From positions 1 through 51,864 of IMG/VR virus record IMGVR_UViG_3300032954_000021: a DNA stretch of 51,864 bases. The stretch is one strand, 5' to 3'. This DNA is from a virus. The position numbers were made by a program, and so were the translations under genes. Positions 1-51,864 of the stretch are shown here, in pieces; positions within the stretch are counted from its first letter, which is position 1; every line of letters starts with the position of its first letter. The notes under the pieces were generated by a model that had not been told where the DNA came from, did no database searches, and saw nothing but the letters and a program-made list of their open reading frames with translations.

Positions 1-2539
1 GTGTACGCTGCGACGAAGATCGCTCGGTCCATATCGCCCTTGCGAATCTTCTGCAGCTTGTCGCCCGAGAGCGCCCACTGGCCGAGGTCCATAGCGCCGC
101 CCCCATACTCACGGAGGAAGCCCAGCTGCCACCCAAGCGACAGTGTATCCAGGACCGCCACATCCTTGATCCAGCGCTTCCAGAACAGCGTGCTGTAGTT
201 CATTTCTCCGTATCGGTTCTCGACCGACTTCCCGAGCTTCCGCATCGCAAGAAGGCGAGCGGCGTCGTTCTCCGCTAGTTCAGGGTTGCGTTGAAGGAGA
301 TTCTTCGCATCGCGGATAGCCGACGCCGCCTTTAATGCTGGTATCCAGTCCTCGAAGATCGGCTTCGACATGGCGCTGATGAGTGCCCAGGGCAGATGCC
401 ACGTCGCACGCATCACGTCTGTCGTAGCGCCGCCCGGCCTGCCCCCTCGCCACGATCCCTGTGCGTCGCGCAGCGCATTCATGAAGTTCGCCCTCGCGTT
501 CGACCGGAAGCGAGAACTCATCTCCGGCGCTACGCCCATCTCGGTCAGTGTCTTGAGCGCCGCTGCCGTCTCCGGCTTGATCTTGTCGGCAGGAATGCGC
601 CCCTTCCAGGCCTCCATCAGCTCCCACCCGAGCGGCTTCGTGAGACGGCGGACGCCGGGCAGCTCGGAGATCGGCCGATACATGAGCCCACTCTTGAGCA
701 TCTCTGCCAGCCCCTTGCCGGCCGGCACTGTGCCTGAGAGCATGCCAGAGAGGCCGCGAGTCATCCCCGCTGACATATCGATACCGAGCACGTGCAGCGG
801 GTGGAATAGAGAGAGCGCAAGCCTAATCGGCACGAGAGCATTCTTAAGGGACATAAAGCCCTTGAATGCCGACCCCGCAATGCCCTTATCTTCCCAAAGG
901 CTCTTGGACTTGAACGCGTTCTGCAGAATCGCGTCCGCTTGCGGCTCGACCCAGAACACGTCGCCATTGGGCGCCCTCCACCTGGCGTAGCTCTCAGGCC
1001 TCTCCGTTCCCGGCGTCTTCTTGACGCGGAAGCTAACCTTCCCCTCGCTGTCGACTTCCTTGACCAGCTCTTCCCTCGCTGCGACCTTTCGGATCGCGAG
1101 GCCGTAGCTGGCGAGATCGTTCAGAATCCCAATGTGCATCTCCGCTATGTCCGAGGCGTGCTGCCGGGCGAGCATGATATCTTCTGGATTATCATAGCGA
1201 GGGCGGAAGCCGGCCGCCACTGCCTCCTCATAGAGGTCGAACGAGCGATCCTTGATGAATCCTGGATCGCCCCACTTGCTGCCGTACTTCTTCATGAAGT
1301 ACGCGGAGACGCCCTCTGCGTCCTCGAAGATATGCGCGAGGTAGTTCTCGCGCGGCTCGTAGGAGAAGCCCAGGCGTAAGTCTCGATCGGCGATCTTCGC
1401 CCCCCAGTCCCTGTACTTGCGGGCGAAGTCGGCGAGCGCAGGATCAGAGAAGGCTCCGCCTTTCTCGAACTTCTTGATGAATTCCTGCGCCATGTCGGGC
1501 CGGGCTCTCCAGAACTTCAGCCTCGCCTGCGACCCAAAGCGCCACGCCGACTCTCTCTGCATCTGCTCTGTAATGCGTTGGGCGATCGCGGCAGCGGCGA
1601 GCTTCGCGTTGCGCCCGAGCGCCTCTGGCGCCATACCCCGCATCAGCTGTTCGAGCGATATCTTCAGAGAATCGCGAGCCCTTCGCACGCCTGCCGGGTC
1701 GATCAGCCGATTGATCTCTGTGACCGACTTCACGTCTCCGCGAGTCATTGCCCCGCCATCGTCCAGGCTCGCAATAACCTGATGGATGCCTCTGCCCGAG
1801 GGCGGCTTAAGCTCGGACTGCATCTTCATCAGCTGCGATCCGACGCGCATGGACTGGTTCAGCAGACGCAGTTCTCGCTGGTCTGTGATTCCGAGGTGCC
1901 GGCCGATCAGATTCCCCATCTGATTCAGCATGTTCTTCCACTTGTATCCGAACGAAGCGTACTTCTCCGAATTAGCGAGGAACTCCTGCAGAACTGGATT
2001 CGTGAAGACTTCGGAGAGGAATTCGTAGCGGGGAGACATGCGCCTGAATGCAATGTCGCGGATGCCGCCAGCAGCTTGGTTCTCGAGAGCCTTGAGTGGC
2101 GTCTTGTTGTATGCAGCGCCAAGAATACCGTAGCCGATATTGTGCTCTCCGAGCCGCCCGGCCTTCTGCGCCCTGATCTTCGCCTCCTTAATAATGCCGT
2201 CCAGCTCTTTCAGAATTGGCGATCGGGGGTTATTGATCGCTGACAGCTTCTCGGCCGGCGTTAGGTCACGCCCGAGCTCAGCCTTCGCCGACTTCAGATC
2301 ATTGTCGATCAGCGTATCCAGCATGTTCACAGAAGTGCCATGCACGATCTCGTGCAGGGTCGTCTGGATCGTGTCGCTCGCGAGCATGCCAGTACTGACA
2401 CGCACCTGATGGTACTCAGGAATGTACTGCCCCTGCGCGCCTGGCATTGACGCCCTGCTCAGGAACTTGATCGGCATGTTCGGATCGGCGTACTTGCTGA
2501 GCTTCTCCAGGAACGACTTCGCATACCCCTCTGCATGCG
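1..2539. repeat. Left copy of the contig-end overlap
   Basis: This stretch matches 49320-51864 in the same orientation. It starts identically and then shows scattered single-base differences, several of which I checked and found silent in the minus-strand gene, for example around 121-180. One patch at 2068-2112 is replaced by unrelated sequence 6 bp longer in the other copy. Position 1 continues exactly from 49319, as expected for a circular or circularly permuted genome of about 49319 bp. The divergence means this is not a simple identical terminal repeat; two strain haplotypes joined by the assembly is the likeliest cause. Confidence 0.9.
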
Positions 2540-3413
2540 GCAGCATGTCGTCCAGGACCGCAGCAGTCGTGAGGTTTGATCCGACTGGCAGCTTCCTGAG
2601 TGTCTCTCCAGTCACCTGTGTGACCTTATGAAAGCCCATGTCCTGCGCCACATCGCCCTTCACAACAGTGAGCTTCGGCTCAGGCGGCTTGACCGCCGTC
2701 GTCGTATCCTGCAGCGCCGTCCGCGCCCTCGCCGCCGCTCTCTCAGGAGTGACCTCCCTCGGTATCTCTCCACCTTTCGGCCCTACGAAGGCGACGCCGG
2801 CATTCACGAACCCTTCAATCGCCGCGTTCAGATTATCGACGAAGTTCTGTACATCCGCCTTATTGACCGCGAAGCCCGGCGCCCCTTTCGGATACGGCAC
2901 CCCTTCCCGCTGCTTCTGCGCGTTGTAGTTCGCATCCGCCACGTGCGCCTTCACCATATTGCCGCCCTGCTGTACCAGCGACTGCAGCGGCTTGATGATG
3001 CCGGTGTAGATCGGCGCCATGATCGGCGTGGTATAGTATCCGAGCAGGTCGTTGATCTTCTTCGCCTGATCGACAATGTGGCCGGCGAGGCCCTCTGGGA
3101 TGCGCTTAGCATCCTCGTCCAGGGCCTGCTTATAGTCCTGCACCATATCTCGGTAGTCATCCAGATATGGCTTGATTGCGGCCGAGTACGCTTCACCCGA
3201 CGCGAACGCCACCTTCGCACGAAGCGGCGCTGTCCGCTCGATAGTGCTCGAGACAACTTGCTTCCCCCGGTCGAGCAGGGAGGGCTGCTGCGGCTGCGCC
3301 TTCAGCACGTCCTCTACGCTCAGTCCAGGCTCTGCCTTCTTCGGCGGAAGAGGCGGCCTTTCGACTGGCTTCTTCTGCTCGGTCGCAAGAACATCAGCGA
3401 CATTGATCGGCAT
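1..3413 (-). CDS. Giant internal virion protein with HExxH motif (C-terminus cut by window edge)
   Basis: The reading frame is open from the ATG at 3413-3411 to the window edge and continues on the circle into 49319-48485, giving a protein of about 1415 residues. The N-terminus begins MPINVADVL and is Pro/Lys-rich. A zinc-metallopeptidase-like motif HEIVH lies at residues 354-358, in the context TTLHEIVHGTS. The downstream part contains long helical, charged segments and resembles the large polyvalent or internal virion proteins that podoviruses place after the tail genes. The start lies 6 bp beyond the stop of the 3419-4546 gene. An ejection-apparatus protein with a peptidase-like domain is inferred from position, size and motif. 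Catalysis is unproven because I cannot identify the third zinc ligand. Confidence 0.85.
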   Translation of the reverse strand, partial: MPINVADVLATEQKKPVERPPLPPKKAEPGLSVEDVLKAQPQQPSLLDRGKQVVSSTIERTAPLRAKVAFASGEAYSAAIKPYLDDYRDMVQDYKQALDEDAKRIPEGLAGHIVDQAKKINDLLGYYTTPIMAPIYTGIIKPLQSLVQQGGNMVKAHVADANYNAQKQREGVPYPKGAPGFAVNKADVQNFVDNLNAAIEGFVNAGVAFVGPKGGEIPREVTPERAAARARTALQDTTTAVKPPEPKLTVVKGDVAQDMGFHKVTQVTGETLRKLPVGSNLTTAAVLDDMLPHAEGYAKSFLEKLSKYADPNMPIKFLSRASMPGAQGQYIPEYHQVRVSTGMLASDTIQTTLHEIVHGTSVNMLDTLIDNDLKSAKAELGRDLTPAEKLSAINNPRSPILKELDGIIKEAKIRAQKAGRLGEHNIGYGILGAAYNKTPLKALENQAAGGIRDIAFRRMSPRYEFLSEVFTNPVLQEFLANSEKYASFGYKWKNMLNQMGNLIGRHLGITDQRELRLLNQSMRVGSQLMKMQSELKPPSGRGIHQVIASLDDGGAMTRGDVKSVTEINRLIDPAGVRRARDSLKISLEQLMRGMAPEALGRNAKLAAAAIAQRITEQMQRESAWRFGSQARLKFWRARPDMAQEFIKKFEKGGAFSDPALADFARKYRDWGAKIADRDLRLGFSYEPRENYLAHIFEDAEGVSAYFMKKYGSKWGDPGFIKDRSFDLYEEAVAAGFRPRYDNPEDIMLARQHASDIAEMHIGILNDLASYGLAIRKVAAREELVKEVDSEGKVSFRVKKTPGTERPESYARWRAPNGDVFWVEPQADAILQNAFKSKSLWEDKGIAGSAFKGFMSLKNALVPIRLALSLFHPLHVLGIDMSAGMTRGLSGMLSGTVPAGKGLAEMLKSGLMYRPISELPGVRRLTKPLGWELMEAWKGRIPADKIKPETAAALKTLTEMGVAPEMSSRFRSNARANFMNALRDAQGSWRGGRPGGATTDVMRATWHLPWALISAMSKPIFEDWIPALKAASAIRDAKNLLQRNPELAENDAARLLAMRKLGKSVENRYGEMNYSTLFWKRWIKDVAVLDTLSLGWQLGFLREYGGGAMDLGQWALSGDKLQKIRKGDMDRAIFVAAY

Positions 3414-3418
3414 AGTCG

Positions 3419-4546
3419 CTATTCCTCTTGATCTTCCTGCTCGTCCTCGACTTCATCGTCCTTGTCGATCTGATCCAGCTCCTGCTCTGAGAAGAACTTA
3501 TCGCCCATGAGCAGGCGAGGCTCGCCCTGCACCATATACCACTGGTTCTGCTGCAGCTTCTTCTCCGCGTCCTTGCCTGTCGGGAGGTCGAGCGGCATGC
3601 CGGGCTTCGAGCCCTTCGCGATCGGGGCCTGTCGCAGGCCACCAAAGGCTCCCGCGGAGCGGGCGTTCTCGTACACTCGGACGGCGGCCTGGCTCTGTGT
3701 CAGATGCTGCTCCCGCATCATCTTCACCATCTCCTCGGCCAGCGGCCTCGCTCGGACGGAGGCGTCCGAGGGGTCTGCTCCTGGGTAGTCCCGCATGATC
3801 TGATCGAAGATCGCTTTTCGATCATCAGCCTTCACGACCGATCCACCTTCCTTATCAATATGCTTGTCTCGATCCTCAGCGAGCTTCTTCTGCGCGTCGA
3901 TCAGCCCTACTCTGTGCTGATCCACGACAGCGGCGGCCTGCGCATGCTTCGCTGCCTTCCCACGATAGTCGATCTCCGCCTGCTCCTTCCTCGTGACGAC
4001 GGCCTGCTGCAGCCTCGCAACCATCCCCGGCTGCCAGGGCTGCTTCATGAGCTTCTGAAACCCCGGGTCCTTCGCCACGCCAGGATCGGATGCCAGCATA
4101 GTCTGGAGTGCCAGCGCATAGCCCTGCGGCGTATCCGGTACGCCGCTCAGAATATTCGCGAACTTGCTCATTCGCTCGGTCTGCATCTTATAAGCGCGAG
4201 CGTCGATCTTCGAGCTGTTCTCGAGCAGGCGGGACGCCTCGCTGGCCGTCTTAGCAGCGGCGTCCGGCAGGCCGGCCTCGAGCTGTATCTGCGCAACCTG
4301 GCTCAGCACGCCGGCGAGCGAATCCGGATTATCCGCCTCGGTCGGCGGCTTCAGATTCTGCATCTTGCTCAGCACCGTCACCTGCTGCTGCAGCGCAATC
4401 TTATCCCTCTGCAGCTCAACTTCATTCTTCTGTAGCTCGATCGGCGCTTCTTTCAGCCGATAGTTATTGAGCATAATGTCTTGCATGGCGAGCGTCTGAT
4501 CCGCCATGCCGCCGGCAACCGAGCCGAGTGTTGGAAAGCCTGCCAT
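3419..4546 (-). CDS. Predicted coiled-coil internal virion protein
   Basis: This 375-residue, strongly helical, Gln/Lys/Glu-rich protein has no recognisable enzymatic motif. Residues of about 30-65 (ELQKNEVELQRDKIALQQQ) and 180-235 look like coiled coil, and the C-terminus is a run of acidic residues. It lies one base after the 4548-5945 gene and directly before the giant HExxH protein. Podoviruses of this layout usually encode two to three internal or ejection proteins downstream of the tail genes. I infer that it is a virion core protein and do not recognise the family. Confidence 0.75.
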   Translation of the reverse strand: MAGFPTLGSVAGGMADQTLAMQDIMLNNYRLKEAPIELQKNEVELQRDKIALQQQVTVLSKMQNLKPPTEADNPDSLAGVLSQVAQIQLEAGLPDAAAKTASEASRLLENSSKIDARAYKMQTERMSKFANILSGVPDTPQGYALALQTMLASDPGVAKDPGFQKLMKQPWQPGMVARLQQAVVTRKEQAEIDYRGKAAKHAQAAAVVDQHRVGLIDAQKKLAEDRDKHIDKEGGSVVKADDRKAIFDQIMRDYPGADPSDASVRARPLAEEMVKMMREQHLTQSQAAVRVYENARSAGAFGGLRQAPIAKGSKPGMPLDLPTGKDAEKKLQQNQWYMVQGEPRLLMGDKFFSEQELDQIDKDDEVEDEQEDQEE

Positions 4547-4547
4547 C

Positions 4548-5945
4548 TTACACTCCTCCGCCCCCGTAGTGCAGTCCGCCCATCGCCGCCGAGGTCGCTC
4601 CCATCGAGGCGTACTTCGAGTACATCTGCATCAGATTGCCCTTGTTGATTCCGTACTGAGCGAACTGGTCCCACATCTCAGGAGTCACTGCGTTCGGGTC
4701 CATCGCCGCTTGCTCTAGTACTCCCCAGCCGGCTTGCCCAGGCTGGAAGCCCTGTTGCATCGCTGCGTTCGTGCGCGCATAGGCGGTCTGATTAACCGTA
4801 TAGGCTGGCTGCGACATTCCATAGAGCACAGGTGCGAGGACAGCGCCGACTCCGAGAAGGCCAAGGCCGAGGCTACCAGTAGCCGCCGCTGCTCCAGCAT
4901 CCGCTCCACCTTCTGCTCCTGCCGCCGCCGCGACACTGCTCGGCAGGGCAGGTACACTCGCAGTTGCAGCGGCAACTTCGCTCCCTCCTATGTCTGTAAG
5001 CCCCACATCTAGACCTCCAGCAGCAGCCGCTTCGCCTCCTGCGACGGCTCCACCTGTGGCGGCTCCCCCGCCAGCGGGGCTAAAACCGAATAAGCTATCC
5101 ACTGAATCTCCTAGCCCCGCAGAAGGATCTAGCAGATTCTCCGATCCGTAAGTGTACATGCCAGAGCTAGCGGCGTCGGATGCTGCTGTCGCAGCAGTAG
5201 ACTGATCGAGCCCAGAGAGAGCCTCTCCCCATTGCGAGGCACTGACGCCAGATACGCCACCGCTGAGTAGATTACTGAGAGAATTGACTGCACTCGGTAT
5301 CGAGTTCGTCACGCCGGCGATCGAGCTGCCAAGGCTTCCCTGCGCGCCGCCGAGGGCGCTGAGTGCCTGCGCTGGATTCGCCGGAGGGAAGTTGGCGCCG
5401 GAGAGCTGCATCAGATTCTGTAGATCTGTCTGATAGAACGAAGAGGCGAGGCCCTGGCCGTACTGCTCCAGCGCTTGCATCTCTCCCCCCGAGCCGAGGC
5501 CAACGCCGCCCGGCGCTGCCGCTGACCGATCGATCGCCTGCACGCCCTGTCCCATCAGAAACTCATAGCCCGGCGTGCTCGTCACTGAGCTCGGATTCGC
5601 CATCAGCGCGTTCAGCTGATTCACATACGTAGGACGAGACGACGCAAAGGGATCGCTCTGCGACAGGACGCCCTGCGCCGCGCTGTTGAGCTGCGTCGAT
5701 CCATACAGACCATAGAGGCTGCCGAACATCTGGAGCAGGCTGCCAATGTCTCCTGCAGTCGAGCCGTCCTGTCCGGAAGTGCCTGCTTGCAGTGTTGTTG
5801 GCAGGCCCATACTTGTCGTGGAGACAGGCGCTCCAGTAAAGCCCTGATAGCCTGACACAGGAGCAGCCAGAGTTGTCAGATTCAGCCCAGACAGATTCGT
5901 CCCTGTCGCTGGATTCACACCACTCGTAGTCGCTATAGCAACCAT
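4548..5945 (-). CDS. Ala/Gly/Ser-rich putative internal virion (DNA ejection) protein
   Basis: This 465-residue protein is very rich in Ala, Gly and Ser, with hydrophobic helical stretches. Residues of about 340-375 form a glycine-rich apolar segment that could insert into a membrane, and the last residues are a glycine run. Composition and position, between the tailspike gene and two other large virion genes, resemble P22-type ejection proteins that form a transenvelope channel. No specific family can be named from sequence alone. Confidence 0.75.
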   Translation of the reverse strand: MVAIATTSGVNPATGTNLSGLNLTTLAAPVSGYQGFTGAPVSTTSMGLPTTLQAGTSGQDGSTAGDIGSLLQMFGSLYGLYGSTQLNSAAQGVLSQSDPFASSRPTYVNQLNALMANPSSVTSTPGYEFLMGQGVQAIDRSAAAPGGVGLGSGGEMQALEQYGQGLASSFYQTDLQNLMQLSGANFPPANPAQALSALGGAQGSLGSSIAGVTNSIPSAVNSLSNLLSGGVSGVSASQWGEALSGLDQSTAATAASDAASSGMYTYGSENLLDPSAGLGDSVDSLFGFSPAGGGAATGGAVAGGEAAAAGGLDVGLTDIGGSEVAAATASVPALPSSVAAAAGAEGGADAGAAAATGSLGLGLLGVGAVLAPVLYGMSQPAYTVNQTAYARTNAAMQQGFQPGQAGWGVLEQAAMDPNAVTPEMWDQFAQYGINKGNLMQMYSKYASMGATSAAMGGLHYGGGGV

Positions 5946-6008
5946 CCTATTCTCCTAAGCGAGCGCCGCTACCGATCTGGGGCTCATCGTCGTCGTACTC
6001 GGTTTCCA

Positions 6009-7676
6009 TCAGGTTGCGCCTATCTGAACCCAACACGATCCGCCAGCCGCACCAGATGCTCCATCGTTCACGAACTCGTATATTTTCCCGGCGCTCATCG
6101 TAACGTTGGAGCCTACCCGGAGTCTGAATGCTCCGCCGGAGTTTCCATTGGTCAGAGTTGTATTGGAGTCTGAGGCAAGGATGTAGAGGTGCATACCAAG
6201 TTCGCCGCCAGCCAGCGAGGTGACGGTGGTCGAACCCCCATTAGACATACTGACCGCACTGTAGTAGCCACCCATTGTAGTCGAGACGCGGATGTCTGGA
6301 GTAGTTCCGGTCAGAGCCGTATTGAAGAAGTCCTTGAGCCCATCGACCTGACAGATCGGGAAGCTATTGCGTGTTTTCCCAAGCCACCAGTCATATTGAG
6401 GACCGGCACTGAAGACTTGGGTGGCGTTGTAACGGACCCACGGAACCGCAAGACTTTGTAGATTCCGCGCGGCTCGGATGGTGACTCCAGTACAGGTCGT
6501 ATCCGGCATCTCGAAGCAGGAAGTCGGCGCGCTTCCGAGCGTGAAGTGCGGTGACTCAATGACGATGCCAGACGTGTACTTGAACCGCACCGCGTAGGGA
6601 ACAGTGGTGGTCCCTGACGGACTTCCAAAGAGGCCACGGATGTGAACGTTGAGAACGAGAGCAGAGCCCGAAAGTCCTTGGCCTATGTCGATGTAGGGAT
6701 TGTTGCCTGGATTCTCTAACTCCAGACCGTCCAACACGATCCCTGTGCAAAAGAGCGAGGATTCCGACTTGCTCGCGATCTTGATAGGAGGCCCGCAGGA
6801 CTCAATCGCCATGCAATTACCCGTGAAGTTCGTACAGCGGTCGATCAGTAGACCCCCCACTGTTGTCACGCCTCCGGAAATACGGCTCCCTCTCCACAAC
6901 GCTGAAGTGCAGGAATCGAATTCCACCGACCCCTGAGACGCTGAGCCCATTCCGGTCACGAGACAATCCGCAAAGGCCGGAAGCAGACAGTTCAAGAAAT
7001 AGACTGCTCGGCCCTGACCTGAAGTCCCGGCAATCCAGACTTTATTCAGCTGTGGTTGATTGACGGAATTGCAATAGAACGCAGTGTTAGCCGTTCCGCT
7101 CATCTTTACGCCGACATTGAAAACAGTTCCGGCATAATAGTAGTTGGAAGAAGTTACTCCCCCAGTAGTCGCTCCTCCCCCAAGATAGATGAATCCATAA
7201 GTTGAACCCGTCCCAAAGGCAATCGAGTAGTTCGGCCAGCCCTGACCACGCATCGAAGCGCAGGGACCCCCAAAAGTCGACGCCGTGGGAACCGTAATAT
7301 CCGCACTGCAAAGGAATGTGTACCCGGCAGGGAAATAAACTTCTCCCCCGGCTTTACCCGCGACGTTGAAAGCGGCCTGCACGGCGACCGCATCATTGGT
7401 TATCCCATCTCCTACAGCCCCATAGCGAAGCGGGACGAGCGTCGGCCATGCATAGTTCGTCGGCGTCACCCCGGCTGCAATCTCAGCGGCGGTCTGGGGA
7501 TAAAGAAGGCTTCCTATCGTCTTCCCTGTCGCAAGATCTGTCAGCGCCTTCCACCACCTCTGACTGATCTTCTGCTGCCCCACTCCAACTCCAGACGAAC
7601 CCCCACTCGCCTGCCCCGTCTGCGGCTGCACCGGCTGTGCCAGCAGTGGCTCGTTCAGATTTGGAATAAGACTCAT
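6009..7676 (-). CDS. Tailspike with pectate-lyase-type beta-helix
   Basis: The protein has 555 residues. Residues 1-80 form a short head-binding and neck part with a Gly/Ser/Gln linker. Residues 84-120 carry the N-terminal signature of the pectate lyase superfamily, RYGAVGDGITNDAVAVQ followed by GGEVYFPAG. The remainder is rich in Gly, Asn, Thr and Ser with the periodicity of a right-handed beta-helix, and the end resembles a small beta-rich trimerisation domain. The start codon shares one base with the stop of the upstream gp10-like gene. The likely role is recognition, and perhaps enzymatic cleavage, of a surface polysaccharide. Catalytic residues cannot be assigned by eye. Confidence 0.88.
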   Translation of the reverse strand: MSLIPNLNEPLLAQPVQPQTGQASGGSSGVGVGQQKISQRWWKALTDLATGKTIGSLLYPQTAAEIAAGVTPTNYAWPTLVPLRYGAVGDGITNDAVAVQAAFNVAGKAGGEVYFPAGYTFLCSADITVPTASTFGGPCASMRGQGWPNYSIAFGTGSTYGFIYLGGGATTGGVTSSNYYYAGTVFNVGVKMSGTANTAFYCNSVNQPQLNKVWIAGTSGQGRAVYFLNCLLPAFADCLVTGMGSASQGSVEFDSCTSALWRGSRISGGVTTVGGLLIDRCTNFTGNCMAIESCGPPIKIASKSESSLFCTGIVLDGLELENPGNNPYIDIGQGLSGSALVLNVHIRGLFGSPSGTTTVPYAVRFKYTSGIVIESPHFTLGSAPTSCFEMPDTTCTGVTIRAARNLQSLAVPWVRYNATQVFSAGPQYDWWLGKTRNSFPICQVDGLKDFFNTALTGTTPDIRVSTTMGGYYSAVSMSNGGSTTVTSLAGGELGMHLYILASDSNTTLTNGNSGGAFRLRVGSNVTMSAGKIYEFVNDGASGAAGGSCWVQIGAT

Positions 7677-9148
7677 CAGATCGTTCCGAGCATCATCTGA
7701 AGGTCGGACGAGCGAATGCGGAAGGAGGTCGCTCTCGCATGACGAAAGTGGTAGGCACGCTTAGTGAATGTCCCCTCATCGTCGATGTAGGGAGTCTTGT
7801 TCGCCAGTGAGCGGATGCGAGGGCGGCTCCACGTCTGATAGTCGTCATCGGAGTGGGAGATCTGGATCTGGCTGCCCGGCACCTGATCGGCGTTGATGTA
7901 CATGCGGGTCAGGGTCTTACCACGCCGCGTGCCGAAGTCCATGTTCGGCGTGTAGATATCGACCGGCGCTACGACTCCAGCATCAGTCGGAAACACATAG
8001 TCTCCGTCGAAATGATACACCTCTCCGCTAGATATATCCTGCATGAAATGGTTCGTGCCGTCAGAGGCCATTGCTATACCTCTAAAGTAATTACCGTCTG
8101 CATCGGTCCACTGATACCACAGCTGCTGGTCTATATCATAAACGAGAGTCAAATTAATGTACTGGCTGGTAATGCCGTAGAAGCGATGCCCTCCGTGCTT
8201 GAACGAAAAGCCGTAAGTGAAACCAAGGCCAGAAAAGGCAGCATCAAGAAGCTTTTCTACGGCTGGCGTACTGATAACACTCGGCACCAGATTATCAACT
8301 CGGATCACTTGCGGAGACACAGTTTTGTTAGAAGTGACGTACAGAAGAATTCCATCTATGACTTGCGGGGAGCCGTTAAACGCACAGCCATAATCGTTCG
8401 TAGCGCCGGCGATCTGCGACAGTGGCGAGCCCGTCGCGTTGCCAGCGTCGTAGAAGACTTCCATCCCCGACTCTCGCAGCGCTATTACGTAAGTAAGCTG
8501 CTTTACGAGAGCAGTAGTTCTACCTGGCGTAGACCTCGCGATGATGAGGTTCGTACCCTGCCAAGTTGTCGGATCGTCGATATTACTGCCCCAGATCTGC
8601 CCCAACTCATCCGAGATGTAGATGGTTCCGTCCAGATACACAGGTCCGATAATCTGCGATCCTCTTCCTGCAGGAAGAGCCGCTGTATCGACCGTGATCG
8701 TGGTTCCGTTGGTGTGGAACAGAGTGTTGTCTGTAGCGCCGACCAGCAACCTGTTAGCGGCCACCTGCTGCTGCGTCTCAATCCAGCCGGCAAGAGGAGA
8801 AGCGGCGAGCGGCGCTACGCCAAACGGAGACCCGAGCGCTATGCCGTCAGCGAACAGAACCAGCGCAGTGCCATTATCATACAGAGAATAGAGCTTTCCG
8901 GTCTGATAGTAGGAGCCTCCTCCAGACGCCCAGCCATACTGCCCCCAAGTTCCACCACCAGCACCAAGAGAAAACTCGTTCTCGTAGCCGATTCGCTTCT
9001 GTACTACCCACTCCCCTGTGTTTGGGTCTCGCTCCGCAAAAGCGTTGACGAGGCGGGCATCCTTTGTAAACTGGTCCGAACGATTGCTCGCCTGTGTAAC
9101 CAGCGGCCACTTCCGCAGGTTCGCTGCCATGTCTGGCACAGCGCTCAC
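7676..9148 (-). CDS. P22 gp10-like tail accessory / DNA stabilisation protein
   Basis: The protein is about 490 residues and beta-rich. Its N-terminal pattern (RKWPLVTQASNRSDQF, then KDARLVNAFAERDP) is typical of the P22 gp10 family of hub proteins that plug the portal and hold the tailspikes. The gene order gp4-like, gp10-like, tailspike supports this. I chose the GTG at 9148-9146 because it overlaps the upstream stop as GTGA and has a GGAG about 9 bases before it. An ATG at 9130 is an alternative start, and a longer open frame back to 9223 lies inside the upstream gene and is unlikely. Confidence 0.8.
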   Translation of the reverse strand: MSAVPDMAANLRKWPLVTQASNRSDQFTKDARLVNAFAERDPNTGEWVVQKRIGYENEFSLGAGGGTWGQYGWASGGGSYYQTGKLYSLYDNGTALVLFADGIALGSPFGVAPLAASPLAGWIETQQQVAANRLLVGATDNTLFHTNGTTITVDTAALPAGRGSQIIGPVYLDGTIYISDELGQIWGSNIDDPTTWQGTNLIIARSTPGRTTALVKQLTYVIALRESGMEVFYDAGNATGSPLSQIAGATNDYGCAFNGSPQVIDGILLYVTSNKTVSPQVIRVDNLVPSVISTPAVEKLLDAAFSGLGFTYGFSFKHGGHRFYGITSQYINLTLVYDIDQQLWYQWTDADGNYFRGIAMASDGTNHFMQDISSGEVYHFDGDYVFPTDAGVVAPVDIYTPNMDFGTRRGKTLTRMYINADQVPGSQIQISHSDDDYQTWSRPRIRSLANKTPYIDDEGTFTKRAYHFRHARATSFRIRSSDLQMMLGTI

Positions 9149-9873
9149 CTGTTGAATCTCCGGTTCTGGAACAGCCTCTGATCCGGCTGAGGGAAGATGC
9201 TCGTGTCCTGCTCCGCATCCCACTCATCCAGCTTCATCAGATAGTAGTCAGCCATCTGATCGCAGCGGGTCACGATTGCTTGGGGCTGACCAATAGCGAC
9301 CTCCTTCGCGAACAGCCACCCGAGCGTCAGGGCCCATTCAATCGGAAACTGCATCGAGTCCGTAACGCCGACGAAGTTCGTCACCTGCGTCTTGAGCGCC
9401 AGGTGCAGCGTGCCGGTCGCCTCATTCGCGTCTGGCACCAGCCACGTATTGATGTTCAGGGTGAGTGGCTGCGGATCGACGAAGATCTGCGTGACAGGCC
9501 CCTGCTGTGTCGCCACAGAGAGCATGTCCCACTCTTGCCGCGAGATCTTGAAGACCGGGCGCTTCGTTGCTCCGTTCGCGGCGGAGTACAGATAGTATTG
9601 ATCGACCACGCCGATCGGCTTGGTCATCACGACAGTGCCGCTCGGACCGAGCGTGTACAGCCCCGTGCCCGCGACGAGAGTGATCGGCGTGTCCTGGATC
9701 AGGAACAGCCGAATCCCTGTCGTCTGTACGAAGTTGATAATCTGATTGAGCTTGCGCATGTACAGCCCAAGCTCTTCGCTATCCGGGTCCTCTCCGAAGG
9801 GCAGCTTCTTCGCATTCCGCAGCCCATCAGTGATGATCGAATAGGCAGTATTCTCTGTTACTGGAGTGGTCAT
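9145..9873 (-). CDS. P22 gp4-like head-to-tail adaptor (tail accessory factor)
   Basis: The 242-residue protein has an N-terminal helical hairpin of the kind seen in portal-binding adaptors: TAYSIITDGLRNAKKLP, then a LYMRKLNQIINF segment. A beta-rich middle and a Trp-rich helical C-terminal part (EWALTLGWLFAKEV) follow. Family knowledge places such proteins as the ring below the portal. It overlaps the preceding gene by 4 bases and precedes the gp10-like gene, as in P22-like tail machines. The assignment rests on pattern and synteny, not on a profile search. Confidence 0.78.
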   Translation of the reverse strand: MTTPVTENTAYSIITDGLRNAKKLPFGEDPDSEELGLYMRKLNQIINFVQTTGIRLFLIQDTPITLVAGTGLYTLGPSGTVVMTKPIGVVDQYYLYSAANGATKRPVFKISRQEWDMLSVATQQGPVTQIFVDPQPLTLNINTWLVPDANEATGTLHLALKTQVTNFVGVTDSMQFPIEWALTLGWLFAKEVAIGQPQAIVTRCDQMADYYLMKLDEWDAEQDTSIFPQPDQRLFQNRRFNR

Positions 9874-10256
9874 TGCTTGTCGAACTCCAGAAGAAGGATG
9901 AATGTCTTAGCCGAAGGCGGGTCCTGCGTGCGGAAGCTGGACAGAAACATCTTCCCATCCCACTCCTCTCCAAACCTCGGCGTCGGAATGCCCTCGTCGA
10001 GCCGGAGTCCATTCCGGCTCTCCATAACGAGTGCGAGGTCCTCTTCTCGCGCCTGTGCGCTCCACCAGAGGTAGAGGCCCATTTTCTCCTGAATGAGCCA
10101 AGCGGCCGAGTCGAGGCGGAGTCCTTTCCACCCCTCTCTCGGCGGCGTCAGCTTCGTCAGGTCGAAGAGCAGGTCCGGACCGAAGTCCTCAGTCGCGAAC
10201 CCCTTCGCGAGGAGGGAAAGGTTCTTTCCCCCCTCACGCAGGATCTGGACCTTCAT
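9870..10256 (-). CDS. Unrecognised small virion-region protein
   Basis: The 128-residue soluble protein has mixed alpha/beta character and no Cys. It contains a LYLWWSAQAREED segment and ends TFILLLEFDKQ. It lies between a putative decoration protein and the gp4-like adaptor and overlaps the latter by 4 bases, so it is co-translated with head-tail genes. A head completion or connector function is possible, but I do not recognise the family. Confidence 0.75.
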   Translation of the reverse strand: MKVQILREGGKNLSLLAKGFATEDFGPDLLFDLTKLTPPREGWKGLRLDSAAWLIQEKMGLYLWWSAQAREEDLALVMESRNGLRLDEGIPTPRFGEEWDGKMFLSSFRTQDPPSAKTFILLLEFDKQ

Positions 10257-10259
10257 CGC

Positions 10260-11039
10260 CTAGCGCTCTTTCATCGCCCCGTGGAAGTCCACGGTCATGG
10301 TCTTGGCGGAGGCCGCCGTCCCATTCGACACTGCGAGAGTCGGTGACAGATTCGCAGTGCTGAGCGAGAGGCCAGAGATCTGCAGGCATCGTCCACGCAC
10401 CGGCGTGCTCGGGCCGCCGCCGGACTCCTGCTGATATCCGAATAGCTGTGAGCCGACGAACACGTTCAGGTTCCCATACCAGTCGATATAGAAAGCGAGA
10501 TCGATGCTCGTCGCGTTCGCCAGCGTGTAGGCGGACGTGGGGATTGCAGTCGTCGTCGCCGTGCTCGCAATCGTGCTGATGATGTTCAGCGTGGCCGAGC
10601 TGTTCGGCTTCTGGAAGTACACGCCGTCCGCAACCGCGGAGAACGGCGTGGTGGTGGTGTTGCAGAGCCCTGCGATCATGATTGAGTTCGTCACGTCGCT
10701 GAGCTGCAGCCGCCCCATCCAAAACAGCTTCTTCCCCGCGAGGGTACCTTGCGGCAGCGTGAAGCTCGCGGCCGGCAGCTGAATCTCAGCGAAGTTGCCC
10801 GCCGAGGCGCCAGTCGTGAAGAGGGCGAGACCGCCATCGCCGGCAGTGTGCGCCACCGAGCCGCTCGCCGCGGTCACGGTGTAGAGACCAGTTGCTCCGA
10901 GCGCGTTATCGAAGTCGTCGTAGAACTGGTGGTAGAAAGAAGGGTTGCCGTAGCCGCTGTCAGCCAGCGGTCCATAGGGCCAGTCTGTCGTGAAGCCTCC
11001 CGGATTACGGGAGGGAGTCGGGGATCGCTGTGCAGTCAT
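10260..11039 (-). CDS. Beta-rich putative decoration or head-associated protein
   Basis: The protein has 259 residues rich in Ala, Thr, Ser and Gly, with an alternating beta-strand pattern and almost no charge, ending FHGAMKER. The pattern FYDDFDNALG near residues 40-50, then LPAASFTLPQG and FWMGRLQLSD, suggests a lectin-like jelly roll as found in phage decoration proteins. It is the first gene after the capsid gene and is separated from it by an 81-bp gap holding a palindrome, so its expression could be set apart from that of the capsid gene. Confidence 0.75.
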   Translation of the reverse strand: MTAQRSPTPSRNPGGFTTDWPYGPLADSGYGNPSFYHQFYDDFDNALGATGLYTVTAASGSVAHTAGDGGLALFTTGASAGNFAEIQLPAASFTLPQGTLAGKKLFWMGRLQLSDVTNSIMIAGLCNTTTTPFSAVADGVYFQKPNSSATLNIISTIASTATTTAIPTSAYTLANATSIDLAFYIDWYGNLNVFVGSQLFGYQQESGGGPSTPVRGRCLQISGLSLSTANLSPTLAVSNGTAASAKTMTVDFHGAMKER

Positions 11040-11079
11040 GATAGAAGACTCCTAGTTGCTGAGGGAAAATGCGGCCGGA

Positions 11080-11094
11080 TTATGTTTGGCATAA
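11080..11094. promoter_or_regulatory. TTATG-N5-CATAA palindrome, copy A (between capsid and next gene)
   Basis: The core TTATG-TTTGG-CATAA is embedded in a longer inverted repeat. The arms GCGGCCGG (11071-11078) and CCGGCCGC (11096-11103) extend it to an almost perfect 14-bp stem with a 5-base loop. It lies in the 81-bp gap after the capsid gene. In the direction of transcription it is followed by ATTTTC, a weak T-run, so a terminator or processing hairpin is possible. The same core recurs in three other gaps, which favours a shared operator or promoter element. Confidence 0.7.
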
Positions 11095-11120
11095 CCCGGC
11101 CGCGATTCATCCAGGCCCGA

Positions 11121-12041
11121 TTAAGGCCCGTTGCTTCCGTAGATTGCACGCGGGTCGGTGTTCCCCGCCGACAGACGCATGTAAGAACGGGCTTTCAGGT
11201 TCATCGTATCAAAATCATTGTCCTGGGCGAAGTCGGGGTGTTCGCGCCAGTAGAACTTCATGCCCTCCGGGCAGTTCGTCCGGATGAACCAGGCGTTGCT
11301 CGCCGTGAAGTAGTGGTTCATCTTGATTCCCGCAGGGAATGCGTTCACAGCCTTCAGCACGTTGATATCGTTGTTGGCGGTTCCGCTCTGGAGCACCGAC
11401 TTGAGGATACGGTGTGCGTTGAACCAGTTCTGCCGTGCGATGTGCAGGCTGTAAGGCATGATGTTGATGAGCAGCCCGCGATCATTCTGGAACCCCATGA
11501 TCGCGACGACGGCGTCTTCGAGAGCCGCCTCCGACATGTCCGCGCCCGGCGTGAGCGCATTGCTGTAGGTGCCGCCGGTCGTATTCGGGTGGGCGTTGTT
11601 GCACAGCGACACGCCATCACCGCCCACATAGTAGGCGCCGACGAACGCATCGTTGTAAGGAACGACCGCCACGTTCTCGACCGTCTGAATCATCGAGAAG
11701 GCGTTCGACTTCGCCCTTCGATGAGACACGACCTCGTACAGGTTGTCCGACAGTTCCTCATAGGTCACCTTGTACCCGAGGAAGTACGCGAGATGCGTAT
11801 ACCGGGTCACAGGGCCCTGAGTCTCCGTGTCGAAGTATCCCGTCACGCCCTCACCCTTGTACTGGGCGAGGCCGAACGGGGTCACCTGCACGTCTTCCTC
11901 CCAGGCCTGCTCCGAGTCCTCCACGTCGTAGAGGTCTCGGTATTCCCAGGGGTGCTCGTTGTACTGCTGGCCCCACGTCGCCTTGACGCCGGGCCAGAGG
12001 AGTTTTGGATGACTCCCAGTTGTGATTACGCCACCAGCCAT
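11121..12041 (-). CDS. Major capsid protein
   Basis: The 306-residue protein follows the order scaffold, two small head proteins, capsid. Its sequence pattern fits HK97-fold capsids. An extended N-terminal region precedes a central stretch NNAHPNTTGG, then EAALEDAVVAIMGFQNDRG, a form common in gpT-like capsid proteins in which a conserved P-domain helix follows a loop. The C-terminal beta strands and a Trp/Tyr-rich REHPDFAQDND segment fit too. A clear gap follows the gene, unlike most junctions in this operon. Confidence 0.85.
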   Translation of the reverse strand: MAGGVITTGSHPKLLWPGVKATWGQQYNEHPWEYRDLYDVEDSEQAWEEDVQVTPFGLAQYKGEGVTGYFDTETQGPVTRYTHLAYFLGYKVTYEELSDNLYEVVSHRRAKSNAFSMIQTVENVAVVPYNDAFVGAYYVGGDGVSLCNNAHPNTTGGTYSNALTPGADMSEAALEDAVVAIMGFQNDRGLLINIMPYSLHIARQNWFNAHRILKSVLQSGTANNDINVLKAVNAFPAGIKMNHYFTASNAWFIRTNCPEGMKFYWREHPDFAQDNDFDTMNLKARSYMRLSAGNTDPRAIYGSNGP

Positions 12042-12080
12042 AGTTGCTGTCTCCTGTGTTGCTTACGGTGCGGGTGGCGG

Positions 12081-12728
12081 CTAGATGCCGACGACGCCGG
12101 TCCGGTAGTAGTGCTGATTGATCAGGCACAGCCACCGCTGCCACGGCCCCGGCGCATTGTCGATGCTCTGCTTGAGGCCGAGCAGCTTCAGTGCGAAGGT
12201 GGCAGTGACCGCAGCTGCGGTGCCATTGTCGATGAACGCCTGGCTGTAGTAGGGCGGCAGACCCGGCGGGTCCAGCGCCACACTGAACTGAGCGTTCTTG
12301 TTCGCGGCGGTCTGGGTGAAGTTCGTCCCTGCGCCGCCCGACGCCTGTTCCTGTGCCTCGAAGATGGTGTTCGGGTCGTCCGCCACCAGCGCGTAGTACT
12401 GCGAGGGGTTGTTCGCAGCCTGCGAGCCGCTCGGCCGGTACAGGATGTTGTTGAGATTCGCCGGGTTCACCCACGGTCCCAGTCCTCTCGGATTCGTCCC
12501 GATCGCCAGGACTACGCCCACGAGCGGCGTGGTGCCGACCGCTGCCCTGTCGATGCAGGGCAGATAGTACGAGCTATCCGCCCCCGCGATCAGAGTCACA
12601 GGGTCTCCGACGAACAGCGGGTTTGTGTTCGCCGCTGGAATCGCATAGATCCGACCTCGCCCGTCCCAATCTGCGCCGTTCAGATAGCCGACGGGAGTGA
12701 AGCCGTTCAGTTTGTTGGCATTTGCCAT
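12081..12728 (-). CDS. Head decoration-like / capsid-associated protein
   Basis: The 215-residue protein begins MANANKLNGFTPVGYLNGAD, a start often seen in phage head proteins encoded directly before the capsid gene. It is beta-rich with Asn/Pro/Gly turns. Gaps of about 40 bp separate it from both neighbours, in contrast to the overlapping genes elsewhere, so it may be highly expressed on its own ribosome site. A decoration or cement role is inferred from position. Confidence 0.75.
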   Translation of the reverse strand: MANANKLNGFTPVGYLNGADWDGRGRIYAIPAANTNPLFVGDPVTLIAGADSSYYLPCIDRAAVGTTPLVGVVLAIGTNPRGLGPWVNPANLNNILYRPSGSQAANNPSQYYALVADDPNTIFEAQEQASGGAGTNFTQTAANKNAQFSVALDPPGLPPYYSQAFIDNGTAAAVTATFALKLLGLKQSIDNAPGPWQRWLCLINQHYYRTGVVGI

Positions 12729-12772
12729 TGCTCACACTCCAAGGTTAATGATGATGTTCAGGAAAAGAGTCT

Positions 12773-13456
12773 CTATTCTGCGGTCTTTCTGAATCGGCCG
12801 TTGGACATGTCGATCGTCGCTTCTTTCGTGTAGCGCGCCAGGTAGTCCTCGGACAGTTCCTCCGGAGCCTTGACCGGGGCACGCTTGTGGAAAATCTGCT
12901 GGATGATGGAGAGGTTCCGCTGCGCCAGCTTCTTCTGTGACGCCTGGAACCAGGGCAGGCGGATCTTCATGAGCACCAGCTGCTCGGGAAGACCCTGCTC
13001 ATTCACGCCCGCTACGCGCGCCACGCGGCTGCCGCCGATATCATCGGACGTAGTGCCCTTCGTCCGCCCTCCGATCGAGGTGTCGAGCGTGGGCTGCTCT
13101 TGCGGAGTCACGAACTCGTACCAGGCCTGCAGCGCAGCCGGTATGTTCCTCTCCAGGAACCAGTGCTGATGGTAGCCGGGCAGAGCCGGGACCTCGAGCT
13201 TCCTCGTCAGGGAGTCGATGCTCACCTGCGGTCCACGCTCCCGGAGCATCCTCTCGCGGGCCTGCTCCAGACTCTCGCCCGGATTGCTCTCCGCGGCGGC
13301 GCCAGCCTCTGCCTTTGGGTTGGGCAGCTCGGCGGCAGCTTTCACCGGCGGAGCCGGCTCGGGCGCAAGGGGGTTGAAGCCGGCATCCGCACCGGCAGTA
13401 ACCGCTCCGACAGGAGCCTTCGGCGGCTGCGGAAGGCCCTCATTCAGGTTCGTCAT
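12773..13456 (-). CDS. Unrecognised head-region protein
   Basis: The protein has 227 residues. Residues 1-70 are Ala/Pro-rich and probably disordered. Residues 75-225 form a soluble domain with GYHQHWFLERNIP and YEFVTPQEQPTLD segments, then a basic helix QKKLAQRNLSIIQQIFHKR. It lies between the scaffold and the putative decoration gene, only 3 bases after the scaffold stop. I have seen comparable proteins in podovirus head modules but cannot name a function. A minor head or scaffold-associated protein is likely. Confidence 0.75.
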   Translation of the reverse strand: MTNLNEGLPQPPKAPVGAVTAGADAGFNPLAPEPAPPVKAAAELPNPKAEAGAAAESNPGESLEQARERMLRERGPQVSIDSLTRKLEVPALPGYHQHWFLERNIPAALQAWYEFVTPQEQPTLDTSIGGRTKGTTSDDIGGSRVARVAGVNEQGLPEQLVLMKIRLPWFQASQKKLAQRNLSIIQQIFHKRAPVKAPEELSEDYLARYTKEATIDMSNGRFRKTAE

Positions 13457-13459
13457 GAC

Positions 13460-14362
13460 TTACTCTCCTGCTCTCACGTTGATTGCTGAGGGGCCGAAAT
13501 ACTCCGCCGCGTAGAAGCGCTGGTAGTCCTCGACCTTCTTAAACGCCTTCTTCTCTCCGACGAAGCGCGCCTCATCTTTCTTGCACTTCGCCTTCGCCTC
13601 CGGAGGGAGGTCGGCGTAGGTCTTGCCATTCGCACGCGAGCCATTGCCTCCGCCCCCGCCAGTCGGCCTGCTCTCCTCCGACTTCGGAGGTGCATGCCGA
13701 CTGCTGTTCGCCCCGAGTATCCTCTCCACTTCTTCCTTCACCTCTTCGAACATGGCCCTGCCATCGACAGGTCCGTTACGGGTGTCGCCGGCGAGCTTCT
13801 TCTCCATCGTGATGGCGTTGAAGAGGCCCGCCTTCCGCGGAGTCTCGAAGAACTCCTTGTTCTCCTCCGCGTACTCCTTGATCCAGGGGATGACGGTCGG
13901 CTGCGTCGGCCTCACCGCCGCAGCCGGAGGCTTCTTCTCCGCCGGCTTCACGAGCTCCGAGAGCTCGTTCTGCAGCTCCGCCACCTTCACGTCATCGCCG
14001 GCCTCTCGGGCCGTCTTGAGGGCGACAGCGATCTCCGCCTTCCTCTGCTCCCGCCGATCGTTGCTGATCTCAGCGGCGAGCTCCGTCACTCCTTTCAGTG
14101 CCTCCTTCGTCGCCGCCAGCTCCTGCTCGAGCGCTGTCATCTTCGTGCTCGTGCCGGCCAGCTCCCTCTCGAGCCTCGCCCGATCATGCTGGACGTGCGG
14201 CAGGATCGTCTCCGACCTCTCCACATACGTCTCTGCATCGACCCAGTTGTCGGTCGGCCCTTTCCACTGCTCCTTCGGCTTCCAGCCGCGCTTGCGCGCG
14301 AGCTCTTCAGTCTGCTCCGGAGTCCGCTCTTGTGTCTGCTGCTCTGTGTTGTCCTCAGCCAT
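13460..14362 (-). CDS. Capsid scaffolding protein
   Basis: The protein has about 300 residues with the composition of a scaffold: highly charged, Glu/Lys/Ala-rich, almost entirely helical. A coiled coil spans about residues 75-150 (RARLERELAGTSTKMTALEQ), a Gly-rich linker lies near 235-250, and a basic C-terminal helical part probably binds the capsid. I chose the second of two close ATGs (MAEDN), because AAGGAG lies 7 bases before it and would be too close to the first. The open frame continues upstream to 14437 inside the GroES-like gene but is unlikely to be used. Confidence 0.82.
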   Translation of the reverse strand: MAEDNTEQQTQERTPEQTEELARKRGWKPKEQWKGPTDNWVDAETYVERSETILPHVQHDRARLERELAGTSTKMTALEQELAATKEALKGVTELAAEISNDRREQRKAEIAVALKTAREAGDDVKVAELQNELSELVKPAEKKPPAAAVRPTQPTVIPWIKEYAEENKEFFETPRKAGLFNAITMEKKLAGDTRNGPVDGRAMFEEVKEEVERILGANSSRHAPPKSEESRPTGGGGGNGSRANGKTYADLPPEAKAKCKKDEARFVGEKKAFKKVEDYQRFYAAEYFGPSAINVRAGE

Positions 14363-14687
14363 TGCCATTCTCCTTCCGCTTCTTTCTCGCGTAGATTGCG
14401 TGGTCGGGAACCATCCGATAGATGTACCCATCTTCACCGACGATCACTCCGCCGGCGAGACGGGTAATCAGCACATGGTCCCCGACCTCCGCCCTGGGTG
14501 TCTCATTCTCCCCACTCCAGGCATCCTTCCCGATCTCCACTACGATTCCTTCGGAATCGCAGGTCGCAGAGCTCATCTGCGCACTCTCAGGAATGATGAT
14601 CCCGGATTCTGTCTTAGCCAGCTCTCGGGCCCGCAGCAGGACCGCGTGGCCCTCCGGCTGCCAGCCCGAGTTGTTCTCTACTCGCAT
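14355..14687 (-). CDS. GroES-like co-chaperonin
   Basis: The 110-residue protein has the GroES beta-barrel pattern. It starts with WQPEGHAVLLRARE, followed by a mobile-loop-like segment TESGIIIPESAQ, then GIVVEIGKDAW, VGDHVLITRLAGG and a final YRMVPDHAIYARKK. These match the order of conserved elements in GroES and phage Gp31-type proteins, which replace GroES to let GroEL fold the capsid protein. Its place between portal and scaffold fits that job. It overlaps the upstream small gene by about 74 bp and the scaffold gene by 8 bp. Confidence 0.82.
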   Translation of the reverse strand: MRVENNSGWQPEGHAVLLRARELAKTESGIIIPESAQMSSATCDSEGIVVEIGKDAWSGENETPRAEVGDHVLITRLAGGVIVGEDGYIYRMVPDHAIYARKKRKENGNG

Positions 14688-14919
14688 CTATCTCCTCCTC
14701 GTTCAGTTGTTCCGCATCAATCTCTATCAACCGGCGTAGCAGTTGTACCTTCGCTACCGCCTCTACATTCGCGGCGTGCGTGACAGCAGGTTCGCTACTG
14801 TTGAGCCTCCCCTCCTGCCACTGCTCCGTTAGGCTTTCCGCCTCCCGACGCAGGTACTTCCACAGTGCTCTGCCCGCTGGATGATTCTTCAGGTCGTCCA
14901 GCTCCTCTTGCTGAATCAT
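14614..14919 (-). CDS. Small helical protein overlapping the portal C-terminus
   Basis: The protein has 101 residues. The first 75 are helical and charged (MIQQEELDDLKNHPAGRALW, then VAKVQLLRRLIEIDAE). The tail is Gly/Pro/Arg low complexity, in the part that overlaps the GroES-like gene in another frame. I chose the ATG at 14919 because GGAGG lies 5 bases upstream. The gene overlaps the last 125 bp of the portal gene, whose encoded tail is also low complexity. Function is unknown. Confidence 0.7.
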   Translation of the reverse strand: MIQQEELDDLKNHPAGRALWKYLRREAESLTEQWQEGRLNSSEPAVTHAANVEAVAKVQLLRRLIEIDAEQLNEEEIDASREQLGLAAGGPRGPAAGPRAG

Positions 14920-16936
14920 CGTCGCCTCCACTCTTTCTCATAGCTTCGACTCGATCGTTAATCATGTCGCTCAGACCGTGCAGGTGGGTCATGAGAGTAT
15001 CGAAGACCTCGACGGCGTGCGCCGCCTTCTCCGCTCCGATATCGGCGACCAGCTTCGCAGCCTGCGCCTTTATCAGGTCGATCTCGGCCAGAACCTTCTT
15101 CTGCCCGGCCTGCAGTTCCGTTACCGTCTTCCACTTCTCGTACTCGAGCTTCATCTGCACGCTCTGAGCCTTCGCCTGCTCAACCTGCATCTTCGGATTC
15201 GGCAGCGGATGTTTCTGATACCAGTCGGAGTACGCTCCGGGATAGATCTCCGAGATGTTATCGATGCCCAGCGACTCCAGATACTGCTTCTCAACCGCGT
15301 CGAGGTTGTAGCCCGGCACGCTGTGCGCGCCCTGGCGGACGGCAGCCGCTCGATTGATCCGCATCTGATCAGAGATCATCGCCGGATCGGCAGTCGGCAC
15401 CAGCAGGTTCGGGTCCGTCTTGTACATCTCCCGCGTCACTCGCTCGTTCCCAGAGCCAAACGTCTGGCTGTCATTCAGGAACTTCGCGTTCAACACATGC
15501 AGCTTCTTCCCCTCCTCCTTCATGCTGCGCCAGTAGCGCTTGAAGATGGAGCGGTAAATTTGGGCGCCCTGCTCCAGCATACCCTGGTACGTCTGGGCGG
15601 GCGTGTTCTGCCCCGGGTTCTCGCCCGCCATCGTCTCCGTCGAGCCGGCGAGGCGGTCGGCGTACTGGATGACGAGCTCGATCAGCTTGAAGTGGACGTC
15701 GGAGATCTGGATCTCCGGCCAGTTAATCATCCCCTTCCGAATGTCATCTCCGACGCCCTTCATCTGCTTGAACTGGCCAGGCGTCCGCGTGTAGACGCCG
15801 CTCTGCATCTTCGCCCCTGTCGCGACGAAGCCTCCGCCCAGCAGATTGCTCGTCGCGGCGTCGAAGATTTGGTTCAGAGAAGTGTTAACCGCTTCGTTCA
15901 GCGGTCCGAGGAGCACGCCGAACCCTATATCGTAGATCCCTCCATCCGGAGCAGGAATGAAGCCGTACTTGGTGTAATACTCGGTGGGGCGGATGCAGAT
16001 GATCTTCTTGCCATTGTCCGTCCGCTCTACGTCCTCTTCCCTGTCAACGCGAGCGACGATCCGGAGGATCGACCGAGACGCGGCCTCCTGTAGGACGATA
16101 TAGGGCTCGGCGTAGCCGTCGCCGTCGAGGTCGAGGTAGCGGTGCTGTTCGAGGCAGGTGAACGGGGTGTCTTCGTCGCCTTGCGGCGCGTCCAGCCCTA
16201 CACGCCGGTCGTGGTCCGTCTCACTCTTCGTCACCGCCTCGACGACGGAGACCCGAGCGTTCTCATTGAACCAGGCCTCGGACAGAATGTCCTTCCGATA
16301 GATACCGCGCTGGCACCGCTCGTAGATTTCGTTGCGGTAGAGCTTGATGATCTCCGTCTTCCGAGCGGCGTTCTCTACGCTGCGTGCAAAGTAGTCCATC
16401 ACGAGGTCTCGTGCCTGGACGAGCGTGCTCGTATTATGCTGGTCCGTGGTCGAGAAGCGCGTCTTGACGAACGAGGTCCCGACGATCGAGACGTTCATGC
16501 CGAGGCGGTCGTGCTGCTCCTCCCACGCTTCGTCCTCTTCCAGACACTGCCATGAGAGGTGCCGCCCGAGCAGCTTCGCCTTATCGAGGCGCTGCTGGCT
16601 CTGATCGCCCACCACTCGGTAGCGGTAGATCTCCGGCCCGCGGATCAGCTGCGAATAGCTGCGGGTCGAGAACTGCAGCGCCGCGATCGACACGAGCGGG
16701 AAGACGATATTCGAGCAATTCGGCCAGGGGAAGTTCTTGCTCTGCTGGATCTGCATCGCCAGGTCCATGCCAGCGCTGTTCCTCTCCTCCCAGCGCTGCC
16801 TCGACTGCTTATCCTTGACGAAGCCTTCCCACACCGAGGTGCCGATCGTCTGAATGTCGCGCGTGTCCAGCTCCGAACAGAGGTTCGGATTGTCGATCAC
16901 GTCTTTCGTGAAGCTGATTTTGTGCTCGAGATCCAT
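14795..16936 (-). CDS. Portal protein
   Basis: The 713-residue protein lies directly downstream of the large terminase, sharing one base. It has the features of large podoviral portals: an N-terminal wing (NFPWPNCSNIVFPLVSIAAL), a central region with repeated charged segments, a clip/stem part GFGVLLGPLNEAVNTSLNQI, and long C-terminal helices (EKAAHAVEVFDTLMTHLHGL) like the barrel helices of P22-type portals. The last 45 residues are a Gly/Ser/Glu-rich tail. It forms the dodecameric DNA channel and packaging dock. Confidence 0.87.
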   Translation of the reverse strand: MDLEHKISFTKDVIDNPNLCSELDTRDIQTIGTSVWEGFVKDKQSRQRWEERNSAGMDLAMQIQQSKNFPWPNCSNIVFPLVSIAALQFSTRSYSQLIRGPEIYRYRVVGDQSQQRLDKAKLLGRHLSWQCLEEDEAWEEQHDRLGMNVSIVGTSFVKTRFSTTDQHNTSTLVQARDLVMDYFARSVENAARKTEIIKLYRNEIYERCQRGIYRKDILSEAWFNENARVSVVEAVTKSETDHDRRVGLDAPQGDEDTPFTCLEQHRYLDLDGDGYAEPYIVLQEAASRSILRIVARVDREEDVERTDNGKKIICIRPTEYYTKYGFIPAPDGGIYDIGFGVLLGPLNEAVNTSLNQIFDAATSNLLGGGFVATGAKMQSGVYTRTPGQFKQMKGVGDDIRKGMINWPEIQISDVHFKLIELVIQYADRLAGSTETMAGENPGQNTPAQTYQGMLEQGAQIYRSIFKRYWRSMKEEGKKLHVLNAKFLNDSQTFGSGNERVTREMYKTDPNLLVPTADPAMISDQMRINRAAAVRQGAHSVPGYNLDAVEKQYLESLGIDNISEIYPGAYSDWYQKHPLPNPKMQVEQAKAQSVQMKLEYEKWKTVTELQAGQKKVLAEIDLIKAQAAKLVADIGAEKAAHAVEVFDTLMTHLHGLSDMINDRVEAMRKSGGDDDSARGAGRPEESSSGQSTVEVPASGGGKPNGAVAGGEAQQ

Positions 16937-18399
16937 CAGTACCCCGTATGCGCGTTACGCTCTGAGATGTGTTGGGCCTCGAGCGCCGCCTGCCTGTGCG
17001 CGAGGGCGTTCTCCGAGAGCAGATCCTCGAAGTCCAGCTCCTCGAAGTACTTCTCAAATCCCATGCAGAGCAGGGAGTCAGCATCGAACTGATCATCCAG
17101 CGTCGATTCGCTCTGCCCAGTGAAGCGGAGCACCTCCGCCTCCCACCCCGCGTACCAGGACGCTTCCTTATCCGCCTTAAAGCCGCCCGCCCGGCTCCGC
17201 TTCTGGAAATACCTGCCCCGCACCGCCTTATCCTTCGTCGGCACGATCGGCCTGAAGTTGATCCAGATATCCCTCCGGTGCATCTCCGCCTGCACGGCAG
17301 GGTAGATCGCCTTCCAGATCGCGCCCTGCTCGACGAAGAACACCTCGATCTTCCAGCGCTGCTGGACGGACAGACACTCCTCGATAATGCTGCCGGCATC
17401 CCAGCGGCCTACACGGTTGTCCACCTTATGCAGCATGTTCTCCGCATCTTTACCACCGACGGTGATCGCAGTCCGATTCGCCCGGTCGGCAGTCGAGATC
17501 GCAAGGTCCATCGCCGCGCAGTACTTCTTCAGCTTCGCCCGATCCTCTTCCGTCATCGCGAGGATATCTTCCTTCCGGATGAAGCACTCGTCCGAGTCGA
17601 ACGGATCGTTCAGATATTCCTGCGAATAGCCGCTCGAGTCCATCCGGTCGATGAACTCCTGGCGAATGGCCCGGAGCCGCTCCTCCGGGAACTTGTCCGG
17701 CCAGAGGATGTTCGTGAACTCGTCGAAGCTGGTGTGGGCCTTGAAGAGGAGCCCGTGCCACTGCTTGATCAGATTCGCGAGCAGGGAATCCTCATGAAGG
17801 ATGGTACCGTGGACTCGTATGCGACCACCGTCCCGTAGGGCCTGCTTCGCCGCACGGAAGAACCAGTGCGCGAATTTGCGCCTCCGCTCCTTGCTCTCGA
17901 CCTGTTCGTCATCTTCCAGATCGTCGCCAACAATAAGTCCGGGGCGCTTGCCGCGCCACTTCCTGCCGCGAATCTTCTGCTCAGCGCCTCGAGCAAGGAT
18001 TCGGAATTGGTAGCCATCCAGACACTCCACGATTATATCTGTCTTTTGGTCCTGGATAAATCCCTTGATCTTGAAGTCGCGCCGCAGCTCTTCATTCTCC
18101 CTGAGCTCCATCGCAATGTCGCCCAGGCGCTCTACGGCCATCTCCTCGCTCGCTCCCATTACGATGATGTATTCTTCGATGCGGAAACAAGCGTTCGCGA
18201 GAATATAATCGTCGGTAAGGGCGGTGGTCTTAGCGTGGTTTCGGGGTGCAGCCAGAGCGCACGCTGGACGCTCTGAGCAATAATACCTCCACGCCTCACG
18301 ATGAAAGTCAGGGGTGGGTTGGGCTTGGTCGTATCGGGGGCTGAGGTAGGCACCGGAGAACGCCTCGATCATTTCCGCAGTTAGGAATCGAACGTCCAT
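16936..18399 (-). CDS. Terminase large subunit (packaging ATPase-nuclease)
   Basis: The 487-residue protein drives DNA into the prohead and cuts concatemers. A Walker A-like loop APRNHAKTT lies at residues 51-59 and a Walker B strand LIVGDDLED at 155-163. The nuclease domain shows AAMDLAIS with an Asp at 298 and DDQFDADSLL with acidic residues at 439-441. The start at 18399 overlaps the upstream stop as TGATG. An open frame continues upstream to 18642 but encodes Arg-rich sequence antisense in character to the neighbouring gene. The A-loop departs from the classical GxxxxGKT, as is common in terminases. Confidence 0.9.
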   Translation of the reverse strand: MDVRFLTAEMIEAFSGAYLSPRYDQAQPTPDFHREAWRYYCSERPACALAAPRNHAKTTALTDDYILANACFRIEEYIIVMGASEEMAVERLGDIAMELRENEELRRDFKIKGFIQDQKTDIIVECLDGYQFRILARGAEQKIRGRKWRGKRPGLIVGDDLEDDEQVESKERRRKFAHWFFRAAKQALRDGGRIRVHGTILHEDSLLANLIKQWHGLLFKAHTSFDEFTNILWPDKFPEERLRAIRQEFIDRMDSSGYSQEYLNDPFDSDECFIRKEDILAMTEEDRAKLKKYCAAMDLAISTADRANRTAITVGGKDAENMLHKVDNRVGRWDAGSIIEECLSVQQRWKIEVFFVEQGAIWKAIYPAVQAEMHRRDIWINFRPIVPTKDKAVRGRYFQKRSRAGGFKADKEASWYAGWEAEVLRFTGQSESTLDDQFDADSLLCMGFEKYFEELDFEDLLSENALAHRQAALEAQHISERNAHTGY

Positions 18400-18722
18400 C
18401 AGACACCCTCCGGGAGGATGGCGAACAGACCTTCGAGCTTCTGATTCGTGCTGACGCTGCCGGTCGCACTTACAGTCACGAGATAGACGACGCCGGTCAC
18501 GCCGGCCTGAAGGCTCAGCGTCACGGTCTGCCCCGAGACGGCGGCGCTGCTCGTCACGTAGATCGCATTCGGAGTCGGATCGACGCCGCTCCAGACGCTC
18601 ACCGAGACAGCCGGAGCAGACAGCGTTTCGCCCGCCGCGCACTTCTCCGAGAAGTCAAAGGTAACCTGGACAGTCTCAGACTGCCGCTTCGGCGCCAGAA
18701 TCTGTCGGGAAGGAACTGTCAC
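18399..18722 (-). CDS. Fiber-tail adaptor-like small virion protein
   Basis: The 107-residue protein is beta-rich with the pattern VSVWSGVDPTPNAIYVTSSA, then VYLVTVSATGSVSTNQKLEG. That pattern fits a family of small Ig-like phage proteins often annotated as fiber-tail adaptors. It overlaps the 44-residue gene by 4 bases and the terminase start by 1 base. The family name comes from memory of the pattern and is tentative. Confidence 0.72.
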   Translation of the reverse strand: MTVPSRQILAPKRQSETVQVTFDFSEKCAAGETLSAPAVSVSVWSGVDPTPNAIYVTSSAAVSGQTVTLSLQAGVTGVVYLVTVSATGSVSTNQKLEGLFAILPEGV

Positions 18723-18853
18723 TTCTTCCTCTTAACCTCGCCGGCGTGCGACTTCCCGGACCTGAAGCACAGATGAATGTACTTGTGGTCGGGCAGCCGC
18801 TTCGTTCGCACGCGACCCCCCGACTTCACGCAACGGGTGAATGCAGCCGGCAT
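18719..18853 (-). CDS. Very small basic protein
   Basis: This 44-residue basic protein begins MPAAFTRCVKSGGRVRTKRL and ends KSHAGEVKRKK. Its start overlaps the preceding stop as TGATG and its end overlaps the next start, so it fits the coupled-translation pattern of the operon. The same frame stays open upstream as an Arg-rich shadow of the repeat-protein gene. Proteins of this size and composition are common near phage fiber genes and may bind nucleic acid. I do not recognise it. Confidence 0.65.
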   Translation of the reverse strand: MPAAFTRCVKSGGRVRTKRLPDHKYIHLCFRSGKSHAGEVKRKK

Positions 18854-19668
18854 CAGTATCTCCTCCCGAGTGCCATGCAGGACAAGCCAAGCGGGTGCAT
18901 CGGCGGGATTGTGCCTACGACAGGCACGCCATTCGTGAGTGCCCCCCGTATCCTGCCGCTCGCAAAGACAACTCCCTTTATCGAGGCGCTCGCAGTCAGC
19001 TCTCCGAGCACGTAGCCGGAGCCTCGCATGAGCCCGTACATCGTGCCGCTCGCGAGGCTGGTCAGCGCCCCATACGTGCCCGACCAGCCAAAGATGACGC
19101 CGGCGCCGGCCAGCTTTCCGGTCAGCTCGGACTGGACTCGGCCAGCCCCGAAGGCTCGGCCGGCGATCTGCGCTGTAGCTGTAAGGGCACCGAGCACGTA
19201 GCCCTTGCCCATCGCCAGCCCATAGATGGCGCCGGGCGTCAATCCTTGGAGCTGGCCGAGTATGGGCGAGGAGCCGAAGATGATACCGCCCGCCGAGAGC
19301 GATCCGACTATAGCACCGGAGACAGCGCCGAAGCTGGCCAGACGGCCAGAGAGGGCGCCGCTGCCGGCGATCGCAGCGGAGACGAAGCCGGCGCCGAACG
19401 CCCTGCCACTCAGAGTACCGAGGCCCCCGAGGCCTCCGAGGACGATACCTTCGCCCTTCAGAAGGGCGGCGATCGCCCCTTTGCCAGTCAGGCCGGCGCT
19501 CACGTTCGCGCTGCCCATCAGGCGGCCCGTAGCTGCGAGGTTGCCGGTAAGAGCGGCTTGTACGAATCCCTTCCCTGCCGCTCGCCCGTACATGGCGCCA
19601 GGATTGCTCGCAGCAGGATACTCGAACTCCTCGTCGAACCACTTCAGAATGTCGAGTTCCATGTCCAT
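18853..19668 (-). CDS. Gly/Ala-rich repeat protein, probable solenoid surface protein
   Basis: The protein has 271 residues. After an acidic N-terminus (MDMELDILKWFDEEFEY), residues of about 26-250 consist of roughly eleven imperfect repeats of 19-21 residues. Examples are GRAFGAGFVSAAIAGSGALS, GRAFGAGRVQSELTGKLAGA and YGLMRGSGYVLGELTASASI. Gly at fixed positions alternates with short apolar strands, the pattern of a beta-solenoid. It lies among fiber-like genes between the terminase subunits and is likely a virion surface or fiber component. No enzymatic motif is visible. Confidence 0.78.
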   Translation of the reverse strand: MDMELDILKWFDEEFEYPAASNPGAMYGRAAGKGFVQAALTGNLAATGRLMGSANVSAGLTGKGAIAALLKGEGIVLGGLGGLGTLSGRAFGAGFVSAAIAGSGALSGRLASFGAVSGAIVGSLSAGGIIFGSSPILGQLQGLTPGAIYGLAMGKGYVLGALTATAQIAGRAFGAGRVQSELTGKLAGAGVIFGWSGTYGALTSLASGTMYGLMRGSGYVLGELTASASIKGVVFASGRIRGALTNGVPVVGTIPPMHPLGLSCMALGRRY

Positions 19669-19671
19669 GGT

Positions 19672-21498
19672 CTAGAACCAGCGCTTCACGATCAGGTCGT
19701 TGTTGAAGCTGCCCTCATCCCGAGGCAGGTAGTCAACGGACGAGCGCTTGGCAAGCTGCTCGGTCTGGAAGATGACCTGCGCCGGCTGCCCACTATTCAC
19801 TGTGGCATTACTGTCTGTTACCGCGCAGTACCACATTGCGCCGTAGTCCGCTGGGAAGTTCGGCGTGAATGTGTAGCTGGACGATGTGGCGCCGGCGACC
19901 GCAGTACCGGCCGAATACGGCGGATTTCCCGGCGCGATTCGATACCACTGATACGAGAGGCTACCGCTGCTCGCAGTTGCGGAGACAGAGAACGTTACAG
20001 ACTGACCAGGAGCAGCGTACTGGTTTGCCGGCGGAGTAGTGATAATCGGGCCGAGGCTGAACGAGACGTTCAGCATGTCGTAGCCGTTCGTGGAGACGCT
20101 GTTGTTGAACTGCCAGGTCTGGGCGGCGTTGCTGGTGAACTTGTACGTGGAGTGCATGTCGCCGTTGGTCAGACCGGACGTGTCCGTCTGTCCTGTGTAG
20201 GTCGGCGATAGGAACGAGCCCGCTGCGGGACTCGTCAGCCCGGCGGCTGGCCCCGTGGGTATCCCCACTACGTTGTATACCCGGCCTGCCCCCGTTATCG
20301 GAGTGAAAGAGACGGTCGGCGTCGAGTTGCCCGGCCCGAACGTCGTCGAAGAGTCGTTGTGCTGCGAGGTATCGAACGCTCCGCCATTCACTGTATCGTA
20401 GATCACAATGAACGCGTAGCCATGGCCGGCAGTGTCGTTGACCTGAAACCACAGCAGCTCGGTGTCACCAGCGAGGGCGCTGGTCTTATAAAGTGCTTGC
20501 GCGTCTGCCCCGCTCGACGAGATCGCATTCCATGGCCCGCTGATATTGCCAGAGACTCCAGCGAGCGCGATCGAGCTAAAGGGGTCGTCGCAGCAGACAA
20601 CTAACTGGTTGCCGACTGTCGGGCACTGCACTGGCACGTAGTTCCCATTCGTAGTGCCGTTGCCGTTGATGATCGTCTGCATCATGCCGAAGATGCGCTG
20701 GTCTGTCGCCGACGGCGCGGTGCCGAAGGCACCAGTCTTCAGCGCGATGGTGATGGATTCCCAGGTTGAAGGATACGCACTCTGCGTCGTCGCGACGCCA
20801 GGATTGACTCCACTCGCCTTCGACTGAATCCAGAACTGGCTGAAGAAGCCGTAGTTGAGGTCGGTGTCGACGAACTGGAAGCCAGGATTCTGCTTGGTAA
20901 GCAGAACGAGGCCATTGTTGTGGCCGGAGCCGCCACCACTGCCTGGCCCGTTGTCGGAGTTCCAGCCAATCTGGAAGATCAGGTCGCCGTCTGTCGCTGT
21001 CGTGATCTCGCCAGAGTTGACGACATTCACTGCTGCCGACGACAGCGTAATGCTCTGCGCCACTGCGGTAACATCCAGAGCGCTCGACGTGGCGATATTG
21101 CGGATCTCCCAGAACTTCGCGCTGAAGCCGGCGACCGCAGCAGAGAAGTTTATCGTGAATGCTGTCGCCCCGGCATTCGCTCCGAACACAGTGAACAGCG
21201 ATACTGTGACGCCATTGCCGCTATCCGTAGCGGTCCCGATCGGCGTCACAGACCAAGTGTTCGGCGTACCGGCGTTCGTCTCTGTGATGGAGCTGAGCGT
21301 GGCAGTACTCGGATAGTAGAGTGCGAGCAGCAGGCAATTATTCGCGAGCGTCGCATTCTCTTTCACTAGCTCGAGCAGGAATCCATTCCCGGACTCGTTC
21401 GAGTTGGCCCAGGAGGCGTGCTGGACGAAATAGTCCGTCGTTGCAGCCACGTTAGTGCTCAGCCACAGAAACAGAGACAAGAGGAGTCGAGACCACAT
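19672..21498 (-). CDS. Ig-domain protein with signal-peptide-like N-terminus
   Basis: The protein has 608 residues. The N-terminus MWSRLLLSLFLWLSTNVAA has a basic residue, a hydrophobic core and an A-x-A-like end, as in a Sec signal peptide. The body is Ser/Thr/Gly-rich and beta-rich. Residues of about 490-585 form an immunoglobulin-like domain, with the landmarks PGQSVTFSVSA, YQWYRIAP and GAMWYCAVTDS. Ig domains are common on phage virions and bind cell-surface carbohydrate. A secretion signal on such a protein is unusual. It may be an exported protein or simply have an apolar virion-anchoring end. Confidence 0.78.
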   Translation of the reverse strand: MWSRLLLSLFLWLSTNVAATTDYFVQHASWANSNESGNGFLLELVKENATLANNCLLLALYYPSTATLSSITETNAGTPNTWSVTPIGTATDSGNGVTVSLFTVFGANAGATAFTINFSAAVAGFSAKFWEIRNIATSSALDVTAVAQSITLSSAAVNVVNSGEITTATDGDLIFQIGWNSDNGPGSGGGSGHNNGLVLLTKQNPGFQFVDTDLNYGFFSQFWIQSKASGVNPGVATTQSAYPSTWESITIALKTGAFGTAPSATDQRIFGMMQTIINGNGTTNGNYVPVQCPTVGNQLVVCCDDPFSSIALAGVSGNISGPWNAISSSGADAQALYKTSALAGDTELLWFQVNDTAGHGYAFIVIYDTVNGGAFDTSQHNDSSTTFGPGNSTPTVSFTPITGAGRVYNVVGIPTGPAAGLTSPAAGSFLSPTYTGQTDTSGLTNGDMHSTYKFTSNAAQTWQFNNSVSTNGYDMLNVSFSLGPIITTPPANQYAAPGQSVTFSVSATASSGSLSYQWYRIAPGNPPYSAGTAVAGATSSSYTFTPNFPADYGAMWYCAVTDSNATVNSGQPAQVIFQTEQLAKRSSVDYLPRDEGSFNNDLIVKRWF

Positions 21499-21504
21499 GC
21501 TGCC

Positions 21505-22392
21505 TCAGAAGTTCTCCAGCCTCGTAAACACCTGCCGGACGGTCCACGCCGCCGAGGTCCCGCCGTTCACTGACAGGCCGAGGTAGGTGTTCGCCGTGGT
21601 CGAATCGAAGCCGGATGTGGTGCCTGGCACATTCTTCACTGCGTTCGAGAAGCCGGTCGTGGTCAGGTTCGTGTCCATCGACGCCGTGCCCTGCATGACA
21701 GCAGAAGTGCCCGAGCCGACCGCCGTGAAGTAGGCGTCGAACGTCACATAGGCCTTGTCAGCAGCGACGGTGCCAACTGCGAACGTATATGTAGCGAGGC
21801 TCGCATCTGCCGTCGTCGCGTTCGTGCCGTAGCGGAATGTGAAGATCGGCGTGGCCGTACCGGCGGCAGTCTTCTCGACGTAGAACGACAGCAGGTAGCG
21901 AGTACCGACCTTCGGGCGGCTCGTCGGCAGCAGGATCGCTGAGCCGGTTAGATAAGTGTCGGACGAGAAACCGGCGCCCTGCGCCGCGGTCGAGTAGTTG
22001 AAGAGGACTGCCGGCTGTGTCGTCGCCTGGTAGATGCCGCCGTACTTGTCGAAGTGATAGGGGACGCCACCATTCAGAACCATCGACTCGCCAGCTAGGA
22101 GCGTGTACGAGGCAAGGATCTCTGTCAGCGAGCCATCGTAGTGCTGGACGGTGCAGAGGTTCGAGTTCGAGGCGTTCGCATTGAAGACTGTTACGAGGCG
22201 AGCGCTGCGCTGCTGACCGGAGCTCGGCGAGCCGCAGATGGTCGTCGTGGCGGCGGTCGTGATCTGGGTCGTGTTCGTCCGGTTCGGAGAGACCGTGCCG
22301 GCGTTGTTGTCCGCCCAGGAGACGTGCGCATCTATATTACCGGCAGAACCGGTAACGAGTTGCAGTACGTCTGTGGAGTTGAGGATCAGCAC
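21505..22392 (-). CDS. Beta-rich virion surface protein
   Basis: This 295-residue protein is rich in Thr, Ser, Ala and Gly with regularly spaced beta strands. It contains SWADNNAGTVSPNRTNTTQI near residue 26 and SARLVTVFNANASNSNLCTV near 62. The pattern matches phage proteins often annotated as tail fiber or structural protein. It is closely packed with the flanking fiber-like genes (3-6 bp gaps). A receptor-binding or decoration role is likely from context. Confidence 0.75.
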   Translation of the reverse strand: MLILNSTDVLQLVTGSAGNIDAHVSWADNNAGTVSPNRTNTTQITTAATTTICGSPSSGQQRSARLVTVFNANASNSNLCTVQHYDGSLTEILASYTLLAGESMVLNGGVPYHFDKYGGIYQATTQPAVLFNYSTAAQGAGFSSDTYLTGSAILLPTSRPKVGTRYLLSFYVEKTAAGTATPIFTFRYGTNATTADASLATYTFAVGTVAADKAYVTFDAYFTAVGSGTSAVMQGTASMDTNLTTTGFSNAVKNVPGTTSGFDSTTANTYLGLSVNGGTSAAWTVRQVFTRLENF

Positions 22393-22395
22393 AGG

Positions 22396-23097
22396 TCAGC
22401 TCTGATAAGCGACGAGAGCGCCGATCGCGAAAGTGGGCGAGACGCCGTTCGAGACGGCGAGTGGCGTGGTCTGCTTGATCAGGTAGCCAGCCCCCACGCT
22501 GCTCGTATTGACCGGGTTGGCATTGCTGGCAGTCGTCGAGAGGGACACGACAATGCCGCTCGCCGTGCCGACGTAGTAGACAGTGCCCTCTGTGATGCCG
22601 GTCGGCAGGGTGCCGGCGGCGTCCGAGTACACTGACACTCGGTCATTGACCGCGAGGCTGGAGCCAGGCACAGTCAGACTGCCGGGCGACGCACTCGTGC
22701 AGGTGAAGTCGTAGGGGCCAGCCGGCGTCACTCCCACAGGACCAGAGGCGAGCAGCGTGCCGGCGCCGCTGGACGAGAGGCCGATACCGAAGTGAGTGAT
22801 CGTATCGCCGGTCGCTCCGCACTGCGGGAATGTCACGACTGCAGCGTTCGAGACGTTGACGAGCGGCGCTGAGCCTGCGACCGTGAAGCCGGCGCTGCTC
22901 CGCACCACCGCCACTCGGGCATAGTTGGTGTAAGCGGTCTCGTTCGTGGTCTGGCTGCCACTCATGCCGGGGTCGGCGTTGTGCAGCGAGAGATAGAGAT
23001 TCGTCGCTCCGGTCGAGGTAGCGATGCTCGCCCAGCTCACCGCTTGGTAGATAAGCTCGAGCAGGGATGTGACTGTCGCGCCGGTGTAGTTCGACAT
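22396..23097 (-). CDS. Phage tail fiber-like protein
   Basis: The protein has 233 residues. The N-terminal segment with LYLSLHNADPG, TTNETAYTNYARVAVVRS and then VTFPQCGATGDTITHFGIG is the recognisable signature of a widespread phage protein usually annotated as a tail fiber protein. The C-terminal half is a Thr/Ser/Gly-rich beta domain. It is the most confidently recognised member of the surface-protein block between the terminase subunits. Confidence 0.8.
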   Translation of the reverse strand: MSNYTGATVTSLLELIYQAVSWASIATSTGATNLYLSLHNADPGMSGSQTTNETAYTNYARVAVVRSSAGFTVAGSAPLVNVSNAAVVTFPQCGATGDTITHFGIGLSSSGAGTLLASGPVGVTPAGPYDFTCTSASPGSLTVPGSSLAVNDRVSVYSDAAGTLPTGITEGTVYYVGTASGIVVSLSTTASNANPVNTSSVGAGYLIKQTTPLAVSNGVSPTFAIGALVAYQS

Positions 23098-23100
23098 GCG

Positions 23101-23388
23101 TTACTCCAAAACCTTCTCACACCCTACGACGGTCATAGGGATGTTCTGAAACTCCTGTTGCGGGAGGCCGAAAGGAGTCAGGAAATAGGGGTCGGACAGA
23201 TAGGCGCCGGTCGCCTCATACGCTTCGCACGCCGCCTTCGTCGCGAAGCCGTGGCCGTAGTTGTTCGGGTCGCCGAGGGCGATCTTGAAGCTAGTAGTGC
23301 GAATCCAGACGCCGGCGCCGTCGTTCGCAGGGAAGAGCGGCGTGCTCTGCAGATTCAGCACGATCGTGATGACGAGGCCCCAGGTCAT
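23101..23388 (-). CDS. Small protein with hydrophobic N-terminus
   Basis: The 95-residue protein starts MTWGLVITIVLNLQSTPLFP, a short hydrophobic segment, followed by a soluble part with two Cys (KAACEAYEATGAY, VVGCEKVLE). I chose the ATG at 23388, which overlaps the upstream stop as ATGA. The longer open frame up to 23619 is an Arg-rich shadow of the neighbouring gene. The hydrophobic start could be a membrane anchor or signal. Function is unknown. Confidence 0.7.
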   Translation of the reverse strand: MTWGLVITIVLNLQSTPLFPANDGAGVWIRTTSFKIALGDPNNYGHGFATKAACEAYEATGAYLSDPYFLTPFGLPQQEFQNIPMTVVGCEKVLE

Positions 23389-23705
23389 TCGCTTATCTCC
23401 CTTCGGAACTTCGAGGGCAGCTCCTCGTAGCTGACAGGGCGGAGGTCCTTCGCCTCGATCCGCACCTCTTCTGGAATGCGGAGCCGATCCTCCATCTTCC
23501 AGTGCGTGCTGGTATTCGGATAGTAGCTGCCGTCGGAGGTGATCGGCCTGACGCCGAACGCCCCGTCCGACTTCAGATGGTCGATGACGCCCATCCTGCC
23601 GTCCGGCAGCCACACCCACGCCTTGTGCTTCGCCTTCGGATCGGCCTCAGCGCAGACATGCGTCCGCATCCAGGGGAACTTGCCGCCAAGCTCTAAGCTA
23701 TACAT
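23385..23705 (-). CDS. Unrecognised small virion-operon protein
   Basis: The 106-residue soluble protein is Trp/Asp/Glu-rich (KHKAWVWLPDGRMGVIDHLK). It overlaps the upstream gene by 8 bp and the downstream gene by 4 bp. No known motif is visible. Its place within the fiber block suggests a virion-associated or assembly role. Confidence 0.7.
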   Translation of the reverse strand: MYSLELGGKFPWMRTHVCAEADPKAKHKAWVWLPDGRMGVIDHLKSDGAFGVRPITSDGSYYPNTSTHWKMEDRLRIPEEVRIEAKDLRPVSYEELPSKFRREISE

Positions 23706-24000
23706 TAAGGATCACCGAGAGCTTCTGGCCGGGCTGCACGCCGAAGAATTCGGTCTGGTTCGCAGCGAGCCGCTTTGCGTTCGTGACTGCTGTCGGATTC
23801 GATCCGAAGAGGATCGAGCACACGACGTCACAATGGACGCGGACGAAGTTGGTCGTGCTGCCGAAAGCGGCAGATTGCGTCGGCGAAGCGGAGATTGAGA
23901 GGGCCTGTTCGACAGGAGCGGGCTCCTGCGCCGCCTGCGCGATCGCAACGCCGCCGACCGCGCAGACGGTCGTGTACTCGCTAACATACAGCGTAGACAC
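23698..24000 (-). CDS. Small beta-rich virion protein
   Basis: The 100-residue protein has an apolar, Ala/Thr/Ser/Val-rich beta pattern and ends FFGVQPGQKLSVILNV. It resembles the small beta-sandwich proteins often encoded near phage fiber and decoration genes. It lies 3 bp after the 24004-24573 gene. The role is inferred from composition and position only. Confidence 0.7.
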   Translation of the reverse strand: MSTLYVSEYTTVCAVGGVAIAQAAQEPAPVEQALSISASPTQSAAFGSTTNFVRVHCDVVCSILFGSNPTAVTNAKRLAANQTEFFGVQPGQKLSVILNV

Positions 24001-24003
24001 ACG

Positions 24004-24573
24004 CTAGCTTCCGACGCCCTGGAGGACAGCCATCGTCGCCACGCCGCCTGCGTATACACTAATGTTCAGTCGGACCGCGGTGATCGGCGTGCTGTAGCTC
24101 GTGTTGCCCTTCGTCGTCGAAGCGGCGAGGGTCGCGTTGTTGAACACTCGGAACGACTTAATCTTCGAGTTGTTGCCGCCAGTGGCGCTCAGCGAGTTCG
24201 GACTGGTGAGCGTGTAGCTGGTGGCGGAGATGATCGAGGCGACGGGGTACTCGCCGTCGATGCCGGCCTGCGTCGAGATCAGAATAACGTCGTCGCCGAT
24301 GCTGAGGCCGGAGCCGATGCCGGGCTGGCTCTGTGGGCCGGGCGGCCCAGTGTCACCAGTCACGGTGATAACCGTTGTGGTCTGGGAGATACCTACGCCC
24401 CCACGCACCTGCGTATCGTCTATGAGGTCGTAGGTGTGCTGCACTGTGTAGGTGAGAGAGGCGCCGCCCGAGAGCGTGACGGCGATGCCGACGCCGAAGC
24501 CCCACTGAAGCTGGCTGATCGGGACCCAGGGAGTATTGCCGACCGCCCCTAGTGATACGTAGGCGGGGCGCAT
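24004..24573 (-). CDS. Beta-rich fiber/decoration-like protein with collagen-like stretch
   Basis: The protein has 189 residues. A short segment GDTGPPGPQSQPG near residues 93-105 is collagen-like (Gly-X-Y), which is common in trimeric phage fibers. The rest is Thr/Ser/Gly-rich beta structure. The start shares one base with the stop of the 81-residue gene. A trimeric surface-protein role is inferred. Confidence 0.72.
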   Translation of the reverse strand: MRPAYVSLGAVGNTPWVPISQLQWGFGVGIAVTLSGGASLTYTVQHTYDLIDDTQVRGGVGISQTTTVITVTGDTGPPGPQSQPGIGSGLSIGDDVILISTQAGIDGEYPVASIISATSYTLTSPNSLSATGGNNSKIKSFRVFNNATLAASTTKGNTSYSTPITAVRLNISVYAGGVATMAVLQGVGS

Positions 24574-24818
24574 CAGTATCTCCCTATCTTGATCGAGGCG
24601 CCGGCTGTGTGGCCCTTGAACTGCTTATGCTGCGACACTGGGTGCGCAGCGGTCGGCTCATTCTGATGGGGGACCTGGAAGTTCGGATTCATGTAGGGCG
24701 GGCGCTGGCCCTTCGGCTCGTAGCTGCCCGGCTTGGGCAGTCGCCCTTCGCCTGAGATCTGCGCCCCGTGCACTACGCTATGGCGCGGGCGCTGGCCGGA
24801 CTTCAGTCGCTTCAGCAT
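24573..24818 (-). CDS. Small basic His/Pro-rich protein
   Basis: The 81-residue protein is rich in Lys, His, Pro, Gln and Gly, with likely extended structure (GQRPPYMNPNFQVPHQNEPT). It overlaps the end of the small terminase-like gene by 41 bp and the next gene by one base. It has no hydrophobic core and may be disordered. Function is unknown. Confidence 0.65.
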   Translation of the reverse strand: MLKRLKSGQRPRHSVVHGAQISGEGRLPKPGSYEPKGQRPPYMNPNFQVPHQNEPTAAHPVSQHKQFKGHTAGASIKIGRY

Positions 24819-25347
24819 TGATGGTTACTCCTGTGACTTCGGCCCGCTTCCGATGCAGCAGGTCGACGAGGTTCGCTCCCAGTTCTTCGAGATGCACATG
24901 CGTCTCTTGCACGGAGACGCGCGGCGCTTGCAGGCCGAGATTCTGCCCTGTCATCTGCGCAACGCGCAGGGCGAGGTTCGCCTCTACGTCCTTCGGTTCC
25001 GCATCCAGCTTATGTCTGAGGATCTCGAGCGAGCGGGCATGCAGCCCCTCGAGCTGCTCTTTGATTGTGAGGCGCAGCTCAGGGTCGATGATCTCATCCC
25101 GGCGCTCGGCGAGTGCCGCCTGGAAGACGTCAGAGCGGATGATGGTCGAGATCCAGGAGGCGGTCTTATTGAAGACTCGCCCGAGCTCGTTCTGCGATAC
25201 GCCGGGGTTGGCGAGGATGTAGTCGATCATCGCCTTGTGCGAGTAGCGGACTTCGAGGAGCTTCGGACGAGGAGGCTGGGGGATAGGGTCGGCGGCAGGC
25301 GAGGCACGCTTCTCGCCGGAGACGAGACTCTGTAAGAGGGAGTTCAT
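24778..25347 (-). CDS. Probable terminase small subunit (HTH DNA-binding)
   Basis: The protein has 189 residues. Residues of about 40-75 contain a helix-turn-helix, MIDYILANPGVSQNELGRVF then TASWISTIIRSD. Predicted oligomerisation helices with conserved charge follow (IDPELRLTIKEQLEGLHARS). This domain order and size suit a phage small terminase that binds packaging sites. It lies near the start of the late operon but is separated from the large subunit by about 6.4 kb of surface-protein genes. A transcription regulator is the alternative. Confidence 0.72.
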   Translation of the reverse strand: MNSLLQSLVSGEKRASPAADPIPQPPRPKLLEVRYSHKAMIDYILANPGVSQNELGRVFNKTASWISTIIRSDVFQAALAERRDEIIDPELRLTIKEQLEGLHARSLEILRHKLDAEPKDVEANLALRVAQMTGQNLGLQAPRVSVQETHVHLEELGANLVDLLHRKRAEVTGVTINAEATEVRPAPAP

Positions 25348-25350
25348 GAG

Positions 25351-25797
25351 CTAGCCCGCCATCCCTGGCGGGATGCCGCTCGAGCCGACGAAGCCGTGCC
25401 AGCCACACCGCCATGCCGGCGGCCGTTCTTCATCCTGCTCGAAAATCGAGGGGGAGAGAACGAGATCTTCGAGCCCCGTGCCGCGAGCCGCCCAGCGTAC
25501 TGGTTGCCCCTGCTTATTTGTTCCAATCCTTGAGGGGACTGGCGATCCTTCGAACCATACGCAGACGGTGTGAGTGCCCTCCCGCCCGCCGTTCTTTTCA
25601 AAGGACTGCGGACAGAGGAATTTGATTCCGTGAGCTTCAGCAAGAGTAGCAACGTTACGAAAGTGGTCCCAGACTGAAAGCGGACTCCACCCCCAAGGCT
25701 CACCATGCTCGTCTCTGAAAACATACTTCCCGTCAGCTCCCTGCTCGGTGGAAGAGACTGTGTACCATTGCAGAAAGCATGCGTCTAGCTCGCGCAG
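25351..25797 (-). CDS. Conserved phage protein of unknown function with a non-ATG start
   Basis: A 148-codon open frame encodes a protein of recognisable character, with LRELDACFLQWYT, KFLCPQSFEKNGGREGTHTV and WRCGWHGFVG. I recognise this order as that of a common phage protein family whose start reads LRELDARF. No ATG, GTG or TTG occurs in frame at a suitable place. The best candidate start is CTG at 25797-25795, 21 bp after the stop of the preceding gene. Paired Cys and His (CPQ...CGWH) may bind metal. The stop is 3 bp before the small terminase-like gene. Confidence 0.72.
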   Translation of the reverse strand: MRELDACFLQWYTVSSTEQGADGKYVFRDEHGEPWGWSPLSVWDHFRNVATLAEAHGIKFLCPQSFEKNGGREGTHTVCVWFEGSPVPSRIGTNKQGQPVRWAARGTGLEDLVLSPSIFEQDEERPPAWRCGWHGFVGSSGIPPGMAG

Positions 25798-25817
25798 CGG
25801 AAACGGGCGCCGGCGAG

Positions 25818-26027
25818 CTACTGAGGAGGGGCAGGCTGCGCCGCGGGAGCTGGCGCTGCTGCGGGAGCGGGAGCGGGCTCCGGAGCCGGCGCCGGCTTCC
25901 TCCCCTCGAACCAGGCGAAGAGCTTCTTACACTCTGCCTCGCCCCAGTGCGCAATATGCGCAGGAGCCATATCAGCGAGAGCTCCCTCCAGCTCCTCGAC
26001 TCGCTGTTCCAGTGTCTTCTCAGCCAT
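25818..26027 (-). CDS. First gene of the late operon: small protein with Ala/Pro tail
   Basis: The protein has 69 residues. Residues 1-43 form a charged helical domain (KTLEQRVEELEGALADM, then EAECKKLFAWFEG), and residues 44-69 are an Ala-Pro repeat tail. A strong ribosome site AGGAGG lies at 26036-26041, 8 bases before the ATG and 6 bases downstream of a 12-bp hairpin in the leader. It is the first gene after the leftward promoter. Function is unknown; the Ala/Pro tail resembles flexible linkers. Confidence 0.75.
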   Translation of the reverse strand: MAEKTLEQRVEELEGALADMAPAHIAHWGEAECKKLFAWFEGRKPAPAPEPAPAPAAAPAPAAQPAPPQ

Positions 26028-26047
26028 TCGTGTGTCCTCCTGAGTCC

Positions 26048-26089
26048 AGCCACGCCGGCGAGATTCTGAGAGAGGCTGCCGGCGTGGCT
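26048..26089 (-). promoter_or_regulatory. 12-bp perfect hairpin in the late leader
   Basis: AGCCACGCCGGC (26048-26059) is the exact inverse of GCCGGCGTGGCT (26078-26089), with an 18-base spacer. It lies in the transcript leader of the leftward operon, between its promoter and the AGGAGG of the first gene. It could protect the mRNA 5' end, control access to the ribosome site, or act as an early pause or termination signal. No T-run follows, so an ordinary terminator is less likely. Confidence 0.75.
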
Positions 26090-26107
26090 TACACTAGCCT
26101 CCCCGTG

Positions 26108-26137
26108 AGTATGGCGCGTTCCGATGGGGGCTGTCAA
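26108..26137 (-). promoter_or_regulatory. Leftward sigma70-type promoter for the late operon
   Basis: On the minus strand TTGACA (26137-26132) is followed after 18 bases by CATACT (26113-26108). A second TTGACT lies just upstream. Predicted transcription starts near 26101 and reads through the leader hairpin into the 69-residue gene. Palindrome B lies about 41 bp upstream of the -35 box. Confidence 0.65.
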
Positions 26138-26177
26138 CCCAGTCAACACATAGCTGCCCGTTTATAATGTGGACGCA

Positions 26178-26192
26178 TTATGCCGAACATAA
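26178..26192. promoter_or_regulatory. TTATG-N5-CATAA palindrome, copy B (between divergent operons)
   Basis: The core TTATG-CCGAA-CATAA is flanked by GTGGACGCA on the left and CGCGGCCGTG on the right, which are themselves imperfectly complementary. It sits in the 521-bp control region between the leftward and rightward units, upstream of both promoters. A regulator bound here could control both directions. Confidence 0.7.
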
Positions 26193-26353
26193 CGCGGCCG
26201 TGTTATTTCAGGTCGCGAGTTTGGCCAGATGCGTTCGGGCGCGCGCGATGGTCAGTGAAATTTGCCCCCTCCCCTGGCCGCGGGCCGACCCTGCCGGCTG
26301 GCACGGATCTTGCGAGCGGCGTGCTGCGTCGGTGTTGTAGTTGAGTATAACAC

Positions 26354-26407
26354 TGCAGCGCCGCGCATGTTGCAGCGCCGCACGGGCAGCCGGCAATGCT
26401 GCAGCGC
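26354..26407. repeat. Iteron-like direct repeats TGCAGCGC
   Basis: TGCAGCGC occurs at 26354-26361, 26371-26378 and 26400-26407. The first two extend to TGCAGCGCCGC and are 17 bp apart. They lie in the intergenic control region upstream of the rightward promoter. Short spaced repeats of this kind can be protein-binding iterons or part of an origin; with three copies in GC-rich DNA, chance is not excluded. Confidence 0.5.
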
Positions 26408-26475
26408 ACAACAGGCATGCAAGCGGCGTGCCTGCCGCCGACGGCGAACATTACAAATTCTTAATGTTCGGACGG

Positions 26476-26504
26476 TTGACGGCAGCCTCGCGGCGTGGTA
26501 CGTT
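26476..26504 (+). promoter_or_regulatory. Rightward sigma70-type promoter
   Basis: TTGACG (26476-26481) is followed after 17 bases by TACGTT (26499-26504), about 45 bp before the start of the first rightward gene at 26549. A short inverted repeat GCCCG-N6-CGGGC overlaps the expected transcription start. This is the best candidate for the promoter of the early unit. Confidence 0.55.
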
Positions 26505-26548
26505 GCCCGGCAAGTCGGGCATGTCGCCCGGCGCAATGGAGACTCGCA

Positions 26549-27091
26549 ATGACAACTGAACGCAAGCCCGTGGTCACGGTCACTCGTGACGACTCGGGCA
26601 TCTCGATTCTGGTGAACGGGGCCGGACGGCCTCCGATCGCGGTGCGTTGGTCCGCTCTCTCGGATGCGGTTCGCAAGGCCGCATTCGGATATGGCATGGA
26701 GGTGCGGCTCACGCGCGCCGCTGCCATGACGCGCGACACGAAGTCGGGCAAGGCGGCGTCGCCTCTCGACAAGTACGAGGCGATCAAGCGGCTCGCGGAC
26801 CACTATTCCAGCGGGGCCGATAGCTGGACCATGGCCAGCTCGGGCGGCGGTGGCGGGCTGTCGGCTGACACGCGCGCTCTCATCGAGGCGCTGGTCGCGG
26901 CGCTCGGCCTCGACGCAGATGTGGCCGAGGAGCAGGTGCGCGGCATGACGACCGCTGAGCGCGATGCGCTGCGCGTAGATGCGGAGATCAAGCCCTACTT
27001 GGACCTGATCTACGAAGAGCGCGCGAAGGCGGCGGGCGCGGCGACTGGCGACCTGAAGGCGAAGCTGAAGGGGCTGAGCGCGAAGGTCTAA
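26549..27091 (+). CDS. First rightward gene: paralogue of the 33271-33927 protein
   Basis: The 180-residue soluble protein starts MTTERKPVV, with GGAG shortly upstream; an upstream open frame from 26495 overlaps the promoter and is unlikely. A Gly/Ser linker occurs near residue 95. The C-terminal half (LVAALGLDADVAEEQVRG, then DAEIKPYLDLIYEERA) aligns with the 33271-33927 protein (FTGRTADEVREHIKD, DPDIKPIVERIEKEKA). Both end in a similar short tail, here TGDLKAKLKGLSAKV. As the first gene of the early unit it may be abundant. I recognise it as a common type of phage hypothetical protein but know no function. Confidence 0.8.
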   Translation: MTTERKPVVTVTRDDSGISILVNGAGRPPIAVRWSALSDAVRKAAFGYGMEVRLTRAAAMTRDTKSGKAASPLDKYEAIKRLADHYSSGADSWTMASSGGGGGLSADTRALIEALVAALGLDADVAEEQVRGMTTAERDALRVDAEIKPYLDLIYEERAKAAGAATGDLKAKLKGLSAKV

Positions 27092-27137
27092 GCCAGCGGA
27101 GCGAGGGGCGGGGACTGACACCCGCCCCAACCTCTGA

Positions 27138-27442
27138 CCACCACCACCAACCTCAACGACTGGCCACCAGCTAGCGGGGGGCCGGTTGGTCGTGGACGCA
27201 TTATGCGCTCAGTCGCCGTACCGTCAGACGCAAGCTCGTCGGCGGGCTTCTCAGAGGCGTGGGGTCAGGGGGATTATTATAATATTTTTTTATATAGAAG
27301 AACAAGAACGCGGACCTGAGCACGGGCACTCGGCCTCCCTGACGCACGGCATACTGAGCACTCGGCGACTGAGGCATAACGCGGACATGGGCGGGCGGCA
27401 CCCCCCTAGTCGGTGGCTAGTCGTTGGTGTTGGTGGTGGTGG
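27138..27442. repeat. About 305-bp imperfect palindrome centred on an AT tract (candidate origin/control site)
   Basis: Arm ends 27138-27168 and 27412-27442 are inverted copies, 28 of 31 bases matching, built on CCACCACCACCAAC...GCCACC. The symmetry continues inward. GCATTATG at 27198-27205 mirrors GGCATAAC at 27373-27380, and CTCAGTCGCCG at 27208-27218 mirrors 27363-27373. The centre, near 27290, lies in a 24-bp run of only A and T (27273-27296) inside otherwise GC-rich DNA. No gene fits here. A replication origin with an unwinding element, or a master regulatory site, is plausible. Confidence 0.75.
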
Positions 27443-27482
27443 ACGGTGTTGGTCGTGGTGGGCAGCCAGCATCGAACTGGGC

Positions 27483-27511
27483 TTGTTAGCTGCCGCCTAG
27501 CGTGCGATAAT
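27483..27511 (+). promoter_or_regulatory. Rightward sigma70-type promoter before the HTH gene
   Basis: TTGTTA (27483-27488) is followed after 17 bases by GATAAT (27506-27511). It lies just beyond the right arm of the large palindrome and about 43 bp before the chosen start of the HTH protein at 27554. It would drive the long run of small genes that follows. Confidence 0.6.
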
Positions 27512-27553
27512 GCGCGCAATGCCGCCCACATGGCTACGCAGATCGAGGACAGC

Positions 27554-27949
27554 ATGAGGATGGAACGCAGGAAACGGCCCGGCTCCAAGATGACTCGCGA
27601 GGACGTGATCGAAATACGCCGCCTCGCCGCCGATACAGACATGTCCTACCGAGAGATCGGCGAGATGATGAACCTCGGTACGGAGCAAGTCGGCCGCATC
27701 GTTCGCGGGGAGCAGTGGCGCGACATTGATCTGATCCCTTCGGATACTGAGGTCGAGGCGCGCATGAGGCGCGAGGCGCCGCCACTCCCGAGCGAGATCG
27801 AACGGTCGCAGGAGCGGCTGAAAGCGCTCCTCGCCGCTGAGCCGGAGCTCATTCAGACACAGGTTCAGGATAGTCCTGAGCCTCCCAACGCCGCCGGCGA
27901 CGCCGAGCGGCAGGAGACGAGCGATGACCACGACAGCAAAGCAGAATGA
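27554..27949 (+). CDS. Small HTH DNA-binding protein, candidate regulator
   Basis: The protein has 131 residues. Residues of about 12-55 form a helix-turn-helix, REDVIEIRRLAADTDMSYRE then IGEMMNLGTEQVGRIVRG, of the type found in phage regulators and in DNA-binding modules of homing nucleases. The rest is acidic and probably flexible. I chose the ATG at 27554 because GAGGA lies 4 bases upstream; an ATG at 27530 has no ribosome site. It is the only gene directly downstream of the large palindrome, so it is the first candidate to bind the TTATG/CATAA half-sites. That link is inference. Confidence 0.75.
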   Translation: MRMERRKRPGSKMTREDVIEIRRLAADTDMSYREIGEMMNLGTEQVGRIVRGEQWRDIDLIPSDTEVEARMRREAPPLPSEIERSQERLKALLAAEPELIQTQVQDSPEPPNAAGDAERQETSDDHDSKAE

Positions 27950-28121
27950 GGCAGAATTCGAAGCCTTCTGGCGTGAGTGGCAGAAAGCCTTCGCGACGAG
28001 CGCGGAGTACAGATCACTCGCCCGAGCCGCTTGGTTCGCAGGGCGGCTGGCGCTCTGTGAGAAGATGGTCGCAGAGCGGCGGCAGCAGCGCGCCAGCGAG
28101 CTGGCTGAGCTCGGAGTCTGA
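27924..28121 (+). CDS. Small helical protein
   Basis: The 65-residue helical protein (EFEAFWREWQKAFATSAEYR, then AWFAGRLALCEKMVAERRQQ) overlaps the preceding gene by 26 bp. AGGAG precedes its ATG. A Trp/Phe-rich amphipathic first helix suggests protein binding. It belongs to the early small-gene block and has no assigned function. Confidence 0.72.
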   Translation: MTTTAKQNEAEFEAFWREWQKAFATSAEYRSLARAAWFAGRLALCEKMVAERRQQRASELAELGV

Positions 28122-28124
28122 GCC

Positions 28125-28343
28125 ATGCCCCGCTCAGTCGTAATCCAGTCCGCCAATACTCTCTCCCCTTGGTATGTCGTCGGCTTCGACTTCGACCGAG
28201 GTTCCATAGTCTGGGATCAGCCCGGCACAACGCCGCCCAAGCACTTCCCCAGCGCGGCCCACGCCCGAGCCTTTCTGAAGAAAGCCAATCACTCGGGCTG
28301 CGGCGTGCTGATCCCTTTCGCCCCCAAGGTCACGCAGCCATGA
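28125..28343 (+). CDS. Small early protein, unrecognised
   Basis: The 72-residue protein has alpha/beta character (LSPWYVVGFDFDRGSIVWD, then HARAFLKKANHSGCGVLIPF). GGAG lies 8 bases before the ATG. The stop overlaps the next start as ATGA. No motif is recognised; small early phage proteins of this kind often bind host factors. Confidence 0.7.
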   Translation: MPRSVVIQSANTLSPWYVVGFDFDRGSIVWDQPGTTPPKHFPSAAHARAFLKKANHSGCGVLIPFAPKVTQP

Positions 28344-28561
28344 CGCTCTATCGAGTCTGTAATGCGGATGGCGCTCTCATCATGACTGCGCCCCTCTACA
28401 CTCTCACCCTGCTCTGGAATATCAAGGGCGCGGACCTCGAAGCGGCGACCGTCGCCCTCGACGACAAGTACAATTTCTACACCTACGTATTCGGGCAGTG
28501 CTATGCGCAGCGCATGCCGCTCGAGATCGAGAATCCTCTTCTCCGGAGACAAGCATCATGA
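28340..28561 (+). CDS. Small early protein, unrecognised
   Basis: The 73-residue protein begins MTLYRVCNADGALIM and contains KGADLEAATVALDDKYNFYT. Its start overlaps the preceding stop (ATGA), which I preferred over the open frame extending upstream inside the previous gene. Its stop overlaps the next ATG. Function is unknown. Confidence 0.68.
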   Translation: MTLYRVCNADGALIMTAPLYTLTLLWNIKGADLEAATVALDDKYNFYTYVFGQCYAQRMPLEIENPLLRRQAS

Positions 28562-28896
28562 AAGAGACTCCCGTTACCTACAGCAAACAGCCGCCCGCGA
28601 CCATTCGCGCACTGCGATACATTCGCCAGTACGCCAATCGCGGCCCGAGTCCGAAGCGGACTCGCTTCGGCAAGCAGAAGCGAGCGGCCCTCCAGGCCGC
28701 CGGCATTCGCGACACCGCGCACACGCGCTTGGGCGCTGAGGTTCTCAAGAACCTGTTCGCGCTGAGGATCAGCCTGCCGCCCCTCAAGCCGCCCGCTCCG
28801 CTGCCACCTACTGGCACAGAGCCGATCGAGGGCAAGCCGGCTTCTTCCGGAAGATCTGGCCGCGCGTCAAGCTCAAGAGAGCGACCTACGAGGTAG
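28558..28896 (+). CDS. Small basic early protein
   Basis: The 112-residue protein is strongly basic in its first 70 residues (ALRYIRQYANRGPSPKRTRF, GKQKRAALQAAG), with a Pro/Ser/Arg-rich tail. It starts with ATG at 28558, overlapping the previous stop. The basic helices suggest nucleic-acid binding, but no known fold is evident. Confidence 0.68.
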   Translation: MKETPVTYSKQPPATIRALRYIRQYANRGPSPKRTRFGKQKRAALQAAGIRDTAHTRLGAEVLKNLFALRISLPPLKPPAPLPPTGTEPIEGKPASSGRSGRASSSRERPTR

Positions 28897-28900
28897 TCAA

Positions 28901-29086
28901 ATGAACGAGCTAGAGTCACTCGTCCGACGTAACGCGGAGTCCTGCGAGCAAGCGAAGCACCGCGCATGCCGCTGCCACTGCCGGGGCAAACTGCACGGCA
29001 AGCCGCACTCGGAAGAGTGGGTGCAGAAGGCGATGGCGGAGATTGCAGACGAACGATGGGCAAAGACAGAGGAGGCGGAGCTATGA
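28901..29086 (+). CDS. Small Cys/His-rich protein
   Basis: The 61-residue protein contains CEQAKHRACRCHCRGKLHGK followed by PHSEEW. This Cys/His cluster could bind zinc, and a helical C-terminus follows. It ends in an ATGA overlap with the helicase start, so it is translated together with the helicase. The pattern is familiar from many phage genomes, without known function. Confidence 0.75.
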   Translation: MNELESLVRRNAESCEQAKHRACRCHCRGKLHGKPHSEEWVQKAMAEIADERWAKTEEAEL

Positions 29087-30570
29087 ACCTGCACGATCAA
29101 GTCATCGCAGCTGATCGACCTGATACGAGACAGTGGTCCGACTACCAGCAGGCCATCTTCGAAGCCGTCCGCTCTTCGGACAGCAACCTGCTCATCCAAG
29201 CCGTCGCCGGCTCGGGCAAGACCACCACGATCATCCAGGCCACCAACTACGCCGCCAGCCCCGCTCTGTTACTCGCCTTCAACAAGGACATTGCGCTGGA
29301 CATTCAGGCGAAGCTCGAAGTGGGCACAGCGAAGACGCTCAACGCTCTAGGCCACCGCCTCTGGATGCAGAACGCCGCCGGCGCAAAGCTCGACGCAGAC
29401 AAGCTCGAGAAGCTCGCCGTTCGCGAGATGCCCTCTGATCTCTACCGGAAGTTCGGCTTCATGCTCAAGCGGATCGTTGGGCAGGCGAAGGCTGCCGGCG
29501 TCGGCATCGGCGCTCAGGTCAATTCGAGCGACTTCGACCACTTTATCACGAACGGAGAGTGGGATATCGACGATGCAGACATCGCCTCGCTCGCCCATTA
29601 CGCCGCTCGCGTCTTCAATGCGTCCAGATCGGACCTCCAGACGTTCGACTTCGACGATCAGATCTACGGGCCGGTCTATCATGACTGGAGCTTTCCAGAG
29701 TTCGGCACCGTACTGGTGGACGAAGCGCAGGACCTCAACCGCATCCAGCATCTCTTCCTCCAGAAGCTGTCCGAGGCCGGCGCTCGCATGATCGCAGTCG
29801 GGGACCGGTACCAGGCCATCTACGCGTTCCGAGGTGCGCTCTCGAACTCTCTGGACCTTCTCGCAGACCACTTCAAGATGGAAGAGCTCCCGCTCTCGAT
29901 CAGCTATCGCTGTCCGCTGTCTGTCATAAGAGAGGCGCAGCAGATCGTCCCTCATATCGAGGCCCGTCCGGGCGCTCCCGAGGGTCTCGTCCAGTACCGC
30001 TCGGACAGCGCGCCGAACGAGGAGTACGGCGAGGACCCGAAGCTGTTCGAGAAGGACCACCTCGTTATCTGCCGCAATAATGCGCCGCTCTTCGCGGCAG
30101 TGATGCGGCACGTTCGGGAGCGATCGCCCTGCCGCGTCCGCAGCAACGCCCTCGACGGCCTCAGCTCATTCATCAAGCGCTTCCGCACGAGCGACGCGAG
30201 AGAGATGCTCCTGCGCCTCGACCGATGGCTCGTCAAGGAGACAGCGGCTGCCGAAGCCAAAGGCATGCCTTGGAAGGTGGCGGCGCTCGAGGACAAGGCC
30301 AACACGATCCGCAGCCTCGCCGAGGGCTTCACCCTCGTCGATGAGGTGCTGGCGGTCCTCCGACAGCTATCTGAAGGCAGGACCGGCCCCATCTTCAGCA
30401 CGATTCACAAGGCCAAAGGGCTCGAGGCCGACCACGTGTATTTCCTCCGCCCCGACCTCGTGCCAGCCTGGTTTATCAAAGAGCCGGCGGCGTTGCAGCA
30501 GGAGCAGAACCTGCGCTATGTCGCCATTACTCGGGCGAAACAGTCACTGACATATGGAGTACGAAGATGA
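29083..30570 (+). CDS. UvrD/Rep-like superfamily 1 DNA helicase
   Basis: The 495-residue protein has all the main SF1A helicase motifs in order. They are a Q-like element at 21, Walker A QAVAGSGKTT at 39-48, Walker B VDEAQDLN at about 211, motif III GDRYQAIYAFRGA at about 240, YRCP at about 275, HKAKGLEADHVYF at about 442 and QNLRYVAITRAK near 475. It should unwind DNA 3' to 5' in replication or recombination. It is shorter than bacterial UvrD, with reduced accessory domains. The start overlaps the previous stop as ATGA. The upstream open frame from 28966 is a shadow. Confidence 0.9.
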   Translation: MNLHDQVIAADRPDTRQWSDYQQAIFEAVRSSDSNLLIQAVAGSGKTTTIIQATNYAASPALLLAFNKDIALDIQAKLEVGTAKTLNALGHRLWMQNAAGAKLDADKLEKLAVREMPSDLYRKFGFMLKRIVGQAKAAGVGIGAQVNSSDFDHFITNGEWDIDDADIASLAHYAARVFNASRSDLQTFDFDDQIYGPVYHDWSFPEFGTVLVDEAQDLNRIQHLFLQKLSEAGARMIAVGDRYQAIYAFRGALSNSLDLLADHFKMEELPLSISYRCPLSVIREAQQIVPHIEARPGAPEGLVQYRSDSAPNEEYGEDPKLFEKDHLVICRNNAPLFAAVMRHVRERSPCRVRSNALDGLSSFIKRFRTSDAREMLLRLDRWLVKETAAAEAKGMPWKVAALEDKANTIRSLAEGFTLVDEVLAVLRQLSEGRTGPIFSTIHKAKGLEADHVYFLRPDLVPAWFIKEPAALQQEQNLRYVAITRAKQSLTYGVRR

Positions 30571-30938
30571 AAGAGCCGAAACAGATTCCCAGCGTTCTCG
30601 TCGATCTCGAGTGGGGCGTGGCCCGGATCAACTTCGAGCAGGGCGCAATGGATGAAGATGGAGACCTGCGCCAGTGGTACACGAAGGAAGAAGGAGAGCA
30701 GCAGCTGTACGTCCGAATGGCCAGCATCGACTTCTTCGCCCCGGCGCAGGAAGGCATGGCGGCGCAGAGTCTCTCTATCGGTCGCACTGGTATTGTTGCA
30801 CTGAAAGAAGCACTGAGCAATATTCACTACGAAGAGGAGTGGCCGTACCAGAAGAAGCTACAAGAGATAAAGGACGCCGCGCAGGCTCCGAAGTCAGTTA
30901 CGTCAGCGCCTATTACTGACGACGACATTCCCTTCTGA
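30567..30938 (+). CDS. Putative single-strand DNA-binding-type protein with SSB C-terminal tail
   Basis: The 123-residue protein ends PITDDDIPF. The acidic stretch closing in Pro-Phe is the peptide by which bacterial SSB recruits partners such as exonuclease I, RecO, PriA and Pol III chi. Residues 1-100 (VLVDLEWGVARINFEQG, LYVRMASIDFF) do not show the usual SSB OB-fold signature. It may be a divergent phage SSB or a mimic that uses the tail to capture host repair proteins. It overlaps the helicase stop by 4 bp, consistent with joint use. Confidence 0.7.
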   Translation: MKEPKQIPSVLVDLEWGVARINFEQGAMDEDGDLRQWYTKEEGEQQLYVRMASIDFFAPAQEGMAAQSLSIGRTGIVALKEALSNIHYEEEWPYQKKLQEIKDAAQAPKSVTSAPITDDDIPF

Positions 30939-30949
30939 AAGGAAGCACC

Positions 30950-31237
30950 ATGAGACTCACAATCCTCGCCCCTCTCGTCCTGAGCGGCTGCTCGGCCCTC
31001 GCCCCAGCCGCCCTCGACTTCGAGGCTCAGCACAACTCCCACCTGCTCCAGCATGACTGGATGACAGACTGGTCACGCCGACAGGCCGGCTACGACACTA
31101 TCGGCGCGGCGGCTAAGTGGGAGCCCTCCCGCTCTACCTACGTGAAGGTGGGGGAGTACTACTCGCCCGAGTGCCTAGACGGGCGGCATGAGGTGTTCGA
31201 GGCGACGTTCGGATATGAAGTGAGGTTGAAGCCATGA
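30950..31237 (+). CDS. Small predicted lipoprotein
   Basis: The 95-residue protein starts MRLTILAPLVLSGCSAL. The segment LVLSGC is a good lipobox, with Cys at residue 14 as the acylation site. The mature part is about 80 residues and Tyr/Glu/Trp-rich. AAGGA precedes the ATG. Early-expressed phage lipoproteins in other systems block infection by related phages at the envelope, and that role is possible here. It is not a spanin, because an o-spanin is encoded in the lysis cassette. Confidence 0.75.
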   Translation: MRLTILAPLVLSGCSALAPAALDFEAQHNSHLLQHDWMTDWSRRQAGYDTIGAAAKWEPSRSTYVKVGEYYSPECLDGRHEVFEATFGYEVRLKP

Positions 31238-31602
31238 GCGATGCTAACAGTTCCTCAAATGAGCAGCTCCCTGAATTTACCTACGAGCAAATCGTAGAGG
31301 GGAAGCGCCCGCCAGTGCTTTCGGGGCCGTACATTCCGGCCTATCTCGCAAAGGCCGAAATCAAGCGGCTGGAGGACTGTATTCGCGGGCTATCCGACCA
31401 TGCAATGAAGTCGGCCCACGAGATCGGCATCATGCTCCAAGCGCTCAAGACGATTGCAGCGAACGACCGCATGACCGCTCCGCATCCAATCGGCCCCGCG
31501 ATGGGCGCGGGCATCAGTCAGGGCCTTGAATGGAACGCGAAGATCGCCAAGCAGGCGTTGTCTGCTGTCGAAGCCGCACCACGGGGCGAGGAGGCAACAT
31601 GA
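31234..31602 (+). CDS. Unrecognised early protein
   Basis: The 122-residue soluble helical protein (YLAKAEIKRLEDCIRGLSDH) is Ala/Gly-rich near the C-terminus. Both ends overlap neighbours as ATGA. It is the first of three short genes with similar C-terminal phrases (EAAPRGEE here, EAAPRDET in the next), which hints at shared ancestry of the ends. Confidence 0.7.
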   Translation: MSDANSSSNEQLPEFTYEQIVEGKRPPVLSGPYIPAYLAKAEIKRLEDCIRGLSDHAMKSAHEIGIMLQALKTIAANDRMTAPHPIGPAMGAGISQGLEWNAKIAKQALSAVEAAPRGEEAT

Positions 31603-32108
31603 GTGCGCACGACAAACCCTCAAATCAGCGCCTCGATGCTCAGATGCAGGTGCTAGCGATAGCCGAAGGACTCGGCATCCCCGATCCCGCATCGTGGACG
31701 TGGCTTGAGCCGGGACAGTTGAAACTCATCTGTCAGGCCATTGCGAAGCAGGCGGCGCAATCCGAGCGGCTGCGCGCGGCGCTGGTGAAGATCGGAACCA
31801 TGTCATGCGTCATGGGCTACGACAGGGGGCACGCCGGCATTGATGCTGTAGTGCGAGAGGCTCTTGGCGAAGCCGCACCACGGGACGAGACTGCGCCAGC
31901 CGATGAGACCAACCGTGACAAGGCCCTGCGAGGCGAGGTCGTGGTCATTAGCGAGGCGCGGCTGCGAGAGATGCGCGAGCAGGCGATTCGCTTTGAAGGG
32001 ATCGGTGACGGTACATATCACTGGCACTGGGCGGCGGCGCTTAATGAACTGATCGCCCTTCGCGAGCCGGTGCAACAAGTCGAGACGACAGCGGAGCATC
32101 AATCATGA
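31599..32108 (+). CDS. Unrecognised early protein
   Basis: The 169-residue protein starts MSAHDKPSNQ after GGAGG and overlaps the previous stop as ATGA. It contains ASWTWLEPGQLKLICQAIAK, a short linker EAAPRDETAP, and a helical part with RLREMREQAIRFEGIGDGTY. No catalytic motif is visible. Its linker resembles the end of the preceding protein. Function is unknown. Confidence 0.7.
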   Translation: MSAHDKPSNQRLDAQMQVLAIAEGLGIPDPASWTWLEPGQLKLICQAIAKQAAQSERLRAALVKIGTMSCVMGYDRGHAGIDAVVREALGEAAPRDETAPADETNRDKALRGEVVVISEARLREMREQAIRFEGIGDGTYHWHWAAALNELIALREPVQQVETTAEHQS

Positions 32109-32653
32109 CTGAAGCGCAAGGTACATTCGCATGCCCGATCTGCGGCGTAGAGTCCCCGCACTCGCATTCCGAAGCCACGCAAGCGGCTTATCGAGAGGAG
32201 CAAATCAGCGGGCGGTTCTACGGTGAGGGCGACGGCTGGATTAGGACTGAGCTGCACAGGCCGAAAGAGCGGGGCTGGTATCTGTGCCTCGGAGTTGAGA
32301 TCGATGCCGATCAGTTCGGAAAACCGAAAGACATTTGGGAGCGCCACGACCGTTGGTCGCAACTCTCGTGGTTCAAGTGGGTGCGTCAAGGCGGCGCCCG
32401 CGGGCACTTGGAAAGCGACATTCCCGAGGTTCTGTACTACGACCCGTTCTACGGCGGCTGGCAGCTTCGCAACCTGCTCGGAAACGCCGTCTACTCCGGC
32501 GCTGAGAATCGCCACCGAGTGCAAGCGGAGCCGAAGTACTGGCGTGAGTTGCCTCCGTTCATCAAGAGAGGCACCAGTGAGATGGGCCGAGAAACAGCGA
32601 ATGACCCTGATCGCGGAAAGACTTTCGTCACAGGGTTGGATCAACCGAAGTGA
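32105..32653 (+). CDS. Unrecognised protein with N-terminal zinc-ribbon-like CxxC
   Basis: The 182-residue protein starts MTEAQGTFACPICGVESPHS, with one CxxC and nearby His residues. A Trp-rich central domain (KERGWYLCLGVEID, RWSQLSWFKWVRQGGARG) follows. Its last 77 bp overlap the start of the HTH gene in another frame. It could bind metal, but with one CxxC only this is uncertain. Confidence 0.7.
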   Translation: MTEAQGTFACPICGVESPHSHSEATQAAYREEQISGRFYGEGDGWIRTELHRPKERGWYLCLGVEIDADQFGKPKDIWERHDRWSQLSWFKWVRQGGARGHLESDIPEVLYYDPFYGGWQLRNLLGNAVYSGAENRHRVQAEPKYWRELPPFIKRGTSEMGRETANDPDRGKTFVTGLDQPK

Positions 32654-32807
32654 TCTGATGGACGCATTTGGCATCTCGACTCAGCAGGCGTCGAAAGACC
32701 TACAGACGTTTCTACGGCTGAATCCTCGGGCGATGCGCTATAACCTGAGTGCAAAGCGGTACGAAGCAGCACCACCGGAGAACGGGAAAGCGGAGCCTCG
32801 CTCATGA
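32577..32807 (+). CDS. DeoR/WYL-type winged HTH protein lacking an effector domain
   Basis: The 76-residue protein has the sequence order VRWAEKQRMTLIAERLSSQG, WINRSDLMDAFGIST, QASKDLQTFLRLNP and AKRYEA. This is the N-terminal winged HTH of DeoR/WYL-type bacterial regulators, including the typical start RWATEQR-like. The GTG at 32577 fits that family start and has AGAGG upstream; an ATG at 32601 is possible. No WYL or other sensor domain follows. It overlaps the upstream gene by 77 bp. It is a candidate phage transcription regulator. Confidence 0.78.
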   Translation: MRWAEKQRMTLIAERLSSQGWINRSDLMDAFGISTQQASKDLQTFLRLNPRAMRYNLSAKRYEAAPPENGKAEPRS

Positions 32808-33178
32808 ACATCATCATCCAGACCATCGATCACTCTCAACAGCGCTACGACACCTGCGGAGACTGGCGGTTCGAGTCCAACGCCCTCGTCATCCGAGTCA
32901 GCTCTCTGAAGAACTGGCGCATGGAAGCCCTCATCGCCATCCACGAGCTGATCGAGGCAGTCCTCTGCCGAGGCTTCAACGTCGACCAGGGCGACGTGGA
33001 TCAGTTCGACCTCCAGTTCTCCGGCCCCGGGGAGCCCGGCGACCAGTTCGCCGCTCCCTACTACATGCAGCACCAGATCGCGACCGGCATCGAGCGCCTG
33101 CTCGCCGCCTACCTCATGGTGGACTGGCTCGACTACGAGAAGCGGGTGAATGGATTGGGGCAGACAGCAAAAGACTGA
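32804..33178 (+). CDS. Conserved phage protein of unknown function
   Basis: The 124-residue protein has the pattern DWRFESNALVIRVSSLKNWR, then MEALIAIHELIEAVLCRG and APYYMQHQIATGIERLLAAY. This is a family frequent in phage genomes. The HELIEA helix and a second His helix could hold a metal, but no enzyme activity is known to me. It overlaps the HTH gene stop by 4 bp. A hairpin follows its stop codon. Confidence 0.75.
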   Translation: MNIIIQTIDHSQQRYDTCGDWRFESNALVIRVSSLKNWRMEALIAIHELIEAVLCRGFNVDQGDVDQFDLQFSGPGEPGDQFAAPYYMQHQIATGIERLLAAYLMVDWLDYEKRVNGLGQTAKD

Positions 33179-33180
33179 GT

Positions 33181-33199
33181 GGACGCGCGATTCGCGTCC
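33181..33199. promoter_or_regulatory. Perfect 7-bp inverted repeat before the second paralogue gene
   Basis: GGACGCG-CGATT-CGCGTCC begins 3 bp after the stop of the upstream gene. A -10-like TATGAT (33203-33208) follows at once, so this may be an operator inside a promoter, or a terminator lacking a T-run. It lies 72 bp before the gene at 33271, which has a good AGGAG site. Confidence 0.5.
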
Positions 33200-33270
33200 G
33201 CGTATGATCGCAGCTTCGGAATCGCGGGCCGCCGACTCAAAGGGTCCGCACACTGATAGGAGAAGAGAGA

Positions 33271-33927
33271 ATGAACGCAACAGCAGAACAGGCAGCCGGC
33301 GAAGCCGCCGCAGCTGCCCCCGCTCGCAAGAAGGCAGAGGTCGAGATCGTGGAGATGACCGATGGACGCAAGGTGTCGTTCTCGGGCAAGTCGAAGGTCT
33401 CGAAGGAGTTCCTGGTGAATGGGAAGCCCTTCGATGAGCTGACTCCCGAGGAGCAGGCCAAGGCGCACGTCGGCCATTCTGCCGTCCGCTTCGACTTCCG
33501 CAACGGCACGACTCGCACGTATCCGCTGAACACCGCGCTCGCCCTGCGCTTCGCAGGCCACGGTGCTCTGCAGAAGTACGGCGATGAGCTGGCCGGCGAG
33601 GACGCACCCGATCTCGATGACTGGGCTGCGACCACGGATCGGCTGCACGAGCGGCTGTCTGGCGGGGAGTGGACGAAGGCCCGCGTAGGCGGCGGCATGG
33701 CAGGCACCAGCGTGCTGCTCCAGGCCCTGATGGAGTTCACCGGGCGTACTGCCGACGAGGTCCGCGAGCACATCAAGGACTGGACGCCGCAGGACAAGCA
33801 GGCCATGCGCAACGATCCTGACATCAAGCCGATCGTCGAGCGCATCGAGAAGGAGAAGGCCGAGAAGGCTTCGAAGAACGTCGATACCGGCGCTCTGAAG
33901 GCCTCTCTAAAGAGTCTCGCCGCATAG
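33271..33927 (+). CDS. Abundant-type early protein, paralogue of the 26549-27091 protein
   Basis: The 218-residue soluble protein has an Ala-rich N-terminus, a central domain (SGKSKVSKEFLVNGKPFD, TYPLNTALALRFAGHGALQK) and a helical C-terminal part DPDIKPIVERIEKEKA. It ends VDTGALKASLKSLAA. Similarity to the first rightward gene covers the C-terminal half. It has its own leader, AGGAG ribosome site and a following terminator-like hairpin, so it seems to be an independent, well-expressed gene. I know such proteins from other phages without known function. Confidence 0.8.
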   Translation: MNATAEQAAGEAAAAAPARKKAEVEIVEMTDGRKVSFSGKSKVSKEFLVNGKPFDELTPEEQAKAHVGHSAVRFDFRNGTTRTYPLNTALALRFAGHGALQKYGDELAGEDAPDLDDWAATTDRLHERLSGGEWTKARVGGGMAGTSVLLQALMEFTGRTADEVREHIKDWTPQDKQAMRNDPDIKPIVERIEKEKAEKASKNVDTGALKASLKSLAA

Positions 33928-33935
33928 CGGAGAGT

Positions 33936-33981
33936 CCTCGGATCGCGAGTCCCGAGGAGGAGTGGGGGCCGAAAGGCCCCC
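33936..33981 (+). terminator. Tandem hairpins after the paralogue gene
   Basis: CCTCGG (33936-33941) pairs with CCGAGG (33952-33957). GGGGGCC (33964-33970) pairs with GGCCCCC (33975-33981) around a GAAA tetraloop. The second hairpin is very stable and lies 37 bp after the stop codon. It is followed by TCTCTACTAG, which is not a real T-run. A terminator or a 3'-end stabilising structure is the likely role. Confidence 0.65.
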
Positions 33982-34047
33982 TCTCTACTAGTAAGAGGAC
34001 CGGAAGGCGGGCGGCAGGCAGCAGCATACTGCCATTGCACGTTCGCA

Positions 34048-34062
34048 TTATGTCGGGCATAA
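34048..34062. promoter_or_regulatory. TTATG-N5-CATAA palindrome, copy E, within a promoter-like sequence
   Basis: The core is TTATG-TCGGG-CATAA. On the plus strand TTGCAC (34035-34040) stands 17 bases before CATAAT (34058-34063), so here the right half-site coincides with a sigma70-like -10 box. It lies 86 bp before the gene at 34149, in the 221-bp gap after the terminator-like hairpins. This copy is the strongest link between the palindrome and transcription initiation. Confidence 0.7.
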
Positions 34063-34148
34063 TACCCACACGAATTGAAACCAGCTGCATGTCTCGCGCG
34101 GCGAGCGGATTACCGGCACTAGCAGCTCTAACCTAACAGGAGACAAGA

Positions 34149-34433
34149 ATGGCCCAGATCCCCAAGCAGATCATCCCGCACAAGCTCTACAAAGTCAATG
34201 CGAGCGCCCTCGGCCTCGGCACCGAAGGAGATGTCGAGGTCGTGCTGGAGCGCGACTGCGACTGGCTCAAGAACGAGGACGGTTCGCATGGCCGCGTGAC
34301 GCACTGGCTCGTCCGGCAGGTCACAATCCGCTCGGGTACCTTCCCGAACGCCGACTACTCCTTCGGAGAGCCGATCCGCGTCGCAGCGAGCGAACTCCGC
34401 CCCATGATGCGGACCATAAAGGCAGCCGCGTAA
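34149..34433 (+). CDS. Small early/middle protein, unrecognised
   Basis: The 94-residue beta-rich protein (LGTEGDVEVVLERDCDWLKN, HGRVTHWLVRQVTIRSG) follows AGGAGACAAG before the ATG. It is the first gene behind palindrome E and overlaps the next gene by one base. No motif is recognised. Confidence 0.72.
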   Translation: MAQIPKQIIPHKLYKVNASALGLGTEGDVEVVLERDCDWLKNEDGSHGRVTHWLVRQVTIRSGTFPNADYSFGEPIRVAASELRPMMRTIKAAA

Positions 34434-34798
34434 TGTCTGAGGGCAGCCTCGAGCGCCTCCAGCGCATTCTCGTCCGAGCCCGGCATCGCGCCGGCCTCGA
34501 GGCTGCCGCTCGCCGCGCACTGAAGCAGAAGCGGAAGGCAAAGACCGTTGCAGAGGACTACGCCGACCGGCTGGCAGAGAAAGCTCTGTATCGCCGGCTG
34601 CTCGAAGACCTCCGTCTGGATGGAATGCGCTTCCAGTTCTACTTCACCCGCATCTCGAAAGACGTTGATCTTACCGAGCTCCGTGCTTGGATAGATGCAA
34701 AGATAGCAGAGGAGACGAAGCGTGAGATGGATAAAAAAGCTGATCGACCGCTGGTTCGGATGGGAGACGCTGCCAGGTCCGAAGCCGGACCCGCGTAA
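34433..34798 (+). CDS. Basic helical protein
   Basis: The 121-residue protein is Arg/Lys/Ala-rich and helical (LERLQRILVRARHRAGLEAA, ALYRRLLEDLRLDGMRFQ). It shares one base with the preceding stop. The last 77 bp overlap the small 34722-34847 gene in another frame. Nucleic-acid binding is conceivable from charge, but nothing specific is seen. Confidence 0.7.
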   Translation: MSEGSLERLQRILVRARHRAGLEAAARRALKQKRKAKTVAEDYADRLAEKALYRRLLEDLRLDGMRFQFYFTRISKDVDLTELRAWIDAKIAEETKREMDKKADRPLVRMGDAARSEAGPA

Positions 34799-34847
34799 CT
34801 GGTCCGACGCTTACATGACCGAGTATCGGAAGGCGACGAAGGCCTAG
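34722..34847 (+). CDS. Very small Trp-rich protein (GTG start)
   Basis: The 41-residue protein begins VRWIKKLIDRWFGWETLPG and ends EYRKATKA. The basic, Trp-rich amphipathic start could contact a membrane or a protein. GTG at 34722 has GGAG 7 bases upstream, and the frame ends one base before the next GTG start. Small phage proteins with this WFGWE...PGP character occur widely. It overlaps the upstream gene by 77 bp. Confidence 0.62.
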   Translation: MRWIKKLIDRWFGWETLPGPKPDPRNWSDAYMTEYRKATKA

Positions 34848-34848
34848 C

Positions 34849-35055
34849 GTGCCACGCCCTCCCGAGATAATCCGTCCTGTGTCGCTGCATACCTCGGTCC
34901 CCGAGGACTTGGCGACCTGGCTCACCGTCCACCTCTGGAGCAAGGCAGAGGGGAGAGTGCCGCATGGTGCGCGGCAGGCACTCATCTTGCAGCTACTGAG
35001 AGAGTATCGCGCCCGATTCGAGACGAGAGAGGTGTCCAGTGATTCAGAGTCCTGA
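34849..35055 (+). CDS. Small protein (GTG start), unrecognised
   Basis: The 68-residue protein begins MPRPPEIIRPVSLHTSVPED and continues VPHGARQALILQLLREYRAR. The VPxGA-x-helix pattern recurs in many phage small proteins, without known function. It starts at GTG 34849 immediately after the previous stop and overlaps the next gene by 17 bp. Confidence 0.68.
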   Translation: MPRPPEIIRPVSLHTSVPEDLATWLTVHLWSKAEGRVPHGARQALILQLLREYRARFETREVSSDSES

Positions 35056-35254
35056 GTTGCAAATGAAGATCGCCCATTGGCGGGACAAGCAGTCCCGCGG
35101 CGAAATGTCACCAGAGGACTGGATCGAAGCGATGACTGCCCTCCGTGAGCATCGCACCGGCGCCCAGGCCGCCTCTGCCGCCTCGAAGGCCCGCAAGGCG
35201 CCCGTCGATACGTCCGCGCTGAAGGACAGCCTCCGCGCGCTCAAGAAGATCTGA
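35039..35254 (+). CDS. Small protein sharing the paralogue-type C-terminal tail (GTG start)
   Basis: The 71-residue helical protein begins MIQSPELQMKIAHWRDKQSR and continues EDWIEAMTALREHRTG. It ends VDTSALKDSLRALKKI, clearly like the end of the 33271-33927 protein (VDTGALKASLKSLAA). A common tail on otherwise different proteins suggests a shared partner or localisation signal. Confidence 0.7.
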   Translation: MIQSPELQMKIAHWRDKQSRGEMSPEDWIEAMTALREHRTGAQAASAASKARKAPVDTSALKDSLRALKKI

Positions 35255-35284
35255 CCTGAAACGAAAGTCCGAAGGGAGCTACCT

Positions 35285-35476
35285 GTGGACTCAGACTCAC
35301 AGTACACGCCGATCTACCAAGTCGAATGCGCTGAGTGCGGTATAGCGCCGGTCGTCGGCATTCGCGCTCCCTCTGGAGTCATCATCTGTTCCGCGCTGTG
35401 CGGCCCGCACTTCTTCGGCGATCGGCTGATGCTGGAGCCGGAGCGGTGGAATCAGCAACAGGAGGCGACCGAATGA
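35285..35476 (+). CDS. Small Cys-rich zinc-ribbon-like protein (GTG start)
   Basis: The 63-residue protein contains VECAECGIAPVVGI and later IICSALCGPHFF, two CxxC/CxxxC pairs that could hold one zinc ion. It starts at GTG 35285 with GGGAG upstream and overlaps the HNH gene start as ATGA. Many phages encode such small ribbons, with no known role. Confidence 0.68.
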   Translation: MDSDSQYTPIYQVECAECGIAPVVGIRAPSGVIICSALCGPHFFGDRLMLEPERWNQQQEATE

Positions 35477-35859
35477 CAGACCGTCGCCCTACTATAGGCA
35501 GAAAGCGAAGTCGCTTTACAGGCAAGGTAGTTCGAGAACATATTCGGATTGCAGAGGAAGTGCTTGGACGCGCCCTACCGGCAGGTGCTGTCGTTCATCA
35601 CGTTGACTGCAATCCAGCAAATAATACGAGAAGCAATCTTGTAATCTGTCCGAACGAGGCTTATCACAAGCTGTTGCATAAGAGAACAGAAGCTATTGCT
35701 GCTACAGGCAACCCAAACTGCAGAAAATGTGTATTCTGTAAGCAGTGGGACTTCCCAGAGAACATGAAGGAACGAGGCAGCAGAGACTTTCACCACGCAC
35801 GCTGTGCAGCAGCTGCAGTACTGGAGAGATACTATGCTAAAAAATCCACCGTTTCCTGA
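35473..35859 (+). CDS. HNH endonuclease, probable free-standing homing enzyme
   Basis: The 128-residue protein contains the HNH core GAVVHHVDCNPANNTRSNLV followed by ICPNEAYHKLLHKR, then a Cys set (CRKCVFCKQWDF, HHARC) that may form a zinc site. The gene is visibly richer in A and T than its neighbours and its codon use differs, which suggests recent acquisition. Its 3' end overlaps the start of the Fe-S nuclease gene by 26 bp. Free-standing HNH enzymes commonly mark insertion next to conserved replication genes. Confidence 0.85.
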   Translation: MTDRRPTIGRKRSRFTGKVVREHIRIAEEVLGRALPAGAVVHHVDCNPANNTRSNLVICPNEAYHKLLHKRTEAIAATGNPNCRKCVFCKQWDFPENMKERGSRDFHHARCAAAAVLERYYAKKSTVS

Positions 35860-36742
35860 AGTATTTGACAGTTCGATGATGGGAGCGTTGAAGAGCTGTC
35901 CTCAATTGTTCAGGAAAGTCTACATCGACAACTGGAAGTCTCGGGGCGAGAAGGTCGATCTGCACGCCGGCAAGGCCTATGCACACGGGCTCGAGATCGC
36001 CCGGCGCGCTTACTTCGAGCAGGGAGTCATGAAAGAGAAGGCGGAGGCGATGGGCCTCGCCGCCCTCCTCGAAGCCTATGGCGACTACGAATGTCCGGCA
36101 GACAATCCGAAGAGTCGGGAGCGCATGGCTGGCGCCTTCGAGTACGCCATGCAGGCCTATCCGCTCACCATGCAGACCGGCTTCCCGATCCAGCTCGCCG
36201 ACCAGAAGCGCGCCATAGAGGTCGGCTTCGTCCACCCGCTCGGTATCGACCATCCGGAGACAGGGCAGCCCCTCCTCTACTCCGGCCGGGCAGACATGAT
36301 AATCCAGTACGCCGGCGACCAATACGGCCTGGATGACAAGACCACGAAGCAGCTCGGGCCGACGTGGAGTCGGCAGTGGGAATTGCGGTCGCAGTTCATC
36401 GGCTACACGTGGGGCTTCCGCACCAGCGGCTATCGCATCGCCGGCTTCGTCGTCCGCGGCGTCGCGATCCTCAAGACCATGTACAAGACCGAGGAAGCGA
36501 TCGTTAACTTCTCCGAGTTCGAAGTGAATCGCTGGTACGGGGAGCTGCTCGAATGGCTGTCCGACGCGATCAGGTCGTGGAAGACTGGCCGGTGGCGATA
36601 CAATCTCGACCACTCCTGCACAGAGTACGGTGGCTGTGGATTCAGAGAAGTCTGTAAAATGGAGGACGAACAGCCCTGGCTGGAGCAGTTCTTCGAGCGG
36701 CGGAAGTGGAATCCGGTGACTCGCGAAGAGGAGAAGCTTTGA
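35834..36742 (+). CDS. Cas4/RecB-like PD-(D/E)XK nuclease with Fe-S cysteines
   Basis: The protein has 302 residues. The N-terminal SSMMGALKSCPQLFRKVY carries a Cys at about 21. The nuclease core shows RADMIIQY near 151-158 and YGLDDKTTKQ near 163-172, giving the D...D-x-K type pattern. Three further Cys at about 260-273 (HSCTEYGGCGFREVCKM) complete the four-Cys arrangement of Cas4/AddB-type iron-sulfur nucleases. The likely role is 5' or 3' end resection for recombination, together with the Sak4-like protein. I chose the ATG at 35834 because GGAGA lies 6 bases upstream. Confidence 0.85.
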   Translation: MLKNPPFPEVFDSSMMGALKSCPQLFRKVYIDNWKSRGEKVDLHAGKAYAHGLEIARRAYFEQGVMKEKAEAMGLAALLEAYGDYECPADNPKSRERMAGAFEYAMQAYPLTMQTGFPIQLADQKRAIEVGFVHPLGIDHPETGQPLLYSGRADMIIQYAGDQYGLDDKTTKQLGPTWSRQWELRSQFIGYTWGFRTSGYRIAGFVVRGVAILKTMYKTEEAIVNFSEFEVNRWYGELLEWLSDAIRSWKTGRWRYNLDHSCTEYGGCGFREVCKMEDEQPWLEQFFERRKWNPVTREEEKL

Positions 36743-36951
36743 GTCGAAAGCCCACAGCACCGCCCGTCCTCGACCCCGAGGGCGCACGCCGCTTCGCCAC
36801 CCGCAGAGGACAGAAGGTCGGCGAGGGCTGTAAGCACTTCCTCGGCAATTGCAACTGTGACCCTCCCCACCACCTCCGCTGCGATTACATGTACAGAGGA
36901 GAGAGGTGCAGGCGAGGCGACGGACACTTCGGACCGCACAAGTTCAAATGA
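36739..36951 (+). CDS. Small Cys/His-rich protein (TTG start)
   Basis: The 70-residue protein contains GCKHFLGNCNCDPPHHLRCD followed by YRGERCRRGDGHFGPHKF. These Cys and His residues suggest one or two zinc sites. The TTG at 36739 overlaps the nuclease stop as TTGA and has GAGGAG upstream, so I prefer it to the longer in-frame opening from 36706. The stop overlaps the next ATG. A role with the flanking nuclease is possible but unproven. Confidence 0.7.
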   Translation: MSRKPTAPPVLDPEGARRFATRRGQKVGEGCKHFLGNCNCDPPHHLRCDYMYRGERCRRGDGHFGPHKFK

Positions 36952-37376
36952 AAGTCTGGATCAAGTTCCCGATAGAACACTCCAAGGTCTGGGAGATTAC
37001 TCGCCCAGAGCAGGACAGCTATCGTGGCTTCTGGATTCACTCCCGCGCGAAGGTCTGCCCGCATTGCCTCCAGATCTGGGCAACCATGACCACAGAGAAA
37101 GGCGGACCTTGGTCCATTGAGGGCCAGTCCTGTGCCGAGTGCAACGAGAGCCACTATTGCGTAGCCGGCTCGCTGCTGGAAGACCGCAGCTCGCAGACGT
37201 TCGACCTCGACCTCATTCGCTATCTGCCGCTCGAATTGCAGCAGAGAGAATTCGACCTACACGTTAGAGCATTACAGAAGGACTCGCAGAATGAACAGCC
37301 CCCTCCCATTGCATCAGAGCCACTCCTCGACAGCATCCTCGAGCCAGACAGCAGCGCCGCCATCCTCGGAGCCTAG
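36948..37376 (+). CDS. Zinc-ribbon protein, unrecognised
   Basis: The 142-residue protein contains VCPHCLQIWATM and QSCAECNESHYC, two CxxC pairs about 28 residues apart, a good zinc-ribbon arrangement. A helical acidic tail follows. Its last 86 bp overlap the start of the Sak4-like gene in another frame. Coupling to the recombination genes suggests a DNA-related role, but I do not recognise the family. Confidence 0.72.
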   Translation: MKVWIKFPIEHSKVWEITRPEQDSYRGFWIHSRAKVCPHCLQIWATMTTEKGGPWSIEGQSCAECNESHYCVAGSLLEDRSSQTFDLDLIRYLPLELQQREFDLHVRALQKDSQNEQPPPIASEPLLDSILEPDSSAAILGA

Positions 37377-38223
37377 CTTACTGCCGGGCGTCAATATCCT
37401 TCTGGAGGGTCCTGCCGGCACCGGCAAGACCTATCAGATCGGCAGCCTCGTCGAGACTGGCGTAGAGGTATTCTTCCTCGGTCTCGAGGCCGGCATCGAG
37501 TCGCTGGTCGGATACTTCTCCGATCCGCCTCGTAGCTGCGAGCCGCCGCCCAATCTGCACTGGCACACTCTGCAGTTAGCGATGCCGGGCGGCTTTGGGA
37601 AGATGGCAGAGAACGCGAAGCTGATCGCCAACAGCACCTATGCCGCGCTCTGCAAGGTCCAGGACTTCACTCGCGCTCAGAATAACCCGTTCGAGCGCAT
37701 GCTCTCAGTCATGAACAACTTCCGCGACCAGCGCACTGGCAAGGAATATGGGCCGGTCGATAGCTGGGGTCCAGACCGCTGCATCGTTATCGACGGTCTC
37801 ACAGGTCTGGGGGACTTCGCCATGGCGATGCAAGTCGGCATGCGCCCCGTGAAGGACAAGCCCGATTACATGGTCTCTCAGGACACTATTTCCCGCTTCA
37901 TCAAGTACTGCTGCGACGGGTGCAAGTGTCACTTCGTCCTGATCGCGCACATCGAGCGGGAGGTAGATGAGGCGCAGGGCGGATCGAAGATTTACCCGAG
38001 CGCACCGGGCCAGAAGCTCGGCCCCAAGCTCCCAAGCATGTTCTCCGACACCATTCTGACAGTCCGGAGGGGCGCAGAGTGGTCCTGGAGCACCGGCGAT
38101 CCGATGGCTGATCTGAAGACGCGCAACCTAAGCGTGAGCGAAAAGATCGAGCCCGGCTTCGCCCAGATCATAAGTAAGTGGAAGTCGCGCGGCGGGCGGC
38201 TTTCACCGAACGTTCGCGTCTAA
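37291..38223 (+). CDS. Sak4-like RecA-fold ATPase (single-strand annealing)
   Basis: The 310-residue protein has Walker A EGPAGTGKT at about residues 39-47 and Walker B CIVIDGLTG at about 163. Conserved HFVLIAHIE and SMFSDTILTVRR strands follow, as in the AAA_24/Sak4 type of phage RecA-like protein. These proteins promote annealing with a partner single-strand binding protein, and one candidate is the next gene. The first 28 residues are Ser/Pro-rich. The sequence of nuclease, ATPase and binding protein looks like a complete recombination set. Confidence 0.83.
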   Translation: MNSPLPLHQSHSSTASSSQTAAPPSSEPSLLPGVNILLEGPAGTGKTYQIGSLVETGVEVFFLGLEAGIESLVGYFSDPPRSCEPPPNLHWHTLQLAMPGGFGKMAENAKLIANSTYAALCKVQDFTRAQNNPFERMLSVMNNFRDQRTGKEYGPVDSWGPDRCIVIDGLTGLGDFAMAMQVGMRPVKDKPDYMVSQDTISRFIKYCCDGCKCHFVLIAHIEREVDEAQGGSKIYPSAPGQKLGPKLPSMFSDTILTVRRGAEWSWSTGDPMADLKTRNLSVSEKIEPGFAQIISKWKSRGGRLSPNVRV

Positions 38224-38250
38224 GCCCGCCACCACAAAACGGAGATTATC

Positions 38251-38736
38251 ATGAACGATACTGCAGCCGGCTTCAACGTCGGCAATTTCCTGAACGCAAC
38301 TCTGACCGAGCCGAACACACGCCGCCCTCCCATTCCTGCGGGTACGGCCGTCATCGGCATCTTCGGCAACGTGCCGGCGGAGCCCCGCCGTGTACAGGGC
38401 AAGGACGACCCTTCGAAGGTCTATTTCTTCCTCGAGATTCCTGTCGAGGTAGACCTCAATCAGAACCCGGCGCTGAAGGAGCACGTCGGGCAGGAGAAGG
38501 TCAACCTGCGCTACTCCCTCTCGCTCGACTTCACGCCGACCGGGCAGCTCGACATGTCGAAGGGGAAGAACGTGGGCCTGCGGCAGCTGCGCGAGGCGCT
38601 CGATCTGAACAAGCCGGGCGACACGTTCAGCTTTGCCATGGTACCGGGCCGGCCGGTGCTGTGCAAGATCAAGAACCGCTCCGGCGAAGGCGATGAGGTC
38701 TACGACGAAGTAGGCTCGATCGCTCGACCCCGCTGA
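38251..38736 (+). CDS. Putative single-strand DNA-binding protein, Sak4 partner
   Basis: The 161-residue protein is beta-rich (TAVIGIFGNVPAEPRR, KVYFFLEIPVEVDLNQ, VNLRYSLSLDF) with a helical insert GLRQLREALDLN and a final strand FAMVPGRPVLCKIKNR. This resembles the phage DUF669-like/OB-type single-strand binding proteins found next to Sak4 genes. It follows the ATPase by 27 bp. The acidic next protein may serve as a partner. The assignment rests on context and pattern. Confidence 0.68.
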   Translation: MNDTAAGFNVGNFLNATLTEPNTRRPPIPAGTAVIGIFGNVPAEPRRVQGKDDPSKVYFFLEIPVEVDLNQNPALKEHVGQEKVNLRYSLSLDFTPTGQLDMSKGKNVGLRQLREALDLNKPGDTFSFAMVPGRPVLCKIKNRSGEGDEVYDEVGSIARPR

Positions 38737-38755
38737 TAGAAGAAGGGAGACTCAC

Positions 38756-38998
38756 ATGTTCACTCCTAATACGATCGCCGATCGCCTACGCTCGCTCGCC
38801 GAGCGGCTTGACGCGCTCCAGGACGATTACGATAAGGTCGAGCCCAGAATCGACGTAATCGACCTGGACGATGAGGTCGATATTGTTGCAGACAGTATCC
38901 AGAACCTGGGACACGAGATCACGCAGGCTCTCGAAGACCCCGAGGTCGAGGACGAGGACGAGGAGAGCGAGGAGGAGGAAGAGCCCAAAGCCGAATGA
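38756..38998 (+). CDS. Small highly acidic protein
   Basis: The 80-residue protein is helical in its first half (IADRLRSLAERLDALQDDY) and ends in an almost uninterrupted acidic tail. A good ribosome site AAGGGAG precedes it. Acidic phage proteins can mimic DNA or act as tails for binding-protein exchange. Nothing more specific is visible. It is followed directly by the double-hairpin element. Confidence 0.72.
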   Translation: MFTPNTIADRLRSLAERLDALQDDYDKVEPRIDVIDLDDEVDIVADSIQNLGHEITQALEDPEVEDEDEESEEEEEPKAE

Positions 38999-39037
38999 CC
39001 CCCTCTCGAGGGGGAGCCCATGTCCCCCTCTCTTTTT
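38999..39037 (+). terminator. Attenuator-like alternative hairpins before the methyltransferase gene
   Basis: CCCCCTC (38999-39005), GAGGGGG (39008-39014) and CCCCCTC (39024-39030) allow two mutually exclusive 7-bp stems. The second stem is followed by TCTTTTT (39031-39037) and would be a good intrinsic terminator; the first would prevent it. The loop of the first stem is only 2 bases, so it would have to open slightly. The element lies between the acidic-protein stop and the methyltransferase ribosome site. Confidence 0.7.
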
Positions 39038-39058
39038 CCTCAGACTCGGAGACTCGCA

Positions 39059-40375
39059 ATGCAACTCCACCTTCTCTCCGCTGACGAGATCACGGTTAAG
39101 AAGAATCGTCAGCGCCGCGAACTCGATCAGACGAAGATATTCGAGCTCGCCGCTTCGATCGGCCAAGTCGGCCTGATCCATCCTATCGTAGTTCGTTCGG
39201 TTGACGGCGAGTATACTCTCGTCGCCGGCGAACGCCGCCTCAAAGCTCTCGAGCAGCTATGGTTCCTCGGCTCCGAGGTAACCTACTCCGGGAAGGTCAT
39301 ACCCGAGGGCCAGGTCCCCTGCTCCTTCCTCGGAGAGATCGACCCGATTGATGCAGAAGAGATCGAGCTCGAAGAGAACATTCGCAGGGAAGATCTGAAC
39401 TGGAAGGAGCGCGCCGACGCCGTTGCGCGCCTCGCCGCCCTTCGGACTGCGCAGGCGAAGCGCGCCAACCTGCCCGCGCCGAGCGTCGCCGATATCGCCG
39501 AAGAGGTGAGCGGCCACCGCGAGGGCGACTACCAAGGTGACGTCCGGAAGGACATTATCCTTGGCAACGCTCTGAAAGATCCAGAGGCGGCCGCCGCCCT
39601 CGACGGCGCTACCAATCGCAACGACGCTTTCAAGAGGTTACGCCGTCATGAAGAATCCAAGAGAAATGCCGCTCTGGGGGCCTCGCTCGTACTTACCTCG
39701 GAAATGCACACTCTGCGAAAGGGCAACTGCATTCCTCTTATGCAGGAAATGCCAGCGGAGACTTTCGACGTTATTCTCTGCGACCCGCCGTACGGGGTCG
39801 GCGCAGATGAATTTTCTGACAGCGGCGGACGAACCGCTGGTGGTCATTTCTATAGCGACTCCTATGAAGAGTGGAAGCCTCTCGCCACCAGTCTTGCCGG
39901 CGAGTCCTATCGCCTCGCTAAGGGCCAAGCCCACGCATATGTATTCTGCGATATTGACCGCTTTGGAGAGCTCAAAGCGCTCTTCGCGCAGGCGGGTTGG
40001 TCGGTCTTCCGAACGCCGCTCGTCTGGGTCAAGCCAGGCGGCGTGCGCGCCCCGTGGCCTGAGATGGGACCTCAACGAAAGTACGAGATTATTCTCTTCG
40101 CAGTCAAAGGAAAGCGACCAGTAACGAGGCTCTACGGCGATGTGCTCACCTACCCGTCCGATCCTAACCTTGGCCACCCAGCGCAGAAACCTGTGGCGCT
40201 TCTCAGCGACTTACTACAGAGATCAGTCCGGCCGGGTGACACAGTGCTCGATCCGTTTTGTGGAACTGGTTCGACCTTGGTCGCCGCCCACCAGCACAAG
40301 TGCAGAGCGACAGGGATCGAGCTGAATGAGGCAGCTTACGGAATATCGCTTGTTAGAGTGAGGGAGCTCAAATGA
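39059..40375 (+). CDS. ParB-like domain fused to DNA methyltransferase
   Basis: The protein has 438 residues. Residues of about 1-150 are ParB/Sulfiredoxin-like, with ELAASIGQVGLIHPIVVRSV, TLVAGERRLKAL near 50-60 and EEIELEENIRREDLNWKERA near 100. Residues of about 225-438 form an amino-methyltransferase: DPPYG (motif IV) near 241, KPVALLSDLL and DPFCGTGSTLVAA (motif I) near 397. The motif order IV then I is the beta class, giving N6-adenine or N4-cytosine methylation. The start at 39059 has GGAG upstream; an ATG at 39020 lies inside the hairpin. It may protect phage DNA or mark it for packaging or replication. Confidence 0.88.
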   Translation: MQLHLLSADEITVKKNRQRRELDQTKIFELAASIGQVGLIHPIVVRSVDGEYTLVAGERRLKALEQLWFLGSEVTYSGKVIPEGQVPCSFLGEIDPIDAEEIELEENIRREDLNWKERADAVARLAALRTAQAKRANLPAPSVADIAEEVSGHREGDYQGDVRKDIILGNALKDPEAAAALDGATNRNDAFKRLRRHEESKRNAALGASLVLTSEMHTLRKGNCIPLMQEMPAETFDVILCDPPYGVGADEFSDSGGRTAGGHFYSDSYEEWKPLATSLAGESYRLAKGQAHAYVFCDIDRFGELKALFAQAGWSVFRTPLVWVKPGGVRAPWPEMGPQRKYEIILFAVKGKRPVTRLYGDVLTYPSDPNLGHPAQKPVALLSDLLQRSVRPGDTVLDPFCGTGSTLVAAHQHKCRATGIELNEAAYGISLVRVRELK

Positions 40376-40524
40376 ACAAGCTGATCCTGTTCAATTGCTG
40401 GATCATGTTCAACTACCTCTGCACGGCGTGCTGGTGGGCCCTGCATAAGAAGTGGCCGGACATGCTCTACTGGCTCTCAGCACTCGCGATCACAGCAACA
40501 GTCACATTCGGGTACAAAAGATGA
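40372..40524 (+). CDS. Very small Trp/Cys-rich membrane protein
   Basis: The 50-residue protein begins MNKLILFNCWIMFNYLCTAC, then WWALHKKWPD, then LYWLSALAITATVTFGYKR. It has two hydrophobic segments joined by a short basic loop, a likely hairpin in the inner membrane. It starts in an ATGA overlap with the methyltransferase stop and ends in another with the HNH start, so it is a real link in the coupled chain. Function is unknown. Confidence 0.68.
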   Translation: MNKLILFNCWIMFNYLCTACWWALHKKWPDMLYWLSALAITATVTFGYKR

Positions 40525-40940
40525 GTGATCTACCAGCAACTGTAGTTCATATATTCAGCCGCTGTGTAAGACGCGGAGCTTGTCTTATTTGGACTGGAGC
40601 TTCTTCTCGTGGGCATGGACAGCTAACAGGTGGCGAGTATGTACACAGAGTTGTTTATGAGCAGCTGAAAGGGCCTATACCAGAAGGATTGGAAATAGGA
40701 CATACTTGTGACGAAGGGCTCTGTGTAGAACCAGAGCATTTAGAGGCTGTTACTAGACAAAAGAACGTACAGGACGCCTTCTCTAGAGGCAGATATCAGC
40801 GAGGCAGATACTCTAATGAAGATATAGTAGCTTTACGCGCTGGTAAAATAAGCTCACATGCTTTTGCTGAGAAGTATGGCTTGAGCCAGAAGACTGCTTA
40901 TAACATCAAAAAGGGACACAAAGCAAAATGGCGATCATAG
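40521..40940 (+). CDS. HNH endonuclease with C-terminal HTH, probable homing enzyme
   Basis: The 139-residue protein has an HNH_3-type core (GGEYVHRVVYEQLKGPIP, then EIGHTCDEGLCVEPEHLEAV). A C-terminal resolvase-like HTH follows (SNEDIVALRAGKISSHAFAE, KYGLSQKTAYNIKKGH) that probably sets DNA specificity. The gene is clearly AT-richer than its neighbours. It overlaps the start of the polymerase gene by 13 bp, so the polymerase is the natural homing target. An upstream open frame from 40452 is part of the membrane-protein gene. Confidence 0.87.
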   Translation: MSDLPATVVHIFSRCVRRGACLIWTGASSRGHGQLTGGEYVHRVVYEQLKGPIPEGLEIGHTCDEGLCVEPEHLEAVTRQKNVQDAFSRGRYQRGRYSNEDIVALRAGKISSHAFAEKYGLSQKTAYNIKKGHKAKWRS

Positions 40941-43474
40941 TCCCTCCAGATGGTCCTCTCAATGCCAAAGTACTCATAGTCGGAGAGGCGCCCGGCGAGA
41001 CGGAGGAGATCCGCGGCGTGCCGTTCGTAGGCCCCTCCGGTATGGAACTAAATAGAATGCTGCAGGAAGCTGGTATGTCTAGGTCAGAAGTTTTCTGTAC
41101 GAACCTCTGCCGCTCGCGCCCCCCGCGCAACGACATAGAGCTCTACATTCGCAAGTCCTCAAAGTTCACAAAGAAGGTAACGAAGGCTGACCAGAAACGG
41201 ATCGACGCCGGCATCAATCCTTATAAATTCGTCCCCCTCCGCGATATGCTGGTCGATCCGAAGGTGATGGAAGGCTTCATCGAACTGAAGAAGGAGATCG
41301 AACTTGTCAAACCTCAGATCATTATTACGGTCGGCAATGCGTCTATGTGGGCGCTCACCGGCAGGTGGGGCATCACGAAGTGGCGCGGGTCGATGCTCAC
41401 TTACAGCAGCGCTGGAAAAGATACCAAGCTCATCCCCACTTATCATCCAGCCGCCATTCTTAGACAGTGGGACTGGAGAGCTATTGGTGTGGCAGACCTA
41501 CGTCGGGCCGCCCGCTTCCGAGATGGTACTCCTTATCCGACGCGCGAACGCCGCTTTATTCTTAGACCTAATTTTGATCAGGCTACGCATACCCTTGAGA
41601 CTCTCATTAGTCGCGCTGACCTCCTCGGAGATAACGCAGTACTTCGGCTCAGCTTCGACATCGAAACTCGTGCAGGCCATATTGCGTGCGCCGGAATCTC
41701 GTGGTCTTATAGCGATGCAATCTGCATCCCTCTCATGTGCGCAGAGCGGCGAGAAGGCTATTGGCTCCTGGACGAAGAAGTACGTATCGTACAGCTCCTA
41801 CAGACGCTACTTACGCACCGGCGAGTTCGAGTAGTCGGGCAGAACATTCTGTACGACTCCCAGTACACCTGGCGCTGGTGGCATTTCGTCCCTCGCGTGG
41901 ACCAAGACACGATGATCAGCCAGCACGCCATCTTCTCCGACATGCCCAAGTCTCTCGCTTTCCAAGCGAGCATGTACGCCGACTTCTACGTATTCTGGAA
42001 AGAGGAGGGCAAGGATTGGGAGAAGAACATGCGAGAGGAGGAGCTCTGGCATTACAACTGCCTCGATTGCGTCTACACCGATGAGGTCGGCCAGGTCGAG
42101 CTGGAGACAATCCGTAGTCTCGGCCTGCAGAACGTCCACGACTTCCAGCAGAGCATGTTCTGGCCCGTCTTGCAAGCGATGCAGCGCGGCGTGAGAATCG
42201 ACCTCAAACGCCGCAACGAACTCATCATCGAAGTGAAGGGCGAGATAGCTCGCCGGCAGACCTTCATAGATAAGATCCTCGGCCATCCGCTTAACGTGGA
42301 CAGTCCGAAGCAGATGCACGCCCTGTTCTACGGCGACTTCCGCATGCCGGTTCAAATGAAGAGAGGTAAGAAAGGTGAACCATCTCGACCAACTCTGGAC
42401 GACGACGCTCTTCAGAAGCTTCGCCGTATTGAGCCTCTGCTTACTCCTCTGGTCAACTCTATCGCGGACATACGGACGCTGGGGAAGTTTCTATCTAATT
42501 TCCTCTGCCGTCCTCTTGATACTGATTCGAGGATGCGTTGCGCCTTCAACATAGGAGGATCTGAAAGTGGCAAGTCAGCACCCAAGACATATCGCCTTTC
42601 GAGTTCGGAGAACGCCTTCGGGTCTGGAACAAACCTCCAAAATATACCGTCTGAGAAATCTAAAAGCCTGGGCAAAGCAGCGGCGCGAGGAGGGTTCGAC
42701 GGTATTGGCGATCCGTATCAGTTCCCCAATATCAGAGAAATCTTTGTACCAGATCCTGGCTATACCTGGTTCGACCTTGATCTGGAAAGGGCCGACCTCT
42801 TTGTGGTATGCTGGGAAGCGGAGGACGAGCAACTCAAGTCGGCCATGCGACTCGGAGTGGATATCCATCTCCTTAACAGCTTCGTCATCACCGGCAAGGA
42901 GCCGCCGCCGCTCGAAGAGCTAGTCGAGACGCACAGCAAGTACAGAGATCATCGCGGCCCAATGAAGCTAACTCGCGAATTCGCAAAGGTATTCTGCCAT
43001 GGCACCAACTACGGCGGCGGGGCGCGCACGATGGCTGCCCATACTGGACGATCTGTTGCAGAGATTGAGAGAGCGCAGAGGATCTGGTTTGCAGCACACC
43101 CTGGAATCAAGAGGTGGCACGATCGCGTTAAGAGTCAGGTTGTTGCCCGGCGATTCGTGGAGAATCACTTCGGATACCGATGGTACATCTTTGATCGAAT
43201 TGACTCTATCATCCCAGAAGCGATCGCCTGGATTCCTCAATCCACAGTCAGCATCGTCATCAATCGAATCTGGGAACGCATCTACCGCGAGCTGCCCGAA
43301 GTCCAAGTCCTGATGCAGGTGCATGATAGTCTGCCAGGCCAGTTCCCGACCAGCCAAGCGCAGTCTTTATTGCCCCGCATTCGAGAGTGTGCGAAGATAG
43401 TCGTACCCTACGCTGATCCGTTAGTGATACCTGTGTCGATCAAGACGAGCGAAAAAAGCTGGGGGCATTGCTGA
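40928..43474 (+). CDS. Uracil-DNA glycosylase / 3'-5' exonuclease / family A DNA polymerase fusion
   Basis: The protein has 848 residues. Residues of about 10-195 form a family 4-type uracil-DNA glycosylase, with GEAPGETEEIRGVPFVGPSG at 19-38 and the second motif PTYHPAAI near 170. Residues of about 235-400 are a DnaQ-like exonuclease with SFDIETRAG and YNCLDCVYTDEV. The polymerase has motif A FDLDLERADLFVVCW near 614, motif B REFAKVFCHGTNYGGG near 682 and motif C QVHDSL near 796. In motif C the usual Glu after HD is Ser. It is the replicative polymerase, perhaps removing uracil as it copies. Confidence 0.92.
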   Translation: MAIIVPPDGPLNAKVLIVGEAPGETEEIRGVPFVGPSGMELNRMLQEAGMSRSEVFCTNLCRSRPPRNDIELYIRKSSKFTKKVTKADQKRIDAGINPYKFVPLRDMLVDPKVMEGFIELKKEIELVKPQIIITVGNASMWALTGRWGITKWRGSMLTYSSAGKDTKLIPTYHPAAILRQWDWRAIGVADLRRAARFRDGTPYPTRERRFILRPNFDQATHTLETLISRADLLGDNAVLRLSFDIETRAGHIACAGISWSYSDAICIPLMCAERREGYWLLDEEVRIVQLLQTLLTHRRVRVVGQNILYDSQYTWRWWHFVPRVDQDTMISQHAIFSDMPKSLAFQASMYADFYVFWKEEGKDWEKNMREEELWHYNCLDCVYTDEVGQVELETIRSLGLQNVHDFQQSMFWPVLQAMQRGVRIDLKRRNELIIEVKGEIARRQTFIDKILGHPLNVDSPKQMHALFYGDFRMPVQMKRGKKGEPSRPTLDDDALQKLRRIEPLLTPLVNSIADIRTLGKFLSNFLCRPLDTDSRMRCAFNIGGSESGKSAPKTYRLSSSENAFGSGTNLQNIPSEKSKSLGKAAARGGFDGIGDPYQFPNIREIFVPDPGYTWFDLDLERADLFVVCWEAEDEQLKSAMRLGVDIHLLNSFVITGKEPPPLEELVETHSKYRDHRGPMKLTREFAKVFCHGTNYGGGARTMAAHTGRSVAEIERAQRIWFAAHPGIKRWHDRVKSQVVARRFVENHFGYRWYIFDRIDSIIPEAIAWIPQSTVSIVINRIWERIYRELPEVQVLMQVHDSLPGQFPTSQAQSLLPRIRECAKIVVPYADPLVIPVSIKTSEKSWGHC

Positions 43475-43665
43475 TGGAACACGATTTCAGTATAAAGATG
43501 AGCTGGTGCCGTCGATGCGGCCGGCCTCTGTATGAGATAGTAGATAACAATATTCCTGAATGTGATGGACTACCAGGTGTAGTACATGCTCGCTTCCTAA
43601 AAGCTGAGGCCGATATGGAGAAGATATTCGGTCCTATTATAGATGAAATTCTTGGATTGCACTAA
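43474..43665 (+). CDS. Small protein with CxxC
   Basis: The 63-residue protein begins MEHDFSIKMSWCRRCGRPLY and has one further Cys (PECDG), so a partial zinc site is possible. It overlaps the polymerase stop as TGATG and is somewhat AT-richer than the genes around it. It is translationally linked to the polymerase. Function is unknown. Confidence 0.72.
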   Translation: MEHDFSIKMSWCRRCGRPLYEIVDNNIPECDGLPGVVHARFLKAEADMEKIFGPIIDEILGLH

Positions 43666-43668
43666 GCT

Positions 43669-44892
43669 ATGCCGACGAACGGAGCGGCAGGCGAGCGGAA
43701 CTTCCCGGACTGGCTCTCCGCCTACGTCCAGTACGCTGGCTTCTCTGAAGCTCCCCGACGCATGCACTATTGGTCCGGGGTCAGTGCGATCGCTGGTGCA
43801 TTGCGCCGCCATGTCTGGTTCGACATGGGCTACTTCCGCTGGTTCCCCAACTTCTACATTATTCTCGTAGCGCCGCCCGGTGTTGTATCTAAGTCCACGA
43901 CTGCCAGCATCGCCATGACTCTGCTGCGGAAGGTCCCCGACATAACCTTCGGCCCCGAAGCCGTTACGTGGCAGGCCCTCCTCGAACGCTTCGAGCAGTC
44001 TACTCAGTCCTTCCTAATCGGCGCCACCTATTACACGCAGAGCGCCATGACTATCGAGTCGGCCGAGTTCGGCAACCTGATCGACCCCTCGAACAGAGAG
44101 CAGATCGACTTCCTCGTCAACCTCTGGGATTCGAAGGTCGGCTCTTTCCAGAAAGTCACAAAAGGCTCAGGGATCAACAATGTTGAGAATCCTTACATCA
44201 ATCTCATTGCTTGCACTACTCCTGCATGGATCGCAGGGAACTTCCCCGAGTACGTCATTGGCGGAGGATTTACCTCTCGTTGTCTCTTTGTTTACGCGGA
44301 CCAGAAAGAGAAGTTCATTGCCTATCCCGCACGTCATATGCCAAAGGAGATGGGGGAAGTGCAGCACGCACTGGTCCAAGACCTCGAGCGCATGTCCGCT
44401 AAGCTCGTCGGCCCCTATATCATCAGCCCGGAGGCGGTCGAGTGGGGGGAGAAGTGGTACGCGGAGCACTGGAGCGGGAAGATGCCGGACGAGCTGGACG
44501 ACGACCGCTTCGGCGGCTATCTCGCCCGGAAGCAGACGCACGTGCATAAGACGGCCATGTGCATTGCTGCTTCCCGGCATGACGACATGGTGCTATATAG
44601 GCAGGACCTTGAGGACGCTTACGCCGCCGTGACGGAGCTGGAGAAGGACATGGTAAAGGTGTTCGCAAGGATCGGCAGGACGCAAACGTCCGTGCAGGCC
44701 GAACGCTTCATCCGCTTCGTACAGAAGCGCGGCGCCTGCACCTACGCCGAGGCCTACGCATTCATCCATTCCAGCTTTCCGAGCGCGAAGAACTTCGAAG
44801 ATATCGTCGTCGGAGCGACGAGGTCTGGCTACATCAGAATGCAGCCGGCGGGCAGCAGCTATATCTTAGAGGCAGTGAAGAAGCCAGCTTGA
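43669..44892 (+). CDS. DUF3987-like P-loop replication protein
   Basis: The protein has 407 residues. The N-terminal YWSGVSAIAGALRRHVWFDM, then FPNFYIILVAPPGVVSKST near 60-80, matches the DUF3987/primase-helicase-like P-loop proteins of phages. The P-loop is altered: Ser replaces the Gly before Lys (APPGVVSKST). The later pattern NLWDSKVGSFQKVTKGSGIN, then FTSRCLFVYADQKEKF, also fits the family. No DnaB-type helicase or primase is found elsewhere, so it may fill that role. It lies 3 bp after the small gene behind the polymerase. Confidence 0.75.
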   Translation: MPTNGAAGERNFPDWLSAYVQYAGFSEAPRRMHYWSGVSAIAGALRRHVWFDMGYFRWFPNFYIILVAPPGVVSKSTTASIAMTLLRKVPDITFGPEAVTWQALLERFEQSTQSFLIGATYYTQSAMTIESAEFGNLIDPSNREQIDFLVNLWDSKVGSFQKVTKGSGINNVENPYINLIACTTPAWIAGNFPEYVIGGGFTSRCLFVYADQKEKFIAYPARHMPKEMGEVQHALVQDLERMSAKLVGPYIISPEAVEWGEKWYAEHWSGKMPDELDDDRFGGYLARKQTHVHKTAMCIAASRHDDMVLYRQDLEDAYAAVTELEKDMVKVFARIGRTQTSVQAERFIRFVQKRGACTYAEAYAFIHSSFPSAKNFEDIVVGATRSGYIRMQPAGSSYILEAVKKPA

Positions 44893-44906
44893 ATAATGCG
44901 GCCGGA

Positions 44907-44921
44907 TTATGTCCGGCATAA
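44907..44921. promoter_or_regulatory. TTATG-N5-CATAA palindrome, copy F (before the last rightward gene)
   Basis: The core TTATG-TCCGG-CATAA lies 15 bp after the stop of the DUF3987-like gene and 23 bp before the final small gene. The left flank TGCGGCCGGA is identical to that of copy A near the capsid, and the right flank ACACGTCCACA resembles the half-sites in the large palindrome. No T-run follows, so a plain terminator is unlikely. Confidence 0.7.
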
Positions 44922-44944
44922 CACGTCCACATAAAGGAGCTACT

Positions 44945-45187
44945 ATGCAAATCATTGTAACGCAAGACGACAGTCACGAGTGTGCGATCAGCGCGGAGAT
45001 CATCACCTTCGTCCACCGGGCGGCAGAGAACAAGCTGCTCACCTACGTCGTGACCGGCGTGCCTGGACCGAAAGGGCCGATGGCATTCCTCGTAAAGGAA
45101 TCCCCAATCGAAGTGGCGCGCCGCATCAATAACGCGCTGAAGAGCGAGGTCCACCCAGCTCTGCTGGGCTTCCCCGAAGCGAACTAG
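44945..45187 (+). CDS. Last gene of the rightward unit, unrecognised
   Basis: The 80-residue protein begins MQIIVTQDDSHECAISAEII and contains SPIEVARRINNALK. AAAGGAG lies 6 bases before the ATG. It stands alone behind palindrome F and may be expressed separately from the replication genes. Its stop TAG overlaps the stop of the converging spanin gene in CTAG. Function is unknown. Confidence 0.72.
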   Translation: MQIIVTQDDSHECAISAEIITFVHRAAENKLLTYVVTGVPGPKGPMAFLVKESPIEVARRINNALKSEVHPALLGFPEAN

Positions 45188-45651
45188 TGCGGCCAGCTAT
45201 CGTAGCACTGCTGCCCACTGATCAAGGCTTCCCCGTACTTGGCAATGTAAGCGTCCCACATTGGCCTGATGTCGACAGGTTGCATAGCCGGCTGCTGTCC
45301 TGCAGAAACTGGTCCAGGGTTGGCAGGCTGTGCTGCGGGGCTGCCGGCGGCGGCTGGCAGAGGCTGGCCTTTGCCGGCAGGCTGCTGCACGATGATAGGG
45401 CGATTGCTGACAGCAGTAAGAGCATCGTGAAGAGCCTTCTGCTGATCGAGAGCTGTCTGTAGTCCATCTGTCACTCCTTTCTGCCATCCGGCCTGTTGAG
45501 CGGCGTTCTGCTTCACCGCTTGCACGTCCGTCTTGAGCTGCGACACATTATCGCTATTGCCGCGCGCATTCCAGACGAACCAGGCAATGAAGCCGATCGC
45601 CGCCACGACGAAAGTCTCTTTGATGATCCCGAAGATTGCTGTGAATGTCAT
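45184..45651 (-). CDS. Rz: Inner-membrane spanin (Rz-like)
   Basis: The protein has 155 residues. Residues of about 9-28 (IIKETFVVAAIGFIAWFVW) form an N-terminal membrane anchor. A Gln-rich coiled coil (QLKTDVQAVKQNAAQQAGWQ) and a Pro/Ala/Gln periplasmic part follow. A second lipoprotein frame is nested inside it. This is the classic layout of the two-component spanin that fuses inner and outer membranes at the end of lysis. It overlaps the upstream small membrane-protein gene by 4 bp. Confidence 0.85.
   Translation of the reverse strand: MTFTAIFGIIKETFVVAAIGFIAWFVWNARGNSDNVSQLKTDVQAVKQNAAQQAGWQKGVTDGLQTALDQQKALHDALTAVSNRPIIVQQPAGKGQPLPAAAGSPAAQPANPGPVSAGQQPAMQPVDIRPMWDAYIAKYGEALISGQQCYDSWPH
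45222..45467 (-). CDS. Rz1: Outer-membrane lipoprotein spanin (Rz1-like), nested in another frame
   Basis: The protein has at most 81 residues. It begins MDYRQLSISRRLFTMLLLLS and continues AIALSSCSSLP, a signal peptide with the lipobox ALSSC (Cys near residue 27). The mature part is Pro/Ser/Gln-rich with PPPAAPQ, as usual for Rz1. The first ATG is at 45467; a second, MLLLLS at 45425, is equally possible. It lies wholly inside the Rz gene. A lipoprotein spanin implies a Gram-negative host. Confidence 0.85.
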   Translation of the reverse strand: MDYRQLSISRRLFTMLLLLSAIALSSCSSLPAKASLCQPPPAAPQHSLPTLDQFLQDSSRLCNLSTSGQCGTLTLPSTGKP

Positions 45652-45848
45652 TCTCGTTCATCCTTCTGTTTGTCGTCTCTGATCGTCAACCAGTGGTAGA
45701 TGCCGCCCATCGTGGCGCATATCCCACCCCAGGCCGTCATCAGCGCAACGGCATTCTCCTTCGATCCGAAGCGGAATATAAATACTGTGCCGGCGGCCCA
45801 AATGCCGCCGACCAGTATCATGATGAACCAGTCCCTGGAGTCCTTCAC
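45648..45848 (-). CDS. Small two-helix membrane protein, holin candidate
   Basis: The 66-residue protein has two hydrophobic segments, about 7-26 (WFIMILVGGIWAAGTVFIF) and 33-54 (AVALMTAWGGICATMGGIYH), and a charged C-terminal end. This is class II holin-like topology. It starts at GTG 45848 overlapping the preceding stop, and lies between the endolysin and spanin genes. It is the best candidate for the pore-forming holin, though another of the three small membrane proteins could be. Confidence 0.72.
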   Translation of the reverse strand: MKDSRDWFIMILVGGIWAAGTVFIFRFGSKENAVALMTAWGGICATMGGIYHWLTIRDDKQKDERE

Positions 45849-45985
45849 ACCTTCTTCTCCACCTCGCTGGCTGTCTCGCTCGCCGCCTTCTCCACGTCTC
45901 CGACGACAGCCGCCGGCCCCTGCTTGCCAGCCCAGAACCCCAGGCCGAAGCCCACCAACAGTGAAATCGCGATTGCCCAGATCAT
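45845..45985 (-). CDS. Very small membrane protein in the lysis cassette
   Basis: The 46-residue protein starts MIWAIAISLLVGFGLGFWAG, one membrane segment with GxxxG-like glycine spacing, followed by a charged Ala/Glu/Lys helix to the C-terminus. AGGAGG lies about 5 bases before the ATG, a strong ribosome site. It ends in a GTGA overlap with the next gene. A pinholin, antiholin or holin partner role is possible. Confidence 0.72.
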   Translation of the reverse strand: MIWAIAISLLVGFGLGFWAGKQGPAAVVGDVEKAASETASEVEKKV

Positions 45986-45994
45986 TTGCTCCTC

Positions 45995-46231
45995 CTAGTC
46001 GTGATTGCCATTCGCATCCTCAGGGTCGAAAGTAACCCCGAGCTTCTTACAAACCTGCCTCATCACAGAGATGAGAAGGACAGTCTGCCGCCCGCGCGCA
46101 TTCGCCTCCTTACGCAGACCTCTCAGCTCGCTGATCATCCAAGCTCCGATCGCGCCGACAACTGTCGCGAAGCCGATCAAGAGCAGGTCCGTTGGGATAC
46201 CTGTTACATTATAGCCGTGCGTAGGGTCCAT
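45995..46231 (-). CDS. Small membrane protein in the lysis cassette
   Basis: The 78-residue protein has one membrane segment at about residues 14-34 (TDLLLIGFATVVGAIGAWMI) and a basic, then acidic C-terminal part (SELRGLRKEANARGRQ). Its ATG at 46231 overlaps the endolysin stop; a GTG one codon upstream is also possible. With the two following genes it forms a set of three small membrane proteins, of which at least one should be the holin. Confidence 0.7.
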   Translation of the reverse strand: MDPTHGYNVTGIPTDLLLIGFATVVGAIGAWMISELRGLRKEANARGRQTVLLISVMRQVCKKLGVTFDPEDANGNHD

Positions 46232-46671
46232 CACGCTACCATCCTAGCGCGGAGGCCGGCGTACCGCTGCGCGTCGAGCTTCGGATCTTGTGTGCGGCAT
46301 TCATTCGCCGCTGATGCGTAGTCGGGCGGCGTTTGCGAGAGGAAGGAGATCATTCTCGGATAGTGCAGCAGGCCGCCGAGCCCGGCATTGTAAGCTATGT
46401 CGATCAGCACCGACTGGCAGGAGACCGACAGCCCTGGATACCAGCTGTACTTCATCAGCACATCTTCGATCAGCTCCGCACGATGCTGCGTCAGCCACGC
46501 AACCTCCGCATCATCTAGACCATTCTCCAGATTGATGCCCACGCCGATCGAAAGGTTGCCGATCGGCCTGCACGTCACCCTGATGCCTGTCGCATCATTA
46601 TAGGCGAACTTCCTATATCCTTCTTCCGTGAGGATATGAGACATGAAATCCTGCATTGCTGAAGAGCTCAC
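46231..46671 (-). CDS. GH24 lysozyme-type endolysin
   Basis: The 146-residue muramidase cleaves peptidoglycan between MurNAc and GlcNAc. It shows the T4-lysozyme order: ILTEEGYRKFAYND with Glu at 17 and Asp at 26 (spacing 9, as in T4 lysozyme), followed by the GNLSIGVGINLENGL loop and VLIDIAYNAGLGGLLHY. A Thr at 33 is a candidate third residue. No signal peptide or membrane arrest segment is seen, so it should depend on a holin. It overlaps the next small gene by one base. Confidence 0.87.
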   Translation of the reverse strand: MSSSAMQDFMSHILTEEGYRKFAYNDATGIRVTCRPIGNLSIGVGINLENGLDDAEVAWLTQHRAELIEDVLMKYSWYPGLSVSCQSVLIDIAYNAGLGGLLHYPRMISFLSQTPPDYASAANECRTQDPKLDAQRYAGLRARMVA

Positions 46672-46681
46672 AGAGAACCTC

Positions 46682-47149
46682 CTAAACGAGTGTAGTCCAG
46701 CTCCACATTGGCCAGCCTCTACGATACACGAACTCGATCGTATCGCCTGGGTTCAGCGTCAGCTTCCCATCCGCCGTGCTCCCGATCGAGACGCCATTAT
46801 GCAGGATGTTCGACACCTGCGCACTCTCAGCCTGCGCATACCAGCGCGCGACCATCGCGACTGCGAAGGTGTTCGTAACCGCAACGCCGCTCGCCGGGAA
46901 GGGCGGCGCTATGTAGTTGAGGTCCGTATCCTTCTGCGCAACAGGTATCGTCATCTCCCTCGAGTTGATCGAGTGGACGAAGTCCTGGGGCGGCCTCTCT
47001 TCGTTGCACTTGACGTGCCGCCACATGCCCTGCCAGTTCCGCACAGCCTCGCCAAACTTCAGCTTCGTATCACAAATACTGCAGTAGATGTTCCAATCGC
47101 CAGGAACGAAGCGATCTTCCGGACCACGCGCCAGCGCACTATTACCCAT
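46682..47149 (-). CDS. Virion-type protein with zinc-ribbon-like N-terminal domain
   Basis: The protein has 155 residues. Residues of about 18-58 (DWNIYCSICDTKLKFGEAV, then WRHVKCNEERPPQDFV) form a Cys-containing rubredoxin-like domain seen in many phages, ending in the typical RPPQDFV. Residues 75-155 form a beta-rich part with a Trp-rich end (RRGWPMWSWTTLV). It overlaps the ATP-grasp gene by 8 bp and precedes the lysis genes. A minor virion or tail component is likely. Confidence 0.75.
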   Translation of the reverse strand: MGNSALARGPEDRFVPGDWNIYCSICDTKLKFGEAVRNWQGMWRHVKCNEERPPQDFVHSINSREMTIPVAQKDTDLNYIAPPFPASGVAVTNTFAVAMVARWYAQAESAQVSNILHNGVSIGSTADGKLTLNPGDTIEFVYRRGWPMWSWTTLV

Positions 47150-48488
47150 ACTTCATCCCCCGCACGTAGCCGTGCTTCTGCAGGAGCGGCAATTCCTTCT
47201 CCAGCCGCTCGCCTATATCTGTTCTGAACATGGTATTCGAAGGCATCTTCAGCCCCCACGTAGTCGTGTAGGCATCGTCCGAAGCCGCCTTCACCGTCTT
47301 CCCTGTGCCAGTGACGACAAGCGGATAGTTCCCTGCGGTGACCGGCATGGTGATCTGCGTAATGCCCTCGTCTAAGAGCATCGGCACTTGCCGCTCGCAC
47401 GCCTGCTGCCAATGCAGCTGATGTTCAATCCTGCCGCTCACTCCATAGATCGGGTAGCCGACCCAGGTATCGAGTGTGTCCTTTGGCCTCGAGTCGGCTG
47501 GACCGCCTCTCGGGAAATCTCCGTGAGTGACGCAAACACCCATCGCGACGTCAGGAGAGACGGCCAGCCTATCCTCACCTCCTAGAAGCGCTGCCATCCA
47601 CTCGACCGGGTCCTTCTGTATCACAGCTTGCCGTATGCAGAAGTCCGGCCACCCTAGCCGCATAGTGAACTCCAAAGGCCACGCACGACCCTCGCCGTCC
47701 ACCATGCAGTTTACCGAACAGTCCCCCACATAGTTGACCGAGTGCAGATAGTCCGAGACCGGCTCCAGCACCTCGTCGAACAGCTTACTCTGCATAACGT
47801 GTCGGATGACAGTGCCCATCTCGCCGGTGTTCTCTCCGAGGTCGTCGTTCAGGAACTTCTTATGCTCGAACGACTCCTCTAGCGCCCGGCACCAGCCGCC
47901 CGGACCGAACATGCCTGAGATGCCGACCTCGATTCCATCGACCTTCTCCTGCATCATCAGCTGACCTTTCCACAGCCCATCACGCCGCCAGCGCATGATA
48001 GTGAAGATAGCATCGTCTGCCGTCCGACTGACATACGTCATGTGCTTGTTCGAGTCCCCTCCCCAGGGCTTCATCGCATACGCCTTACGAGTGCGGACCA
48101 CGAGGTCGAGCGCCTCCTCCGGGGAGCTACACACAGAGAAAGGAATCGTCTCGACCCCGCAGTCCTTTAAGACTTTCTGCCCCATCTCGCGGTTGAGCTC
48201 GAGCTCAGCAGCCTTCGGATTAGTTCCGAAGATCGGGAAGCCGCGTCCGAAGTATTCGCTGAGCTCCGACATATAATCGGTGTTGCCGGTCAGGATGATC
48301 AGCTCCGCCCACGTCATGTGGGGCTTCCACTCGAGCGGCTTATAGATCATGCCGTCACCATACGGACGCCGCTTCCCGGTCTTAAACGGGGGCAGCCAGA
48401 AGCGAACGTCGTGGCCGGCCTCTTGCGCCCGAAGGGCGACGTCCAGCCCCGTACCCTCGCCGGCGTTATCGAGAACGAGGACTCTCAC
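47142..48488 (-). CDS. PurD-like ATP-grasp ligase
   Basis: The 448-residue protein begins VRVLVLDNAGEGTGLDVALR, the nucleotide-fold start of GAR-synthetase-like (PurD) ATP-grasp enzymes. Typical motifs follow: GTNPKAAELELNREMGQKVL, YAMKPWGGDSN, MQEKVDGIEVGISGMFGP, GEMGTVIRHV, SVNCMVDGEGRAWPLEFTMR and LGWP. These enzymes join a carboxylate to an amine using ATP. Phage relatives are thought by some authors to take part in DNA base or protein modification. The GTG at 48488 overlaps the upstream stop as GTGA with AAGGAGG before it. Its place in the late operon is odd for a purine enzyme. Confidence 0.82.
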   Translation of the reverse strand: MRVLVLDNAGEGTGLDVALRAQEAGHDVRFWLPPFKTGKRRPYGDGMIYKPLEWKPHMTWAELIILTGNTDYMSELSEYFGRGFPIFGTNPKAAELELNREMGQKVLKDCGVETIPFSVCSSPEEALDLVVRTRKAYAMKPWGGDSNKHMTYVSRTADDAIFTIMRWRRDGLWKGQLMMQEKVDGIEVGISGMFGPGGWCRALEESFEHKKFLNDDLGENTGEMGTVIRHVMQSKLFDEVLEPVSDYLHSVNYVGDCSVNCMVDGEGRAWPLEFTMRLGWPDFCIRQAVIQKDPVEWMAALLGGEDRLAVSPDVAMGVCVTHGDFPRGGPADSRPKDTLDTWVGYPIYGVSGRIEHQLHWQQACERQVPMLLDEGITQITMPVTAGNYPLVVTGTGKTVKAASDDAYTTTWGLKMPSNTMFRTDIGERLEKELPLLQKHGYVRGMKYG

Positions 48489-51400
48489 TCTGCCTCCTTC
48501 GGCTGCCACACATTCCGGACGTGCTCTCTGTTTGCATGCGGCAGCAACTCAGCAACCTCGTCCGGCGTCGCTTTGTCGAGGACCTTGATCTGCTCCTGCC
48601 AGGGCAGCCGCATGAACATGCGCTGCGTGCCGGTGAGCTGAGAGTTGAGCGATCGGATCAGCCGGCGTTGGTCCTTCCCTGACAGCTCGTACTGCGCGAC
48701 CATCTTGTCCAGAATCTCTCCGTACTTGTCCGAGCCGGTCTGATACGCATTCCGCAGCATCGTATAGTCCTTCGAGTACTCCGCTCGTTCGTAGGGCGTT
48801 TCCTTCGGATTCACGTAGGCGCGGAACGCCGCCTTGATGCTCGCATCCGTCTTGGTCTCAGTCAGATACTTCGGAGCCGGCGTGAAGCCAAGCGCAGTCA
48901 GGACGCCCTGCTTGAGCGGCTGATCTGTGACGTTCTCCTGAATCGCCTTCATCGAGATCGGCTCGAGGTCGCTCAGCGAATAGGCGAGCGTCTGCTCCAG
49001 CTTCGTAAAGGCGTCGGCATCCGGGTCTCGAATGTGCTCTCCCCAGCTATTAATACCAGTCGTCCACTCATGCATCAGCCCGAACAGCCCCGAGCCCTTA
49101 TTCAGCACAAGCTCACTGAGCCCAGGCACCGCCCCCTCATTCTGCATGTGCTTGTACAGCGAGGCGAATTCCCGCGAATAGAACATAGTCGAGACTCGCT
49201 GCGGAGTGCCGTCCGGGTTCGTCTCTCCAGTCTTCGGAGAGATGTAGTCGAGCAGCTCGGTGGGCGGCTTACCGGTCATGCCATACGTCATGAGCCCTGA
49301 CACACCTGCGCCCAGCGTCGTGTACGCTGCGACGAAGATCGCTCGGTCCATATCGCCCTTGCGAATCTTCTGCAGCTTGTCGCCCGAGAGCGCCCACTGG
49401 CCGAGGTCCATAGCGCCGCCCCCATACTCACGGAGGAAGCCGAGCTGCCATCCGAGCGACAGTGTATCCAGGACCGCAACGTCCTTGATCCATCGCTTCC
49501 AGAACAGCGTGCTGTAGTTCATTTCTCCGTAGCGGTTCTCGACAGACTTCCCGAGCTTCCGCATCGCAAGAAGGCGAGCGGCATCATTCTCCGCCAGCTC
49601 GGGGTTGCGCTGCAGGAGATTCTTCGCGTCGCGGATAGCGCTCGCCGCCTTCAGCGCCGGTATCCAATCCTCGAAGATCGGCTTCGACATGGCGCTGATG
49701 AGTGCCCAAGGCAGGTGCCACGTCGCACGCATCACGTCTGTCGTAGCGCCGCCCGGCCTCCCGCCACGCCAAGAGCCCTGTGCGTCGCGCAGCGCATTCA
49801 TGAAGTTCGCCCGAGCGTTCGATCGGAAGCGAGAACTCATCTCCGGCGCTACGCCCATTTCTGTCAGCGTCTTGAGCGCCGCTGCCGTCTCCGGCTTGAT
49901 CTTGTCTGCAGGAATGCGCCCCTTCCAGGCCTCCATCAGCTCCCACCCGAGCGGCTTGGTCAGCCGGCGAATGCCCGGCAGCTCGGAGATCGGCCGATAC
50001 ATGAGCCCACTCTTGAGCATCTCTGCCAGCCCCTTGCCGGCCGGCACTGTGCCTGAGAGCATGCCCGAGAGACCGCGGGTCATCCCTGCTGACATATCGA
50101 TGCCGAGCACATGCAGCGGGTGGAATAGAGAGAGCGCAAGCCTAATCGGCACGAGAGCATTCTTAAGGGACATAAACCCTTTGAATGCCGACCCCGCAAC
50201 GCCCTTATCTTCCCAAAGGCTCTTGGACTTGAACGCGTTCTGCAGAATCGCGTCCGCTTGCGGCTCGACCCAGAACACGTCGCCATTGGGCGCCCTCCAC
50301 CTGGCGTAGCTCTCAGGCCTCTCCGTCCCCGGCGTCTTCTTGACGCGGAAGCTAACCTTCCCCTCGCTATCGACTTCCTTGACCAGCTCTTCCCTCGCTG
50401 CGACCTTTCGGATCGCGAGGCCGTAGCTGGCGAGATCGTTCAGAATCCCAATATGCATCTCCGCTATGTCCGAAGCGTGCTGCCGGGCGAGCATGATATC
50501 TTCTGGATTATCATAGCGAGGGCGGAAGCCGGCTGCCACTGCCTCCTCATAGAGGTCGAACGAGCGATCCTTGATGAATCCTGGATCGCCCCACTTGCTA
50601 CCGTACTTTTTCATGAAGTACGCGGAGACACCTTCAGCGTCCTCGAAGATATGCGCGAGGTAGTTCTCGCGCGGCTCGTAGGAGAAGCCCAGGCGTAAGT
50701 CTCGATCGGCGATCTTCGCCCCCCAGTCCCTGTACTTCCGAGCGAAGTCAGCCAGCGCGGGATCAGAGAAGGCTCCGCCTTTCTCGAATTTCTTGATGAA
50801 TTCCTGCGCCATATCGGGCCGGGCACGCCAGAACTTCAGCCTCGCCTGCGATCCAAAGCGCCACGCCGACTCCCTCTGCATCTGCTCTGTAATGCGCTGG
50901 GCGATCGCCGCAGCGGCAAGCTTCGCGTTGCGCCCGAGTGCCTCCGGCGCCATGCCCCGCATCAGCTGTTCGAGCGAGATCTTCAGAGAATCGCGAGCCC
51001 TTCGCACGCCCGCAGGGTCGATCAGCCGATTGATCTCTGTGACCGACTTCACGTCTCCGCGAGTCATCGACCCGCCATCGTCCAGGTTCGCAATAACCTG
51101 ATGGATGCTTCGACCCGAGGGCGGCTTGAGCTCGGACTGCATCTTCATCAGCTGCGACCCGACGCGCATGGACTGGTTCAGCAGGCGCAGCTCTCGCTGG
51201 TCTGTGATTCCGAGGTGCCGGCCGATCAGATTCCCCATCTGATTCAGCATGTTCTTCCACTTGTAGCCGAACGAAGCGTACTTCTCGGAGTTCGCGAGGA
51301 ACTCCTGCAGAACTGGATTCGTGAAGACTTCGGAGAGGAATTCGTAGCGGGGAGACATGCGCCTGAATGCAATGTCGCGGATGCCGCGAGTCCGCAAGCC

Positions 51401-51864
51401 GGTGCCTTCTAGATCTGCATTCTTCATCTGATCAAACGCAGCGCCGAGGATTCCGTAGCCAATATTGTGCTCCCCGAGCCGCCCGGCCTTCTGCGCCCTG
51501 ATCTTCGCCTCCTTGATAATGCCGTCCAGCTCTTTCAGAATTGGCGAACGAGGGTTGTTGATCGCTGACAGCTTCTCGGCCGGCGTTAGGTCACGTCCGA
51601 GCTCAGCCTTCGCCGCCTTCAGATCATTATCGATCAGCGTATCGAGCATGTTCACAGAAGTGCCATGCACGATCTCGTGTAGAGTCGTCTGCACAGTGTC
51701 GCTCGCGAGCATGCCAGTACTGACACGCACCTGATGATACTCAGGAATGTACTGCCCCTGCGCGCCTGGCATTGACGCCCTGCTCAGGAACTTGATCGGC
51801 ATGTTCGGATCGGCGTACTTGCTGAGCTTCTCCAGGAACGACTTCGCATACCCCTCTGCATGCG
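48485..51864 (-). CDS. Giant internal virion protein, second copy (N-terminus cut by window edge)
   Basis: This frame is open from the window edge to the stop at 48485-48487 and gives the C-terminal part of the giant HExxH protein. Its HEIVH motif is at about 51665-51690. From 49320 on it repeats the sequence of 1-2539, with mostly silent changes and one replaced patch. The unique part 48485-49319 supplies the last 277 codons missing from the first copy. The C-terminal end is charged and helical (PDEVAELLPHANREHVRNVW). An internal methionine at 51802 is not the real start, because the frame continues past it to the edge. Confidence 0.85.
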   Translation of the reverse strand, partial: HAEGYAKSFLEKLSKYADPNMPIKFLSRASMPGAQGQYIPEYHQVRVSTGMLASDTVQTTLHEIVHGTSVNMLDTLIDNDLKAAKAELGRDLTPAEKLSAINNPRSPILKELDGIIKEAKIRAQKAGRLGEHNIGYGILGAAFDQMKNADLEGTGLRTRGIRDIAFRRMSPRYEFLSEVFTNPVLQEFLANSEKYASFGYKWKNMLNQMGNLIGRHLGITDQRELRLLNQSMRVGSQLMKMQSELKPPSGRSIHQVIANLDDGGSMTRGDVKSVTEINRLIDPAGVRRARDSLKISLEQLMRGMAPEALGRNAKLAAAAIAQRITEQMQRESAWRFGSQARLKFWRARPDMAQEFIKKFEKGGAFSDPALADFARKYRDWGAKIADRDLRLGFSYEPRENYLAHIFEDAEGVSAYFMKKYGSKWGDPGFIKDRSFDLYEEAVAAGFRPRYDNPEDIMLARQHASDIAEMHIGILNDLASYGLAIRKVAAREELVKEVDSEGKVSFRVKKTPGTERPESYARWRAPNGDVFWVEPQADAILQNAFKSKSLWEDKGVAGSAFKGFMSLKNALVPIRLALSLFHPLHVLGIDMSAGMTRGLSGMLSGTVPAGKGLAEMLKSGLMYRPISELPGIRRLTKPLGWELMEAWKGRIPADKIKPETAAALKTLTEMGVAPEMSSRFRSNARANFMNALRDAQGSWRGGRPGGATTDVMRATWHLPWALISAMSKPIFEDWIPALKAASAIRDAKNLLQRNPELAENDAARLLAMRKLGKSVENRYGEMNYSTLFWKRWIKDVAVLDTLSLGWQLGFLREYGGGAMDLGQWALSGDKLQKIRKGDMDRAIFVAAYTTLGAGVSGLMTYGMTGKPPTELLDYISPKTGETNPDGTPQRVSTMFYSREFASLYKHMQNEGAVPGLSELVLNKGSGLFGLMHEWTTGINSWGEHIRDPDADAFTKLEQTLAYSLSDLEPISMKAIQENVTDQPLKQGVLTALGFTPAPKYLTETKTDASIKAAFRAYVNPKETPYERAEYSKDYTMLRNAYQTGSDKYGEILDKMVAQYELSGKDQRRLIRSLNSQLTGTQRMFMRLPWQEQIKVLDKATPDEVAELLPHANREHVRNVWQPKEAE
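49320..51864. repeat. Right copy of the contig-end overlap
   Basis: It corresponds to 1-2539 at an offset of 49319, rising to 49325 after a replaced patch at 51387-51437. Outside that patch the copies differ by scattered single bases. The repeat stops at the window edge and not at a biological boundary. It shows that the sequence is circular or circularly permuted. Confidence 0.9.

Follow-up and report, generated by a model that had tools for sequence, protein, structure and literature searches.

What does a long palindrome with an AT-only centre do in the gap before the early operon of a phage, and could replication of the genome begin there? The question is raised by a locus near position 27,290 of the window, by which is meant the whole stretch of DNA analysed (51,864 nucleotides of an IMG/VR virus record). 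The window has no DNA similarity to INPHARED phages, and no close relative was found there; the lineage is one of uncultivated tailed phages with a podovirus-like gene content. The late genes, including terL (phrog_38) and portal (phrog_1216), run leftward, while the early genes run rightward and encode an SF1 helicase, a ParB-methylase, a UDG-family-A polymerase and a DUF3987 ATPase annotated as a primase. The polymerase carries an N-terminal family-4 uracil-DNA glycosylase domain (40928-43474), and in the ParB-methylase a ParB N-terminal domain is fused to an N6/N4 DNA methylase (39020-40375). Among the replication-type genes of the genome are its own polymerase, the primase-like ATPase, the SF1 helicase, a Sak4-like protein and an exonuclease.

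The palindrome is one example of a strongly conserved non-coding DNA element, apparently undescribed, as literature searches found no description of it. The likeliest role of this element is that of a DNA replication origin acting through DNA secondary structure in this lineage, a reading to which we give close to an even chance.

The palindrome in the window

The preliminary description reported outer arms of 31 bp matching at 28 positions in inverted orientation, together with an exact mirror pair, TTATG at 27201-27205 and CATAA at 27375-27379. Both were borne out on re-computation, the pair being symmetric about 27290, and the symmetry proved to be longer than first described. The main features are as follows.

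27138..27218, + strand: left arm of the quasi-palindrome, its outer part ACC-rich; 79% match to the right arm over 81 positions (E 1.8e-13)
27192..27207, + strand: operator half-site in the left arm, GTGGACGCATTATGCG; 15/16 to the operator copy at 26169
27273..27296, + strand: AT-only centre; on the early-gene strand it includes T7 at 27285-27291
27363..27442, + strand: right arm of the quasi-palindrome, inverted-repeat match to the left arm
27373..27388, - strand: mirror half-site in the right arm, weaker (12/16)

The match between the arms contains small gaps and lies within a wider, weaker symmetry of 71%, ungapped, over 92 positions (27115-27206/27374-27465). The palindrome is real: among the inverted repeats of the 51.9-kb window it ranks first (BLAST E 3e-11, against 4e-4 for the runner-up), and it scores 103 where the same geometry reaches at most 61 at about 1500 other centres and at most 51 in 1500 shuffles. 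The folding z-score is -12.6 for the + strand and -9.2 for the - strand with RNA parameters, and -11.0 with DNA parameters. In the DNA fold the AT-only centre forms an unpaired apical loop enclosed by 114 pairs. This 24-bp run is the sole AT-only run of at least 16 bp in the window; it had been placed at the centre of symmetry, and it is present, though centred about 5 bp to the left of the dyad. The T-run within it is just 7 long.

The claim that the region has no gene also stands. No conserved gene spans the palindrome, since the arms are non-homologous between relatives and the open reading frames there are mechanical; an Rfam search of the region gave 0 matches, and a tRNA gene search found none.

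Two operator half-sites had been noted inside the palindrome, and these are real and mirrored in the two arms. The operator, approximately TTATGYCNRRCATAA, is a dispersed palindrome found in the window at 11089, 26177, 34057 and 44907/44916, mostly in intergenic positions, and its half-sites recur in both arms; the operator was demonstrated for the window alone. A separate 19-bp palindrome, GGCATGCAAGCGGCGTGCC, is identical in the window (26414-26432) and in one relative (L005, 3435-3453), and lies in the divergent intergenic region of both.

The element among relatives

The first relatives were found through the helicase (L004 and L005, then L011, L012, L013 and L014). All six have a near-palindrome with a T-rich centre between the homologue of the gene on its left (gene X, described below) and the first early gene. 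The composition of the arms differs: it is ACC-rich in the window, CAA-rich in L004 and L011, and CCT-rich in L012 and L013, with GGT, GTT or GGA in the opposite arms. The top inverted repeats of ctMlz233 and of Microcystis phage Mel-JY34 (in the latter at 44129-44291) are counterpart elements. ctLwi270 and vir526 have strong palindromes at the late/early region, but without a centre of T8 or longer.

A blind survey was then made. Eight diverse primases gave an alignment too divergent to scan with, and a TerL alignment was likewise too divergent for use; an alignment of the DUF3987 primase gave 80 relatives, of which 33 near-full genomes were read. For each genome the best inverted repeat spanning 100-450 bp was picked blind to its content. 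In 26 of the 33, this repeat holds a T-run of 8-16 on the early-gene strand, at 0.35-0.67 of the repeat length and usually near 0.5. Three further genomes have the element by looser criteria: in G015 the T-run palindrome is the second-best inverted repeat, while in G002 (the same contig as L014) and G017 the T-run lies in a folded hairpin overlooked by the seed search. The remaining four (G007, G013, G018 and G022) have no clear element by the survey criteria. In most genomes there is exactly one run of T8 or longer on the early-gene strand, that of the palindrome, and none of the palindromes in the 33 genomes has an A-run as long as the T-runs.

Across the lineage, the elements are quasi-palindromes of 114-330 bp at the start of the early operon, with a central T7-16 on the early-gene strand. 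In some genomes the element lies farther from the automatically estimated late/early junction, an estimate crude enough to misplace the junction of the window itself. Nothing comparable was found in the unrelated or more distant controls NP1, MMDA13, MiCath, ctfzr933, EBPR3 and Tiera. The Jamesmcgillvirus phages PaMx41 (L195, 42480-42583) and PaP2 (L198, 42772-42875) have a 104-bp quasi-palindrome in the corresponding place with no T-tract, so that the T-tract form marks a narrower lineage. A Vibrio phage and an AT-rich Desulfofustis phage have an inverted repeat in the corresponding place with A-tracts instead of T-tracts. A check put forward with the preliminary description, that symmetry should be conserved while sequence changes, is passed across dozens of genomes, and the place by the early operon is kept.

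Symmetry apparently at the level of DNA

The arms are homologous between genomes in two pairs only. All other links between palindromes consist of a short core around the T-tract, and this core also accounts for the sequence words that recur within them. When the 35 elements were folded with DNA parameters, the median z was -5.1 and the T-run was enclosed by 44-133 pairs; it is mostly unpaired, and forms the apical loop in most elements.

Mismatches in the arms show no bias between G·T and A·C (132:121, p 0.53). The lack of a G·T excess suggests that the symmetry is kept at the level of DNA and not of RNA. In the two alignable pairs, arm changes are mostly one-sided (20:1 and 23:3 against compensatory), with no clear excess of base-by-base compensatory change. 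Pairing is thus not kept base by base; rather, the arms seem to decay and then be renewed.

Genome setting

The neighbours of the palindrome in the window are listed below.

26549..27091, + strand: gene X, encoding a 180-aa protein; beside 33 of 35 elements
27105..27128, + strand: GC-rich hairpin after gene X, GGGGCGGG/CCCGCCCC; weak, terminator-like, without a T-tract
27483..27511, + strand: sigma-70-type early promoter, TTGTTA-17-GATAAT, 41 bp to the right of the arm end
27554..27949, + strand: first gene of the early operon, encoding a small helix-turn-helix-like protein; family found downstream of 16 elements

The usual order in relatives is the gene X family, the palindrome and then an early sigma-70 promoter. 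Among the elements adjoined by gene X homologues, 28 have the gene directly upstream, with its 3' end toward the palindrome. A promoter with a score of at least 10 follows the palindrome in the early sense in 17 of 35 cases, against 0-1 of 35 for other positions, and no promoter signal was found upstream of the 35 palindromes on either strand. Terminators better than that of the window precede the palindrome in 8 of 35 relatives.

For gene X, searches of Pfam, PHROG, NCBIfam and PDB gave no convincing relative, and a single-sequence search gave no matches. Its AlphaFold model (pLDDT 82.6, pTM 0.44) has no match in the PDB at E<0.001, and five in BFVD at that threshold, all unnamed or uncharacterised. 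No recognised initiator was found in the genome; gene X is a neighbour of the element, but has no known family or fold match. Several genomes have a second copy of gene X farther into the early operon. In the window this paralogue (33271-33927) is 33% identical and has no Pfam or PHROG match.

Replication origin or another role

The form, conservation, strand polarity and setting of the element lead us to infer that extrusion, priming and replication could proceed as follows. RNA polymerase leaving the early promoter would create negative supercoiling behind it, and the AT centre may then melt. A hairpin or cruciform would be extruded from the melted centre, leaving the T-tract of the early-sense strand exposed in the single-stranded loop. 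From a primer made in this loop (oligo-A on a T template), DNA synthesis could start leftward, in the direction of the late genes; rightward synthesis could be primed by the early transcript. The DUF3987 ATPase annotated as a primase, the SF1 helicase and the family-A polymerase would take over after initiation. The gene X protein, which is nearly always encoded nearby, may recognise the structure.

The preliminary description had proposed an origin in the form of an unwinding element between protein-binding arms. The AT centre and the mirrored half-sites of the window agree with this; repeated words are not general, however, and what recurs among relatives is long intra-strand complementarity together with a strand-polar T-tract. 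Membership of a known origin family is not established. Firstly, an AT-rich unwinding element, as in iteron-type (lambda-like) origins, is present in the form of the 24-bp AT-only centre and the T-tracts of relatives, while iterons are lacking: no 8-mer occurs at least three times in the element of the window, and only some relatives have any. Secondly, the GC-skew profile suggested as a check went against the proposal. Averaged over 30 relatives and about 18 kb on each side, the mean GC skew is highest at the element (+0.10) and declines smoothly on both sides to about -0.06, so that the compositional switch expected of a bidirectional origin is absent. AT skew does flip at the element, yet gene direction flips there too. 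Thirdly, two features of mitochondrial OriL are present: DNA-parameter folds give a stable stem-loop on the template strand, and the loop holds a T-stretch on a fixed strand (T7-16 near the centre, early-sense). The even GC-skew peak, the abutting promoter and the T12 tract of phage Kuura discussed below are among the reasons why the origin reading is held at about one half.

The element could instead control the early promoter. As a supercoil-sensitive cruciform with an AT tract and half-sites in its arms, it might tune or insulate early transcription and part gene X from the early operon. The strong early-sense promoter that abuts the element in 17 of 35 cases, the terminators upstream of it in 8 of 35, and the arms of the window, with half-sites of an operator found elsewhere in the genome, are all in keeping with such a device. 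An operator or UP element, however, has no need of 60-170 bp arms whose sequence turns over completely; moreover, the dispersed operator is documented for the window alone, and words repeated at least three times are absent from many palindromes. We therefore consider promoter control fairly unlikely.

Another alternative places the element at the genome terminus, as a hairpin at the concatemer junction for cutting or duplicating direct terminal repeats. In T7, a hairpin has been proposed at the concatemer junction and terminal repeat. The element resembles it as a hairpin-forming palindrome, and Kuura has a related T-tract next to its terminal repeat, but the element neighbours early genes, and terL of the window is some kilobases away. 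Contig cut points do cluster upstream of the element: 4 fall within 600 bp, where 0.37 would be expected. Of the 33 contigs, however, at least 15 end in short k-mer-like overlaps of 70-127 bases and are circular assemblies, so the cut points can be assembly effects. Kuura has a published 606-bp terminal repeat (PMC9959647), and its T12 run, which belongs to the early-sense strand, is separated from the boundary of this repeat by 55 bp and precedes a TTGACA site; this makes terminus processing possible in the wider group. On the other hand, Kuura is remote (its primase is about 25% identical), and its best inverted repeat is not that of the T12 region. On balance, a terminus or packaging signal is unlikely. 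The Kuura (L017) tract lies at 43141-43152 and is flanked by GGGCAGTT/AACTGCCC repeats.

Transcription of the element into a non-coding hairpin RNA would agree with the RNA folding predictions, which are strong (z -5 to -13), but the two strands fold about equally well, the mismatches lack a G·T excess and Rfam has no match; in addition, the early promoter is on the downstream side and directed away from the element, no promoter signal is found upstream on either strand, and terminators stand upstream in some genomes. This makes a hairpin RNA very improbable. It is just as hard to credit that the quasi-palindromes are functionless by-products that template switching creates and renews in a non-coding gap, for although the fast turnover of the arms and the mostly one-sided changes in close pairs fit, mutation alone leaves unexplained the fixed place, the central T-tract on a fixed strand (often the sole run of T8 or longer), gene X and the promoter.

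Two other candidates were rejected. A protelomerase (telRL) site has no partner in the record, where no PF16684 match was found while a control search was positive. An intrinsic terminator would not have its T-tract in the loop, as here, but after the stem.

Comparison with known origins

Theta origins of the lambda type include an AT-rich stretch close to early transcription and the genes for replication. The phage element is alike in this respect, but has symmetry where lambda-type origins have iteron direct repeats. In herpes simplex virus, oriL has palindromic arms about an AT-rich spacer. The same arrangement, palindromic arms flanking an AT-rich spacer, likens the phage element to OriS, in which the arms form a hairpin during initiation (PMC12543377). 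In herpes origins, however, the arms are conserved boxes bound by a known origin-binding helicase, whereas the arm sequence of the phage element is not conserved.

Mitochondrial OriL is a precedent for a strand-specific origin with a T-stretch in its hairpin loop (PMC4256270), and the phage element likewise has a T-stretch on a fixed strand in the loop of its predicted hairpin. It is far smaller, lies on the strand exposed by strand-displacement replication and works with POLRMT (PMC4256270). The phage element differs in its 60-170 bp stem and abutting promoter, and priming in its loop is a proposal. It is tempting to go further and see here a phage origin of a new class, in which shape would be what is recognised: the arms of the long hairpin or cruciform would be unconstrained in sequence, a strand-specific T-tract loop would be the priming site, the early promoter would drive the origin and gene X would serve it, and the whole would stand as the phage counterpart of OriL; this fuller version is doubtful.

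Possible implications for phage replication

Phages of this large lineage encode their own polymerase and a primase-like ATPase, yet have no recognised initiator, and no cis-acting replication signal was found for them in the literature searched. Microcystis phage Mel-JY34 is a named phage-host system that carries the element. If the element were a terminus or promoter device instead, it would nonetheless be non-coding DNA that is strongly conserved and linked to an uncharacterised protein. If the origin reading is true, origins could be found by shape across genomes that have no alignable DNA, and the initiation of phage replication would be linked to the hairpin origins of mitochondria and herpesviruses.
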